A stretch of DNA of 41,791 nt from Microcaldota archaeon (lineage in GTDB: Archaea > Micrarchaeota > Micrarchaeia > Micrarchaeales > CABMGC01): positions 1-41,791 of the forward strand of contig JAJZJQ010000012.1 of NCBI GenBank assembly GCA_021851065.1, written 5' to 3'. The notes under the pieces were generated by a model, which ran no database searches, had not been told where the DNA came from, and saw only the letters and a program-made list of their open reading frames with translations. Of this stretch, positions 1-41,791 are shown one piece after another. The stretch's first letter is position 1. Each line of letters opens with the position of its first letter. Position numbers and translations under genes: made by a program.

Positions 1-741
1 GTAGAACATGCTCCTTCCAAGTCCCCTGTCTACCGCAGCCCTGTTTAGCACTACTGCATCTGCCATATTGTATCCATAATAAGTGGATAAGGCTACTACG
101 AAGTTCTGGCCGCTAGGGTGGTTTGTAACCTTTGCGGTGTCATATGAAGACGTGGTCACTATTGGTCTTTGCGGGTAGAACAGTATGTATGAGCGCGAGT
201 CGAACCTCTGGTTGAAATTCGTCGCATACAGCCCCTGTGCCTGCTTGGTGAAGTTGGCAAGCATTGCATGCCTTGCAAGGCTGTTGTGCTCCGGGTATGG
301 CGAAGTGCTCACAGTAAACCCGAATATGGATGCTATGTCTACCTCAAGATGGGTGCTCTTGCCGCTTATCTCCTTATCAGTCATAGCCACTAGCGCGTTC
401 TCCTCTTCATCAGCATCAAGATATTCTATTATTCCGTTCCTGAGCAGGTAGTTGAAGTTGACCTCCTTGCTCCTGAGCTTTGCAATCAGGTCAGGAGTGA
501 GCCTAGAATGCCCGTTCTCCACTATTATGTAAGGCTTCCTTATCCTTCCCCTGTCTGTGTTTATGTTAACGGCATTCAACCTCTCGGAATAAGATACATT
601 TACCTCCCCTGATATCATGCCTTTTCTCCTTGCAGACCTTATCTCCGATACAAAAGATACCGGGTCCTCTACTGTGCCGGTGACCTTGCCGTTGATGTAA
701 ACATACGACCTTGACCTTGCTTCATGCTTGTTTGATGCCAT
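1..741 (-). CDS. rpoB1: RNA polymerase subunit B' (C-terminal half of the split B subunit), partial
   Basis: Second-largest-subunit C-terminal half of archaeal RNA polymerase, which forms much of the catalytic cleft opposite subunit A. The frame starts at ATG 739-741 and stays open for 247 codons to the window edge, where the gene is cut. Visible family segments are SYVYINGKVTG near the start, RKGMISGEVNVSYSERLN, LRNGIIEYLDADEEENA and, close to the edge, ALSTYYGYNMADAVVLNR. The last is the conserved B-subunit stretch before the catalytic hybrid-binding region. It lies only 8 bases after the stop of the B'' gene, so both are surely one transcript. The split at this point is a known archaeal arrangement. 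Identification is firm; the C-terminus is not visible. Confidence 0.93.
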   Translation of the reverse strand, partial: MASNKHEARSRSYVYINGKVTGTVEDPVSFVSEIRSARRKGMISGEVNVSYSERLNAVNINTDRGRIRKPYIIVENGHSRLTPDLIAKLRSKEVNFNYLLRNGIIEYLDADEEENALVAMTDKEISGKSTHLEVDIASIFGFTVSTSPYPEHNSLARHAMLANFTKQAQGLYATNFNQRFDSRSYILFYPQRPIVTTSSYDTAKVTNHPSGQNFVVALSTYYGYNMADAVVLNRAAVDRGLGRSMFY

Positions 742-749
742 AAATATCA

Positions 750-2219
750 CTATAGCGGGTCTATCTTTCTGATCTCCCTTATCTTCTGCTCAGCAGAGGC
801 CTCGTCTGCTCCAACTGTTATCTTGGCCATTACTGCAAGGTATTTTGTGAGCCCTACCTCCTGCCCTTCTGGGGTTTCAGACGGGCATATCTTGCCCCAC
901 TGCGTACCATGGACATCCCTGGCCTTGAAATGAGGGTGCTTCTTTGCAAGCGGCGACTTGACCCTTCTGAGGTGGGTGACTGTGCTTATCATATTGGTCC
1001 TGTCAAGCACCTGTGACACTCCGGTCTGGCCTGCAACCCATGTTCCAGTGCCCATGGCATATGCTATCCTCTCGGTTATCGTGTCTGGGTTGATTATTGA
1101 TTGTATGCTGAGTTTCCTCCCCCTGGCGCTTGTCCTCTCTATCTGGTACTTGACTTCCTTTGTGAAGAACCTAAATGCATATGCGAACAGCTCCTCCATG
1201 AGCTCTCCGGAATATTTCACCCTCTTGTTTCCATAGTGGTCCTTGTCATCCTCCTTTGCCATCCCGCTTGCTATCATGGTGGCCTTTCTTGCCATCTGCA
1301 CGAGGTATTTGCCCTTCTCGTACCTCGCCTCGGGCTTCTCTCCTATGTGCGGCAGTAGGTAATTATCTATCTGTGTCTCAGCCCTCTTCTGCTGGTACTC
1401 CTTGGCCTGCCCAGGTGCAGAGAGCTTGCCAAGCTCTACGAGAGCCTCAGAAGCCGATATTTCCTTGAACTCCGAGAGCTCAAGGTTTAGCATCATGTCA
1501 TTCTTGAATGACAGGAGGTCTGCGTATTCCAGTATGTCCTTGTCCTTTAAGCCAAGGGCACGCAGGAGCAGAACGAAGTTCAGGCTCTTAGGCACTGTGG
1601 GGAAGTCTACTACGAAGTTGCCGCTCTGCGCGCGGGTCACCACGCACCTTGCCCGGAATCCAGGCGCAGTTGAGAATACAACGCTGGCCACCTTATCCCC
1701 GCTCTTCTTCTTTGTTGTTATTATCCTGTTTGCAGCTACATCTTCAAGGCCTATAAGCACCCTTTCCACTCCCTTTATTATGAAGTAGCCTCCTGGGTCG
1801 TCTGTGTCCTCGCCATTCTCTATCATCTGCTGTTTTGTAACTGCCTTCATGTAGCACATATTGCTCCTGACCATTATCGGCAGCTCGCCTATGAATACCT
1901 CTCCGAACGACGCTGATTTCTCTATGCCTCTTATTATCGGAACTACCTCTACGAATATTGGTGCAGCATAGGTGAGGTTCCTTAGCCTGGTCTCGTTAGG
2001 CATTATCGGCCTGCGGGATCCATCTGCTTCTATGACTGAAGCCTTCTCCAGCCTGACCTTGCCTAGCTTTAGTGCAAATCCCTCAACGCTTGGCTCTATG
2101 GTGTTCTGCCTGTTTATCACTGCCTGTATGCCTGAGTCTAGGAACCTGTTGAAACTCTCTATCTGGTGCGTAACCAGGGAGTTTGACTCCAGGTACGATT
2201 CCAGCAATTCGTTCGCCAT
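750..2219 (-). CDS. rpoB2: RNA polymerase subunit B'' (N-terminal half of the split B subunit)
   Basis: N-terminal half of the archaeal RNA polymerase B subunit, 489 residues, the usual length for a stand-alone B''. Family marks in order are the SNSLVTHQIESFNRFLDSG start, the lobe segment GGYFIIKGVERVLIGLED (about 143-160), GNKRVKYSGELMEELF (about 330-345) and the fork region KARDVHGTQWGKICPSETPEG near residues 432-452. It ends with a natural stop before the B' gene, so the split is genuine and not a frameshift: the downstream ORF has its own ATG 8 bases on. It follows rpoH by 18 bases, and rpoH-rpoB''-rpoB' is the standard archaeal order, so rpoA genes are expected beyond the left edge. Confidence 0.96.
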   Translation of the reverse strand: MANELLESYLESNSLVTHQIESFNRFLDSGIQAVINRQNTIEPSVEGFALKLGKVRLEKASVIEADGSRRPIMPNETRLRNLTYAAPIFVEVVPIIRGIEKSASFGEVFIGELPIMVRSNMCYMKAVTKQQMIENGEDTDDPGGYFIIKGVERVLIGLEDVAANRIITTKKKSGDKVASVVFSTAPGFRARCVVTRAQSGNFVVDFPTVPKSLNFVLLLRALGLKDKDILEYADLLSFKNDMMLNLELSEFKEISASEALVELGKLSAPGQAKEYQQKRAETQIDNYLLPHIGEKPEARYEKGKYLVQMARKATMIASGMAKEDDKDHYGNKRVKYSGELMEELFAYAFRFFTKEVKYQIERTSARGRKLSIQSIINPDTITERIAYAMGTGTWVAGQTGVSQVLDRTNMISTVTHLRRVKSPLAKKHPHFKARDVHGTQWGKICPSETPEGQEVGLTKYLAVMAKITVGADEASAEQKIREIRKIDPL

Positions 2220-2237
2220 TTATAACCACAATTTACC

Positions 2238-2468
2238 TTAACTCTGGACTACCAGCCTGTAGTAGTCGTACTCTATATCTCCGTCCTTCCTGCGCACCTT
2301 TATTATCTGCCCTGGCTTTGCCTGCAACTTTACTGCCTGCGGGTCAGTGTCTAGCATCTTTGGGAGATTGGCTGCGCCTATCTCCAGCTTTGCGAGAACC
2401 TCCTTGGCATCCTTCTCGCTCATAACTTCATGTACCGGGACGAGTTCGTGATCGCTCTTCGAAGACAA
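2238..2468 (-). CDS. rpoH: RNA polymerase subunit H (Rpb5 C-terminal homologue)
   Basis: Small RNA polymerase subunit equal to the C-terminal domain of eukaryotic Rpb5; it sits at the lower jaw of the enzyme. At 76 residues it has the normal archaeal length. HELVPVHEVMSEKDAKEVL, the middle IGAANLPKMLDTDPQA, AKPGQIIKVRR and the terminal DYYRLVV are all canonical. The start is TTG at 2466-2468; a Shine-Dalgarno-like AGGTGA lies 4 bases upstream and no ATG is available. It heads the operon with rpoB'' 18 bases downstream. The likely TATA box is at 2528-2540, giving a leader of about 40 bases. Confidence 0.95.
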   Translation of the reverse strand: MSSKSDHELVPVHEVMSEKDAKEVLAKLEIGAANLPKMLDTDPQAVKLQAKPGQIIKVRRKDGDIEYDYYRLVVQS

Positions 2469-2527
2469 TTATTCACCTAAAATGAGCACTAGCAGTAACA
2501 GGTTCCACCTACAACTAATGCACAAAA

Positions 2528-2540
2528 GGCTTTATAAGCT
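2528..2540 (-). promoter_or_regulatory. TATA box of the rpoH-rpoB''-rpoB' operon
   Basis: On the minus strand the sequence reads AGCTTATAAAGCC, a good archaeal TATA element. Initiation 25 or so bases downstream would fall near 2508, giving a leader of about 40 bases that carries the AGGTGA ribosome site before the TTG start of rpoH. Assigned by position and sequence only. Confidence 0.5.
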
Positions 2541-2567
2541 TTATTTTAAACTCTTTGGCTTCCACTA

Positions 2568-2588
2568 AAAGCCACCGAGAGGGGCTTT
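2568..2588 (-). terminator. Weak hairpin between the small ORF and the rpoH promoter
   Basis: AAAGCC (2568-2573) pairs with GGCTTT (2583-2588) around a 9-base loop. On the minus strand the stem runs into TTTT, so it could end the transcript of the small ORF or tRNA upstream before the rpoH promoter begins. The stem is short, and termination is inference. Confidence 0.22.
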
Positions 2589-2593
2589 GTAGC

Positions 2594-2728
2594 TTAAAAA
2601 TGAAACTGCTTATCCAAAGTTATATCTGCATCAAATATCATTCCAGGATCTGCCCCAAGATCCGCCCAGCGACCTCCATCCACCCTCCTTATCCCAGCAG
2701 TACATAAAACGCCAATCCATTCTTCCAT
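2594..2728 (-). CDS. Possible small protein, 44 residues, unknown
   Basis: An ATG-started frame of 44 codons fills most of the otherwise empty 310-base gap between tRNA-Gly and rpoH. The product would be acidic at the C-terminal half (GADPGMIFDADITLDKQF) with a hydrophobic WIGVL stretch near the N-terminus. The same frame is open upstream past the ATG into the 3' end of the tRNA gene, without another ATG. I do not recognise a family. There is no clear ribosome site and no TATA box of its own. It may be a remnant of a larger gene or chance; the balanced amino acid content is the only argument for coding. Confidence 0.25.
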   Translation of the reverse strand: MEEWIGVLCTAGIRRVDGGRWADLGADPGMIFDADITLDKQFHF

Positions 2729-2778
2729 AACTTGGAACTCACTGTTTACATCGCGTTGCCATAGCAAGGGAAAAGCAA

Positions 2779-2851
2779 TGCGATCGCCGGGATTTGAACC
2801 CGGGTCTCTGCCTTGGAGGGGCAGAGTCCTACCAGGCTAGACTACGATCGC
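2779..2851 (-). tRNA. tRNA-Gly (anticodon UCC)
   Basis: Complete cloverleaf on the minus strand, 73 bases with discriminator A at 2779 and no encoded CCA. The acceptor GCGATCG pairs with CGATCGC, the D stem is GTCT/GGAC, the anticodon stem CTGCC/GGCAG encloses the loop CCTCCAA, and the T arm is CCGGG-TTCAAAT-CCCGG. The anticodon is TCC, glycine, and overall sequence resembles archaeal tRNA-Gly. The base 5' of the anticodon (position 33) is C, not the near-universal U. There is no intron. A TATA element at 2875-2885 lies at the right distance for initiation at the 5' end. Confidence 0.95.
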
Positions 2852-2874
2852 GCGCATTATATGTTGGCATGGAC

Positions 2875-2885
2875 GTTTTTAAGCC
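2875..2885. promoter_or_regulatory. Shared TATA element between tRNA-Gly and trpS
   Basis: GTTTTTAAGCC, read as GGCTTAAAAAC on the minus strand. It lies about 26 bases from the tRNA 5' end (2851) and about 30 bases from the GTG of trpS (2911). One AT-rich element may therefore serve both directions, with trpS leaderless or nearly so. A second AT run at 2893-2900 is too close to the trpS start to be its TATA box unless translation starts later. Confidence 0.45.
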
Positions 2886-2910
2886 TTATCAGGTATATAT
2901 GGCTTGAGTT

Positions 2911-4044
2911 GTGAGAACCGTGCAGCAGGATTACAGGGTAGATCCATATACCGTTGAGGGAAGCGTTAATTACGAAGACCTTGTCAAGAAGTTTGGCATA
3001 GCCCAGATAGACGCAAAGCTAAAGGACAGGATCAAGAAAGACGCAGGAGATCTTCATTTCATGATACGGCGCGGCATCTTCTTCGCGCAGCGCGACATGA
3101 ACTGGCTGCTTGATGAATACGAGAAGGGCAACAAGTTCTACGTCTACACCGGCATAGCCCCTTCTGGTGGCATGACCATCGCCCATCTGCTTCCATTCGT
3201 GATGGCGCAGTGGCTCCAGGAGAAGTTCGATGCGGATGTTCTCATCGAGATACCCGGGGAGGAGAAATTCCTGTCCGGCAAGGATCCAAAGCTGACCCTT
3301 GAAAAGGTCCAGGAGCTTGCATATGCCGACGCCCTTAACATAGCTGCGCTTGGATTCAAGCCCGCGAAAACCAAGATGTTCCTAACAACAGAGTATGCCG
3401 GCGTGCTGTATAAGCAGGCAGTGAGGGTCTCAAAGTACATAACCTTTTCCATAATAAAGGACGCCTTTGGATTCGACAGCGATGCGAATATTGGCCGCAT
3501 ATTCTATACCAGCATGCAGGCTGTTCCTGCATTCCTCAAGTCCGTTCAGATGGGGAAGAACATACCCTGCATAATACCGCTTGGGGTCGACCAGGACGTG
3601 CATTTTAGGGTAGCAAGGAACGCCATAGACAAGCTGGGCTACTACAAACCAGCCATAATGCACAGCACCTTCCTGCCATCGCTCAAGGGCGGAGCCAAGA
3701 TGTCGTCAAGCGATCCGGACAACACGATATACATTGACGATCCCAAGGAAGTAGTTGCAAAGAAAGTCAATAAAGCAATAACGGGCCAGCAATCAACCGC
3801 TGAGCTGCAAAAGAAGCTCGGCGGAGACCCGGCGAAGTGCTCCGTATGCCAGTACAACAGATACCTGTTCGAGCCTGACGACAGCAAGCTTGCAGCAATA
3901 TTCGATGGGGAGAGGAAAGGCACGCTTCTGGCAGGGGAGCACAAGAAGGACCTTGCAGACAAGATGAACAACTTCCTGGACCAGCACCGCAAGAAGAAAG
4001 AGGGGCTCAAGGACAGGATGGATTCATTCATGCTTCGGGACTGA
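2911..4044 (+). CDS. trpS: Tryptophan--tRNA ligase
   Basis: Charges tRNA-Trp; class I synthetase of the archaeal/eukaryotic type, 377 residues. The HIGH-like signature is APSGGMTIAHLLPF (residues 83-96) and the second signature is KMSSSDPDNTIYIDD (263-277). GVDQDVHFRVARN (225-237) is the conserved core motif of the TrpRS/TyrRS group, and the LxGKDPKLTLEKV insertion fits archaeal TrpRS. The start is GTG at 2911; the next in-frame ATG (residue 51) would remove family-conserved sequence. The 3' end overlaps the convergent HAD gene by 21 bases, which suggests antisense overlap of the two transcripts. Confidence 0.95.
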   Translation: MRTVQQDYRVDPYTVEGSVNYEDLVKKFGIAQIDAKLKDRIKKDAGDLHFMIRRGIFFAQRDMNWLLDEYEKGNKFYVYTGIAPSGGMTIAHLLPFVMAQWLQEKFDADVLIEIPGEEKFLSGKDPKLTLEKVQELAYADALNIAALGFKPAKTKMFLTTEYAGVLYKQAVRVSKYITFSIIKDAFGFDSDANIGRIFYTSMQAVPAFLKSVQMGKNIPCIIPLGVDQDVHFRVARNAIDKLGYYKPAIMHSTFLPSLKGGAKMSSSDPDNTIYIDDPKEVVAKKVNKAITGQQSTAELQKKLGGDPAKCSVCQYNRYLFEPDDSKLAAIFDGERKGTLLAGEHKKDLADKMNNFLDQHRKKKEGLKDRMDSFMLRD

Positions 4045-4635
4045 GGCGTTACTGGCAAAGCGGATAAGCCTGTAAAGTGCCTCATTCACGTCTCTTACCC
4101 TTGTAACGTTCGCGCAATCCTCTATCTTTCTATTGTATGGGGTATCGACAAGGAATAACTTCTTGCCGCCATAGTCCTCGGAACACATGGCCTCTGCCAG
4201 CACTGGCGAATCATCCACGAAAAAGTCATAATCCAGCTCCGACTTGTGCCTGTGCGGCATGCTGAGCACTACTTCTATATCTCCTATTCCATGGCGCTCC
4301 AGCCATTCCATAAGCGGCTGCGAAGTCGACTCCAGGCTGCCATTGTCTTTCCTGCTGGTCAGGAACGTTATGCCATAATGCCTCTCTGCCTGCCTTAAGA
4401 GCCTTACATCTATCAGCAGCGGTATCACACTGCTCATATCCTTCCAAGCCTTCACATATGCGTCCATCCACTGCTCATTGGTCATATTTATGCATTCCAA
4501 ATTCCAGTCAACCACATCATCCACAGTGTAATTGGTCGCCTGTGAAGCGTTATGCTGCGCAAGTATAACCGACCACAAATCCGCTATTGTGGAATCCACA
4601 TCTATTGCAACTAGCTTTCTGGTCATGTGACTCAT
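4024..4635 (-). CDS. HAD-superfamily phosphatase, 5' nucleotidase (NT5C-like)
   Basis: Small soluble HAD hydrolase, 203 residues from ATG 4635. The nucleophile motif IDVDST (D12, D14) is at the N-terminus, motif II is in FLTSRKD, and motif IV is YDFFVDDSP, in the order typical of the 5'(3')-deoxyribonucleotidase-like family. Substrate cannot be read from the sequence; nucleoside monophosphates are the family precedent. A longer upstream reading frame exists but would cross the promoter and lacks family sequence. The TATA box at 4657-4668 places initiation at about 4636, so the mRNA is probably leaderless and starts at MSHMTRK. Convergent with trpS, divergent from kae1. Confidence 0.75.
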   Translation of the reverse strand: MSHMTRKLVAIDVDSTIADLWSVILAQHNASQATNYTVDDVVDWNLECINMTNEQWMDAYVKAWKDMSSVIPLLIDVRLLRQAERHYGITFLTSRKDNGSLESTSQPLMEWLERHGIGDIEVVLSMPHRHKSELDYDFFVDDSPVLAEAMCSEDYGGKKLFLVDTPYNRKIEDCANVTRVRDVNEALYRLIRFASNASVPKHE

Positions 4636-4656
4636 GCCATTATTCTGCTGATGCAT

Positions 4657-4668
4657 GATATTTATAGA
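4657..4668. promoter_or_regulatory. Bidirectional TATA element, HAD gene / kae1
   Basis: The near-palindromic ATATTTATAG core is about 26 bases from both the HAD ATG at 4635 and the kae1 ATG at 4689. Both genes would then be leaderless from one shared element. Confidence 0.55.
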
Positions 4669-4688
4669 TTTCATGGTATTATGGAAGC

Positions 4689-5666
4689 ATGCTGGTTCTT
4701 GGCATCGAAAGCAGCGCGCACACTTTCGGCGTAGGGATAGTGGATGGCGGAAGGGTCCTGGCAAACGAGAAGGCCATGTACAAAATAGGCACAAAAGGCA
4801 TGATACCTAGGGAGGTTGCCCAGACGCACATAAGCAACTGCAATGCGGTTATAAGCGCAGCCCTCTCAAAGGCAGGAATCAAGATCAATGAGATAGAGGG
4901 AATAGGGTACACCAAAGGCCCAGGAATAGGAACGTGCCTGCAGGTCGGCCAGCTCGCCGCAAAGACAATAGCCGCAAGGCTTTGCGTGCCCATAGCTCCT
5001 GTGAACCACGGAATAGGCCACATAGAGATAGCGCGCATAATGTCAGGGCTAAAGGATCCAGTGGCGCTTTACGTCAGCGGCGGCAATTCGCAGATACTTA
5101 AACTCTCCAAAGCAAGCCGCAGGCGCTACACTGTGCTAGGGGAGACATTCGATATCGGGGTGGGCAACATGTTCGATACTTTCGCGCGAAGCATAAAGCT
5201 GGATCCGGCATGGGGGTCTACCGTAGAGAAGACTGCAGAAGGCGGCAAATATGTACCAATGCCGTATACTGTCAAAGGCATGGATTTCTCCTTCACAGGA
5301 CTGCTGACCCACGCATCCAGGCTCGCAGCCAGCCACAGGAAGCAGGATGTATGCTTCTCCATGCGCGAGACGTCATTTTCCATGCTGTGCGAGGCCACAG
5401 AGAGGGCCATGCTGCTGTCCGGCAGCAGCGAGATATGTGTGTGCGGCGGCGTTGCCCAGAGCGCAAGGCTAAGGGAGATGCTTAAGGCAGTGGCAGATGA
5501 GCACGGCGCCAGGTTCGGGTTTGCTGCAAACGAGTTCAATGCCGATAACGGGGGCATGATCGCCTTCGTTGCAGAGAGGATGCTCACTAGGGGCGCAGAA
5601 GAAAAGCTGAGGGACTGCACTATCGAGCAGAGGTACCGTATAGACAGCGCAGAGGTGTTTGCATGA
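4689..5666 (+). CDS. kae1: tRNA N6-threonylcarbamoyladenosine transferase Kae1 (KEOPS)
   Basis: Transfers the threonylcarbamoyl group to A37 of ANN-decoding tRNAs, forming t6A, as catalytic subunit of KEOPS. Length is 325 residues, normal for a stand-alone Kae1. The ASKHA-fold marks are GIESSAHTFGVGI (5-17), REVAQTHISNC (41-51), the metal-binding NHGIGHIEI with H107 and H111, VSGGNSQIL (129-137), CGGVAQSARL and the late NADNGGMIAF. The stop overlaps the bud32 start in ATGA, so the pair is translationally coupled; in many archaea the two are fused, here they are separate. The TATA box at 4657-4668 predicts a leaderless message. Its substrate is made by Sua5, encoded at 20.8 kb. Confidence 0.96.
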   Translation: MLVLGIESSAHTFGVGIVDGGRVLANEKAMYKIGTKGMIPREVAQTHISNCNAVISAALSKAGIKINEIEGIGYTKGPGIGTCLQVGQLAAKTIAARLCVPIAPVNHGIGHIEIARIMSGLKDPVALYVSGGNSQILKLSKASRRRYTVLGETFDIGVGNMFDTFARSIKLDPAWGSTVEKTAEGGKYVPMPYTVKGMDFSFTGLLTHASRLAASHRKQDVCFSMRETSFSMLCEATERAMLLSGSSEICVCGGVAQSARLREMLKAVADEHGARFGFAANEFNADNGGMIAFVAERMLTRGAEEKLRDCTIEQRYRIDSAEVFA

Positions 5667-6256
5667 CAAAACCCATTTCAGAGGGCGCAGAGTCGCGTAT
5701 CTATCCTACTGAAATATTCGGCATAGATGCAATAGCAAAGGTGAGGGGGCCAAAGGCCTACAGGGTCCCGCTGCTTGATGTCTCAATAAGAAGTACCAGG
5801 ACAAAGAAGGAAGCCAAGATAATGGCGCTCGCGCTTTCGCACGGAGTCAGGGTGCCGCGGCTACTTGGGGTCAGCGATTATTCCATCTACATGGAGAAGA
5901 TCCACGGCAATCTCATGAAGGACGCCAAAATCTCAGGCAAGCAGGCCGAGATGGCCGGCACTCTGCTCGCCACCCTCCACAATGCAGGCATTGTCCATGG
6001 CGATTTCACTCCTGCAAACATACTGATCGGAGAAGACGGAAAGCTTTACCTAATAGACTTCGGGCTTTCAGAGATAAGCCATGGGGCAGAGGGGAGGGCG
6101 CTGGACCTACTTCTGATAAAGAGGCAGATGGGCGTACGGCTTTACACAAAGTTCGTAAAAAACTACTCGCAAGGGGTTCCATCGGCCCGCGAAATCATAA
6201 AAAGACTTGCCGAGATAGAGAAGCGCGGCAGATACCAGACAAGAACACTCGGCTAG
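5663..6256 (+). CDS. bud32: KEOPS kinase/ATPase Bud32
   Basis: Small atypical kinase of KEOPS that binds Kae1 and, by family precedent, acts as an ATPase during t6A synthesis. It has 197 residues, with the N-terminal ISEGAESRIY loop, catalytic VHGDFTPANILI (111-122) and metal-binding IDFGLS (131-136). K49 in TRTKKEAKIM is a candidate ATP-contacting lysine. The ATG overlaps the kae1 stop by 4 bases. Other KEOPS subunits (Pcc1, Cgi121) are not in the window. The gene ends 55 bases before the start of the surface-protein gene, which has its own promoter. Confidence 0.95.
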   Translation: MTKPISEGAESRIYPTEIFGIDAIAKVRGPKAYRVPLLDVSIRSTRTKKEAKIMALALSHGVRVPRLLGVSDYSIYMEKIHGNLMKDAKISGKQAEMAGTLLATLHNAGIVHGDFTPANILIGEDGKLYLIDFGLSEISHGAEGRALDLLLIKRQMGVRLYTKFVKNYSQGVPSAREIIKRLAEIEKRGRYQTRTLG

Positions 6257-6272
6257 GGCCGGCAAAGCAGCG

Positions 6273-6284
6273 TATTTTATAATC
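6273..6284 (+). promoter_or_regulatory. TATA box of the YVTN surface-protein gene
   Basis: TATTTTATAATC, about 30 bases before the ATG at 6312; a leader of under 10 bases is predicted. Confidence 0.5.
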
Positions 6285-6311
6285 TATGTTCCGATATAAC
6301 CTACTGGGTCT

Positions 6312-9300
6312 ATGGGCACAATCAAGGCAGTTATCGTCGTGGCATTGGCACTTCTTGCACTTTCAAGTTGTGTGCAAACTATACGCGGATCGTCCTTTAC
6401 ATCTACTTCGGGCACATTCCGCAACCTTACCCTTGATGTAGGTCAGTCATACACCTCGAATATCGTTGTAAGCGGCGGCTCTGGCCAGTACTACGGCCAG
6501 TGGGCATGGGCATCTTCAAACCAGGTGAATAATCAAGTCACAAACTCGATACCTACAACTAACTACGGGAGTCCCGATGGCATGGCCATTGCTCCATCAG
6601 GGTCCTTTGCATATGTCGCCTTTCCAAATCTTGATATTGTGGGGGTGATAAACACACTTACGAATATGCCTGTAGACAATATAACTGTCGGCAAACGTCC
6701 GTTTACCGTATCCATCAATCCCTCTGGAACCATTGCCTATGCTGTAAATCTGGGTAGTAATAACCTGAGTGTAATCGACATGGCCACCAATACTGTGATT
6801 AATTCCATATCTACTGGCACATCCTCCCCTTGGGATGCAGTGTTTTCTCCAGATGGCGCAACTGCCTATGTAGCAAGCGAGGTTGGTGATACCCTGAGTG
6901 TTATCGATGTAGCTGCAAATACTGTGGTGCAGACTGTCAGTCTAGGCACATCTCCTTATGGCATTGCAATAAATCCTTCCGGAAGTCTGCTATATGTGAC
7001 CGAGTATTCTGCAGGCCAAGTTGCAGTTGTAAATACGGTTACCTACAGCGTTGTAAACACAATACCAATAGGTCACGGCGCATACCAGATAGCTATTAAT
7101 CCGCAAGGCACCCTTGCCTACGTAACCCAGCGTTACGCAGGGCTTAGCGTAATTAATCTGGCCACTAATACCGTAACAGCTACATTAAGCGGTAATGGGG
7201 CGGTAGCTTTCAATCCGCAAGGCACCCTTGCCTACGTAACTTATTGGAATAGCGCCCTGCTAAATGTAATCGATGTTGCAACTAATGCTGCCATTAACAC
7301 AATAACTCTTGGGGCAGTTACAAGGAATGGGGATGACTCAACAAGCATAGCCTTCACCCCATCCGGCGCAGCTGCCTACATAACCGACTATTCTGCAGAG
7401 AATATAAGTGTTGTAGATGTTGCAGCAAATACTGTAACAAGCAGCATATCTGTGCTTGGACCTGGTATTGGTATTGCACCTGTGGCGTTCAATCCAGTGT
7501 CCCATTATGCATACATCACAAATGACTACGGCGGGATTGGCATCATAAATCCGTCAAATGCAGTTACTGGTTATATACGCGGCCCATTATTGGCAAACCC
7601 TTTTTCCCTGACATTCAACCCTTCCGGCACCCTGGCCTACATATCTAACGTCACATCTTCGGAATCCGGGGTCATGGTTATAGTAAATACAAGCACGAAT
7701 GCCATAGTAAACACGATAGCTCTGCAGTACGTCTCTAGCAGTACTGCGATAAGTCCATCCGGCAGCGTAGCCTATGCCGTTAATGAGTGCGGAACAAGTT
7801 ACGGTTCGTGCAACCCGGGCACAGTCAGCGTGATAGACACAGAAACCAATACAGTGATAAATACCATAACGGTTGGCGAGTATCCTATTGAATCGGCTTT
7901 CAACCCCTCCGGCTCCTTATCCTACGTGCCCAACTACGGCTCAGGCACAGTGAACGTAATCGAAGTGGCTACAAATGCCATAGTAAACACGATAACGGTA
8001 GGAGCGGCCCCAGACTTTGTGTCCTTCAACCCCTCCGGCACCATTGCGTATGTCTCGAACAAATATGGGGTGAACGTTATAGATGTAGCAGCAAATGCCG
8101 TAATTAACACCATAGTTGAGTCCAGCACTATATCCGGCATGGCCTTCAACCCCTCCGGCACCATTGCCTATGCCGCAATAGGCTCAAACAATGCGATCAG
8201 CGTTATCGACGTTCAAACCAACTCAATAATTGGCACAGTCAGCATAAGCAACGGGCCTTTTGGGCTGGCAATGTCTCCATCAGGCTCGTATCTTTATTCC
8301 TCATTGTACTATGATGGCGATGTAAGCGTAATCGGAAACCTTCCTGAAACCGACCTTCAGTCCCTTGGCAATACTCCAGCAGGCAACGGCATCTCACAGC
8401 TTACAATAAATGCAGTCAGCAGCAACACACTGGCATTTTCATTCAATGGCAAGACCTATTCTGAAGGTACGGGGGGCAATACTGTGTATGGCAATTGGGC
8501 ACTGTACGGTTTTGCTGAAGACAGTCCAGGCGTTTATATCGGGACAGGAGGTACAATGTACGGCTTTGGAAACACCATCACATTCTCAAACAGCCTAACA
8601 ATAAACCCTCCTCTCACGGCATCGCTAGTGTATTCGTCAAATCCTGTATCCGATGTCCTGCAGCATGAGACCCTGTCAGCCTCATGGTACGGCGGCACAG
8701 CTCCCTACGCAACATTAAACTGGACCATCACAAATAGTATAAATGGCAATATTATTGCACAAGCCATGTATTCCGATCTGTCTTACTTGGCTACCAGCAA
8801 CTCCTTCACGTTCCAGATACCAAATACCGCAAATGCACTCGGAACTTTAACTGCCAAGTTCAGTATTACTGATAGTGCAACTACTCCGATGGTCTCATTC
8901 TTAGCCAACACCATAACTGACACAGCGCCTTCAATATCAATAACTCCGTCTGCCACTTCCGTATATCCTGGCCAGAGCATAACGCTGTCAAATACCGTGT
9001 CGGGCGGCTTCCCTCCATATTCCTCATATTCCTATACTGTTTTTGAATACGGCAGCGCTGCGGCAGGCGCAGCCAATGTAATCGTAACCGGCAACCGGAT
9101 AACCTTCAGCACTACGGGCACATTCAACGTTACGGAAAGTGTTGCAGACAGCAATGGCATTGTCTCGTATTCCCAAAACGTTGTGATATCCTCGATAAGC
9201 CCTACCACCACCATACCACCTCCGTGCGGCGGCGAAATATGCCAAAGCGGGGGAACCGGGGTTTATAACTCAACCAAAGGCATATCAGGCTCTACCACTG

Positions 9301-9911
9301 CTGCAACCACCTCGACGGCACCTTCAGTCACAACAACCATAAATCCATCGGCGAATGCATCTGTTTCAACGGCGAATGTCTTCATACCACAAAATTCCAC
9401 AGGCAATTCGGTGACATTTGGCAATCTCGGCATAACCCTGGCCATTCATCCAAATGGCCAGAGCGGCATTGTTGCAGTCAGTATTAGAAATTCTACCAAA
9501 GCGACTCCGCCTCCTCCAGCAGGCTACGCAAAGATCAGCGCATTGAGCATAACGCTAGATAATCCCCTGGTAACCGCAAACATAACGCAAAACTACACGT
9601 GCGCATCAAGCGCAGGATCCATACAGCCCTTCATGCTAAAGAACGGGTCATGGGAACCAATAAGCGCCTTTACCTCAAACCATCAGACATGCAGCGTTAC
9701 TTTCATGGTCCCAAAGACCGGGACAGTGTCTCTCATGGGGCGGCTGGCGCAGACAACATCAATAGCAGCATCGCAGCCTACAACAATAAGCTCAAGCTCG
9801 CCGGCACAACCTGGAATTCCTATGGCTGCTGCGTTGCTTGCAGTCATTATAGCAATTATAGTAATAGCCGCAGCAGCCTTCTATCTTCGCCGCTTGCGGA
9901 TGAGGCGCTGA
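6312..9911 (+). CDS. Large surface protein with YVTN-type beta-propeller repeats and C-terminal membrane anchor
   Basis: A 1199-residue exported protein. Residues 1-20 form a signal peptide ending in LSSC, which fits a lipobox with C20, though signal peptidase I cleavage just after is also possible. From about 70 to 680 there are many units of about 38 to 42 residues. Each follows the pattern NPSGT-AYV...-VSVIDVATN-VINTI-VG-P, which is the YVTN/surface-layer beta-propeller repeat. The units could build two seven-bladed propellers. A beta-rich region and Ig/PKD-like segments follow (about 780-960), then a Thr/Ser/Pro linker with a Cys pair (PPPCGGEICQSGG), a further globular domain, and a final transmembrane helix (about 1167-1189) ending in RRLRMRR. 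Many N-x-S/T sequons suggest N-glycosylation. Probably an S-layer or adhesion protein; ligand unknown. Confidence 0.85.
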   Translation: MGTIKAVIVVALALLALSSCVQTIRGSSFTSTSGTFRNLTLDVGQSYTSNIVVSGGSGQYYGQWAWASSNQVNNQVTNSIPTTNYGSPDGMAIAPSGSFAYVAFPNLDIVGVINTLTNMPVDNITVGKRPFTVSINPSGTIAYAVNLGSNNLSVIDMATNTVINSISTGTSSPWDAVFSPDGATAYVASEVGDTLSVIDVAANTVVQTVSLGTSPYGIAINPSGSLLYVTEYSAGQVAVVNTVTYSVVNTIPIGHGAYQIAINPQGTLAYVTQRYAGLSVINLATNTVTATLSGNGAVAFNPQGTLAYVTYWNSALLNVIDVATNAAINTITLGAVTRNGDDSTSIAFTPSGAAAYITDYSAENISVVDVAANTVTSSISVLGPGIGIAPVAFNPVSHYAYITNDYGGIGIINPSNAVTGYIRGPLLANPFSLTFNPSGTLAYISNVTSSESGVMVIVNTSTNAIVNTIALQYVSSSTAISPSGSVAYAVNECGTSYGSCNPGTVSVIDTETNTVINTITVGEYPIESAFNPSGSLSYVPNYGSGTVNVIEVATNAIVNTITVGAAPDFVSFNPSGTIAYVSNKYGVNVIDVAANAVINTIVESSTISGMAFNPSGTIAYAAIGSNNAISVIDVQTNSIIGTVSISNGPFGLAMSPSGSYLYSSLYYDGDVSVIGNLPETDLQSLGNTPAGNGISQLTINAVSSNTLAFSFNGKTYSEGTGGNTVYGNWALYGFAEDSPGVYIGTGGTMYGFGNTITFSNSLTINPPLTASLVYSSNPVSDVLQHETLSASWYGGTAPYATLNWTITNSINGNIIAQAMYSDLSYLATSNSFTFQIPNTANALGTLTAKFSITDSATTPMVSFLANTITDTAPSISITPSATSVYPGQSITLSNTVSGGFPPYSSYSYTVFEYGSAAAGAANVIVTGNRITFSTTGTFNVTESVADSNGIVSYSQNVVISSISPTTTIPPPCGGEICQSGGTGVYNSTKGISGSTTAATTSTAPSVTTTINPSANASVSTANVFIPQNSTGNSVTFGNLGITLAIHPNGQSGIVAVSIRNSTKATPPPPAGYAKISALSITLDNPLVTANITQNYTCASSAGSIQPFMLKNGSWEPISAFTSNHQTCSVTFMVPKTGTVSLMGRLAQTTSIAASQPTTISSSSPAQPGIPMAAALLAVIIAIIVIAAAAFYLRRLRMRR
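7098..8167 (+). repeat. Direct DNA repeats inside the YVTN propeller region
   Basis: Exact repeats show recent unit duplication or conversion. The 29-base stretch at 7098-7126 recurs at 7212-7240 (spacing 114, i.e. 38 codons). The 25-base stretch at 8023-8047 recurs at 8143-8167 (spacing 120, i.e. 40 codons). The 21-base stretch at 7698-7718 recurs at 7974-7994. All lie at equal phase in the protein repeat, so slippage or recombination would add or remove whole propeller blades. Confidence 0.8.
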
Positions 9912-9933
9912 TGCCCGCCTCCAGATTCCCTGG

Positions 9934-11190
9934 CTATGTCCCGTAAGCCCACTGGCTCAGGTACTTCTTCTGCTTGTCGCTAAGAGCATCTATGCTGACT
10001 CCAAGCGCCCTGAGCTTTATCCTCGCAATGCGCTCATCTATCTCGTCTGGTATCTTAATCACTTTCTTGTCCAGACTGCCCTTGTTTTCAAGCACGTACA
10101 GTGCAGAGAGGGCCTGGTTGCAAAAGCTAAGGTCCATCACTTCGCTCGGATGCCCCTCAGCGGCTCCAAGGTTGACTATCCTTCCCTCAGCCAGCAGGTA
10201 TATCCTCCTGCCGTTCTTAAGCGTATATTCCTCAAGGTTCTGCCTGACCTTCCTGCTATTTGCTGCCATCTCCCTGAGCGCTTTCACATCCACTTCCACA
10301 TCAAAATGGCCTGTGTTTGAGACTATGGCTCCGTCTTTCATGAGCTCTATGTGCTTTTGCGTTATCACGTCTATGTCCCCTGTTGCCGTTACGAATATGT
10401 CGCCCGCCTTTGCTGCGTACTCCATGGGCATAACGTCCATACCATCCATGCTCGCTTCAAGCGCCTTGAATGGGTCAACTTCTGTCACTATTACGCGGGC
10501 TCCCATGCCCTTAAAGCGCATGGCAACTCCCCTTCCCACCCATCCGTATCCTGCAACTACCACTATCTTCCCTGGTATGAATATGTTGGTTGCCCTAACT
10601 ATACCGTCAAGAGTGCTCTGTCCGGTTCCGTACCTGTTGTCGAAAAGGTATTTGGTGAATGCGTTGTTCACTGCAACGATGGGGTATCTTAGCGCCCCGT
10701 CTTTTTCCATTGCCTTCTCCCGGTGTATGCCGCTAGTGGTCTCCTCGGTGCCTCCTATTATGCCCAGCGTCTTTCCGCTTGAGTGTATGGCAGAGTGAAG
10801 ATCCCCTCCGTCATCCAGCACAATGTCAGGGTTGAAATCAACCATTTTCTGTATGTGCTCGTTGTATTCGCCTACGCTTTCAGGGCTGATAGCGTATACA
10901 TGTATGCCTTCGTTTGCAAGGGCTGCGGCTATGTCGTTTTGGGTCGACAGCGGGTTTCCTGCCGCAAGCGCAACCTCGGCACCAGCAGCTTTAAGAGTGC
11001 GCATTAGAACTCCTGTCTCTTTTGTGACATGGAGCACTGCGGATATCCTGTGCCCGCTGAAAGGCTTGGTCCTGGAGAGCTCCTGCCTTACTTCCATTAG
11101 CGCTGGCATGTGCATCTCGGCCCACCCCAGCTGCCGCTCTCCCTGCTCAGCAAGCCCTATATCCTTGATCTTGTACGGCATAACTACCAC
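9934..11190 (-). CDS. ahcY: Adenosylhomocysteinase
   Basis: Splits S-adenosylhomocysteine into adenosine and homocysteine, clearing the by-product of SAM-dependent methylation. Length is 418 residues, typical for archaea. Catalytic segments include HVTKETGVL (54-62), DDGGD (126-130), EETTSG (150-155), and [15 protein letters not shown] (178-192) with the lysine-aspartate pair. The NAD-binding GYGWVGRG is at 214-221 and NTGHFDVE lies further on. First ATG is at 11190; a second at MPYKIKD (11181) is also possible. It follows the eL41 gene by 12 bases on the same strand, so the two probably share a transcript. It converges with the surface-protein gene, 22 bases apart. Confidence 0.96.
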
Positions 11191-11202
11191 TCACGCGAAG
11201 AC

Positions 11203-11316
11203 TTACAGCTCTCCTACTCTTCTCTTCTGCGCCCTCTTTATCCTTCTTCTTCGCTTCTTTAGCCACTTCCAGCGCATTCTTCCCTTCTTCTTCCACTTCC
11301 TAGGTATACTTCCCAA
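11203..11316 (-). CDS. rpl41e: Large ribosomal subunit protein eL41
   Basis: A 37-residue protein made almost wholly of Lys, Arg and Trp: [18 protein letters not shown], then [11 protein letters not shown]. This matches the archaeal eL41 pattern ([14 protein letters not shown] followed by an Arg/Lys helix), a tiny helical protein at the subunit interface. I chose TTG at 11314-11316 because it gives the family length and keeps PRKWKKKGR, and because GGTG lies 7 bases upstream; ATG at 11275-11277 would give only 24 residues, and GTG at 11323-11325 would add three. It is too short for ordinary ORF calling. The TATA element at 11351-11365 fits, and ahcY follows by 12 bases. Confidence 0.85.
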
Positions 11317-11350
11317 ATTAAGCACCAGCGCAGATATTTGGGCATATCGA

Positions 11351-11365
11351 TTAATAAATATAATG
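11351..11365. promoter_or_regulatory. Bidirectional TATA region, eL41 / surface protein
   Basis: TTAATAAATATAATG lies about 30 bases before the GTG at 11389 on the plus strand, and about 40 bases before the TTG of eL41 on the minus strand. One AT-rich patch therefore appears to drive both divergent genes. Confidence 0.45.
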
Positions 11366-11388
11366 CTATTCTATGTTACGGTGCGTCC

Positions 11389-12147
11389 GTGGTAAACGAG
11401 AAAGCAGTAGCCGTATTCATAGCCATATTCGTGGTACTATTGGTGCTTGTATTCGTATTCCTGCCACGTCAGCATATCTCAAATTCATTTTCAACAACCT
11501 CTGTGCCGGTCAATCAGTCAAACTACAGCACCACTGCCCTGACCACGATAGCTGGAGTTACTACGCAGCCGTATTCCAGCAAGTGCGGGCTGGCCAACGT
11601 CCTCACGCTCCAGAACACCTACTTTGCAGATGGCACCTACTCGGGATGGAATGCCACCGGGGGCTACGGGGCAAAGCCGTTTAACATAACAAATGCCAAC
11701 ATAAAGCACAACTACTACGGCCAGCCATGGAACGTAACCAACACCACTTTCATAGCAACCACCTACAACGGTGGCCAGAATGTAGTGGCCGGCAACCTTA
11801 CCTCAGGCACATTCACTGTCACTTTGCCGTACCTCAACTTCCAGCTCGTATCGCCTGACAGCAGGCTGATATATGTTGAGATACTCAAGGACGGCGTCCC
11901 ACAGATTGTAGATCACTTTGACACATACGCAGCCCCAGGCGGCGGCAATGCCACTACAAGGCTCATGAATGCAAGCGTGGCCCTCATTCCGTTGCTGTGC
12001 CAGAATGTGCAGGTCAGGGTAGTTTCAGCAGCTGCAGGCACAAGCCAGAGCGAATTCAACTATGTTGCGGCTACAGGGTTCTACACGAGCAGCAAGCAGC
12101 AGACCACCTCCGGCATATTGATCAACCAGAGCATACACCTCACCTGA
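11389..12147 (+). CDS. Membrane-anchored extracellular protein with a galactose-binding-like beta-sandwich
   Basis: Product of 252 residues from GTG 11389. The N-terminus VVNEKAVAVFIAIFVVLLVL is a transmembrane or signal-anchor helix, and the rest is outside the cell with many N-x-S/T sequons. After a Ser/Thr-rich linker comes a segment with FADGTYSGWNATGGYG, then GNLTSGTFTVTLPYLNFQL and IYVEILKDG. That order (GW-x-TG, SxxFTV, LxFxL, VExLxDG) resembles the beta-sandwich modules often found attached to carbohydrate-active enzymes; this is inference from pattern. An upstream TTG (11338) would lie inside the promoter. It precedes cysS by 10 bases and may share its transcript, probably without functional meaning. 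Confidence 0.6.
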   Translation: MVNEKAVAVFIAIFVVLLVLVFVFLPRQHISNSFSTTSVPVNQSNYSTTALTTIAGVTTQPYSSKCGLANVLTLQNTYFADGTYSGWNATGGYGAKPFNITNANIKHNYYGQPWNVTNTTFIATTYNGGQNVVAGNLTSGTFTVTLPYLNFQLVSPDSRLIYVEILKDGVPQIVDHFDTYAAPGGGNATTRLMNASVALIPLLCQNVQVRVVSAAAGTSQSEFNYVAATGFYTSSKQQTTSGILINQSIHLT

Positions 12148-12157
12148 GGGGGTCTAC

Positions 12158-13588
12158 ATGCTCATCTACAATACGCTTTCAAGAAAGAAGGAGCAGTTCG
12201 TGCCCCTAAAGGGCAAGGAGGTCAAGATGTTCGTGTGCGGGCAGACTGTCTATGACGATGCGCACCTTGGCCATGCTAAGAACTACGTAAACTTCGACGT
12301 CATATCAAGATGGCTAAGATACAGCGGCTACCTGGTCCACTATGTGCAGAACATCACCGATATAGACGACAAGATAATAAAAAGGGCGCAGGAGCAGGGC
12401 CTCGATTCCATAGACCTCGCAAGAAAATACGAAGCCCGCTTCATGGAGGACATGGATGCCATAGGCGTGAAGAAGAACGTCGATGAGTATCCAAGGTCGC
12501 ATGATTACATCGACACCATAAGGGATCAGATACAGCTGCTTGCGGACAAGGGATACGCATACGCTCTTGGCGATGACATATACTATGACGTGGCCAGGTT
12601 CGGGGATTACGTAAACCTCTCAGGCATGAAACTAAGCGAGCTTGAGAAGCACAGGGTAGAGCCAAAGGAAGGCAAGAAGAATCCTTATGATTTCGCGCTC
12701 TGGAAAGGCGCCAAGGAGGGCGAGCCCAGCTGGAAAATAAAGCTGACAATGGAGGGGAGCAGTGGCACATTCAACGGAAGGCCTGGATGGCACATAGAGG
12801 ACACTGCCATAACTTATGCCATATTCGGCAGCCAGTACGACATACACGGAGGTGCGCAGGAGCTTATCTTCCCGCACCACACCAACGAAATAGCCCAGGC
12901 CGAGGCAGCATTCGGCGTCAAACCCTTTGTCAGGTACTGGATGCATGCGGGCATAATGCTCATAAAAGGCGAGAAGATGAGCAAGAGCCTCAGGAACTTC
13001 ATAAGGATAAGGGATCTCATAAGGCAGTACGACCCAGAGGCCCTCAGGCTGCTTATATGCTCTACACACTACCGCAAGGACATGGCATACGGGGACAACC
13101 TGATCAAGGATGCGCAGTCAAAGCTAAGGCTCCTTTACTCATCGCTTAGCGTCTTCTACAACATGAACACTGCGAAAAGCAGCCAGAGATGCGCAGAAGT
13201 CGAAGAGATAATCGCAAATCTAAGATCCGGATTCTCCCAGGCAATGGACGATGATTTCAACACACCGCTTGCGCTAACGCATTTAATATCTGCCATAACG
13301 CAGCTTAGGTCCTACGCAGAGTCATATCCTGAGATAGGGGACACGGCCAAGGAGAATGCGGTAAACGAAGTGCTCCGGATGGCAGGAGTTCTTGGCATAC
13401 TCGAGAAAGGAACATATAAGGAGAAGCTTCCAGATGGTGGCGCATCCCTTATAAAGGAAAGGGAGAAGCTGCGCAAAGAGAAGAGGTTCAGCGAAGCAGA
13501 TGGGATACGAAGCAGGCTCAGGGAAGAATTTGGGATAGTGGTGGAGGACAGCGAGTACGGCACCATATGGTACCGGCAATCCAGCTAA
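12158..13588 (+). CDS. cysS: Cysteine--tRNA ligase
   Basis: Charges tRNA-Cys; class I synthetase of 476 residues. It has MFVCGQTVYDDAHLGHAKNY (24-43) with zinc ligand C27 and the HIGH-like HLGH, KMSKS at 273-277, and LIFPHHTNEIAQAEA (236-250) carrying the His and Glu zinc ligands. The fourth ligand, a Cys in E. coli (WHIECS), is Asp here: GWHIEDTAIT, D215. That substitution exists in other CysRS as far as I recall, so activity is still expected. A C-terminal helical region with the EREKLRKEKRFSEAD linker fits the family. It starts with ATG at 12158, 10 bases after the surface-protein stop. Its 3' end overlaps the convergent gene by 4 bases. Confidence 0.95.
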   Translation: MLIYNTLSRKKEQFVPLKGKEVKMFVCGQTVYDDAHLGHAKNYVNFDVISRWLRYSGYLVHYVQNITDIDDKIIKRAQEQGLDSIDLARKYEARFMEDMDAIGVKKNVDEYPRSHDYIDTIRDQIQLLADKGYAYALGDDIYYDVARFGDYVNLSGMKLSELEKHRVEPKEGKKNPYDFALWKGAKEGEPSWKIKLTMEGSSGTFNGRPGWHIEDTAITYAIFGSQYDIHGGAQELIFPHHTNEIAQAEAAFGVKPFVRYWMHAGIMLIKGEKMSKSLRNFIRIRDLIRQYDPEALRLLICSTHYRKDMAYGDNLIKDAQSKLRLLYSSLSVFYNMNTAKSSQRCAEVEEIIANLRSGFSQAMDDDFNTPLALTHLISAITQLRSYAESYPEIGDTAKENAVNEVLRMAGVLGILEKGTYKEKLPDGGASLIKEREKLRKEKRFSEADGIRSRLREEFGIVVEDSEYGTIWYRQSS

Positions 13589-14046
13589 AGCGCCGGTGCC
13601 GCTGCAGGCTGGGATGGATTGGCTTGCACTTCCTCCATGACGGGCCGCCCTCCCCTCTTACTCTGCCTGCCGGACTTTGCATTCGCAAACAGCACGGCCA
13701 GGTCTTCGTCTTTCTGCATATCCATCCAGGTCTTTATGTAGACTGCTATATTCCTAAGCGGCTTGGAATACCTGTCAGTGAACGTGTATAGCCCGTCTTC
13801 ATGCTTTAGTAATCCTACCATTACTCCGAAGTCAAGGTACCTCTTCCATGTGGCAAGCGGCAGCTCATCGCCGCAGTCCTTTAGCCTCAATCCATCCTTC
13901 CTCTTTTTGACCTCGTAGAGGGCCTTTGAGAACCTGTAAGCCTTGGTCTCGTTGTCGAAGTAAACCTTTGCAATGTCCTTTACGTTAGGGTCCTTAAGCT
14001 TCTCCTTCAGCGGAGCATCCTCATACTCCCAGTACCTGATCGCCAT
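13585..14046 (-). CDS. Hypothetical protein with winged-helix-like core
   Basis: Soluble, charged protein of 153 residues; family not recognised. The segment LATWKRYLDFGVMVGLLKHEDGLYTF (given in parts: LATWKRYLDFGVMVGLL, then EDGLYTFTDRY) looks like a recognition helix followed by a beta-hairpin wing, as in small archaeal winged-helix proteins. The tail after residue 125 is low-complexity (Ser, Arg, then Pro/Ala). The ATG at 14046 lies about 26 bases from the TATA box at 14067-14078, so the message is probably leaderless. It could be a DNA-binding regulator; no target is evident, though hmgA lies immediately upstream on the same strand. Confidence 0.5.
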   Translation of the reverse strand: MAIRYWEYEDAPLKEKLKDPNVKDIAKVYFDNETKAYRFSKALYEVKKRKDGLRLKDCGDELPLATWKRYLDFGVMVGLLKHEDGLYTFTDRYSKPLRNIAVYIKTWMDMQKDEDLAVLFANAKSGRQSKRGGRPVMEEVQANPSQPAAAPAL

Positions 14047-14066
14047 GAATCCAATATGAAGGAAAA

Positions 14067-14078
14067 GTAATTTTAAGG
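14067..14078 (-). promoter_or_regulatory. TATA box of the winged-helix-like gene
   Basis: Minus-strand CCTTAAAATTAC, centred about 26 bases from the ATG at 14046. Just upstream (14084-14094) is a small CCGC-GAA-GCGG hairpin that follows the hmgA stop and may help end that transcript. Confidence 0.45.
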
Positions 14079-14112
14079 TGGCTCCGCGAAGCGGGCTTTT
14101 GCGTAAACAGGC

Positions 14113-15366
14113 TCATGCCTTCCCGGCGCTTTCCCAAGCCTTGCCCCTGCCAAGCTTCTGGTGGGCCTTGCCAAGGTCTCGCGCCGCAAGAGCGCAGAGC
14201 AGGTTAAGCTCCCCAGCAAGAACTGCAGCAGCTATGATCTCTGCAAGTTTTCTGGAGTTGCTGCCGACCGGATTGCCAGATCCTGCAACTTTCATCATTG
14301 ACAGGGCCTCCTTTTGCGTAGGCAGCCCTGTGCCTCCTCCTACGGTCCCTATCTCAAGGGAAGTAAGGGTGATTGCTATGTACAAGTCCCTGCCTCTGAT
14401 CTCCGTCCATGTGTATCCGCTGCTGCTCTCGACAACCTGAGCAAGGTCCTGCCCGGTGGCTGCGAATATGGCTGCTATGGAATTGGCAAAATGCGCATTG
14501 AACTGCGTGGCGCTTCCAGCCCTTGCGCTTCCGGCCCAGTTCTTTGTGAGATTTACCTCATTTGCCTTTCCGGCACTTGTATGGAGCACATCCCTTAGCA
14601 TCGCATCCTTCACCAGCACCTCGGCAACCACTGTCTTGCCCCTGCCATCAAGGCTGTTGACAAGGGACTGCTTTTTGTCGGAGCACATGTTCCCGCTCAC
14701 GGCCACCAGCCTAGCTCCCTCGAATCCTTCTTCTATTGCAGAGCATGCGGCTTCTGTTGCTATTGTAACCATGTTCATCCCCATGGCATCTCCTGTGTCA
14801 TATCTGAACCTCAAAAACACGTTGTTTCCAAGCACATACGGCGTTATGCCATCAAGCCTGCCATGCTTAAGTGTCTGCTGCGCAGCCTTTCTAATGCGCT
14901 CAAAGTTATTCGGCAGCCATTCAATGAACCTTCCAACTGCCTCTACGGAATCGAAAGAGAATGCAGGCCCTCTGGTCATACCGTCCTTTATTATGCGCAC
15001 AGTGGCTCCGCCCGACATGTTGATCGCCTTGATCCCTCGCGCTATGCTTGCTATAAGCGCTCCTTCGGTTGTCGCCATGGGTACATAGAACTCACCTGCC
15101 GCAAGCAGTCCATTCACCTTGAGCGGGCCTACCACTCCGACAGGTATGGATGTCATGCCTATCACATTCTCGGCATTCCTTCCCTTCACCATAGAATAAT
15201 CCATGCGCGCCGAGCCTATGTTCGCAAGGCTTGTGCCGGATAGTTTTTCAACAGCTCTCCTTCTTATCTCCACTGCATCGTCGGGCCCAGCTTCAGCATC
15301 AACCTGGTGAAGCCCAATCTTTCCCTCTACAACTTTCTTAACGACGTCATCCTTTTTCGATACCAA
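14113..15366 (-). CDS. hmgA: 3-hydroxy-3-methylglutaryl-CoA reductase
   Basis: Reduces HMG-CoA to mevalonate, the committed step of archaeal isoprenoid lipid synthesis. It has 417 residues, the size of archaeal class I enzymes without the membrane domain. Visible motifs are [16 protein letters not shown] (66-81), [12 protein letters not shown] (97-108) with catalytic E101, DAMGMNM with D193, SDKKQS with the catalytic lysine (231 or 232), GTVGGGT, and the late catalytic H402 in [11 protein letters not shown]. The start is TTG at 15364-15366; no ATG is available before residue 55, and the TATA box at 15395-15408 places initiation about 10 bases upstream. It is divergent from the operon that makes its substrate. 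Confidence 0.95.
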
Positions 15367-15394
15367 GAAATCAGCCAGTAGTTTTTTAGCGCAG

Positions 15395-15408
15395 CAAGCT
15401 TATAATGC
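15395..15408 (-). promoter_or_regulatory. TATA box of hmgA
   Basis: Minus-strand GCATTATAAGCTTG. Initiation about 26 bases downstream falls near 15376, ten bases before the TTG start. A poorer A-run (15381-15390) lies nearer to the gene. Confidence 0.4.
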
Positions 15409-15486
15409 AGCGTGCCTGCACAACTTTTTACATCGCAGCTTCTATTATGCAGTGTTCACACTTCGCCAAATGCCTAACTAACAACA

Positions 15487-15497
15487 TATATTAAAAA
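15487..15497 (+). promoter_or_regulatory. TATA box of the oxidoreductase-mevalonate operon
   Basis: TATATTAAAAA; initiation is expected near 15517. This lies past the GTG at 15499, which argues that translation starts further in, at TTG 15532 or nearby. Confidence 0.5.
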
Positions 15498-15531
15498 GGT
15501 GCATGGCAGTAAGGTTAGAGACCGTAATCCA

Positions 15532-17274
15532 TTGGCTGTTAATTTGACCAGTGTTTCTATAAGGATAGCAGGAGCGAACGGTGACGGAGTCGAATCTAGC
15601 GGAGCGTTGCTCATGAAGGTTGCCGCCCGCAACGGTCTCCACGCCTTCGGGTACAGGGGCTACCAGTCCATAATAAGGGGCGGCCACGTATGGTACCAGA
15701 TCAGGATATCTGACTCAAAGCTGCGCTCCCATGGCGAAGGGATAGACATACTAATAGCTCTCAATCAAGATGCCATAACAAATCAGAAGAGCCACCTAAA
15801 CAGCAATGCTGTAATAATATACGACCCATCCAAGGTCAAGGTTAACGAGCTTGATGCCGCCAAGTTCAAGCTTGCTGCAGTTCCGCTGCTTGATATAGCC
15901 ATAGAAGTCAGCGGGGATCCAATAATGAGGAATGTTGTTGCCCTGGGCTCTGCGCTTCGTTTTGTCGGTGTTGACATAGCCGCATTCAACGATGTGCTCA
16001 AAAAGATGTTCTCAAGGAAGGGCGACAAGGTCGTCGAGTCTAACGTAAAGGCAGCCGAACGGGGATACAACTGCGCCGGCGTATCTACCCTTTACGGCAT
16101 CAAGGGGGACGGAAAGCAGAGATACGCCATGGACGGCAACACTGCCCTGTCTATCGGCGCATATGCAAGCGGGTGCAAATTCTACGCCGCCTATCCCATG
16201 ACTCCGGCAAGCAGCATACTTCACTGGTTCGCATCCCATGAGGACAAGGGCGTTATGCCAAAGCAGACTGAGGACGAGATCGCTGCAATAAACATGACCA
16301 TAGGGGCGGCAAGCGCAGGCGCAAGGGCCATGTGCGGCACAAGCGGAGGCGGGTTCTCGCTAATGGTTGAGGGTCTTGGGCTCGCAGGAATGGTAGAAGC
16401 GCCAATAGTGGTGGTGGAATCGCAGAGATCCGGCCCCAGCACCGGGCTACCCACAAAGACCGAGCAGGCGGATCTGCTTTTCGTTATGCATGCATCGCAA
16501 GGCGAATTTCCAAGGATAGTGGTGGCGCCAAGAAGCGTTGAAGAGAGCTTTGTCATAGCATCAAACGCATTCAACCTAGCCGAAAGGTATCAATGCCCGG
16601 TAGTAATGATGATGGACCTGTTCCTTTCCGAGCACGTTGAGACAATAGATCAGCCTAATCTGGATGCAGTGACAATAGACAGAGGGAAGATCGTCACTGA
16701 GCAGAAGGAGCAGGGAAGATTCAAGAGGTATCTGATCACCGATGACGGTGTATCTCCAAGGTCACTGCCAGGCACTAAGGGGCTTGAGTTCGTTGCGGGT
16801 AGCGACGAGCACGACGAGGTAGGCGACCTTGTGAGCGACGCATTCTCAGGCATCGACTGGGCAGTGGATGTCAGAAACAAGATGCACTCAAAGAGGATGC
16901 GAAAGATGGAGACCATGCTTAGGAATGAGAAGGGCATGTTCGTGCCGCACATAGATGCAGATGGCGATTATTACCTGGTAACATTCGGCTCGACAGCCGG
17001 GGTGGCCATGGAAGCCGTAGAGATACTCAGGTCAAAGGGCCGCAGGGCAGGGCTGATATCATTCAACTACATAATGCCCCTGGACGAGGAAGCTACAAGA
17101 AAAGCTCTTGAGGGAAAGAAGCTGATAAATGTCGAGGGCAACTATACCGGCCAGCTCGCACAGGTCATACGGCTTAATACAGGAATAAAGATAGACAGCC
17201 ACATTCTGCGATACGACGGCGAAGCCTTCACTGGCGAATGGATAGCCAGCGAGGCGATGAAGATTATGGGATGA
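15532..17274 (+). CDS. 2-oxoacid:ferredoxin oxidoreductase, fused gamma-alpha subunit
   Basis: Oxidative decarboxylation of 2-oxoacids to acyl-CoA with reduction of ferredoxin. About 580 residues. The N-terminal gamma domain (about 1-180; RIAGANGDGVESSGALLMK) is fused to the alpha domain that begins near AAYPMTPASSILHWF (DNA about 16185). The alpha region continues with CGTSGGGFSLMVEGLGLAGM and ESQRSGPSTGLPTKTEQADL, typical of KorA-type and Sulfolobus-type enzymes. The YPMTPASS variant of the YPITPST-like motif does not fix the substrate; pyruvate or 2-oxoglutarate are likeliest. TTG 15532 is preferred over GTG 15499 because of the TATA position. The stop overlaps the beta gene. Confidence 0.85.
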   Translation: MAVNLTSVSIRIAGANGDGVESSGALLMKVAARNGLHAFGYRGYQSIIRGGHVWYQIRISDSKLRSHGEGIDILIALNQDAITNQKSHLNSNAVIIYDPSKVKVNELDAAKFKLAAVPLLDIAIEVSGDPIMRNVVALGSALRFVGVDIAAFNDVLKKMFSRKGDKVVESNVKAAERGYNCAGVSTLYGIKGDGKQRYAMDGNTALSIGAYASGCKFYAAYPMTPASSILHWFASHEDKGVMPKQTEDEIAAINMTIGAASAGARAMCGTSGGGFSLMVEGLGLAGMVEAPIVVVESQRSGPSTGLPTKTEQADLLFVMHASQGEFPRIVVAPRSVEESFVIASNAFNLAERYQCPVVMMMDLFLSEHVETIDQPNLDAVTIDRGKIVTEQKEQGRFKRYLITDDGVSPRSLPGTKGLEFVAGSDEHDEVGDLVSDAFSGIDWAVDVRNKMHSKRMRKMETMLRNEKGMFVPHIDADGDYYLVTFGSTAGVAMEAVEILRSKGRRAGLISFNYIMPLDEEATRKALEGKKLINVEGNYTGQLAQVIRLNTGIKIDSHILRYDGEAFTGEWIASEAMKIMG

Positions 17275-18182
17275 TGATTATGTCAGATGCACAAAACGCA
17301 AATCCGGCTGCAAAGCCAAGGCAGGTATTCACTTCGGGGGTAAAACCCATATTCTGCCCAGGCTGCGGGGACTTCGGGGTGCTGGCAGGACTCCAAAAAG
17401 CCCTTCAGGAACTCGGAATAGAGAAGGAGAGGGTTGTTATTGTCTCTGGCATAGGGTGCAGCTCTTCTATGCCGCATCCATTCAGCACATACGGTGTGCA
17501 TAGCCTGCACGGAAGGCTGCTTCCTGTGGCAGCAGGAGTCAAGCTGGCAAACAACGATCTCACCGTAATAGGCACCGGAGGCGACGGCGACGGATATGGC
17601 ATAGGCGTCGGTCACCTCATACACACTGCAAGGAGGAACATAGACCTGACCTACATAATCATGAATAACGAGATATACGGCCTTACCACAGGACAGGCAT
17701 CTCCTACCAGCCTTGTTGGCGCAAAGACAAAGACTACTCCGTTTGGCTCGATAGAGACCCCTGAGAATCCCACGGGCATAGCTCTTGCAGCGGGGGCCAC
17801 ATATGTGGCAAGGGCATTCTCAGGCGACCCGATGCACATGGCGCAGCTGATAAAAGGCGGAATAGAGCACAAGGGCTTTGCGATAATAGACGTATTCAGC
17901 CCGTGCGTTACATTCAACGATCTCAATACATTCGACTGGTTCAGGAAGAGGGTGTACAAGCTCGAGCAGGTGGGCCACGACTCCACAAGCATAAGCGCAG
18001 CAATGGAGAGGTCGCTTGAGGCAGAGAAGACGAACTGGGACAAGATACCAATAGGGCTGTTCTACAAGGTGGACAGGCCAACATACAGCGACCTTGATAT
18101 GACGCTTAAGAACGGGCCTCTTGTAAAGCAGCCGGCGCCTAGCAAGCAGCAAGTGCTTGACATACTGGAAGAATACAAATAA
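17271..18182 (+). CDS. 2-oxoacid:ferredoxin oxidoreductase, beta subunit (TPP-binding)
   Basis: Thiamine-diphosphate and 4Fe-4S subunit that pairs with the preceding fused subunit. It has 303 residues from ATG 17271; ATG 17274 or 17280 are alternatives. Visible marks are FCPGCGDFGVL with the first cluster cysteines, GIGCSSSMP, the TPP motif GDGDGYGIG followed by MNNEIYGLTTGQASPTS, and CVTFND with a further cysteine. ATGA-type overlap with the gamma-alpha gene implies coupled translation. Twelve bases separate it from HMG-CoA synthase, so the oxidoreductase is cotranscribed with the mevalonate genes and may supply their acetyl-CoA. The two-4Fe-4S ferredoxin at 37.2 kb is a plausible electron acceptor. 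Confidence 0.92.
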   Translation: MMIMSDAQNANPAAKPRQVFTSGVKPIFCPGCGDFGVLAGLQKALQELGIEKERVVIVSGIGCSSSMPHPFSTYGVHSLHGRLLPVAAGVKLANNDLTVIGTGGDGDGYGIGVGHLIHTARRNIDLTYIIMNNEIYGLTTGQASPTSLVGAKTKTTPFGSIETPENPTGIALAAGATYVARAFSGDPMHMAQLIKGGIEHKGFAIIDVFSPCVTFNDLNTFDWFRKRVYKLEQVGHDSTSISAAMERSLEAEKTNWDKIPIGLFYKVDRPTYSDLDMTLKNGPLVKQPAPSKQQVLDILEEYK

Positions 18183-18194
18183 TATAGTGAAACG

Positions 18195-19244
18195 ATGTCA
18201 GGAATCGTAGGCTACGGAGCCCATGTGCCCATATACCGCATAAAGGTAGAGGAGATAGCTAAAGTATGGGGCGAGGATGCTGATGCCATAAAGTCAGGCC
18301 TAAACATAAGGGAGAAGAGCGTTCCGGGCCGTGACGAGGACGCCGCAACAATAGCAGTAGAGGCGGCGAGGCGCGCAGTGCGCCACTCCGGCATAAACCC
18401 AAAGGAGATGGGCGCAGTCTATGTGGGATCCGAGTCGCATCCATATGCAGTGAAGCCCACGGCAACAGTGGTTATAGAATCCATAGGGGCGTCTAGCAGT
18501 GTAATGGCCGCAGACCTTGAGTTTGCTTGCAAAGCCGGCACTGCGGGAATTCAGGCAGCCATGGGGCTCGTTGACAGCGGCATGATAAAATACGGGATGA
18601 GCATAGGCGCAGACACGTCGCAGGGAAGGCCGGGGGACGCGCTTGAGTACACCGCAAGTGCAGGAGGCGCAGCATTCATAGTGGGCAAGGACAAGCACGA
18701 GGTTATTGCAAACATACTAAAGACAGTAAGCTACACTTCCGACACTCCTGACTTCTGGAGGCGTGAGGGAGCAATGTTCCCAACCCACAGCGGCAGGTTC
18801 ACCGGAGAGCCAGGATACTTCAGGCACATAACTGGCGCAACAAAACTCATGCTCGAAACCACAGGATTCAAGCCTGTCGACTTCACTTACGCAGTATTCC
18901 ACCAGCCTAACGGCAAGTTCCCAATGGTCGTTGCAAAGCAGCTGGGCTTCACCGAGAAGCAGATAGAGCCCGGGCTGCTCACTCCTGTTATAGGAAACAC
19001 ATACTCTGGCGCATCAATGCTTGGGCTTGCATCCACCCTGGACGTGGCAAAGCCCGGGGAGCGCATACTCGTCACAAGCTTCGGATCAGGGGCAGGCAGC
19101 GACTCGTTCATAATCGAGGCTACTGAAAACATAGACGCCAAGAGGGGCATGGCAACCAAGGTGCGCGGCCTGATAGACTCCAACAAGATGTACATAGACT
19201 ACGCCACGTACCTGAAGGACAAGGATTTCATAAAGGGGAGATGA
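18195..19244 (+). CDS. Hydroxymethylglutaryl-CoA synthase
   Basis: Condenses acetyl-CoA with acetoacetyl-CoA to HMG-CoA. Archaeal type, 349 residues. Catalytic cysteine C112 is in [14 protein letters not shown], the general base region is [12 protein letters not shown] (78-89) with E80, and H236 is in [24 protein letters not shown] is the conserved late motif. It overlaps the thiolase gene by 4 bases and is followed by the DUF35 gene. In methanogens these three proteins form one complex in which acetoacetyl-CoA is channelled through a shared CoA site; the same gene order here suggests the same assembly. Confidence 0.95.
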
Positions 19245-20407
19245 TGAGAGAAGTAGCTGTAATAGGTGTAGGGCTGTCAAGGTTCGGCGAGCGCTGGAAC
19301 GCAGGCCTAAAGGAGCTTATGGCAGAGGCTGGCGTTGCTGCAATAGAGGATGCCAATGTCAAGAGCAGCGATGTAGAGATGCTTTTTGGTGGCACAATGG
19401 CTTCGGGCAGGTTCATGGGCCAGGAGCACATAGCCGCGCTGATGTCTGACGAGCTTGGATTCAGGAACATACCTGCAGTCAGGATTGAGAATGCATGCGC
19501 CAGCGGAGGCAGCGCCCTTAGGCTTGGCTACATGTCCGTGGCAAGCGGCATACACGACATAGTGGTTGTAGGTGGCGTTGAGAAGATGACAGACGTCACT
19601 TCAGCAGAGGCCGGAACCGCTCTTGGCGGCGCAGGTGACCAGGAATGGGAGCTGTTCCAGGGGATAACCTTCCCAGGCCTGTATGCGATGATGGCCAAGA
19701 GGCATATGCACGAATACGGCACCACCGAGGAGCAGCTTGCCAGCGTGTCTGTTAAAAATCACGATAATGCATACAAGAACAAGTATGCCCAGTTCCACAA
19801 GAAGATAACGGTGCAGGAGGTTCTGGATTCCAAGATGGTTTCAGATCCGCTTAAGCTCTTCGACTGCTCGCCCATATCTGACGGTGCAGCTGCGCTGGTT
19901 CTTGCGCCTCTTGAGGTAGCTAGGAAGTACAATGACACGCCAATAAAGATACTGGCAAGCGAGCAGGCAAGCGATACTCTCAGGCTGGCTGCAAGGGAAA
20001 GCCTAACGAGCATAAAAGCAACTTCCATCGCAGCGCAAAAGGCATACAAGCACGCAAAAGTCTCAGCCAAGGACATCAGCATAGCCGAGGTGCATGACTG
20101 CTTCACTATAGCAGAGATAATGGCCATGGAGGACCTTGGGTTCTACGATAAGGGCAAGGCTGCAAAGGCCGTTGAGAACGGGGAGACTAGGCTTAACGCG
20201 GGCATATCGATAAACACCAGCGGCGGACTTAAGGGCTGCGGCCACCCCGTAGGCGCCACAGGGGTTAAGCAGGCAGTTGAGGTTGTGTGGCAGCTGAGGG
20301 GAGAAGCTGGGGAGAGGCAGGTGAAGGATGCGCGCATTGGCCTGACCCACAATGTAGGCGGGAGCGGCGCCACGGCAGTGGTCCACATATTTGGGAGGGC
20401 AAACTGA
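19241..20407 (+). CDS. Acetyl-CoA C-acetyltransferase (archaeal thiolase)
   Basis: Makes acetoacetyl-CoA from two acetyl-CoA for HMG-CoA synthase. It has 388 residues and belongs to the SCP2-like archaeal thiolase group. The nucleophile C85 is in [24 protein letters not shown] (about 286-294) is typical of that subgroup, and the C-terminal active-site loop is [15 protein letters not shown]. The reaction is thermodynamically unfavourable alone, which is why its coupling to the synthase and DUF35 partner matters. The ATG overlaps the synthase stop (ATGATGA), and the DUF35 ATG lies 7 bases after its stop. Confidence 0.93.
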
Positions 20408-20414
20408 TGATTCA

Positions 20415-20810
20415 ATGGAAAAACCATCTGCAGGATTATGGAGGAAGATAAAGCCAAGGTACAACCTTGTCGGCAGCCAGTGCAAGAAGTGCGGTTCCAC
20501 GTACTTCCCGCCGCGCATAGTGTGCAAGAACTGCGGAAGGGAGTCAAGGATGGAGGACCGCCAGTTCGCAGGGGACGGCGAGGTGGTGTCATTCACCACT
20601 ATCAGGGTGCCTCCAGACACGTTCAAGGACGAAGCCCCATACATTGTCGGCATAATCAAGCTCAGCGAGGGCCCAAACGTCGAGGGCCACATAATAGACA
20701 ACGGGAGGAAGGTCGAGGTGGGCACAAAGGTGAAGGCCGCATTCAGGAGGATGTACGTCGACGGAGAGGAGGGCCTTATCTACTACCACTACAAGTTCGA
20801 GCCTATCTGA
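20415..20810 (+). CDS. DUF35 OB-fold/zinc-ribbon protein, partner of thiolase and HMG-CoA synthase
   Basis: 131 residues from ATG 20415. The N-terminal rubredoxin-like zinc ribbon has C23-x2-C26 (CKKCG) and C37-x2-C40 (CKNCG), and the OB-fold part follows (GEVVSFTTIRVPP, then PYIVGIIKL and VGTKVKAAF). Family members bridge thiolase and HMG-CoA synthase in the archaeal complex. A TTG-started extension of 8 codons overlaps the thiolase gene and is not needed. It is the last gene of the plus-strand operon; the next gene is convergent and ends 9 bases away. Confidence 0.9.
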   Translation: MEKPSAGLWRKIKPRYNLVGSQCKKCGSTYFPPRIVCKNCGRESRMEDRQFAGDGEVVSFTTIRVPPDTFKDEAPYIVGIIKLSEGPNVEGHIIDNGRKVEVGTKVKAAFRRMYVDGEEGLIYYHYKFEPI

Positions 20811-20819
20811 CAAGCCTGC

Positions 20820-21440
20820 CTATCCCAGTACCTCGTCTATATCTGATTTTGTTACGTCTCCTTCGCGCACTATCTGCCTGCTTTGCATGTCAAAAACAGT
20901 GGAAGGCCTGCCAGACTTTCTGGAGCTCGAAAGCACGGCCAGGTCCAGCGCACCCATCTTGTTTCTTATCTCATCCAATCCGTCGATCGGCTTCTCCCCG
21001 CTGATATTGGCGCTGGTCCCTACAACCGCACCCGCGAATATCCCTGCAATGCTTCTGGCTACATCGCTTTTTGGCATCCTTAGCGAGAGCGCCCCTCCTG
21101 CGCATACTCTACGGTCTATCCTGCTATCCCTTAGCGGCATCACTATTGTAAGCGCCCCAGGCCAGAAAGCCTCCATCAGTCTCCTTGCATCAGCATCTAC
21201 TACTGCAATCGCCTGCGCTGCACCTATCCCGCTGACAAGGGCCGGCAGCCTCACCTTCTGCGGGCTGCGTTTCTTTATGCTTATCAATTTGTCAACGGCC
21301 TTTGCGTCATAAATGGAGCAGCCCAGCCCATTTACTGTGTCTGTCGGGTACAGGAGCACTCCATGGGCCTTTGCAACACCTCTGATCAGGGCACTTGCCC
21401 TCTCCACATCCTGCGAATTGTCAGCCTCTATGATTTCCAT
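20820..21440 (-). CDS. sua5: L-threonylcarbamoyladenylate synthase (Sua5/YrdC family)
   Basis: Makes threonylcarbamoyl-AMP, the donor used by Kae1 to build t6A. The protein is about 206 residues from ATG 21440, or 209 from GTG 21449. The YrdC fold is evident: GVLLYPTDTVNGLGCSI near the N-terminus, KLISIKKRSPQKVRLP, FWPGALTIVMP, LSLRMPKS and VGTSANISGEKP. The length matches the YrdC-only form, without the C-terminal Sua5 domain. It is second in a minus-strand pair with the K+ channel, 20 bases downstream of it. Together with kae1 and bud32 it accounts for three t6A genes in this window. Confidence 0.93.
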   Translation of the reverse strand: MEIIEADNSQDVERASALIRGVAKAHGVLLYPTDTVNGLGCSIYDAKAVDKLISIKKRSPQKVRLPALVSGIGAAQAIAVVDADARRLMEAFWPGALTIVMPLRDSRIDRRVCAGGALSLRMPKSDVARSIAGIFAGAVVGTSANISGEKPIDGLDEIRNKMGALDLAVLSSSRKSGRPSTVFDMQSRQIVREGDVTKSDIDEVLG

Positions 21441-21460
21441 CAAGACCACATCCAGCCAAG

Positions 21461-22207
21461 TTACTTGAAGATGGTGTCGCTCACGTTGCTTGCGGCTATG
21501 TCAGACGGGTTCACAACAAGTGCCTTGCCTCCTGCTATATTCCTCATATGGTGCTCTGCTGTCTTTGTAGGCGCCATAACAACTATCTTGGTTGATTGGC
21601 CGGCCATCTCCTTAGCCACAAGCAGAGCGTATATGGCCCTGCTGCTGTCCTGCATGTCTATGACTATGGCCTTGGCCTTCTTGGGCTCGAAATCCTTCAT
21701 GTCCACCTCAGAAGTCGCATCAGCAGCAAACGCCTTGAAGCCCTGCTTTTGCAGCCTCTCTACATTCTCTTCATCAGCAGTCACTATGATGAAGCGCTCG
21801 TTCTTCTCGGCAAGTTTCTCCGCGAGATAGAGGTTCGTGGTATTCGATCCCTCAAGTATGACGTGTTTGTTTAGCGCCCTTCTCTCGAATGCGCTCATCC
21901 TGCCAGTAATGCTCTCTATTCTGCTTTCCATAAATTCACCAAAAACAGCAACTATTGTACCGAAGAATATGCCTATGCCTACCACTATCAGCACTATCAC
22001 AAAGAGCCTTGCTTCGTTTGTTATCGGGTATAAGTCCCCATAGCCTACGGTGGTAACTGTAGCTATAGTAAAATACGCCGCCTCTATCACACTTGTTATA
22101 GGCTCGTTGAAACCTCCTCTATTTCCGAAGTAAAGCGTACCAAGTATGCCGAACACTACCACTGCCGCTATGGCAGTTATGTAAGCGTAAATCCTGCTTA
22201 TGTTCAT
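21461..22207 (-). CDS. Potassium channel with cytoplasmic RCK (TrkA-N) domain
   Basis: Two-transmembrane, one-pore K+ channel with an attached regulatory domain, MthK-like layout, 248 residues from ATG 22207. TM1 covers residues 8-27, and the pore helix and filter are in FTIATVTTVGYGDLYP with TVGYGD at 53-58. TM2 is at about 68-90 (FVIVLIVVGIGIFFGTIVAVF), then the RCK Rossmann unit begins at KHVILEGSN. The usual GxGxxG of RCK is replaced by GSNTTN, so nucleotide binding is uncertain. TTG 22216 is an alternative start, three bases from the predicted initiation site. Function is probably K+ homeostasis in the cell membrane. Confidence 0.9.
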   Translation of the reverse strand: MNISRIYAYITAIAAVVVFGILGTLYFGNRGGFNEPITSVIEAAYFTIATVTTVGYGDLYPITNEARLFVIVLIVVGIGIFFGTIVAVFGEFMESRIESITGRMSAFERRALNKHVILEGSNTTNLYLAEKLAEKNERFIIVTADEENVERLQKQGFKAFAADATSEVDMKDFEPKKAKAIVIDMQDSSRAIYALLVAKEMAGQSTKIVVMAPTKTAEHHMRNIAGGKALVVNPSDIAASNVSDTIFK

Positions 22208-22239
22208 GATGCCCAATCACGGGTTAATCTCCGCTTCAA

Positions 22240-22251
22240 CTATATAAATAT
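22240..22251 (-). promoter_or_regulatory. TATA box of the K+ channel-sua5 pair
   Basis: Minus-strand ATATTTATATAG; initiation is expected about 22219, three bases before TTG 22216 and 12 before ATG 22207. Confidence 0.5.
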
Positions 22252-22267
22252 TGCGTCGTATTTTGCG

Positions 22268-23182
22268 TCATACTCCATGCTCCTTGCGCAGTCTCTCCCG
22301 CCTGTCCATGAGCGATGACCAGAACGATGCAGTCTTCTTGGTGAACTTGTTAAGCTTTGAGGCAACAGGTACAACACTGCTGTCCCTTGCTGCATCTATG
22401 CTTGCAATGTCCTGCGCTGAGAGCCTGATCCCTGCAGCTGCGGCGTTCTCCTCAACGTGCGCTATGCTCGCAGCCTTTGGTATAGCTACCAGGTTGCCTT
22501 TTGATATAAGCCACGCCAAGGCTATCTGCGCCCTGCTCCTGCCATGCCTGCCTGCAACTTTCTCAAGCGCTGCCGTAACATCGCTCTTCCCGTCAAGCAG
22601 CGCCGCTGCGCGAGCAAGAGGGCTATAAGCTATCACTGTCACCTTCTCGCTTCTGCAGAATGGGACTACAGTTTCCTCTACGTACCTTACATAAGGGCTG
22701 TACTCTACCTGGTTGGATACTATGCGCTCCGACTTCAGGGCATCCTGTGCCTCAATAAGCTCATCCACAGAGAAGTTGCTCACCCCTATGTGCCTTATCT
22801 TTCCGTCTTCCACAAGCTTCTCCATGGCCTTCATTGTCTCGGTTATAGGTATGCCTGCATTTGGCCAATGCAGCTGGTAGAGGTCTATCGACTTGACGCG
22901 CAGCTTTCCAAGGCTGCTATTGCATGCCTTTATCACGTCCCCGTACCTGAAGTTATGCGGGGACACCTTTGTGGCGACAAGCACACTTCCCTCCCCGCTT
23001 ATAGCGCCTCCTACAAGCTCCTCGGTGTGGTACATCTGCGCAGTGTCTATAAGTGTCATTCCAAGTCCGATGCCTCTCTTCAGTGCTCTCTCATCCTCCT
23101 CAGGTCTGCTGCCCAGCTTCCACGTGCCCATGCCTATGACGGGCACCTTCTCCCCAGTATCCCCGAGCTCTATGAACTTCAT
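22268..23182 (-). CDS. Aldo/keto reductase
   Basis: NADP-dependent oxidoreductase of the (beta/alpha)8 barrel AKR family, 304 residues, cytosolic. The catalytic tetrad is present: D46 and Y51 (LIDTAQMYHTEELVG), K72 (VATKVSP) and H105 (YQLHWPN). Downstream, IRHIGVSNFSVDEL and the cofactor-binding IPKAASIAHVEENAAA are canonical. Substrate unknown; 2,5-diketogluconate-reductase-like proteins are the closest general group. ATG 23182 is about 26 bases from the shared TATA element at 23203-23213, so it is probably leaderless. Confidence 0.92.
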   Translation of the reverse strand: MKFIELGDTGEKVPVIGMGTWKLGSRPEEDERALKRGIGLGMTLIDTAQMYHTEELVGGAISGEGSVLVATKVSPHNFRYGDVIKACNSSLGKLRVKSIDLYQLHWPNAGIPITETMKAMEKLVEDGKIRHIGVSNFSVDELIEAQDALKSERIVSNQVEYSPYVRYVEETVVPFCRSEKVTVIAYSPLARAAALLDGKSDVTAALEKVAGRHGRSRAQIALAWLISKGNLVAIPKAASIAHVEENAAAAGIRLSAQDIASIDAARDSSVVPVASKLNKFTKKTASFWSSLMDRRERLRKEHGV

Positions 23183-23202
23183 GATTTATTCATTAGGACA
23201 CC

Positions 23203-23213
23203 GTTATTTATTT
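23203..23213. promoter_or_regulatory. Bidirectional TATA element, aldo/keto reductase / hydrolase
   Basis: GTTATTTATTT is centred 26 bases from both ATG 23182 (minus) and ATG 23234 (plus), the same symmetrical arrangement seen at 4657-4668. Confidence 0.55.
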
Positions 23214-23233
23214 GCTTGCTGCTATTTAGGTTT

Positions 23234-23965
23234 ATGGAGTTCGAGCAGGATTTTGTCGACGGTTACATATCAACGAGGCATGGCAGGCTGCACTACGCAA
23301 GTCACGAGGGCAATGGACCGTCGATCATATTCCTTCACGGCTTTGCCGGCAGCATAAGAACATGGTCCAGGCTGATGCACCATCTTCCCGAGGACTTCAA
23401 TGTGTACCTTGTGGACCTGCTGGGCCACGGCCTATCCGATGCCCCTAAAATAGACTACACTGTTGGCGTGCAGTACGACTCCCTGTCAGACATGGTGGAT
23501 AGCATAGTGCCGCGAAAGCCTGTCTTATTCGGCCACTCCTACGGGGGATGGATAGCTGCATACTACGCATCAGAACGCGCTGGCGTATCAGGCCTTATAC
23601 TTGAGGACTCTTCAGGAATCGAGGAGTTCCACGAAGAGAGGATAAAATCCAACCCTGAATTCAGGGAACAGATGATCAAAAGAGCGCTAGAGCTGAACCC
23701 CCGCGAGGATGTCCTGCGCAGCATACTTGAATCAGAAGACGCAGAAGAATATCTGACAAGGAGCCGTCTTGGGATGATAGAGGCAAAGGCTCTCGTACTG
23801 TGGGGAGCCGCAGATACCACCGTAAACCCAAAATATGCGCAGTGGTTCAAGACCTACATAAAAGGCAGCAGGCTGGAGGTGCTAAAAGACGAGAAGCACA
23901 CCCCGCATTACACAAATCCAGCAGCAATAGCAAAGCTCGTAACTGATTTTGCACGCAAGCTCTAG
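23234..23965 (+). CDS. Alpha/beta-fold hydrolase
   Basis: Soluble hydrolase of 243 residues. Oxyanion-side motif FLHGFAGS (33-40), nucleophile elbow GHSYGG with S102, acid candidate D194 in GAADTTVNP, and catalytic His candidate H222 in KHTPHY. DLLGHGLSD (61-69) is typical of the esterase/haloalkane dehalogenase-like branch. The substrate cannot be told. A much longer open frame reaches back to 22544, but that part is antisense to the aldo/keto reductase and is not coding. The TATA element at 23203-23213 makes ATG 23234 a leaderless start. Confidence 0.9.
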   Translation: MEFEQDFVDGYISTRHGRLHYASHEGNGPSIIFLHGFAGSIRTWSRLMHHLPEDFNVYLVDLLGHGLSDAPKIDYTVGVQYDSLSDMVDSIVPRKPVLFGHSYGGWIAAYYASERAGVSGLILEDSSGIEEFHEERIKSNPEFREQMIKRALELNPREDVLRSILESEDAEEYLTRSRLGMIEAKALVLWGAADTTVNPKYAQWFKTYIKGSRLEVLKDEKHTPHYTNPAAIAKLVTDFARKL

Positions 23966-23999
23966 CAAGGTACAATCCCGCGCACACTAAAGAAACAGC

Positions 24000-24656
24000 C
24001 TACTGCTTTACCGCGCTTATGCATGCAAATGCATAGGTTCCGCTTCCCTGGTAGTGCCTGCTGGCTGCAGCCTCCTCCTTTGGCACCTGCCTCACTGTCC
24101 TGTAACTGCCAACCATGTAATACTCGGTGCTCCTGACTTCAAAAGTGCTGAGCAGCACGTCAAGCGCCTTGTCGTCATATACCCTCACGAACGGCCTGCC
24201 GGATTCGGTTATCAGATCGGGTATGCCGTACTTGCACATAAGTATTAGCTGCCCGCCCCTGTTCATGAGCTCCTTGACCTTTGTCATGGCCTTCACATCA
24301 GCCTGCTTGTCGAAGTATTCCGCCTTGTTGTAGTACTGCAGGCCGAAGTGCTCTATGGCGTTCATCGATATGACTATGTCGAACCTCTCCTTGCCGAAAT
24401 CATGGGAATTGAAATCGCCTTCAAGGAACCTGAGATTAGCGTTCTGCTGCCCGTAGCTCCTGTAGTCTATCCCAGTCACATTGTAGCGCATGATGGCAAG
24501 CTGAAGCGCAGCTGCGCTGCCCGTGCATCCCATCTCCAGCACCTTGGCCGCAGGCGCCACGTTCCTGAACAGGAACGGCAGCTGTGCAAGGTGTTCGTCA
24601 ACCTTATCTCCGCTAAGGCCAAAACTCATGGCGCTTTTATTGTTACCGAAGAGCAT
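24000..24656 (-). CDS. SAM-dependent class I methyltransferase
   Basis: 218 residues from ATG 24656. Motif I is KVLEMGCTGSAAALQLA, the acidic strand-2 residue is in VTGIDYRS, motif II/post I is FLEGDFNSHDF, and IVISMNAIEHFG is followed by GGQLILMCKYG. The C-terminal part (VRVYDDKALDVLL, then a beta-rich end) resembles methyltransferases of surface polysaccharide or lipid genes, but no substrate can be assigned. The TATA box at 24671-24683 places initiation at the ATG, favouring 24656 over the GTG at 24662. It converges with the hydrolase gene. Confidence 0.8.
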   Translation of the reverse strand: MLFGNNKSAMSFGLSGDKVDEHLAQLPFLFRNVAPAAKVLEMGCTGSAAALQLAIMRYNVTGIDYRSYGQQNANLRFLEGDFNSHDFGKERFDIVISMNAIEHFGLQYYNKAEYFDKQADVKAMTKVKELMNRGGQLILMCKYGIPDLITESGRPFVRVYDDKALDVLLSTFEVRSTEYYMVGSYRTVRQVPKEEAAASRHYQGSGTYAFACISAVKQ

Positions 24657-24670
24657 TCCCACACTCCAGA

Positions 24671-24683
24671 TCAGATAAAAGTG
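24671..24683 (-). promoter_or_regulatory. TATA box of the methyltransferase gene
   Basis: Minus-strand CACTTTTATCTGA, about 25 bases from ATG 24656. Confidence 0.45.
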
Positions 24684-24712
24684 CTATTGCACTGCCTGGT
24701 TTATTAGCTTTT

Positions 24713-25009
24713 TCATTGCCGCTGCCTAAGCAGTTGGCGTACTATGTCACTAAGCTGCTTTGGATCTACCGTACCACTACGCGGCAGGATTGCCGTGTTT
24801 CCAGTGCCATCGAATTTCACTACCTTCCCCCTTGAGCTCTCCCTTATGACTGGCGCTCCCAGCCTTTCAAGCTCGCGTACAAGGTTCCTTACATCTGTGG
24901 CCCCAAGCCTGGGCAGCTGCCTTATGCCCTGGGCGCCATCACCGTAATTCTGCGTATTTCCCACAGCTGCGCTCGTCTTTCTTGTTTGTTCATATTGCCG
25001 GTTTTTCAT
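24713..25009 (-). CDS. Small protein with a HicA-like C-terminal half
   Basis: 98 residues. The first third is Gln/Gly/Asn-rich and probably unstructured. From about residue 38 the order is helix (ATDVRNLVRELERLGAP), strand (VIRESSRGKVVKF), strand (NTAILPRS), helix (DPKQLSDIVRQLL). This recalls the HicA/YcfA dsRBD-like fold (LxxxGFxxxRQxGSHxxF ... HP ... L..I). The HicA catalytic His in GSH is absent (RGK here), so it is not expected to be an active mRNA-cleaving toxin, and no HicB partner is adjacent. A GGTGA ribosome site lies 6 bases upstream of the ATG at 25009. Real gene likely; family tentative. Confidence 0.5.
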   Translation of the reverse strand: MKNRQYEQTRKTSAAVGNTQNYGDGAQGIRQLPRLGATDVRNLVRELERLGAPVIRESSRGKVVKFDGTGNTAILPRSGTVDPKQLSDIVRQLLRQRQ

Positions 25010-25245
25010 ATCGATTCACCTAAGCATGAATAATTCCTGCATAAAGACCGCAGTGCCTTGCAGCCCTTATGCGCAGGCTACCATCAAGAGGAAGCGTATC
25101 TGCTCAAAGTCAGGCCTAAGAACTAGGCAGGCGTATTTCCATTCGCGCTGCATTTCGTAGCTGCAATTCACGTTCCCACTTGTTTACCGTATCTCAAATC
25201 CCAGGTTTATAAGTATTTTGTACAGGACGCAAAGTTGTACACAAT

Positions 25246-25256
25246 CTTTATATAGG
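25246..25256 (+). promoter_or_regulatory. TATA box ahead of the structured leader
   Basis: CTTTATATAGG; initiation is expected near 25277. This begins a region of about 145 bases before the next clear gene start at 25422. A second AT element (GGTTTATAAGTATT, 25204-25217) lies upstream and could serve either strand. Confidence 0.45.
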
Positions 25257-25276
25257 TGGCAAGTTCTACTAGATGG

Positions 25277-25421
25277 CGTGGGATTAAATGCAATCCAAGA
25301 GCAATAACTGGCGTGTGACCCTCGGTTACGGAGCTAGCATGCGCTATTTCTCCCACATATTGCTCTGCGTATTGGACGCATAAAGGGCTCCATTCACACA
25401 ACATAACAATGGTGTTCCTTT
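25277..25421 (+). other. Structured leader or small RNA with an embedded 31-codon ORF
   Basis: The stretch 25010-25421 is 412 bases without a convincing gene. Its downstream part has pairing potential. GGATT/AATCC (25281-25285 with 25292-25296) forms a hairpin at the predicted 5' end. TGCGT/ACGCA (25366-25370 with 25376-25380) forms another. GGAGC/GCTCC (25330-25334 with 25387-25391) would enclose the second. An ATG at 25288 opens 31 codons ending at 25383; the product is not recognised. It could be an untranslated leader, a regulatory RNA or a leader peptide for the gene at 25422. No known riboswitch consensus was recognised. In 25010-25245 I see nothing beyond the AT element. Confidence 0.3.
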
Positions 25422-25973
25422 ATGTCAATATTATCACTGCAGCCGCGCACGTCCCAGGCCACAAGAGCTGCTGAGGCTGCCGAAGCTGCAATCTGGAGAA
25501 ACCTCACCAGAGGATTTAAGCCATCAGATGGCCCGATAACCCTGGATGCAGCTCCAACAGCGCCCATAAACAAGTATGTTTTTACCGGGGAGATAGCAGA
25601 AGTAAGGGGAGTCACAGTCTACCGGACCAAAATTACACAGCCTATAAGCCTTTTCGGAGGGAGATTAACCATAGAGCCTGGGCAAGACGGCCCATGGATA
25701 CCAAGCAGGGCCAAGTGGTCGCCATGGGACAACTCTTTTGCAGGCTGCATCCCGGATGCGCCTGCTAGTCGCAGCAAAGGCGATATGTCCAACCCTTTTG
25801 CTATCGTGCAGGGCAAGGAGTTCAGGGGCCAGATAACCGTAGTCAGCTCCAGCAATCCTGTAGTATGGCCTGCGGCAAGCAGAGGAACGGTGGAAATACA
25901 GAAATTAAACCCTGACGAAGTGAGGATGCAGGGTGGCACCATGCCGATAAGGTATCTCATAAGGCGCCTATGA
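25422..25973 (+). CDS. Hypothetical soluble protein, 183 residues
   Basis: Family not recognised. The N-terminus is Ala/Thr-rich and helical (ATRAAEAAEAAIWRNLTRGF). The rest is rich in Pro, Gly and Trp with alternating hydrophobics, suggesting a beta fold (NKYVFTGEIAEVRGVTVYRT, then FGGRLTIEPGQDGPWIP and FRGQITVVSSSNPVVWP). There is no signal peptide, membrane segment or cysteine cluster; one Cys is present. ATG 25422 has GGTG 7 bases upstream. It may be preceded by a structured leader. The 3' end overlaps the tiny convergent gene at 25968 by 6 bases. Confidence 0.6.
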   Translation: MSILSLQPRTSQATRAAEAAEAAIWRNLTRGFKPSDGPITLDAAPTAPINKYVFTGEIAEVRGVTVYRTKITQPISLFGGRLTIEPGQDGPWIPSRAKWSPWDNSFAGCIPDAPASRSKGDMSNPFAIVQGKEFRGQITVVSSSNPVVWPAASRGTVEIQKLNPDEVRMQGGTMPIRYLIRRL

Positions 25974-26120
25974 AAATCCGCTATAAGACAACGATCTTAT
26001 TGCATTGTAATAGGAAAGCCCAGCCAAATTGATGTACCCGAGCTCCAATCCTACAGTGCTTATGGCAAGCGTGCACAGCAAAACAGCAAATATCGCTACA
26101 ACTCCGTAAAACGACATCAT
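25968..26120 (-). CDS. Small single-pass membrane protein at the end of the pilus operon
   Basis: A 50-residue ORF. Residues 4-25 (FYGVVAIFAVLLCTLAISTVG) form one hydrophobic helix, followed by LELGYINLAGLSYYNAIRSL. The ATG at 26120 overlaps the stop of the pilin-like gene upstream as ATGA, the coupling used throughout this operon, which argues that it is translated. It has no QxSxE pilin motif. It could be a minor pseudopilin or an accessory membrane peptide; function unknown. It is the last gene before the convergent 183-residue protein. Confidence 0.6.
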   Translation of the reverse strand: MMSFYGVVAIFAVLLCTLAISTVGLELGYINLAGLSYYNAIRSLSYSGFS

Positions 26121-26485
26121 GAAACCCCTATGCATATTATGTTGTAGCCGCCAGGCGCCCCGCAGTACACTTTGCTGTAATTATAGCCTGCACTCTGTTC
26201 CACAACTCCAATTGCACTAAGCCCGTACACAGACATGTAATAGCCGGTGTAATTGGACATGCAGCCTGAATGGTCCTGGGCATAGCCATCCATACAGTAC
26301 TGTGCGGTGGCGTTGCTTGACATCTGCTGAATGAAGTCATGCGCGGCAACCGCCATGGAGAGGTTGCTGTACTGCGAATTATAGTCATGCTGATACGTTC
26401 CCAGCGCCTGCGATATGGCTGTTGCTGTGGAGAGAGCCAAAGTCAATGCCATAAGGGCTTCTATGGTCGCAAACTGCGCTCTCAT
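26117..26485 (-). CDS. Pilin-like secreted protein, Q-F-A-T-I-E variant
   Basis: 122 residues from ATG 26485. The leader MRA is followed by QFATIEALMALTLALSTA, a type IV pilin-like hydrophobic helix with the acidic residue at the sixth position after the probable cleavage site rather than the fifth. The outer part is rich in Tyr, Ser and Asn with four cysteines (YCMDG, SGCMS, VYCGAP, IICIG) that could form two disulfides. A longer frame to 26623 would run through the preceding gene and is not needed. ATGA overlap with the large pilin upstream. Confidence 0.65.
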   Translation of the reverse strand: MRAQFATIEALMALTLALSTATAISQALGTYQHDYNSQYSNLSMAVAAHDFIQQMSSNATAQYCMDGYAQDHSGCMSNYTGYYMSVYGLSAIGVVEQSAGYNYSKVYCGAPGGYNIICIGVS

Positions 26486-27723
26486 CTCTCCACCCTTACC
26501 ACCGACCCTGCGGCATCCATTACCTCGTTGCTCTGCAGATACTTTGCAGAGCCTGTCACATTTATCACATAGTACAGCGGTACCTGCGGCCTGCACTCGA
26601 ATATGCGCCCCGAAGCTGTGCACTGGTAATAGCCCCTGCCCGCCGCACCATATACCAGCCCATTCTCCTGGGCATCATAGGACGATATGGCTTGCTGTAT
26701 CTGCGCCTGCTCTCCTTGCGCCATGGTTGCATTGTAATAATCAAGCACTCCATAAAGGTTGTTGCGCGCCTGGGTATACTGGGTTATTGCGGATACATTG
26801 GCATTGTATGCGCCGCCTGGGCCTACGAGCTCTGCAAAGCCTGGAGCGGAGCCGCTGCCAGAAACACCTACAACACTAGCGTTGCCTATGTCCTTGCCCA
26901 TGGCAATAAGGGGGGCTGTGGCATTCAGGCTAGACAAACGGGCCCTGGCAATTACTCCATCGTATATGGTGAGATTGAATGAGTACATGTATGCAGCCGC
27001 CTGCGCCCCTGTGCTGCTTATATTATATCCTGTGGGCTCTGGCGCTATGCAAACGCTGTAGGTATCAGCGCACGATCCATTGCCATAGATCAGGTACTCC
27101 CACGACGGGCTCCCGCACTGGTCTGGCTCGCTGTATGCATCGTACTGCCAGTTCCTGTATGTGCAGTGCGTCCAGACATGCAGCGCAGGCACCTGCTGGA
27201 GCACGGCATTGTAAACAACAGATTCATTCCTATCGGATATGTATGCATAGTACGCTGCCTGCTGCGCCCCTGGGTAAGAAGCAACTGTATAAAGCTCAAT
27301 CGAGCCGTTGTACTCCTTTCCTGCGCATGCCAACGAATACCAGACTGTCGCTTCATCTGCCCCCGGCTGCGGGTAGAATCCATCTGTCCACGTGCTGTAG
27401 CCATAGAAATCGCCGGTGATTTCAGGCATGCTGAATGTAAGGCTGCTAGAATTAATGATGATGCGCGCCGTGCCATTGGCGCATCCGTATGCAGTTATAT
27501 GCGCAAGTGCAGGGGCATACGCCACGGAATCCAACTGCAACGAGGCATACATGCCGGGATCCTGCGCATATGCCGGCTGCTGCACAGAGTAATTATAGGA
27601 GGGAGCGAGGGACGCATTCCTCAATGCACCCACGCTGCTGCTGTACTCGGCTATGGATCCAAGTATCAGTATGCCTATGGCAGCTGCAATCACCATGAAC
27701 TCAAGGCTTGTCTGCAATTTCAA
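26482..27723 (-). CDS. Large pilin-like protein with QTSLE leader
   Basis: 413 residues. MKL precedes QTSLEFMVIAAAIGILILG, the archaeal QxSxE pilin motif and helix that are cut by the EppA-type prepilin peptidase. The long exterior part has many Tyr, Asn and sequons plus about nine scattered cysteines, in a beta-rich pattern (for example TARIIINSSSLTFSMPEITG and FNLTIYDGVIARARL). It is far longer than usual pilins, so it may be a tip adhesin or minor pilin. It overlaps neighbours on both sides by 4 bases. The exported part is not recognised. Confidence 0.7.
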   Translation of the reverse strand: MKLQTSLEFMVIAAAIGILILGSIAEYSSSVGALRNASLAPSYNYSVQQPAYAQDPGMYASLQLDSVAYAPALAHITAYGCANGTARIIINSSSLTFSMPEITGDFYGYSTWTDGFYPQPGADEATVWYSLACAGKEYNGSIELYTVASYPGAQQAAYYAYISDRNESVVYNAVLQQVPALHVWTHCTYRNWQYDAYSEPDQCGSPSWEYLIYGNGSCADTYSVCIAPEPTGYNISSTGAQAAAYMYSFNLTIYDGVIARARLSSLNATAPLIAMGKDIGNASVVGVSGSGSAPGFAELVGPGGAYNANVSAITQYTQARNNLYGVLDYYNATMAQGEQAQIQQAISSYDAQENGLVYGAAGRGYYQCTASGRIFECRPQVPLYYVINVTGSAKYLQSNEVMDAAGSVVRVER

Positions 27724-28079
27724 CCAATCACCAGTAACTTCGCATCGCCTCCTACCTCTATCACCCGACAGTATCTCACTGCGCAGCTGGAATCATTGCC
27801 AAGCCCTGTTACCTCTACAGAGATGTTGTAGTACCTGCTCACATTCTCAATTGCCATTCCGCTTCCAGCCCCTCCATCCCCCAGCAGCATTGCTATGGCC
27901 TGCGAAGCGGCAAGATATCTTATCTGCTCATATTCTGCCTTCGCATAGGCTGCCATGTACTGCTGCGACGCGTACAGGCTGCCAAGTATGACCGAGAAAG
28001 CCAGCACTGCAATAGGTATCGCAATGCCAATATCAATTGCAACTATCTGGATCCAATCACCCTCGCATGGCCTGGGCAT
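27720..28079 (-). CDS. Pilin-like protein, Q-I-V-A-I-D variant
   Basis: 119 residues from ATG 28079; ATG 28094 is an alternative, and either overlaps the preceding gene. A leader of about ten residues (MPRPCEGDWI) would precede QIVAIDIGIAIPIAVLAFSV, a hydrophobic pilin-type helix with the acidic residue at position six, as in the gene at 26117. The exterior is short: YEQIRYLAASQAIAML, then a Gly-rich turn and a beta part with two cysteines (SSCAVRYCRV). Its start inside the upstream gene suggests translational coupling. Confidence 0.55.
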   Translation of the reverse strand: MPRPCEGDWIQIVAIDIGIAIPIAVLAFSVILGSLYASQQYMAAYAKAEYEQIRYLAASQAIAMLLGDGGAGSGMAIENVSRYYNISVEVTGLGNDSSCAVRYCRVIEVGGDAKLLVIG

Positions 28080-28254
28080 ACATCCGCTGAGCATACTGCG
28101 CCGACATGTTCACATACGAACCTATCTCCTCCTGCGCACTGTATGCAAGCGCATGCGCATCCGATAGCATAGCCATTGCAAACGAGGCAATGACCAAAGC
28201 CACCGCGATGCTTAGCATTATCTCAAGGCTGAGCTGGCCCATCATAACAGTCAT
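28057..28254 (-). CDS. Small pilin with QLSLE leader
   Basis: 65 residues. MTVMMG precedes QLSLEIMLSIAVALVIASFA, the full archaeal QxSxE motif with cleavage expected after the glycine. After the helix come only about 38 residues (SDAHALAYSAQEEIGSYVNM...), predicted helical. The ATG overlaps the stop of the preceding pilin (ATGA). Size and simplicity fit a major or structural pilin. Confidence 0.7.
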   Translation of the reverse strand: MTVMMGQLSLEIMLSIAVALVIASFAMAMLSDAHALAYSAQEEIGSYVNMSAQYAQRMYAQAMRG

Positions 28255-28610
28255 CTCACATCCGCGCTGCCATTTGCATAGGTTATGCTGGCATCAGAAT
28301 TCCCGATGCTGCACGTAAGGTTGCCGCTTATGCTTACGCGTTCGGGGAAGTAGAAACTGCCGTATCTCGTGCGCAGTTCGCTTCCGCTGACAGTGGAATT
28401 GCACATGCCAGCCGGAACATATACCGACACATCGCCTGCATGCCCCATTATGGCAGTGCTTATGGCCTGGGAGAATTCCGAATAAGAGTAATAAGCAGCG
28501 TATCTCCCAAGCTGCACGGAATATCGCGCTACAGCAACTGCGCAGTAGAGCATCGATATCCCTGCAAGGGCAATATAAGCCATCATCTCAAGTGACATCT
28601 GCGCCTTCAA
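28251..28610 (-). CDS. Pilin with QMSLE leader
   Basis: 119 residues from TTG 28610. The start is chosen because it keeps the leader and Q of QMSLEMMAYIALAGISMLYC; ATG at MSLEMM would lose the cleavage site. The outer domain shows helix (YSYSEFSQAISTAIMG) then beta strands with two cysteines (AGMCNST, NLTCSIG) able to form a disulfide, and several sequons. It lies four bases after the stop of the preceding pilin and overlaps the next by four bases. Confidence 0.7.
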   Translation of the reverse strand: MKAQMSLEMMAYIALAGISMLYCAVAVARYSVQLGRYAAYYSYSEFSQAISTAIMGHAGDVSVYVPAGMCNSTVSGSELRTRYGSFYFPERVSISGNLTCSIGNSDASITYANGSADVR

Positions 28611-28614
28611 GCCC

Positions 28615-28866
28615 TCACGCCCCCTTTGTCAGGCCTGAAAGCTGGCTTGATATTGCCTGGCCTACAGACATGTTGGTGCCATTCACCGTTATGCTCCCGA
28701 CTACAGATCCCTTCAGCTTCACTATCATCGCAAGGGCTATGAGTATCACTATGCTGGCTGCTGAGAGCATCATTATATATTCAAGGGACCCCTGGCCTCT
28801 CATCTTCTTGGCAAGCACGAAGAATGCCTGCGCTTCTATAGGGACTATTCTATCAATCATTTTCAT
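28615..28866 (-). CDS. Short pilin with long leader and QGSLE motif
   Basis: 83 residues. A 24-residue charged leader (MKMIDRIVPIEAQAFFVLAK, then KMRG) precedes QGSLEYIMMLSAASIVILIA. The exterior is only about 35 residues with sequon NGT and SVGQAISSQLSGL. If translation began at the internal ATG 28803 the leader would be MRG, like the neighbouring pilins. Length and long leader suit a main structural pilin. It begins 3 bases after the stop of the TadC-like gene. Confidence 0.68.
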   Translation of the reverse strand: MKMIDRIVPIEAQAFFVLAKKMRGQGSLEYIMMLSAASIVILIALAMIVKLKGSVVGSITVNGTNMSVGQAISSQLSGLTKGA

Positions 28867-28869
28867 ACC

Positions 28870-29619
28870 TCATATAGCGTAAGATACAAGCGACAGCGAC
28901 AGCCTCATTACGGCAGCTCCCATGATTGCATATCCTGCAGCGCCAGCGATGCACTCGGCTGCATTGTTGCCGGACCTGAGCGCATGCACCACATAAGACA
29001 TTACCGTTATGTAAGCCAGTATCACTATCTGGAAAGACGACTCGACGCCATGCATTGCCATGCCTGTTATCATCCCTGAGGATCCTATTATCGCAGTGCC
29101 TATGCCGCCGAACATAGGGACGAAGAACACAAGCCCTATGGTGGAGAGTCCCTGCATGTTCAGCGAGCTCTGCATGAGCCTGTTGCGATTGTCTATGTCG
29201 GCCTCAAGCTTCGAGATGAAGGACTTCAGGTTTCCCTCTACTTTGCCCCCGCGCTCAAGGCCTATGGCCACTATTGCAGCAAGCTCCCTTACGCTCCTGT
29301 CCTTTATGCCGCTCAAATCGGCATGCTCTATCGAGCCAAGCTCCGCCTCCCTGTAAATCCCAACAATCTCCTGCGGTGCCAAAGGCATCCTGCAAACCCT
29401 GCGAAGCGCAGCGGATATCGGCTTGCCCATGCTGCAGCACCTATGCAGCTCAACGGCGAACGAGAGCAATGCCTGAGCAGGCTCCTTTCTGCGCCTATGC
29501 AGATGCAGTCTCTGAGCAGCCATAATCACAAGCGCAAGGGGAAGCAGCATGGGGTTTATTGCAGAGGCTGCCAAAGCCGCAGACTCAGATGCAAGAAATG
29601 CCGTTCTAGCCTTGTCCAA
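28870..29619 (-). CDS. TadC-like membrane platform protein (type II secretion F domain)
   Basis: Inner-membrane platform component of the pilus machine, about 249 residues from TTG 29619. An alternative TTG at 29661 adds 14 residues and overlaps the upstream gene by 56 bases. The cytoplasmic F-domain part (AQALLSFAVELHRCCSMGKPISAALRR, given in two parts: AQALLSFAVELHRCC and MGKPISAALRR) is followed by GLERGGKVEGNLKSFISKLE and helical membrane segments near 155-180 and 195-250. It pairs with the TadB-like protein; in Tad and archaeal pili two such proteins form the platform. Confidence 0.7.
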   Translation of the reverse strand: MDKARTAFLASESAALAASAINPMLLPLALVIMAAQRLHLHRRRKEPAQALLSFAVELHRCCSMGKPISAALRRVCRMPLAPQEIVGIYREAELGSIEHADLSGIKDRSVRELAAIVAIGLERGGKVEGNLKSFISKLEADIDNRNRLMQSSLNMQGLSTIGLVFFVPMFGGIGTAIIGSSGMITGMAMHGVESSFQIVILAYITVMSYVVHALRSGNNAAECIAGAAGYAIMGAAVMRLSLSLVSYAI

Positions 29620-30295
29620 AGAATCCCCGCGAAGACATATAGTGTATAACTGAGTACGCAACGGGAACTGCGCACAGCAGCCCCATGGCCATGGCCTGCG
29701 TCCCTACCGCGCTGCGCGATATGAGCATGCTTCCTACGAACGAGAAAATGATGAACGACGGCGCTACTGTTGATAGGAACATTCCTGCGGTGGCATAGCG
29801 CGCAAAGAGAGATTGCATCCTAGAAGCGTTTTCCTTCCTGCGCCCTTCGTGCATCGAGACTACTTCCCCTAGTCCGGATCCCCTGTCCATGTATGCCGAC
29901 ACATCCTTGGATAGCTGCCTGTCTGCGGCAACTGCGCCATATAACGCAGCCATCGCCTCATCCCCCGCCCCTACCCGCAGGGCTGCGGCGTCCATCACCT
30001 TTCTTATCCTGCCTTCCATGGTCGACAGCGATGCCTTCCTCATCGACAAAGCCACTGGCGTCCCTGCGGCCATGTGATACTGCGCAACGCGCAGGGTCCT
30101 CATAAACTCCTCCACGTCTGCGCTGCTCTTCTCCATGGAACGCGAAGCGCGCCTGAGTATATACACGATAACAAACGATGATGCAAGCGCCATCGACATC
30201 GGCAGAAACTGCCCAAGCTCCCCGTCAGGGTACGCTATTATTGCTGCAATAGCTGCTGCAGCAGCAATTACGCACGCTACCGCGAATATCCCCAT
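29606..30295 (-). CDS. TadB-like membrane platform protein (type II secretion F domain)
   Basis: 229 residues from ATG 30295, which lies 4 bases after the ATPase stop with GGTGAG just upstream; a longer frame to 30361 overlaps the ATPase and is not needed. Two N-terminal membrane helices (FAVACVIAAAAAIAAIIAY and a second near residue 40) are followed by the F domain: EEFMRTLRVAQYHMAAGTPV, SLSTMEGRIRKVMD, YMDRGSGLGEVVSM. Two C-terminal helices end the protein. The order ATPase-TadB-TadC-pilins matches the core of Tad/archaeal type IV pilus systems. Confidence 0.78.
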   Translation of the reverse strand: MGIFAVACVIAAAAAIAAIIAYPDGELGQFLPMSMALASSFVIVYILRRASRSMEKSSADVEEFMRTLRVAQYHMAAGTPVALSMRKASLSTMEGRIRKVMDAAALRVGAGDEAMAALYGAVAADRQLSKDVSAYMDRGSGLGEVVSMHEGRRKENASRMQSLFARYATAGMFLSTVAPSFIIFSFVGSMLISRSAVGTQAMAMGLLCAVPVAYSVIHYMSSRGFFGQG

Positions 30296-30299
30296 ATCC

Positions 30300-31808
30300 T
30301 CACCAGCCACCGTACCTTGATATCTCTTCCTCCAGGCTCCTGCCGCTTCCCTTCGCATCAAGAGCAGACTGCACCAGCCTCGCGCGCCTGTCCATTTCCT
30401 TCAATGCCGCCTTCTGCGTTATACCGTGCATCTTTGCATACGTTGCCATTACCTTAGACTCCTGCAATGCAGCTACGCTCATCCCGCTGCCTTCCATGAC
30501 CTCAAGAACCGAGACCATATCCTCGCCGCATACATCCTCCCCTCTCTCAATCTCAGCCCTGCTAAGCCACCTGTACTCCGAGATGCCAGACACTATCCTT
30601 TTGCTTATGTCTACCTGCTTCATGTACAGGGCCACATCAAGGGTGCTCAGGCTGCGCGTTTCAACTCCCATGGGTTTTACCAGAAGCTTCTTGAGTATCT
30701 GCATGCCTCCTTCATTGCTGTGCATGGTTGCCGCAAAGGCAATGCCTATATTGGCCCCCATGAACAGGTCCCTGGCCTCCTCTCCTCTCATCTCTCCTAC
30801 TACGATCCTGCTAGGCCTAAGCCTGAGCGCGTTTATTACCTGCTCCTTTGGGGTTACAGAATTGTACCTGGAGCCGTACAGGGCTATCACGCTGTTCACG
30901 CCTGCGGTGCGCACCTCATTAACATCCTCCTCAACAGTCACCACTTTCTCATTGGCTGGCACAAACGCCATCAGCGCGCCAAGCGCAGTTGTCTTTCCGC
31001 TCGCCGGAGCCCCTGAAATTATCATATTGTGTTTTGATTCAAGCGCTATCCATATGTATGCCAGCGCCTGAGGCGTAACTGTCCCGTTCCTCAGCATATA
31101 TTCCAGGGTGATCTCCTTCCTGCCGCCTATCCTTATCGATGCAGCGGCCCCGCTCACTGCATAGGGCCTCACCTGTGCATGTATTCGAAGATCCTCTACC
31201 TGTGCATCCACTATCGGGGTGCTCTCGTTAAGCTCCTTGTCCACATCCTCTACCATCCTGTTGATGGTGCTTCTGAACGCGTATTCGCTGACAAACCTGA
31301 GGTTGGTGAGGCACCTGCCATATCTTGCCGAGTATATGGTTATCCATGAGTCAGGGGAATTTACCTCTATCTCCTCTATTCCCTGCCTGTCTTCCATTAG
31401 CATGCTTATGGGCCCGTAGCCAACAGTGTCATGGGCAACCAGGTACGAGAGCGCATCTATCCTCTCAGGGCTTACAAGCTGCCCTAGCCTTGAGCGCGCC
31501 ATGCCTGCCGCTTCTGCCATGGCCGTTTTCCCAATATTTGCGGTTGCTGCCATGCAGGATACTACGTAATCCTTCGCAATCTCCATGCAGCGCACGTCGT
31601 TAGCATGAATGTCTATGCACACCGAGTATGTGTATCCTGCCCCAGACCTTGCCACTGCCTTGACAGGGCTGGCGCCGATCTCCTCAACAACATTTGACGT
31701 GAGCCTTGGGCCTACTGCGAACCGCAGCCTAGATGCCCTATCGGGAACAGCACTGCGAACCGGAGCCGAAATCATTCTACGAAGAAACTCTGCCTTCATG
31801 AGCACCAT
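30300..31808 (-). CDS. Type II/IV secretion system ATPase (TadA/CpaF/VirB11-like)
   Basis: Hexameric cytoplasmic ATPase that powers pilus assembly. 502 residues from ATG 31808. Walker A GAPASGKT is at 266-273, the Asp/Glu box VTVEEDVNE (about 290-298), Walker B RIVVGEMRGEEA (334-345) and the His box ATMHSNEGG (360-368). An N-terminal domain of about 130 residues precedes the conserved GYGPISMLMED and IEEIEVNSPDSWITI segments. An 18-codon upstream extension lies in the AT-rich promoter; TATA at 31830-31840 puts initiation at the ATG. First gene of the operon; no retraction ATPase or prepilin peptidase is in the window. Confidence 0.92.
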   Translation of the reverse strand: MVLMKAEFLRRMISAPVRSAVPDRASRLRFAVGPRLTSNVVEEIGASPVKAVARSGAGYTYSVCIDIHANDVRCMEIAKDYVVSCMAATANIGKTAMAEAAGMARSRLGQLVSPERIDALSYLVAHDTVGYGPISMLMEDRQGIEEIEVNSPDSWITIYSARYGRCLTNLRFVSEYAFRSTINRMVEDVDKELNESTPIVDAQVEDLRIHAQVRPYAVSGAAASIRIGGRKEITLEYMLRNGTVTPQALAYIWIALESKHNMIISGAPASGKTTALGALMAFVPANEKVVTVEEDVNEVRTAGVNSVIALYGSRYNSVTPKEQVINALRLRPSRIVVGEMRGEEARDLFMGANIGIAFAATMHSNEGGMQILKKLLVKPMGVETRSLSTLDVALYMKQVDISKRIVSGISEYRWLSRAEIERGEDVCGEDMVSVLEVMEGSGMSVAALQESKVMATYAKMHGITQKAALKEMDRRARLVQSALDAKGSGRSLEEEISRYGGW

Positions 31809-31829
31809 GCTTTTACTAAAGTATAATTT

Positions 31830-31840
31830 CATATATTTTA
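31830..31840 (-). promoter_or_regulatory. TATA box of the pilus operon
   Basis: Minus-strand TAAAATATATG, about 26 bases from ATG 31808. The surrounding 31809-31971 region is strongly AT-rich and separates the operon from the divergent winged-helix gene, so it may also hold operators. Confidence 0.5.
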
Positions 31841-31925
31841 GTAAGCATAAGTTAATATACATTTCTTTTATGTAACAAAGTACCAGCTACGCTGCGATGC
31901 GCTGGTGCACGGCATTATCCGAGTG

Positions 31926-31941
31926 TATATATTTATAAAAG
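31926..31941 (+). promoter_or_regulatory. TATA box of the winged-helix gene
   Basis: TATATATTTATAAAAG; initiation is expected about 31962, ten bases before ATG 31972. Confidence 0.5.
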
Positions 31942-31971
31942 CTTTTACCCAAAGAATAAGTGTGTGTTTGC

Positions 31972-32301
31972 ATGGCGAAAGTGGAGCGTGATAACGACGA
32001 AATATGGATGATAAGAAAGCTTCTGAGCAAGCCAAATTATGCAGTGCTCAAGCTTCTCATGGTGAAGTCACCAAGGACCACAAGGGAACTCTACACTGTT
32101 CTTGGCAAGAAGTTCACAAGGAAAACGCTCATAATAACATTAAGGAACCTTTCTATGAATCTCAGCGTGCTGCAGCCTACCCACATACGCACCGACAGGG
32201 GCTATGATCTGGGGTACAACATAAACCCAAAGCTAAAGGAGGTAGTGAAGGCCGTAGAGAAGTTCGAGAAGACCATAGAGGCCATAACATCGCAGAAATA
32301 A
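31972..32301 (+). CDS. Winged-helix DNA-binding protein, candidate regulator
   Basis: 109 residues, basic. The DNA-binding part is NYAVLKLLMVKSPRTTRELY, then GKKFTRKTLIITLRNLSMN (recognition helix) and a wing around IRTDRGYDLGYNI. This is the helix-turn-helix layout of archaeal ArsR/MarR-sized regulators. A helical tail (KLKEVVKAVEKFEKTIEAI) could dimerise. The gene is divergent from the pilus operon across an AT-rich 163-base gap, so control of that operon and of itself is a reasonable guess. GTG 31960 is an alternative start. Confidence 0.7.
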   Translation: MAKVERDNDEIWMIRKLLSKPNYAVLKLLMVKSPRTTRELYTVLGKKFTRKTLIITLRNLSMNLSVLQPTHIRTDRGYDLGYNINPKLKEVVKAVEKFEKTIEAITSQK

Positions 32302-32318
32302 AATAAGCCTGCAGCCTG

Positions 32319-33347
32319 TCACTTGCTCCTTTTGTACATGCTCTCCACTGCACAGAGCAGGGTCTCGCTGTATGCGTTGTCTGGCATGATCTCCCTGTAC
32401 CTGTCCATTGCCTGCCTGGCTGCGGCGCCGTACTTCTCTGCAACTGATCTTGCATAGTCAACGCTCCCATACTTCGAGGCAAGGCCTTCAAGGAACTCTA
32501 TCTCCTGCGCAGTCTTCTGCCCTCTCGCCTTTGCGTATATGCCATCGGCCTTCTCCTTCTCCTGCGCGCTAGCCGAGTTATACGCATGCAGCATTATGAG
32601 CGTCAGCTTGCCTTCGTATAGGTCGCCGTATCTGCGCTTACCGAACTCCTTCTCATCGGCTGTCATGTCAAGTATGTCATCGACTATCTGGAATGCTATC
32701 CCAGCCGGCTCGCCTATGGACTTCATGACTCCAAGGGTGCCATCGCTCTGCCCTGCCACTATCGCGCCAAGCTGCATGGGCCCGTACACAGTGTAATAGC
32801 ATGTCTTGCCTGCAGCTATCCTGAAATACAGCTCCTCGCTTGCCTTGCTAAGGCTCTTCACGTTGAATATGAAGTTGTTTTCCACATACTGTCCGGCCAC
32901 AGTATATTCCAGCATGTCATAAAACTTGTCGTACAGCCTGCCGCCAATCTCCTTCCCTTCGCTGTCCATATAGTCCTTGAGCATCCTCCACATGATTATG
33001 TGGGCCGCATCCCCTGCGTTTATTGCTATCTCGCTGCCGTAGATCTTATGCAGCGCAGGCTTGCCTCTCCTCAGCTCCGAGTTGTCCTCTACGTCATCGT
33101 GCATGAGTATCCAGTCCTCAGAGAGCTGCATTGCAGCGGCAGGCAGCACCAGCTTGCTCTGCGGCACGCTGAACATCTCACCGGCCAGCATGAGTAGCCC
33201 TGGCCTCCTGTAGCTTCCCTGCCGCTCGCTGTACTCCCTGACTATCCTGTAGTGGTCCACCGGATCCTTGAGCGGCATGTAGCTCATTATCGCCTTGTAT
33301 ATGGCGTCCCTGTTTGTAGTAACATACTCATTGAAGTCCATGGTCAT
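32319..33347 (-). CDS. Isoprenyl diphosphate synthase (geranylgeranyl diphosphate synthase type)
   Basis: Chain elongation of isoprenyl diphosphates, giving the C20 precursor of archaeal ether lipids. 342 residues from ATG 33347, which overlaps the upstream stop as ATGA. First Asp-rich motif LMHDDVEDNSELRRGKP with D84, D85 and D88, then the second motif FQIVDDILDMTADEKEFGKR and EGKLTLI. Trp occupies position -5 before the first DDxxD; an aromatic at that place is typical of archaeal type I GGPP synthases, which supports C20 (or C15) product length. A 16-codon extension upstream lies inside the glycosylase gene. Last gene of an overlapping operon. Confidence 0.88.
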   Translation of the reverse strand: MTMDFNEYVTTNRDAIYKAIMSYMPLKDPVDHYRIVREYSERQGSYRRPGLLMLAGEMFSVPQSKLVLPAAAMQLSEDWILMHDDVEDNSELRRGKPALHKIYGSEIAINAGDAAHIIMWRMLKDYMDSEGKEIGGRLYDKFYDMLEYTVAGQYVENNFIFNVKSLSKASEELYFRIAAGKTCYYTVYGPMQLGAIVAGQSDGTLGVMKSIGEPAGIAFQIVDDILDMTADEKEFGKRRYGDLYEGKLTLIMLHAYNSASAQEKEKADGIYAKARGQKTAQEIEFLEGLASKYGSVDYARSVAEKYGAAARQAMDRYREIMPDNAYSETLLCAVESMYKRSK

Positions 33348-34012
33348 CGCTGCGCGTTCTTCCTGCCATGACGGCAATACTGGATTATCGGGCACATATT
33401 ACATAAAGGTTTGGTTCTGCAGTGGTTCTTCCCAAGCTCCACCAACTGCGCATGGAAATCATTGTAAAGGCCTGCGTCCTTCCTTATGCGCGATGTTATG
33501 TGCTCCTGCAGTTCATAGTAGCCTATATCCTTGTCAAGGCCGTATATCCTGTTCATTATGCGCTTTGTGTACGCATCTATAACGAACGCCGGCTTTCCTG
33601 CCGCGTACAGCAGTATGGAATCGGCTGTCTCAGGCCCTATCCCGTCAAGCTCCAGGAGCTCTTTCCTAAGCGTGCCCGCCCGCCCTGAAAGCATCCTTCC
33701 AAGCGATCCATGGCTGGAGTATACATGCCTTGCGAAGGCCTTAAGCCGTGCGGCCTTCTGCCTGTAGAATCCAGACGGCTTGACGCATCCCTCGAGGTCA
33801 TGCAGGTCCATCGAGTCTATTTTCCTCAGGCTCAGGCACCCTGCGCGCCTTAGGTTGTCCATTGCAAGCTCCACGTTCTTCCAGCTTGCCTGCTGCGTGA
33901 GCATGGCGCCTATTATTATCTCATCGTCCGTATTCCCGGGCCACCAATGCTGGTGGCCATTCTCCTTCCTTAGCCTGCTGTACAGATCCTCCAGATTCAG
34001 CGTTTTTGCCAT
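33344..34012 (-). CDS. HhH-GPD DNA glycosylase, MagIII/endonuclease III-related (COG2231 type)
   Basis: Base-excision repair glycosylase of 222 residues. The helix-hairpin-helix is LLELDGIGPETADSILLYA and the catalytic Asp lies in AFVIDAYTKRIMNR. The EndoIII lysine of the hairpin is replaced (GPETA instead of GxKTA), as in the MagIII/endonuclease III-related group, so a monofunctional glycosylase without lyase activity is likely. A C-terminal 4Fe-4S cluster is indicated by NHCRTKPLCNMCPIIQYC (Cys spacing 6-2-5). Substrate by precedent: alkylated purines or mispaired thymine. It overlaps the HD gene by 16 bases and the prenyl synthase by 4. Confidence 0.85.
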   Translation of the reverse strand: MAKTLNLEDLYSRLRKENGHQHWWPGNTDDEIIIGAMLTQQASWKNVELAMDNLRRAGCLSLRKIDSMDLHDLEGCVKPSGFYRQKAARLKAFARHVYSSHGSLGRMLSGRAGTLRKELLELDGIGPETADSILLYAAGKPAFVIDAYTKRIMNRIYGLDKDIGYYELQEHITSRIRKDAGLYNDFHAQLVELGKNHCRTKPLCNMCPIIQYCRHGRKNAQR

Positions 34013-34992
34013 TCCAATCCCGATATCTTCGCCCTGAAGCCCTCCCTTTCTATCTTTCCCTCGTCATCGAGCATTTTTCCATACTTCGGATTGACTTCGG
34101 AAACCCTTCGGTTTTTGCCATTTTGGACAAATTCAGGGTCTACGTACCTGAATTTCTTGTTCAGTCTAATCCCGTCATTTGCAATTTTGTAGTCGATATG
34201 CCCGAAGGCCAGGTCCATAAGGCTGTTCACGTGCTCATTTCCAGAGCGCCTGACGGCGTCTATGAACTCTGTTTCAGTAAGGTGCAGGTCTTTCCTGGAG
34301 ACTACGCCGCTCTCTACTGCTTCCTTCATCATCCTTCCAATAATGTAATAGCGTACTGCATTGCCTTGCGACCCCCACAGCTCCTTCTGGCATCTCATGT
34401 ACGTTTCGCCGAATTTCAGCGCCATCTCATAGGAATCGAATGCAATGTGGCCTACTGATACTGTCAGATGGTCAAGGAAACTGCCGGCATCGCATCCAAG
34501 CGAATAATGGCAATCCCTGAGCGTATAGTCTATGCGGTCTGCGCACAGCTGCGGAATCTTTCTCTCCATTAGGCCAAAGCGGTCAGTCTCCTCCAGACTG
34601 CTTATCTCGCTGCTGTCGTATCCATGCCTCTTGAGTATCTGCGCAAGCGGCGAAGCGTTGATGTACTGCGCAAGTATGCTGTCCTGATAGTCTTCCCTGG
34701 TCGGATCCCCAAATGCCCAGTCTACCGTATGCGAGAATGCTGTGTGCGATACGTCGTGCAAAAGCCCGGCTATCTGCTCTTCCAGGCCGGCCCCAAGCTT
34801 TCTTAGCAGTAGCATGCATCCTATACTGTGCTCATACCTGCTGTAGTGCACCGGGCTTGAGCACTCTACGAACGCTGGGTATCCGCGCTGCGACACGTCC
34901 TTAAGCCGCACGACTGTCCCAGCGCCCATTAGCTCTATAAGCACCGGCTGCGTGATCTCGAACCTGCCATATATCCTGTCGTCAACAATCAT
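33997..34992 (-). CDS. HD-domain phosphohydrolase (SAMHD1/dGTPase-like, COG1078 type)
   Basis: Metal-dependent phosphohydrolase, 331 residues from ATG 34992. The HD signature is complete: H in YSRYEHSIG, HD in AGLLHDVSHTAFSHTVDW, and the distal D in LCADRIDYTLRD. The N-terminal IYGRFEITQPVLIELM segment is characteristic of this family, whose members hydrolyse dNTPs or related nucleotides. The open frame continues upstream to 35121 with a TATA-like CTTGTAAAAGCC at 35053-35064, so GTG 35043 or TTG 35004 are alternative starts. It heads an operon with a DNA glycosylase and a prenyl synthase. Confidence 0.82.
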   Translation of the reverse strand: MIVDDRIYGRFEITQPVLIELMGAGTVVRLKDVSQRGYPAFVECSSPVHYSRYEHSIGCMLLLRKLGAGLEEQIAGLLHDVSHTAFSHTVDWAFGDPTREDYQDSILAQYINASPLAQILKRHGYDSSEISSLEETDRFGLMERKIPQLCADRIDYTLRDCHYSLGCDAGSFLDHLTVSVGHIAFDSYEMALKFGETYMRCQKELWGSQGNAVRYYIIGRMMKEAVESGVVSRKDLHLTETEFIDAVRRSGNEHVNSLMDLAFGHIDYKIANDGIRLNKKFRYVDPEFVQNGKNRRVSEVNPKYGKMLDDEGKIEREGFRAKISGLEWQKR

Positions 34993-35155
34993 GATGGGAC
35001 CCAATGCGATGACCAGCTGGCTGCATATGCCTATTGCTTGCACCACCAAACGGCTTTTACAAGCAAGATGGCGGCCTGCCTTAACCTGTAGCGGGCCAAG
35101 CGCAGCGAAACATAAGCGCATGTATGCCTAAATCTGACGATAAAGAAATCCAGGA

Positions 35156-35626
35156 TTACTCTACTTTTACCTCCCTACTCTCTATCTTCCTTAGCATGTC
35201 GCGCGCTCCAATTCCCTCAACTGTTATGTTCATGCTCTTGCACGTGCCTATTACCTGCTTAACCTTGGCCTCGAAGGTGTTGCCGTACATGGACATGTCC
35301 TTGGCTTTTGCTATCTTCTTTACCTGCTCAAGGGTTATGTTGCCTGCAACCTCCTCCTTGACCTTGCCTCCCTTCTGCAGACCAAGCTCCTTTAGTATAA
35401 GCGCGCTTGTAGTGGGGGAGCCTACCTCCACCTTGAACTCCTTTGTCTCCTTTATGACTGTGACCTTCACCGGCACCTTTATGCCCTCGAAGGCCTTAGT
35501 CTTCGCATTTATCTCCTCCACTATCTTCGCAGTGTTGACTCCTAGCGGGCCCAGGGCAGGACCAAACGGAGGCCCTCCTGTGGCCTTTCCTCCTTCTATG
35601 AGCCCGTTGACTACTACTTCTGTCAT
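35156..35626 (-). CDS. rpl11: Large ribosomal subunit protein uL11
   Basis: Forms the base of the ribosomal GTPase centre with P0, binding 23S rRNA. 156 residues from ATG 35626; a TTG 12 bases earlier is less likely. GGKATGGPPFGPALGPLGVN is the classic N-terminal motif, followed by KVTVIKETKEFKVEVGSPTT, and the C-terminal rRNA-binding part carries MYGNTFEAKVKQVIGTCKS. It follows spt5 by 13 bases, the usual archaeal pairing. It is separated from uL1-P0-P1, which normally follow directly. Confidence 0.96.
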   Translation of the reverse strand: MTEVVVNGLIEGGKATGGPPFGPALGPLGVNTAKIVEEINAKTKAFEGIKVPVKVTVIKETKEFKVEVGSPTTSALILKELGLQKGGKVKEEVAGNITLEQVKKIAKAKDMSMYGNTFEAKVKQVIGTCKSMNITVEGIGARDMLRKIESREVKVE

Positions 35627-35639
35627 GATATCATCCAAA

Positions 35640-36083
35640 TCATTGAGCTGCCTTCTGAATTATCTTCGCCATGTTGGCCTTTGTTGTAACCGGGATAGGC
35701 ACTGCAACTTCCATCAGCTCCACGGTTATCTCGTCTTTGCTCGAGTCTATCTTTATGACCTTTGCCTTGTAGCCCTTGAAAGGCCCTGTGAAGAACTCCA
35801 CAACGTCGTTAACCGATATCTCCTGCGCCGTCTGCCTGGCAGCGAGCATTTTGTCAAGCTCCGCCTCCTCAAGCGGCTTTGGAAGCATTCCTTTCACATG
35901 CGGTTCGTTCAGTATGAGGTCTCTTACGGCTATCTCGCTAGCTCCCTCTATTATGAGGTAGCCGCGCATGCCATAGGGCATCACAAGCGAATATATGTCA
36001 TTGTTGTTCTTAGAGATCTTATTCTGCAGCACATCTGCAGTTATCTTCTCCTGGCTTGCCGTTACTCTTACTATGAAGTACAT
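35640..36083 (-). CDS. spt5: Transcription elongation factor Spt5 (NusG)
   Basis: Processivity factor that clamps RNA polymerase; 147 residues, with the NGN domain (1-85; MYFIVRVTASQEKITADVL, YLIIEGASEIAVRDLI) and one KOW domain (FFTGPFKGYKAKVIKID, then ITVELMEVAVPIPVTT). ATG 36083 lies about 25 bases from a TATA element at 36093-36107, so leaderless. SecE, its common upstream partner, is absent; the divergent trm5 gene occupies that place. uL11 follows on the same transcript. Confidence 0.95.
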   Translation of the reverse strand: MYFIVRVTASQEKITADVLQNKISKNNNDIYSLVMPYGMRGYLIIEGASEIAVRDLILNEPHVKGMLPKPLEEAELDKMLAARQTAQEISVNDVVEFFTGPFKGYKAKVIKIDSSKDEITVELMEVAVPIPVTTKANMAKIIQKAAQ

Positions 36084-36092
36084 CCAATTCCA

Positions 36093-36107
36093 CTTTTAAA
36101 GTTTTAC
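36093..36107. promoter_or_regulatory. Bidirectional TATA region, spt5 / trm5
   Basis: CTTTTAAAGTTTTAC, with a palindromic TTTAAA core. It lies about 26 bases from ATG 36125 (plus) and from ATG 36083 (minus), predicting two leaderless messages. Confidence 0.5.
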
Positions 36108-36124
36108 AATGCCAATATGATCCT

Positions 36125-37168
36125 ATGCTATGTCTAAAGGTGCGCAAGGATAACGCCGAGAAGGTAAGGAAATACCTCGCAAGGCGCAAACTAAGCGACA
36201 ATAATTACAGGATATATGGAAGTGGCAAATTTATATACATTCCTATAGCAGGTCTTTCCGCCAGCCGCCAGCTTGGCGCGCTGCTCGGCAGGGGCATGGC
36301 CGAGCTGTCCAGCAGGCGCTTTGAACCTGCGGGGAACAGGCAGGGCTACCGCAAGGCTGTGTCAAGGGCACTTGGCGGGAGCGAAGACTATTCCAAGGGC
36401 TACGATGTCATGGGCGACATAGCCATAATAGACGCGCGCAGCAGGAAATCGGCCCTTGGGCTTGCAAAAGTCATAATGGGCATAAACAAGGGCATAAAGA
36501 CAGTCCTTTCAAAAGGCGGGCCGGTAAGCGGCGAATACCGCACGCGCAGGTACGTGTACGTCTGCGGAGAGAGGAAGTTCGATGCCGTATACCGGGAGAA
36601 CGGGTGCACATTCATGATGGATGTGCGTAAGGCCTTCTTCTCCCCAAGGCTCTCCTACGAGAGGGGGAGGATACGGTCGCTTGCAACTGACGGGGAGAAC
36701 GTGATGGTGATGTTTGCAGGCACTGGCCCATTTGCCATAGAGGTGGCAAAGGCGCACAGCAATACCAAGGTGGTTGCGATCGAGCTGAACAGGAATGCGT
36801 ACCGGTATATGGTCAAGAACATAAAACTTAACAAGGCTGTCAATGTAGAGCCGGTTCTTGGGGACGTCAAGGAGGTTGCCTTAAGGTACAAGGGATTTGC
36901 CGACCGCATAGTGATGCCTCTTCCAAAGGACTCGTACAGCTTCATCGGGGCAGCCGTGCTGGCCGCAAAGCGAAGGTGCGTTGTGCATTACTACGCGTTT
37001 GGCAGCAAGGACAACGCCCTTGCAGAGCACTGCGAAAAGCTGCGCGCGCTGCTAAAACCCAAGGGCATAAGGTTCAGGGTGCTGTCCTGGCGGGTCGTAA
37101 GGCCCTATTCAGCCAGCGAAGTGGAGATAGCAATAGACTTCGAGATGCTGAAGAAAAAAACAGCCTAG
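36125..37168 (+). CDS. trm5: tRNA (guanine37-N1)-methyltransferase Trm5
   Basis: Makes m1G37, which keeps the reading frame during translation. 347 residues. The N-terminal part (KVRKDNAEKVRKYLARRKL; D1-like) is followed by FMMDVRKAFFSPRLSYER (substrate loop), SAM-binding MFAGTGPFAIEVA, VVAIELNRNAYRYMVKNIKL, and the MPLPKDSYSFI motif in place of the more common NLP. These are the archaeal Trm5 hallmarks and differ from bacterial TrmD. ATG 36125 is the only start matching the shared TATA box. It ends 3 bases before the convergent ferredoxin. Confidence 0.92.
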   Translation: MLCLKVRKDNAEKVRKYLARRKLSDNNYRIYGSGKFIYIPIAGLSASRQLGALLGRGMAELSSRRFEPAGNRQGYRKAVSRALGGSEDYSKGYDVMGDIAIIDARSRKSALGLAKVIMGINKGIKTVLSKGGPVSGEYRTRRYVYVCGERKFDAVYRENGCTFMMDVRKAFFSPRLSYERGRIRSLATDGENVMVMFAGTGPFAIEVAKAHSNTKVVAIELNRNAYRYMVKNIKLNKAVNVEPVLGDVKEVALRYKGFADRIVMPLPKDSYSFIGAAVLAAKRRCVVHYYAFGSKDNALAEHCEKLRALLKPKGIRFRVLSWRVVRPYSASEVEIAIDFEMLKKKTA

Positions 37169-37171
37169 CGC

Positions 37172-37528
37172 TCACTTGTATATCGAGCGGTAGACGTTGT
37201 TTGTGTCATCAGTGATTACTATGCATTCCCCTTCGCACTCGACAAGGCATGCCTGGCACAGTATGCACGACGGGCCGTTGACTGCTACTGATATGCCTCC
37301 GCTGCCTCCCTCGTGCTTCTCTGCGAAGTGCTTGTGGCCGTCCTGCACATTGGCCCACTTTGCAGTAACTTCAGGCAGATGCGATCCCTTCCACTTCCAT
37401 TCCTCAGGCGCGGCGTCGTTGTTGACATCAGGCGCCTCCCTGTCCTTCATCTCGAATACAGCTACAGGGCATACGTCAAAACAGTGTGAGCATCCCGTGC
37501 ACTTCGGCTTTTCTACATAAACCTGCAT
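37172..37528 (-). CDS. Ferredoxin with two 4Fe-4S clusters and a long inter-cluster insertion
   Basis: Soluble electron carrier, 118 residues. First cluster motif CTGCSHCFDVCP: C10, C13, C16, C20. Second: CILCQACLVEC with C88, C91, C94, C98, plus a further C102. Between them lie about 65 residues including EEWKWKGSHLPEVTAKW, much longer than in a typical dicluster ferredoxin. It is a candidate partner of the 2-oxoacid oxidoreductase at 15.5 kb. TATA at 37558-37570 and a GGTGAC ribosome site 4-9 bases before the ATG (37533-37538) support the start. Confidence 0.88.
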   Translation of the reverse strand: MQVYVEKPKCTGCSHCFDVCPVAVFEMKDREAPDVNNDAAPEEWKWKGSHLPEVTAKWANVQDGHKHFAEKHEGGSGGISVAVNGPSCILCQACLVECEGECIVITDDTNNVYRSIYK

Positions 37529-37557
37529 TTAAGTCACCACTGCAAATATCTTTCACA

Positions 37558-37570
37558 CATTATATAAACG
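37558..37570 (-). promoter_or_regulatory. TATA box of the ferredoxin gene
   Basis: Minus-strand CGTTTATATAATG. Initiation near 37538-37540 gives a short leader containing GGTGAC, unlike the leaderless genes nearby. Confidence 0.5.
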
Positions 37571-37596
37571 TTACGATGGCAACTTGGCAAAAGACG

Positions 37597-38133
37597 TTAG
37601 AATCTTGGCTTTGGCAGCCCGTTTTCTGCGCCAATGCACGCTCTGTACACATCATCCACGTGCATGAGGGTTGCTATCAGACTCTTTCGCGCCCAAGCCT
37701 CGATCGCTTCGTTTCCAGCACTCTTGCCAAGCAGCTGATTGGCTCTCTCCTCCAGTCTCTTTGCCCACATCATATCCCCTTTACCTGGCCTCTCCTGCCC
37801 TGCTATATGGTCTGCTGCCTTTGCATAGAACTGCGCAGCCTCGAAGAAATGGCCCGCTTCCTCTGCCTGCACTGCGTCATTCAAGCTTATTATCACGCCC
37901 CATGCCAGCGGGTTTCGGTCTATGGCCATGCTGAATCCTTTAGCCCTAAAATCGCGCCTTGCATATATGTACAGGTAAAGGGTCTCTATCCTCAGCTCGC
38001 TCTCTCTTATGATTGTGGCTATACGGCTGACCTCTTTGCTCTCAGCCACACTTAGATCGAGATCCGGCAGCAGCGGATGCACCCGTCTTGGTTCAGTGCG
38101 GCCTGTGCGTATGCGTCCTTGCATCAAATTCAT
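37597..38133 (-). CDS. Hypothetical protein with a MIT-like helical hairpin
   Basis: 178 residues. The N-terminal half is charged (IATIIRESELRIETLYLYIY). From about residue 85 helices read NDAVQAEEAGHFFEAAQFYA, then KAADHI, and after a loop WAKRLEERANQLLG. That pattern (A-x-EEAG-x-FxEAxxFYxKAxDxI ... LxxRAxxLL) resembles the three-helix MIT domain that in other archaea links ESCRT proteins to the Vps4/CdvC ATPase; a TPR repeat is the alternative. A further helical tail follows (WARKSLIATLMHVDDVYRAC). No ATPase or ESCRT gene is near. The assignment is a guess from pattern; the gene itself looks real. Confidence 0.5.
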   Translation of the reverse strand: MNLMQGRIRTGRTEPRRVHPLLPDLDLSVAESKEVSRIATIIRESELRIETLYLYIYARRDFRAKGFSMAIDRNPLAWGVIISLNDAVQAEEAGHFFEAAQFYAKAADHIAGQERPGKGDMMWAKRLEERANQLLGKSAGNEAIEAWARKSLIATLMHVDDVYRACIGAENGLPKPRF

Positions 38134-38225
38134 CTACCGCACGCTAACTATGCAAAGGCACTGCCAGCTTCTAAGCTCGCGCATGGGAAGACCTGTAGCC
38201 TCAAAAGGCGGCAGAGATTGCCGCT

Positions 38226-38528
38226 TTAACCGAATAGGCTTGCCAGCCCTCCTGCTGCTTGCTCTTCACTCACTTTCTCTTCCGCAGGCTCCTGCTTCTT
38301 TGCTGCCGGGGCTCCTGCTGCAGGCGCCGCAGCTGGTGCTGCTGCCTGCACGCTCTGGGCGTTCTTTATCACATCCTTTATGTTCACGCCCTTAAGCGAC
38401 GTTGCAACAGACTTGGCCATTGCCTCGTCAGGGGACATGCCAGCAGCCTTGACCACGTCGGCAAGGCTCTTTTCGCTTATCTCCTTTCCGGCTGCATCCA
38501 AGAGAAGTGCAGCGTATATGTACTCCAT
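38226..38528 (-). CDS. rpl12: Large ribosomal subunit protein P1 (archaeal L12)
   Basis: Dimeric stalk protein that recruits elongation factors. 100 residues: the helical dimerisation domain MEYIYAALLLDAAGKEISE (1-19) to about residue 60, an Ala/Pro hinge (AAAPAAAPAAGAPAAKK), an acidic stretch and the factor-binding end GGLASLFG. It lies 26 bases downstream of the P0 gene. In this genome it appears to be the only stalk protein with the GLxxLFG tail. Confidence 0.96.
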   Translation of the reverse strand: MEYIYAALLLDAAGKEISEKSLADVVKAAGMSPDEAMAKSVATSLKGVNIKDVIKNAQSVQAAAPAAAPAAGAPAAKKQEPAEEKVSEEQAAGGLASLFG

Positions 38529-38554
38529 TTTTTCACCATTTCAGCGTAATATCG

Positions 38555-39448
38555 TCATGCGGCAGGCTTCTGTCCACTCTCCCCGTCTGCAGGCTTTGCC
38601 TCCTCCTGCTTTGGCTCTGCCTTGACCATAGGGTTTAGGCTAAGCGCCTCCCTAACCGCCCTTGCTATCAGCTTATCAGTTATTCCAGGCTCGTATATCT
38701 GCGCCCCAAGCCCAAGGCCCAGGGCTGACAGGTAGGCCTTCCTTATGAAGGCGTCTGCGTTGTACTGGGTCACTAAGCCTATCGAGGTAGAGAGTGCGTC
38801 TGCCTGTGCGAAGCTTGATGCAATCTGCTGGGTCACGAAATTAACATCTATGCCAAGCGCAGCCTCGTTAAAGAGCAGGTTGCCGTTCACAACTGCCTTA
38901 AGCTTTGTCCCTGCCTCAAACGGCATTATGTCCAGCATCTTCAGGGCCTTGGAGATTGCGGTGCTTATCTTGTCTCCCTTCTTCACAAGCACCTTGCTCT
39001 TAGATATGACTACCTTGCCCTTGTCTATCTTCACGTCTATGCCTGCAGTCTTCATGTCTGTGACTGCCTGTCCTGGCGCTATGCTTGTCTCCCCTGCCTC
39101 TATCGATATCTCGGAAGGCGCTATCTGGTTTGGCTTTGCTATAAGCTTCATCTTGTTTGATACTATTAATGCATTCAGCTCAGAGGGTTCCTTGTTGGAA
39201 AGCAGTATTGCGAAGTTTCCTGTTGCATAATCCTTGAGCCTTGCCAGCCTAGGGTCTGCGTCCATTATCCTGTGCGCAAGGCTCTTGCGGGCGACAATGA
39301 ACTTCACTTCAGGCTTAAGCCCGTTCCTTGCCTTCTGTACAAGGCTGTCAGGCACCGACTCAAGCGACATTATGCCTACAGTGCTGTACTTCTTGACCTC
39401 CTCCTGCATCTTTTTTACGTATTCCACCTTCTCTGACTTAAGCATCAT
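38555..39448 (-). CDS. rplP0: Large ribosomal subunit protein uL10 (P0), lacking the factor-binding tail
   Basis: Anchors the P1 stalk dimers to 23S rRNA. 297 residues, shorter than usual archaeal P0 (about 330-350). The rRNA-binding N-terminus (KVEYVKKMQEEVKKYSTVGI, then VSNKMKLIAKP) and the insertion domain (PSEISIEAGETSIAPGQAVT, KVLVKKGDKISTA) are present, as are the helical P1-binding segments (QQIASSFAQADALSTSIG, then QIYEPGITDKLIARAVREAL). The C-terminus ends PADGESGQKPAA with no acidic EEEAxxGLxxLFG tail, and none follows in another frame. It starts 4 bases after the uL1 stop. Confidence 0.93.
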   Translation of the reverse strand: MMLKSEKVEYVKKMQEEVKKYSTVGIMSLESVPDSLVQKARNGLKPEVKFIVARKSLAHRIMDADPRLARLKDYATGNFAILLSNKEPSELNALIVSNKMKLIAKPNQIAPSEISIEAGETSIAPGQAVTDMKTAGIDVKIDKGKVVISKSKVLVKKGDKISTAISKALKMLDIMPFEAGTKLKAVVNGNLLFNEAALGIDVNFVTQQIASSFAQADALSTSIGLVTQYNADAFIRKAYLSALGLGLGAQIYEPGITDKLIARAVREALSLNPMVKAEPKQEEAKPADGESGQKPAA

Positions 39449-39452
39449 AATA

Positions 39453-40085
39453 TCACGCTATCCTCATCGGCTTGCTCATAGTGAGCTTCACATAAGCCGA
39501 CCTTATCCTGTTGTTGCCCACCTTCCTCGTAACGCTGCCCATGACCTCATTTATGTTCTCGTACAGCTTGGCGGCATCCATGTCCTCGTTGCCCACAACG
39601 CAGTGTACTGTTGGCAGGTTCTTGCCCCTGTTCCTTATCGTTATCCTCTTGTTCAGCTCATTTGCCATGTTCGCCATGCCTGCGCTGCCTACCAGCGGCC
39701 TTGGCATCCTGTTCCTGGGGCCCAGAAACTGCCCAAGGCTCTTTGCCACCTGAGGCATGAGGGCCGGCTGGGCTATAAGCTCGTAATCCAGCAGTGAGCT
39801 GAGCCTTGCCGCATTTGCAGCTATTGCGGGTATGTCTGCGCCGTCTATCACCTCTATCCCGTTTTTGCGCGCCTCTTCGGAGAGGTTCCTGTCACTTGTG
39901 AAAATAGCTATCTTCTTCACTTTTCCCTTCCCGTTTGGCAGCACCACGTCAAGGTTGATCTTGTTGTCCTGCCTAGTGAAATCTATGCCTTTGAAATTTA
40001 TGGCTAGCTCTACCGTTTGCTTGAACTTCCTCTTGCCCTTGTTCTCGGCAATGAACTTGCCGAATTCCTCCGAGTAATCTGCCAT
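39453..40085 (-). CDS. rpl1: Large ribosomal subunit protein uL1
   Basis: Forms the L1 stalk at the ribosomal E site; 210 residues, standard archaeal length. FKQTVELAINFKGIDF near the start, LPNGKGKVKKIAIF, then FLGPRNRMPRPLVG in the centre and RNRGKNLPTVHCVVGNEDMD are family marks. In many archaea uL1 binds its own mRNA to regulate uL1-P0-P1. A strong ribosome site GGAGGGAT (40090-40097) lies 4 bases from the ATG, unlike the leaderless genes around, and allows such control. First gene of uL1-P0-P1. Confidence 0.96.
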   Translation of the reverse strand: MADYSEEFGKFIAENKGKRKFKQTVELAINFKGIDFTRQDNKINLDVVLPNGKGKVKKIAIFTSDRNLSEEARKNGIEVIDGADIPAIAANAARLSSLLDYELIAQPALMPQVAKSLGQFLGPRNRMPRPLVGSAGMANMANELNKRITIRNRGKNLPTVHCVVGNEDMDAAKLYENINEVMGSVTRKVGNNRIRSAYVKLTMSKPMRIA

Positions 40086-40089
40086 GTTT

Positions 40090-40128
40090 ATCCCTCCTGC
40101 AAGACTGCAGTGATTGCGGGAAAATAAG
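40090..40128 (-). promoter_or_regulatory. Promoter and strong ribosome binding site of uL1-P0-P1
   Basis: The minus strand has a TATA-like CTTATTTTCCC (40118-40128) and GGAGGGAT (40090-40097) 4 bases before the uL1 ATG. The gap up to 40314 is AT-rich; it contains only a 12-codon and a 15-codon ORF on the plus strand and no recognised feature. Confidence 0.45.
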
Positions 40129-40314
40129 CAGAATAGTATGGCATGATAGAATTAAATAACTATCTTTTGAGTGGACTCCTATAGGAAGTTTACAAATAGA
40201 CGAAAAGCGAATAGAGAGATGTCAAATAACGAATATGCAAAACTACTATGGGGACGATAACACTCCATAAATTTCATGGGTATGAAATAAAATAAGGTCT
40301 TTTGAGATCAGATG

Positions 40315-40518
40315 TCACTCCTTAATACCTCCAAAATCTTTGACTATGGCTGCTGTAATAATACCTGTATTTATGCGTTCCTGATGGTTAATGGTTATTT
40401 CAATTTTATCGCCAACTCTGTAGTTACTGCTCTTGTCCCCTATTCTAGTGGTAGCAGTTTTTTCCTCTCGTGTAAGCATGCCAGTATATTTCGGGAAGAA
40501 ATCTAACCGTTTAATCAT
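40315..40518 (-). CDS. Small ASCH-like domain protein, possibly truncated
   Basis: 67 residues. MIKRLDFFPKYTGMLTREEK, then TATTRIGD...YRVGDKIEITI resembles the start of ASCH (PUA-like) domains, which have an xFxxxxxxxILxGxKTxTxR pattern followed by a KxGDxV strand. ASCH domains are usually about 100 residues; here a stop comes right after IVKDFGGIKE, where the family would continue. It may therefore be shortened. AT-rich, with codon use unlike the ribosomal genes beside it. It overlaps the ITPase-like gene by 8 bases. RNA or nucleotide binding is the family role. Confidence 0.5.
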   Translation of the reverse strand: MIKRLDFFPKYTGMLTREEKTATTRIGDKSSNYRVGDKIEITINHQERINTGIITAAIVKDFGGIKE

Positions 40519-41096
40519 TTGGCATACCTCTAATCAGCCAAGTTCCTAATTTATTATAGTGCAATCTTTGTTGATATGCATTCCAAAAAGCATGCCATTC
40601 AATCTCATTAAGTTGTGCTATTGTTTTGTGCATATTACGCGGAATGAAGATCCTTTCTATAGCAAATCCGACGGTTCTCGATCCACTAGGCACTTTGGCA
40701 ATACTCCCATCTGTTAAGGTAGAAAATATTCTTAACGTCTGTGTTTTTGGATCGCCAAAAACAATAATATTTACAAATCGAGCCCTTCTATCATTTCTAG
40801 CACGTAATAAACCCACTATTTGCAAATCACTTAAATTAGCACACAGATGTTTAAGCAACGCCCCAGGAAAACCGTTCAAGGCCTTTATATACAAGCCATC
40901 ATCGCTTACTATAAACGGTTTTCGGGTGTATTTCATTGCTTGTCTTGCCTTATCAACAGCAACTTCTTTTATATTAAGCGATTGGATTTCTGCAAGTGCA
41001 ACTGTACGTTGCTTAACATTTATTTTGTAGTTGTCTAATACAGCATGTGCTATATTGAATTTGACCTTATTCGATGTGAAAAAAAACTAAGTCCAT
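40511..41096 (-). CDS. RdgB/ITPase-like NTP pyrophosphatase, broken by a frameshift in a T8 run
   Basis: The intact part from ATG 40936 shows KPFIVSDDGLYIKALNGFPG, then FVNIIVFGDPKTQTLRIFS and GSRTVGFAIERIFIP, the Ham1/RdgB/ITPase fold that removes inosine and xanthosine triphosphates. The N-terminal half reads in the same frame back to TSNKVKFNIAHAVLDNYK, the family start, but has no start codon. ATG at 41094-41096 begins MDLVFF and enters that frame only if the run of eight T (41079-41086) is seven. The corrected gene has 194 residues, normal for the family. It is either a real frameshift, a programmed slip or an assembly error. The ATG directly follows the upstream stop (TAAATG). Confidence 0.72.
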
Positions 41097-41546
41097 TTAA
41101 CCACTAATTCTAAGCTCTTGTTTTAATATATCACTAATATCCACAATAGTCTTATCAAGGTCATCATTTCTTACAATGTAGATTCTTGCACCTGTTTCAT
41201 TTGCAATTTGGTATGCAGCATTCCTTTCAGCATTTAATTCAAGATTAATTATTTCAAGATTATAAGCTCTCTGTATGTTACTATCCGCAATCCTTCTAGC
41301 TAATATTATCTCAGGGTCCGCTTCTATAACAACATGCGAACTTATTAGTGGTTGGTGACTCTTAGGGGTGAGAATGGCAACATTTCCTTCCAAGACTATC
41401 TGTACATGATGGGTATCAAAAATTACCACCCCATGCGGAAGTGTTTCTGCAAAATTAATTAGCTCCTGCTGGACTCTTAACAGTTCCTTGTCATTAAGCT
41501 CTCCCAAGGGCTTCTTATACGCATCCATAGCTAATTGAAATAGCAT
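41097..41546 (-). CDS. Archaeal adenylate-kinase-like protein lacking its N-terminal P-loop
   Basis: 149 residues. The sequence follows the second part of archaeal adenylate kinase (AdkA) or related P-loop kinases: LPHGVVIFDTHHVQI (VxxDTH strand), HVVIEADPEIILARRIAD (substrate and LID region), the NLEIINLELNAERNAAYQIA helix and GARIYIVRNDD near the end. The family begins with a GxxGxGKT P-loop about 45 residues earlier; no such sequence exists in any frame upstream, where the divergent ORF starts. The gene is therefore truncated or a fragment. AT-rich like the two genes after it, and packed against them without spacing. Confidence 0.55.
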   Translation of the reverse strand: MLFQLAMDAYKKPLGELNDKELLRVQQELINFAETLPHGVVIFDTHHVQIVLEGNVAILTPKSHQPLISSHVVIEADPEIILARRIADSNIQRAYNLEIINLELNAERNAAYQIANETGARIYIVRNDDLDKTIVDISDILKQELRISG

Positions 41547-41570
41547 TCGGCTTCAAAGGTTTTCAGAGAA

Positions 41571-41753
41571 ATGCCAAACTTCATCAAAAGGTATCCAGAC
41601 AAAAATTTCTGGGGTGGACAGCCTACAGGAACAAGTGTCGGGCCGGTAGGGCAGAACATCATACAGAACTACATCAGGAGGCAGGATGTCTCGTACGAAC
41701 CGTTCATGCCAGGCAGAGAAGAGGGTAAACAGACAAAGTTGCAGTTCAATTGA
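41571..41753 (+). CDS. Hypothetical small protein, 60 residues
   Basis: ATG-started frame with base use like the core genome rather than the AT-rich set beside it. The product is polar, Gly/Gln/Asn-rich (NFWGGQPTGTSVGPVGQNII, then YIRRQDVSYEPFMPG), with no membrane segment. No family recognised and no clear TATA box. It is divergent from the truncated kinase gene by 24 bases. Its last codons lie inside an inverted repeat (41741-41759). Confidence 0.4.
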   Translation: MPNFIKRYPDKNFWGGQPTGTSVGPVGQNIIQNYIRRQDVSYEPFMPGREEGKQTKLQFN

Positions 41754-41791
41754 AACTGCAGCGAGGGGTGAGATACCCCCGACGTAGTCGG
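41741..41791. repeat. Three consecutive inverted repeats at the window end
   Basis: GCAGTT/AACTGC around CAATTGA (41741-41759), then GGGGT/ACCCC around GAGAT (41765-41779), then CCGAC/GTCGG around GTA (41779-41791). The first overlaps the stop of the 60-residue ORF and contains AATTGAAAC, a common 3' end of CRISPR repeats. The set may be a terminator, the 5' part of a structured RNA or the first repeat of an array. It is cut by the window edge. Confidence 0.4.

Follow-up and report, generated by a model that had tools for sequence, protein, structure and literature searches.

Closest Described Systems

Proteins of the HAM1/RdgB/ITPA family (PF01725, TIGR00042) share TSNK, (E/D/S)D(S/D)G and FPG motifs, and in RdgB and ITPA the purine base is recognized at the positions of the GFG(Y/W/F)D and SHR motifs. 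Full-length archaeal adenylate kinases related to AdkA (PRK04040; 6pjw, 1ki9) carry the P-loop GxxGxGKT, and the ASCH superfamily includes the N4-acetylcytidine amidohydrolase YqfB. A defense-associated paralog of HAM1, KomB, which has an 'NGFPG' region, belongs to the Kongming system (KomABC; summarized in PMC12948488).

The locus analyzed here comprises three packed genes on the minus strand, namely a fragment of an AdkA-like kinase, a HAM1/ITPase-like gene and a short ASCH-like ORF. The window, by which we mean the whole stretch of DNA that was analyzed, is contig C6 (41,791 bases) of a 1.13-Mb genome in 36 contigs that is approximately 87.5% complete. Relatives of this genome are labelled Micrarchaeota in public records, and one is labelled Marsarchaeota. 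The three genes very probably represent an accessory operon of DPANN archaea that was acquired laterally and has since decayed. The operon comprises a kinase and a divergent HAM1 pyrophosphatase, here with an ASCH-like third gene, and we propose for the pair a role in the control of a nucleotide pool.

The HAM1/ITPase-like gene has the three motifs common to its family and differs from HAM1, RdgB and ITPA in that GFAIE and LHY replace GFG(Y/W/F)D and SHR, in that its subfamily is accessory rather than universal, and in that the gene follows a kinase gene. KomB resembles this subfamily as a HAM1-like protein, but has a His where the window subfamily keeps the catalytic Asp, and retains the base motif that the window subfamily lacks. 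The C-terminal two thirds of AdkA align with the window kinase, which unlike AdkA has no P-loop. The ASCH-like ORF shows the KT..TR...GD pattern and can be aligned from end to end with the ASCH protein of a relative, whereas it is truncated, lacks the Gly of GxKT and scores below every curated cut-off of the superfamily.

Composition, Limits and Packing of the Island

The GC content of positions 40326-41535 was 36.6%. The rest of the 41.8-kb window was used as the reference, and its other stretches of 1,210 bp had a mean GC content of 51.6% (SD 2.0, minimum 46.2%). GC3 was 0.28-0.35 in the three island genes versus 0.55-0.70 in the adjacent ribosomal genes. The first-pass annotation had proposed an AT-rich island beside ribosomal genes, to be checked by base composition and codon usage; GC and GC3 both differ clearly, and the island is an outlier in each. 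The limits proposed for it (40130-41570) are slightly too wide, since they take in part of a transposase gene remnant on one side and a MITE-like repeat on the other (Table 1). The packing was as had been described: the TAA of the kinase is followed directly by an ATG (TAAATG), and eight bases, ATGATTAA (40511-40518), are common to the ITPase-like gene and the ASCH-like ORF. No RNA family was detected at positions 39900-41791.

Table 1. Features of the island and its surroundings in the 41,791-base window.
Feature	Position	Strand	Evidence
rpl1 (ribosomal protein L1), native left neighbor of the island	39453..40085	-	Homologs in congeners
MITE-like repeat, ca. 145 bp, degenerate in the window	40181..40325	not assigned	Other copies in the genome
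ASCH-like ORF of 67 aa, truncated at the C-terminus	40315..40518	-	NF003443; ASCH profile of relatives
HAM1/ITPase-like gene, frame open from FFTSNK to stop	40511..41083	-	Ham1p_like; subfamily profile
T8 run (A8/T8) separating the ATG from the ITPase frame by one base	41079..41086	-	
AdkA-like P-loop kinase, N-terminal third missing	41097..41546	-	PRK04040; alignment with full-length G109 kinase
3' part of IS200-type tnpA, codons ca. 88-159	41536..41753 (remnant to 41791 at widest)	+	Copies in the genome
127 bp identical to the beginning of contig C9 (carrying pth2), on which the right side of the island continues	41665..41791	+	

The HAM1/ITPase-like Gene and Its Subfamily

The ITPase-like gene is a member of the Ham1p_like family (PF01725), with an E-value of 2.7e-16 and 60.4 bits for a 141-aa part against a gathering cut-off of 22.5. 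Its frame is open from FFTSNKVKF through to the stop codon, and both the TSNK motif (FFTSNK) and the acidic DSG motif (SDDG) are present. It falls below the TIGR00042 cut-off and, with its replaced base motifs, outside the canonical RdgB/ITPA proteins. The only in-line ATG (41094-41096) is offset from this frame by one base, the shift falling at the T8 run, and the gene is thus frameshifted as the first-pass annotation had stated. The run is the only homopolymer of eight or more bases within the window, and an error in the consensus sequence could account for the frameshift.

A subfamily profile (A1) was built from five sequences, and its scores separated accessory HAM1 proteins (above approximately 185 bits) from canonical ones (below approximately 145 bits). 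Of the 301 Micrarchaeota genomes, about 16 had a member of the accessory subfamily, and 13 of the 14 subfamily loci found in GTDB contigs were in DPANN archaea. TSNK and the acidic DSG motif are conserved among its members, whereas G(W/F)x(I/V)x mostly stands in place of GFG(Y/W/F)D, and LHY or similar in place of SHR. Because the base-recognition motifs are replaced, the accessory subfamily likely has an altered substrate. The subfamily profile matched 1b78 of M. jannaschii with an E-value of 1.9e-35, and the HAM1-like KomB (8zsg) was among the closest solved structures (E-value 5.6e-14). In the phylogenetic tree the window ITPase was nearest to L114 (G301) and G109 and not to its congener, with weak support and no strongly supported small clade, and this placement fits lateral exchange. 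The assembly of the same genome (G000) yielded no canonical HAM1 gene, which may sit in the missing part.

The Kinase Fragment and the IS200 Remnant

The kinase matched the archaeal adenylate kinase model PRK04040 at positions 58-188 of 189 (E-value 3.8e-12, under the curated cut-off), in agreement with the earlier description of an adenylate-kinase-like gene that lacks its P-loop. The N-terminal third that would hold GxxGxGK(T/S) is missing because a 3' fragment of an IS200-type tnpA takes its place, and the first few codons of the kinase ORF derive from this remnant. The remnant has an in-frame TAG near 41541, which is shared by a copy on contig C31 that is 98% identical; larger copies are on contigs C25 and C26, and the full copy on C26 is homologous to Y1 transposases (phrog_2577, E-value 1.7e-21). 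Six-frame translation of C9 did not reveal the missing N-terminus of the kinase beyond the insertion sequence. The window kinase had only 30-38% identity even to its nearest relatives, and AdkA-like copies of a more ordinary kind in other genomes scored far lower against it. No relative was found with the kinase as query in plasmids.

The ASCH-like ORF and the MITE-like Repeat

The third gene had been described as ASCH-like and possibly short. It is indeed short, its final codons and stop lying inside the MITE-like repeat, and the complete ASCH proteins of relatives have approximately 105-130 aa. Its ASCH identity was weakly borne out: the E-value was 0.048 against NF003443 and 0.0095 against the ASCH profile of relatives, where the ORF ranked first, ahead of its 200 shuffled versions and of every other ORF in the window, and there was no match to PF04266 (ASCH). 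We regard the assignment as weak, and membership of this gene in the module as tentative. The fold predicted from the single sequence (pLDDT 45) was too poor for a fold search, and the only match in phages was a weak one of 36 residues to a tail protein.

The repeat was classified as a MITE-like element since better-preserved copies on contigs C35 and C32 have the ends TTAGGAAGTTGACA...TGTCAACTTCCTAA and similar repeats of approximately 145 bp are present in the same genome (four copies, including that of the window) and in five relatives. It is short and non-coding with terminal inverted repeats; a target-site duplication is not firm. Ten copies were counted in the genome G026 alone.

Genomic Site Between rpl1 and pth2

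Homologs of rpl1 had 68-76% identity in most congeners and 59% in one, and the DNA at 39414-40160 aligned to that of the congener G004 at 78%. Homologous DNA was found in G004 on both sides of the island (78% and 73%), with a different gene in between and a gap of approximately 0.7 kb between the flanks versus approximately 2.07 kb in the genome studied. All 11 congeners have rpl1, and none carries the island next to it. Full-length orthologs at the same place in all relatives, named by the first-pass annotation as an outcome that would speak against acquisition, were therefore not observed. Matches to tRNA fragments beside the island were at chance level (7-12 bases), and no tRNA is located there in the window.

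Related Loci and Possible Mobility

The order of kinase followed by ITPase was found in three other genomes, and the ASCH-like gene was seen in this arrangement only in the window. In G109 (LSA5.bin40, from another family of the order) a 185-aa kinase with P-loop precedes a 191-aa ITPase with a gap of 14 nt. In L061/G301 (TL1-2.bin12, another DPANN archaeon, labelled Nanoarchaeota) the two genes overlap by 29 nt, and the P-loop of the kinase (L061:1231-1826; MAKLINLNGARGTGKST) is out of frame with the remainder owing to a frameshift at an A7 run. The congener G001 has a short C-terminal piece of the kinase 2 nt before the ITPase. These full-length counterparts, the 185-aa kinase with P-loop and ITPases of 190-200 aa, refute the alternative first considered, in which such small size would be the norm for members of a compact nucleotide-handling module.

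Just upstream of the kinase piece in G001 is an IS200 tnpA, with an orientation opposite to that in the window and a different cut point. The genus thus shows at least two cuts of the kinase beside IS200 elements, and position and orientation suggest that these were independent. The same locus (L027:4275-8752) has a 257-bp direct repeat (98%) of the 3' end of the ITPase gene, terminating in the 3' portion of a tRNA-Arg gene that overlaps the end of the ITPase. Between the two copies are approximately 4 kb that contain tnpA, the kinase remnant and a P-type ATPase-like gene. This repeat looks like the duplicated attachment site of an integrated element. In L061 a tRNA-Arg gene is located approximately 187 nt beyond the ITPase. 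Together, these two loci suggest that the module travels on integrative elements, which we treat as a lead and not as a result because no integrase was identified and no tRNA lies beside the window island. Visual inspection near the G001 repeat further indicated thymidine-kinase-like and nucleotidase-like ORFs and a possible tnpB fragment.

The G109 locus (L054:5405-7621, same as L059) is AT-rich for its contig and consists of a Mom-like gene, the full-length kinase and the full-length HAM1 gene. The Mom-like gene ends 10 nt before the kinase, and its protein marginally exceeded the cut-off of PF25680 (27.7 versus 27.1 bits). As the first gene of the operon it is a possible hint at DNA modification. 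Its fold from the single sequence (pLDDT 32) was too poor for a fold search. A viral origin was considered and rejected, as the ITPase, kinase and Mom-like queries had no relative in IMG/VR; phage records likewise contained no match to the ITPase or the Mom-like protein.

Proposed Role and Alternative Explanations

The proposal of the first-pass annotation that an acquired operon is now decaying is supported by the foreign composition, the absence of the island from all congeners at this site, the intact homologs in the same order elsewhere, and the fragments of mobile elements at both truncations. The operon would have landed between rpl1 and pth2, the kinase would have lost its 5' part next to the IS200 remnant, the ASCH-like gene would have been cut short at the MITE-like insertion, and a one-base frameshift would have arisen after the ITPase start. 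As sequenced, the operon should be non-functional unless slippage at the T8 run rescues the ITPase. Two long frames, of approximately 190 and 150 codons, persist without interruption, which suggests that the decay is recent or that some function remains. The remnant itself would represent ordinary genome decay, and the locus illustrates how MITE-like and IS200 elements may erode imported operons in tiny archaea.

We infer that in the intact relatives the substrate of the kinase would be an unusual (d)NMP; once host enzymes had taken the product on to the triphosphate, the HAM1 protein would split it into monophosphate and pyrophosphate. With the kinase feeding and HAM1 cleaving, the pair would most likely control the pool of one particular nucleotide. 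No description of a kinase-HAM1 pair was found in the literature searched, which recurs in tiny archaea and is a candidate, open to direct test, for a non-canonical-nucleotide activity that would be new in very small genomes. A broader and rather unlikely proposal is that a mobile kinase-HAM1 module, not described before, is passed among DPANN archaea and either senses one unusual nucleotide or both makes and breaks it, perhaps in connection with modified DNA as the Mom-like gene of G109 hints, for defense or element maintenance.

That the intact module is an antiviral system, which senses or destroys an unusual nucleotide by a logic like that of Kongming, appears improbable. KomB is a near structural relative, the distribution is mobile and patchy, and AbiE toxin-antitoxin genes accompany a related kinase within AT-rich DNA of G191; however, neither a KomA deaminase nor a SIR2-like KomC was recognized by eye in the ORF tables near the window HAM1 or related loci, KomB differs at the catalytic Asp and the base motif, PADLOC gave no match for the HAM1 protein, and no relatives were found in virus collections. 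The G191 locus in question (L055; G191:C20:1-8000) has a GC content of 29% and contains AbiEii/AbiEi genes and, beside the related kinase, an HD-domain gene.

We consider it quite improbable that the island is a functional, phase-variable or slippage-regulated module in which the T8 run toggles the ITPase and the truncated kinase now serves a different function. The run sits exactly at the frameshift, the ITPase body is without lesion and keeps its TSNK and DDG motifs, and the L061 kinase is also split at a homopolymer on a contig with approximately 71-fold coverage, but slippage can mend neither a kinase without P-loop nor an ASCH-like ORF without its end, and homopolymers are also sites of ordinary decay and errors. 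An assembly artifact, in which unrelated AT-rich DNA was joined through repeats to the ribosomal contig, is highly improbable: the contig does end inside a repeat that also starts or ends other contigs of the genome, but the left join lies in the MITE-like repeat with a unique flank, the right end overlaps exactly with C9, whose pth2 is expected next by synteny with G004, and AT-rich DNA is also present in C9 beyond the insertion sequence.

Besides the island and its kinase-HAM1 relatives, three clusters (L063, L064, L071) contained two HAM1 paralogs each, which were adjacent in L063 and L064. Neighboring genes in these clusters were, by eye, HAD-like, CYTH-like, Nudix-like and methyltransferase-like.
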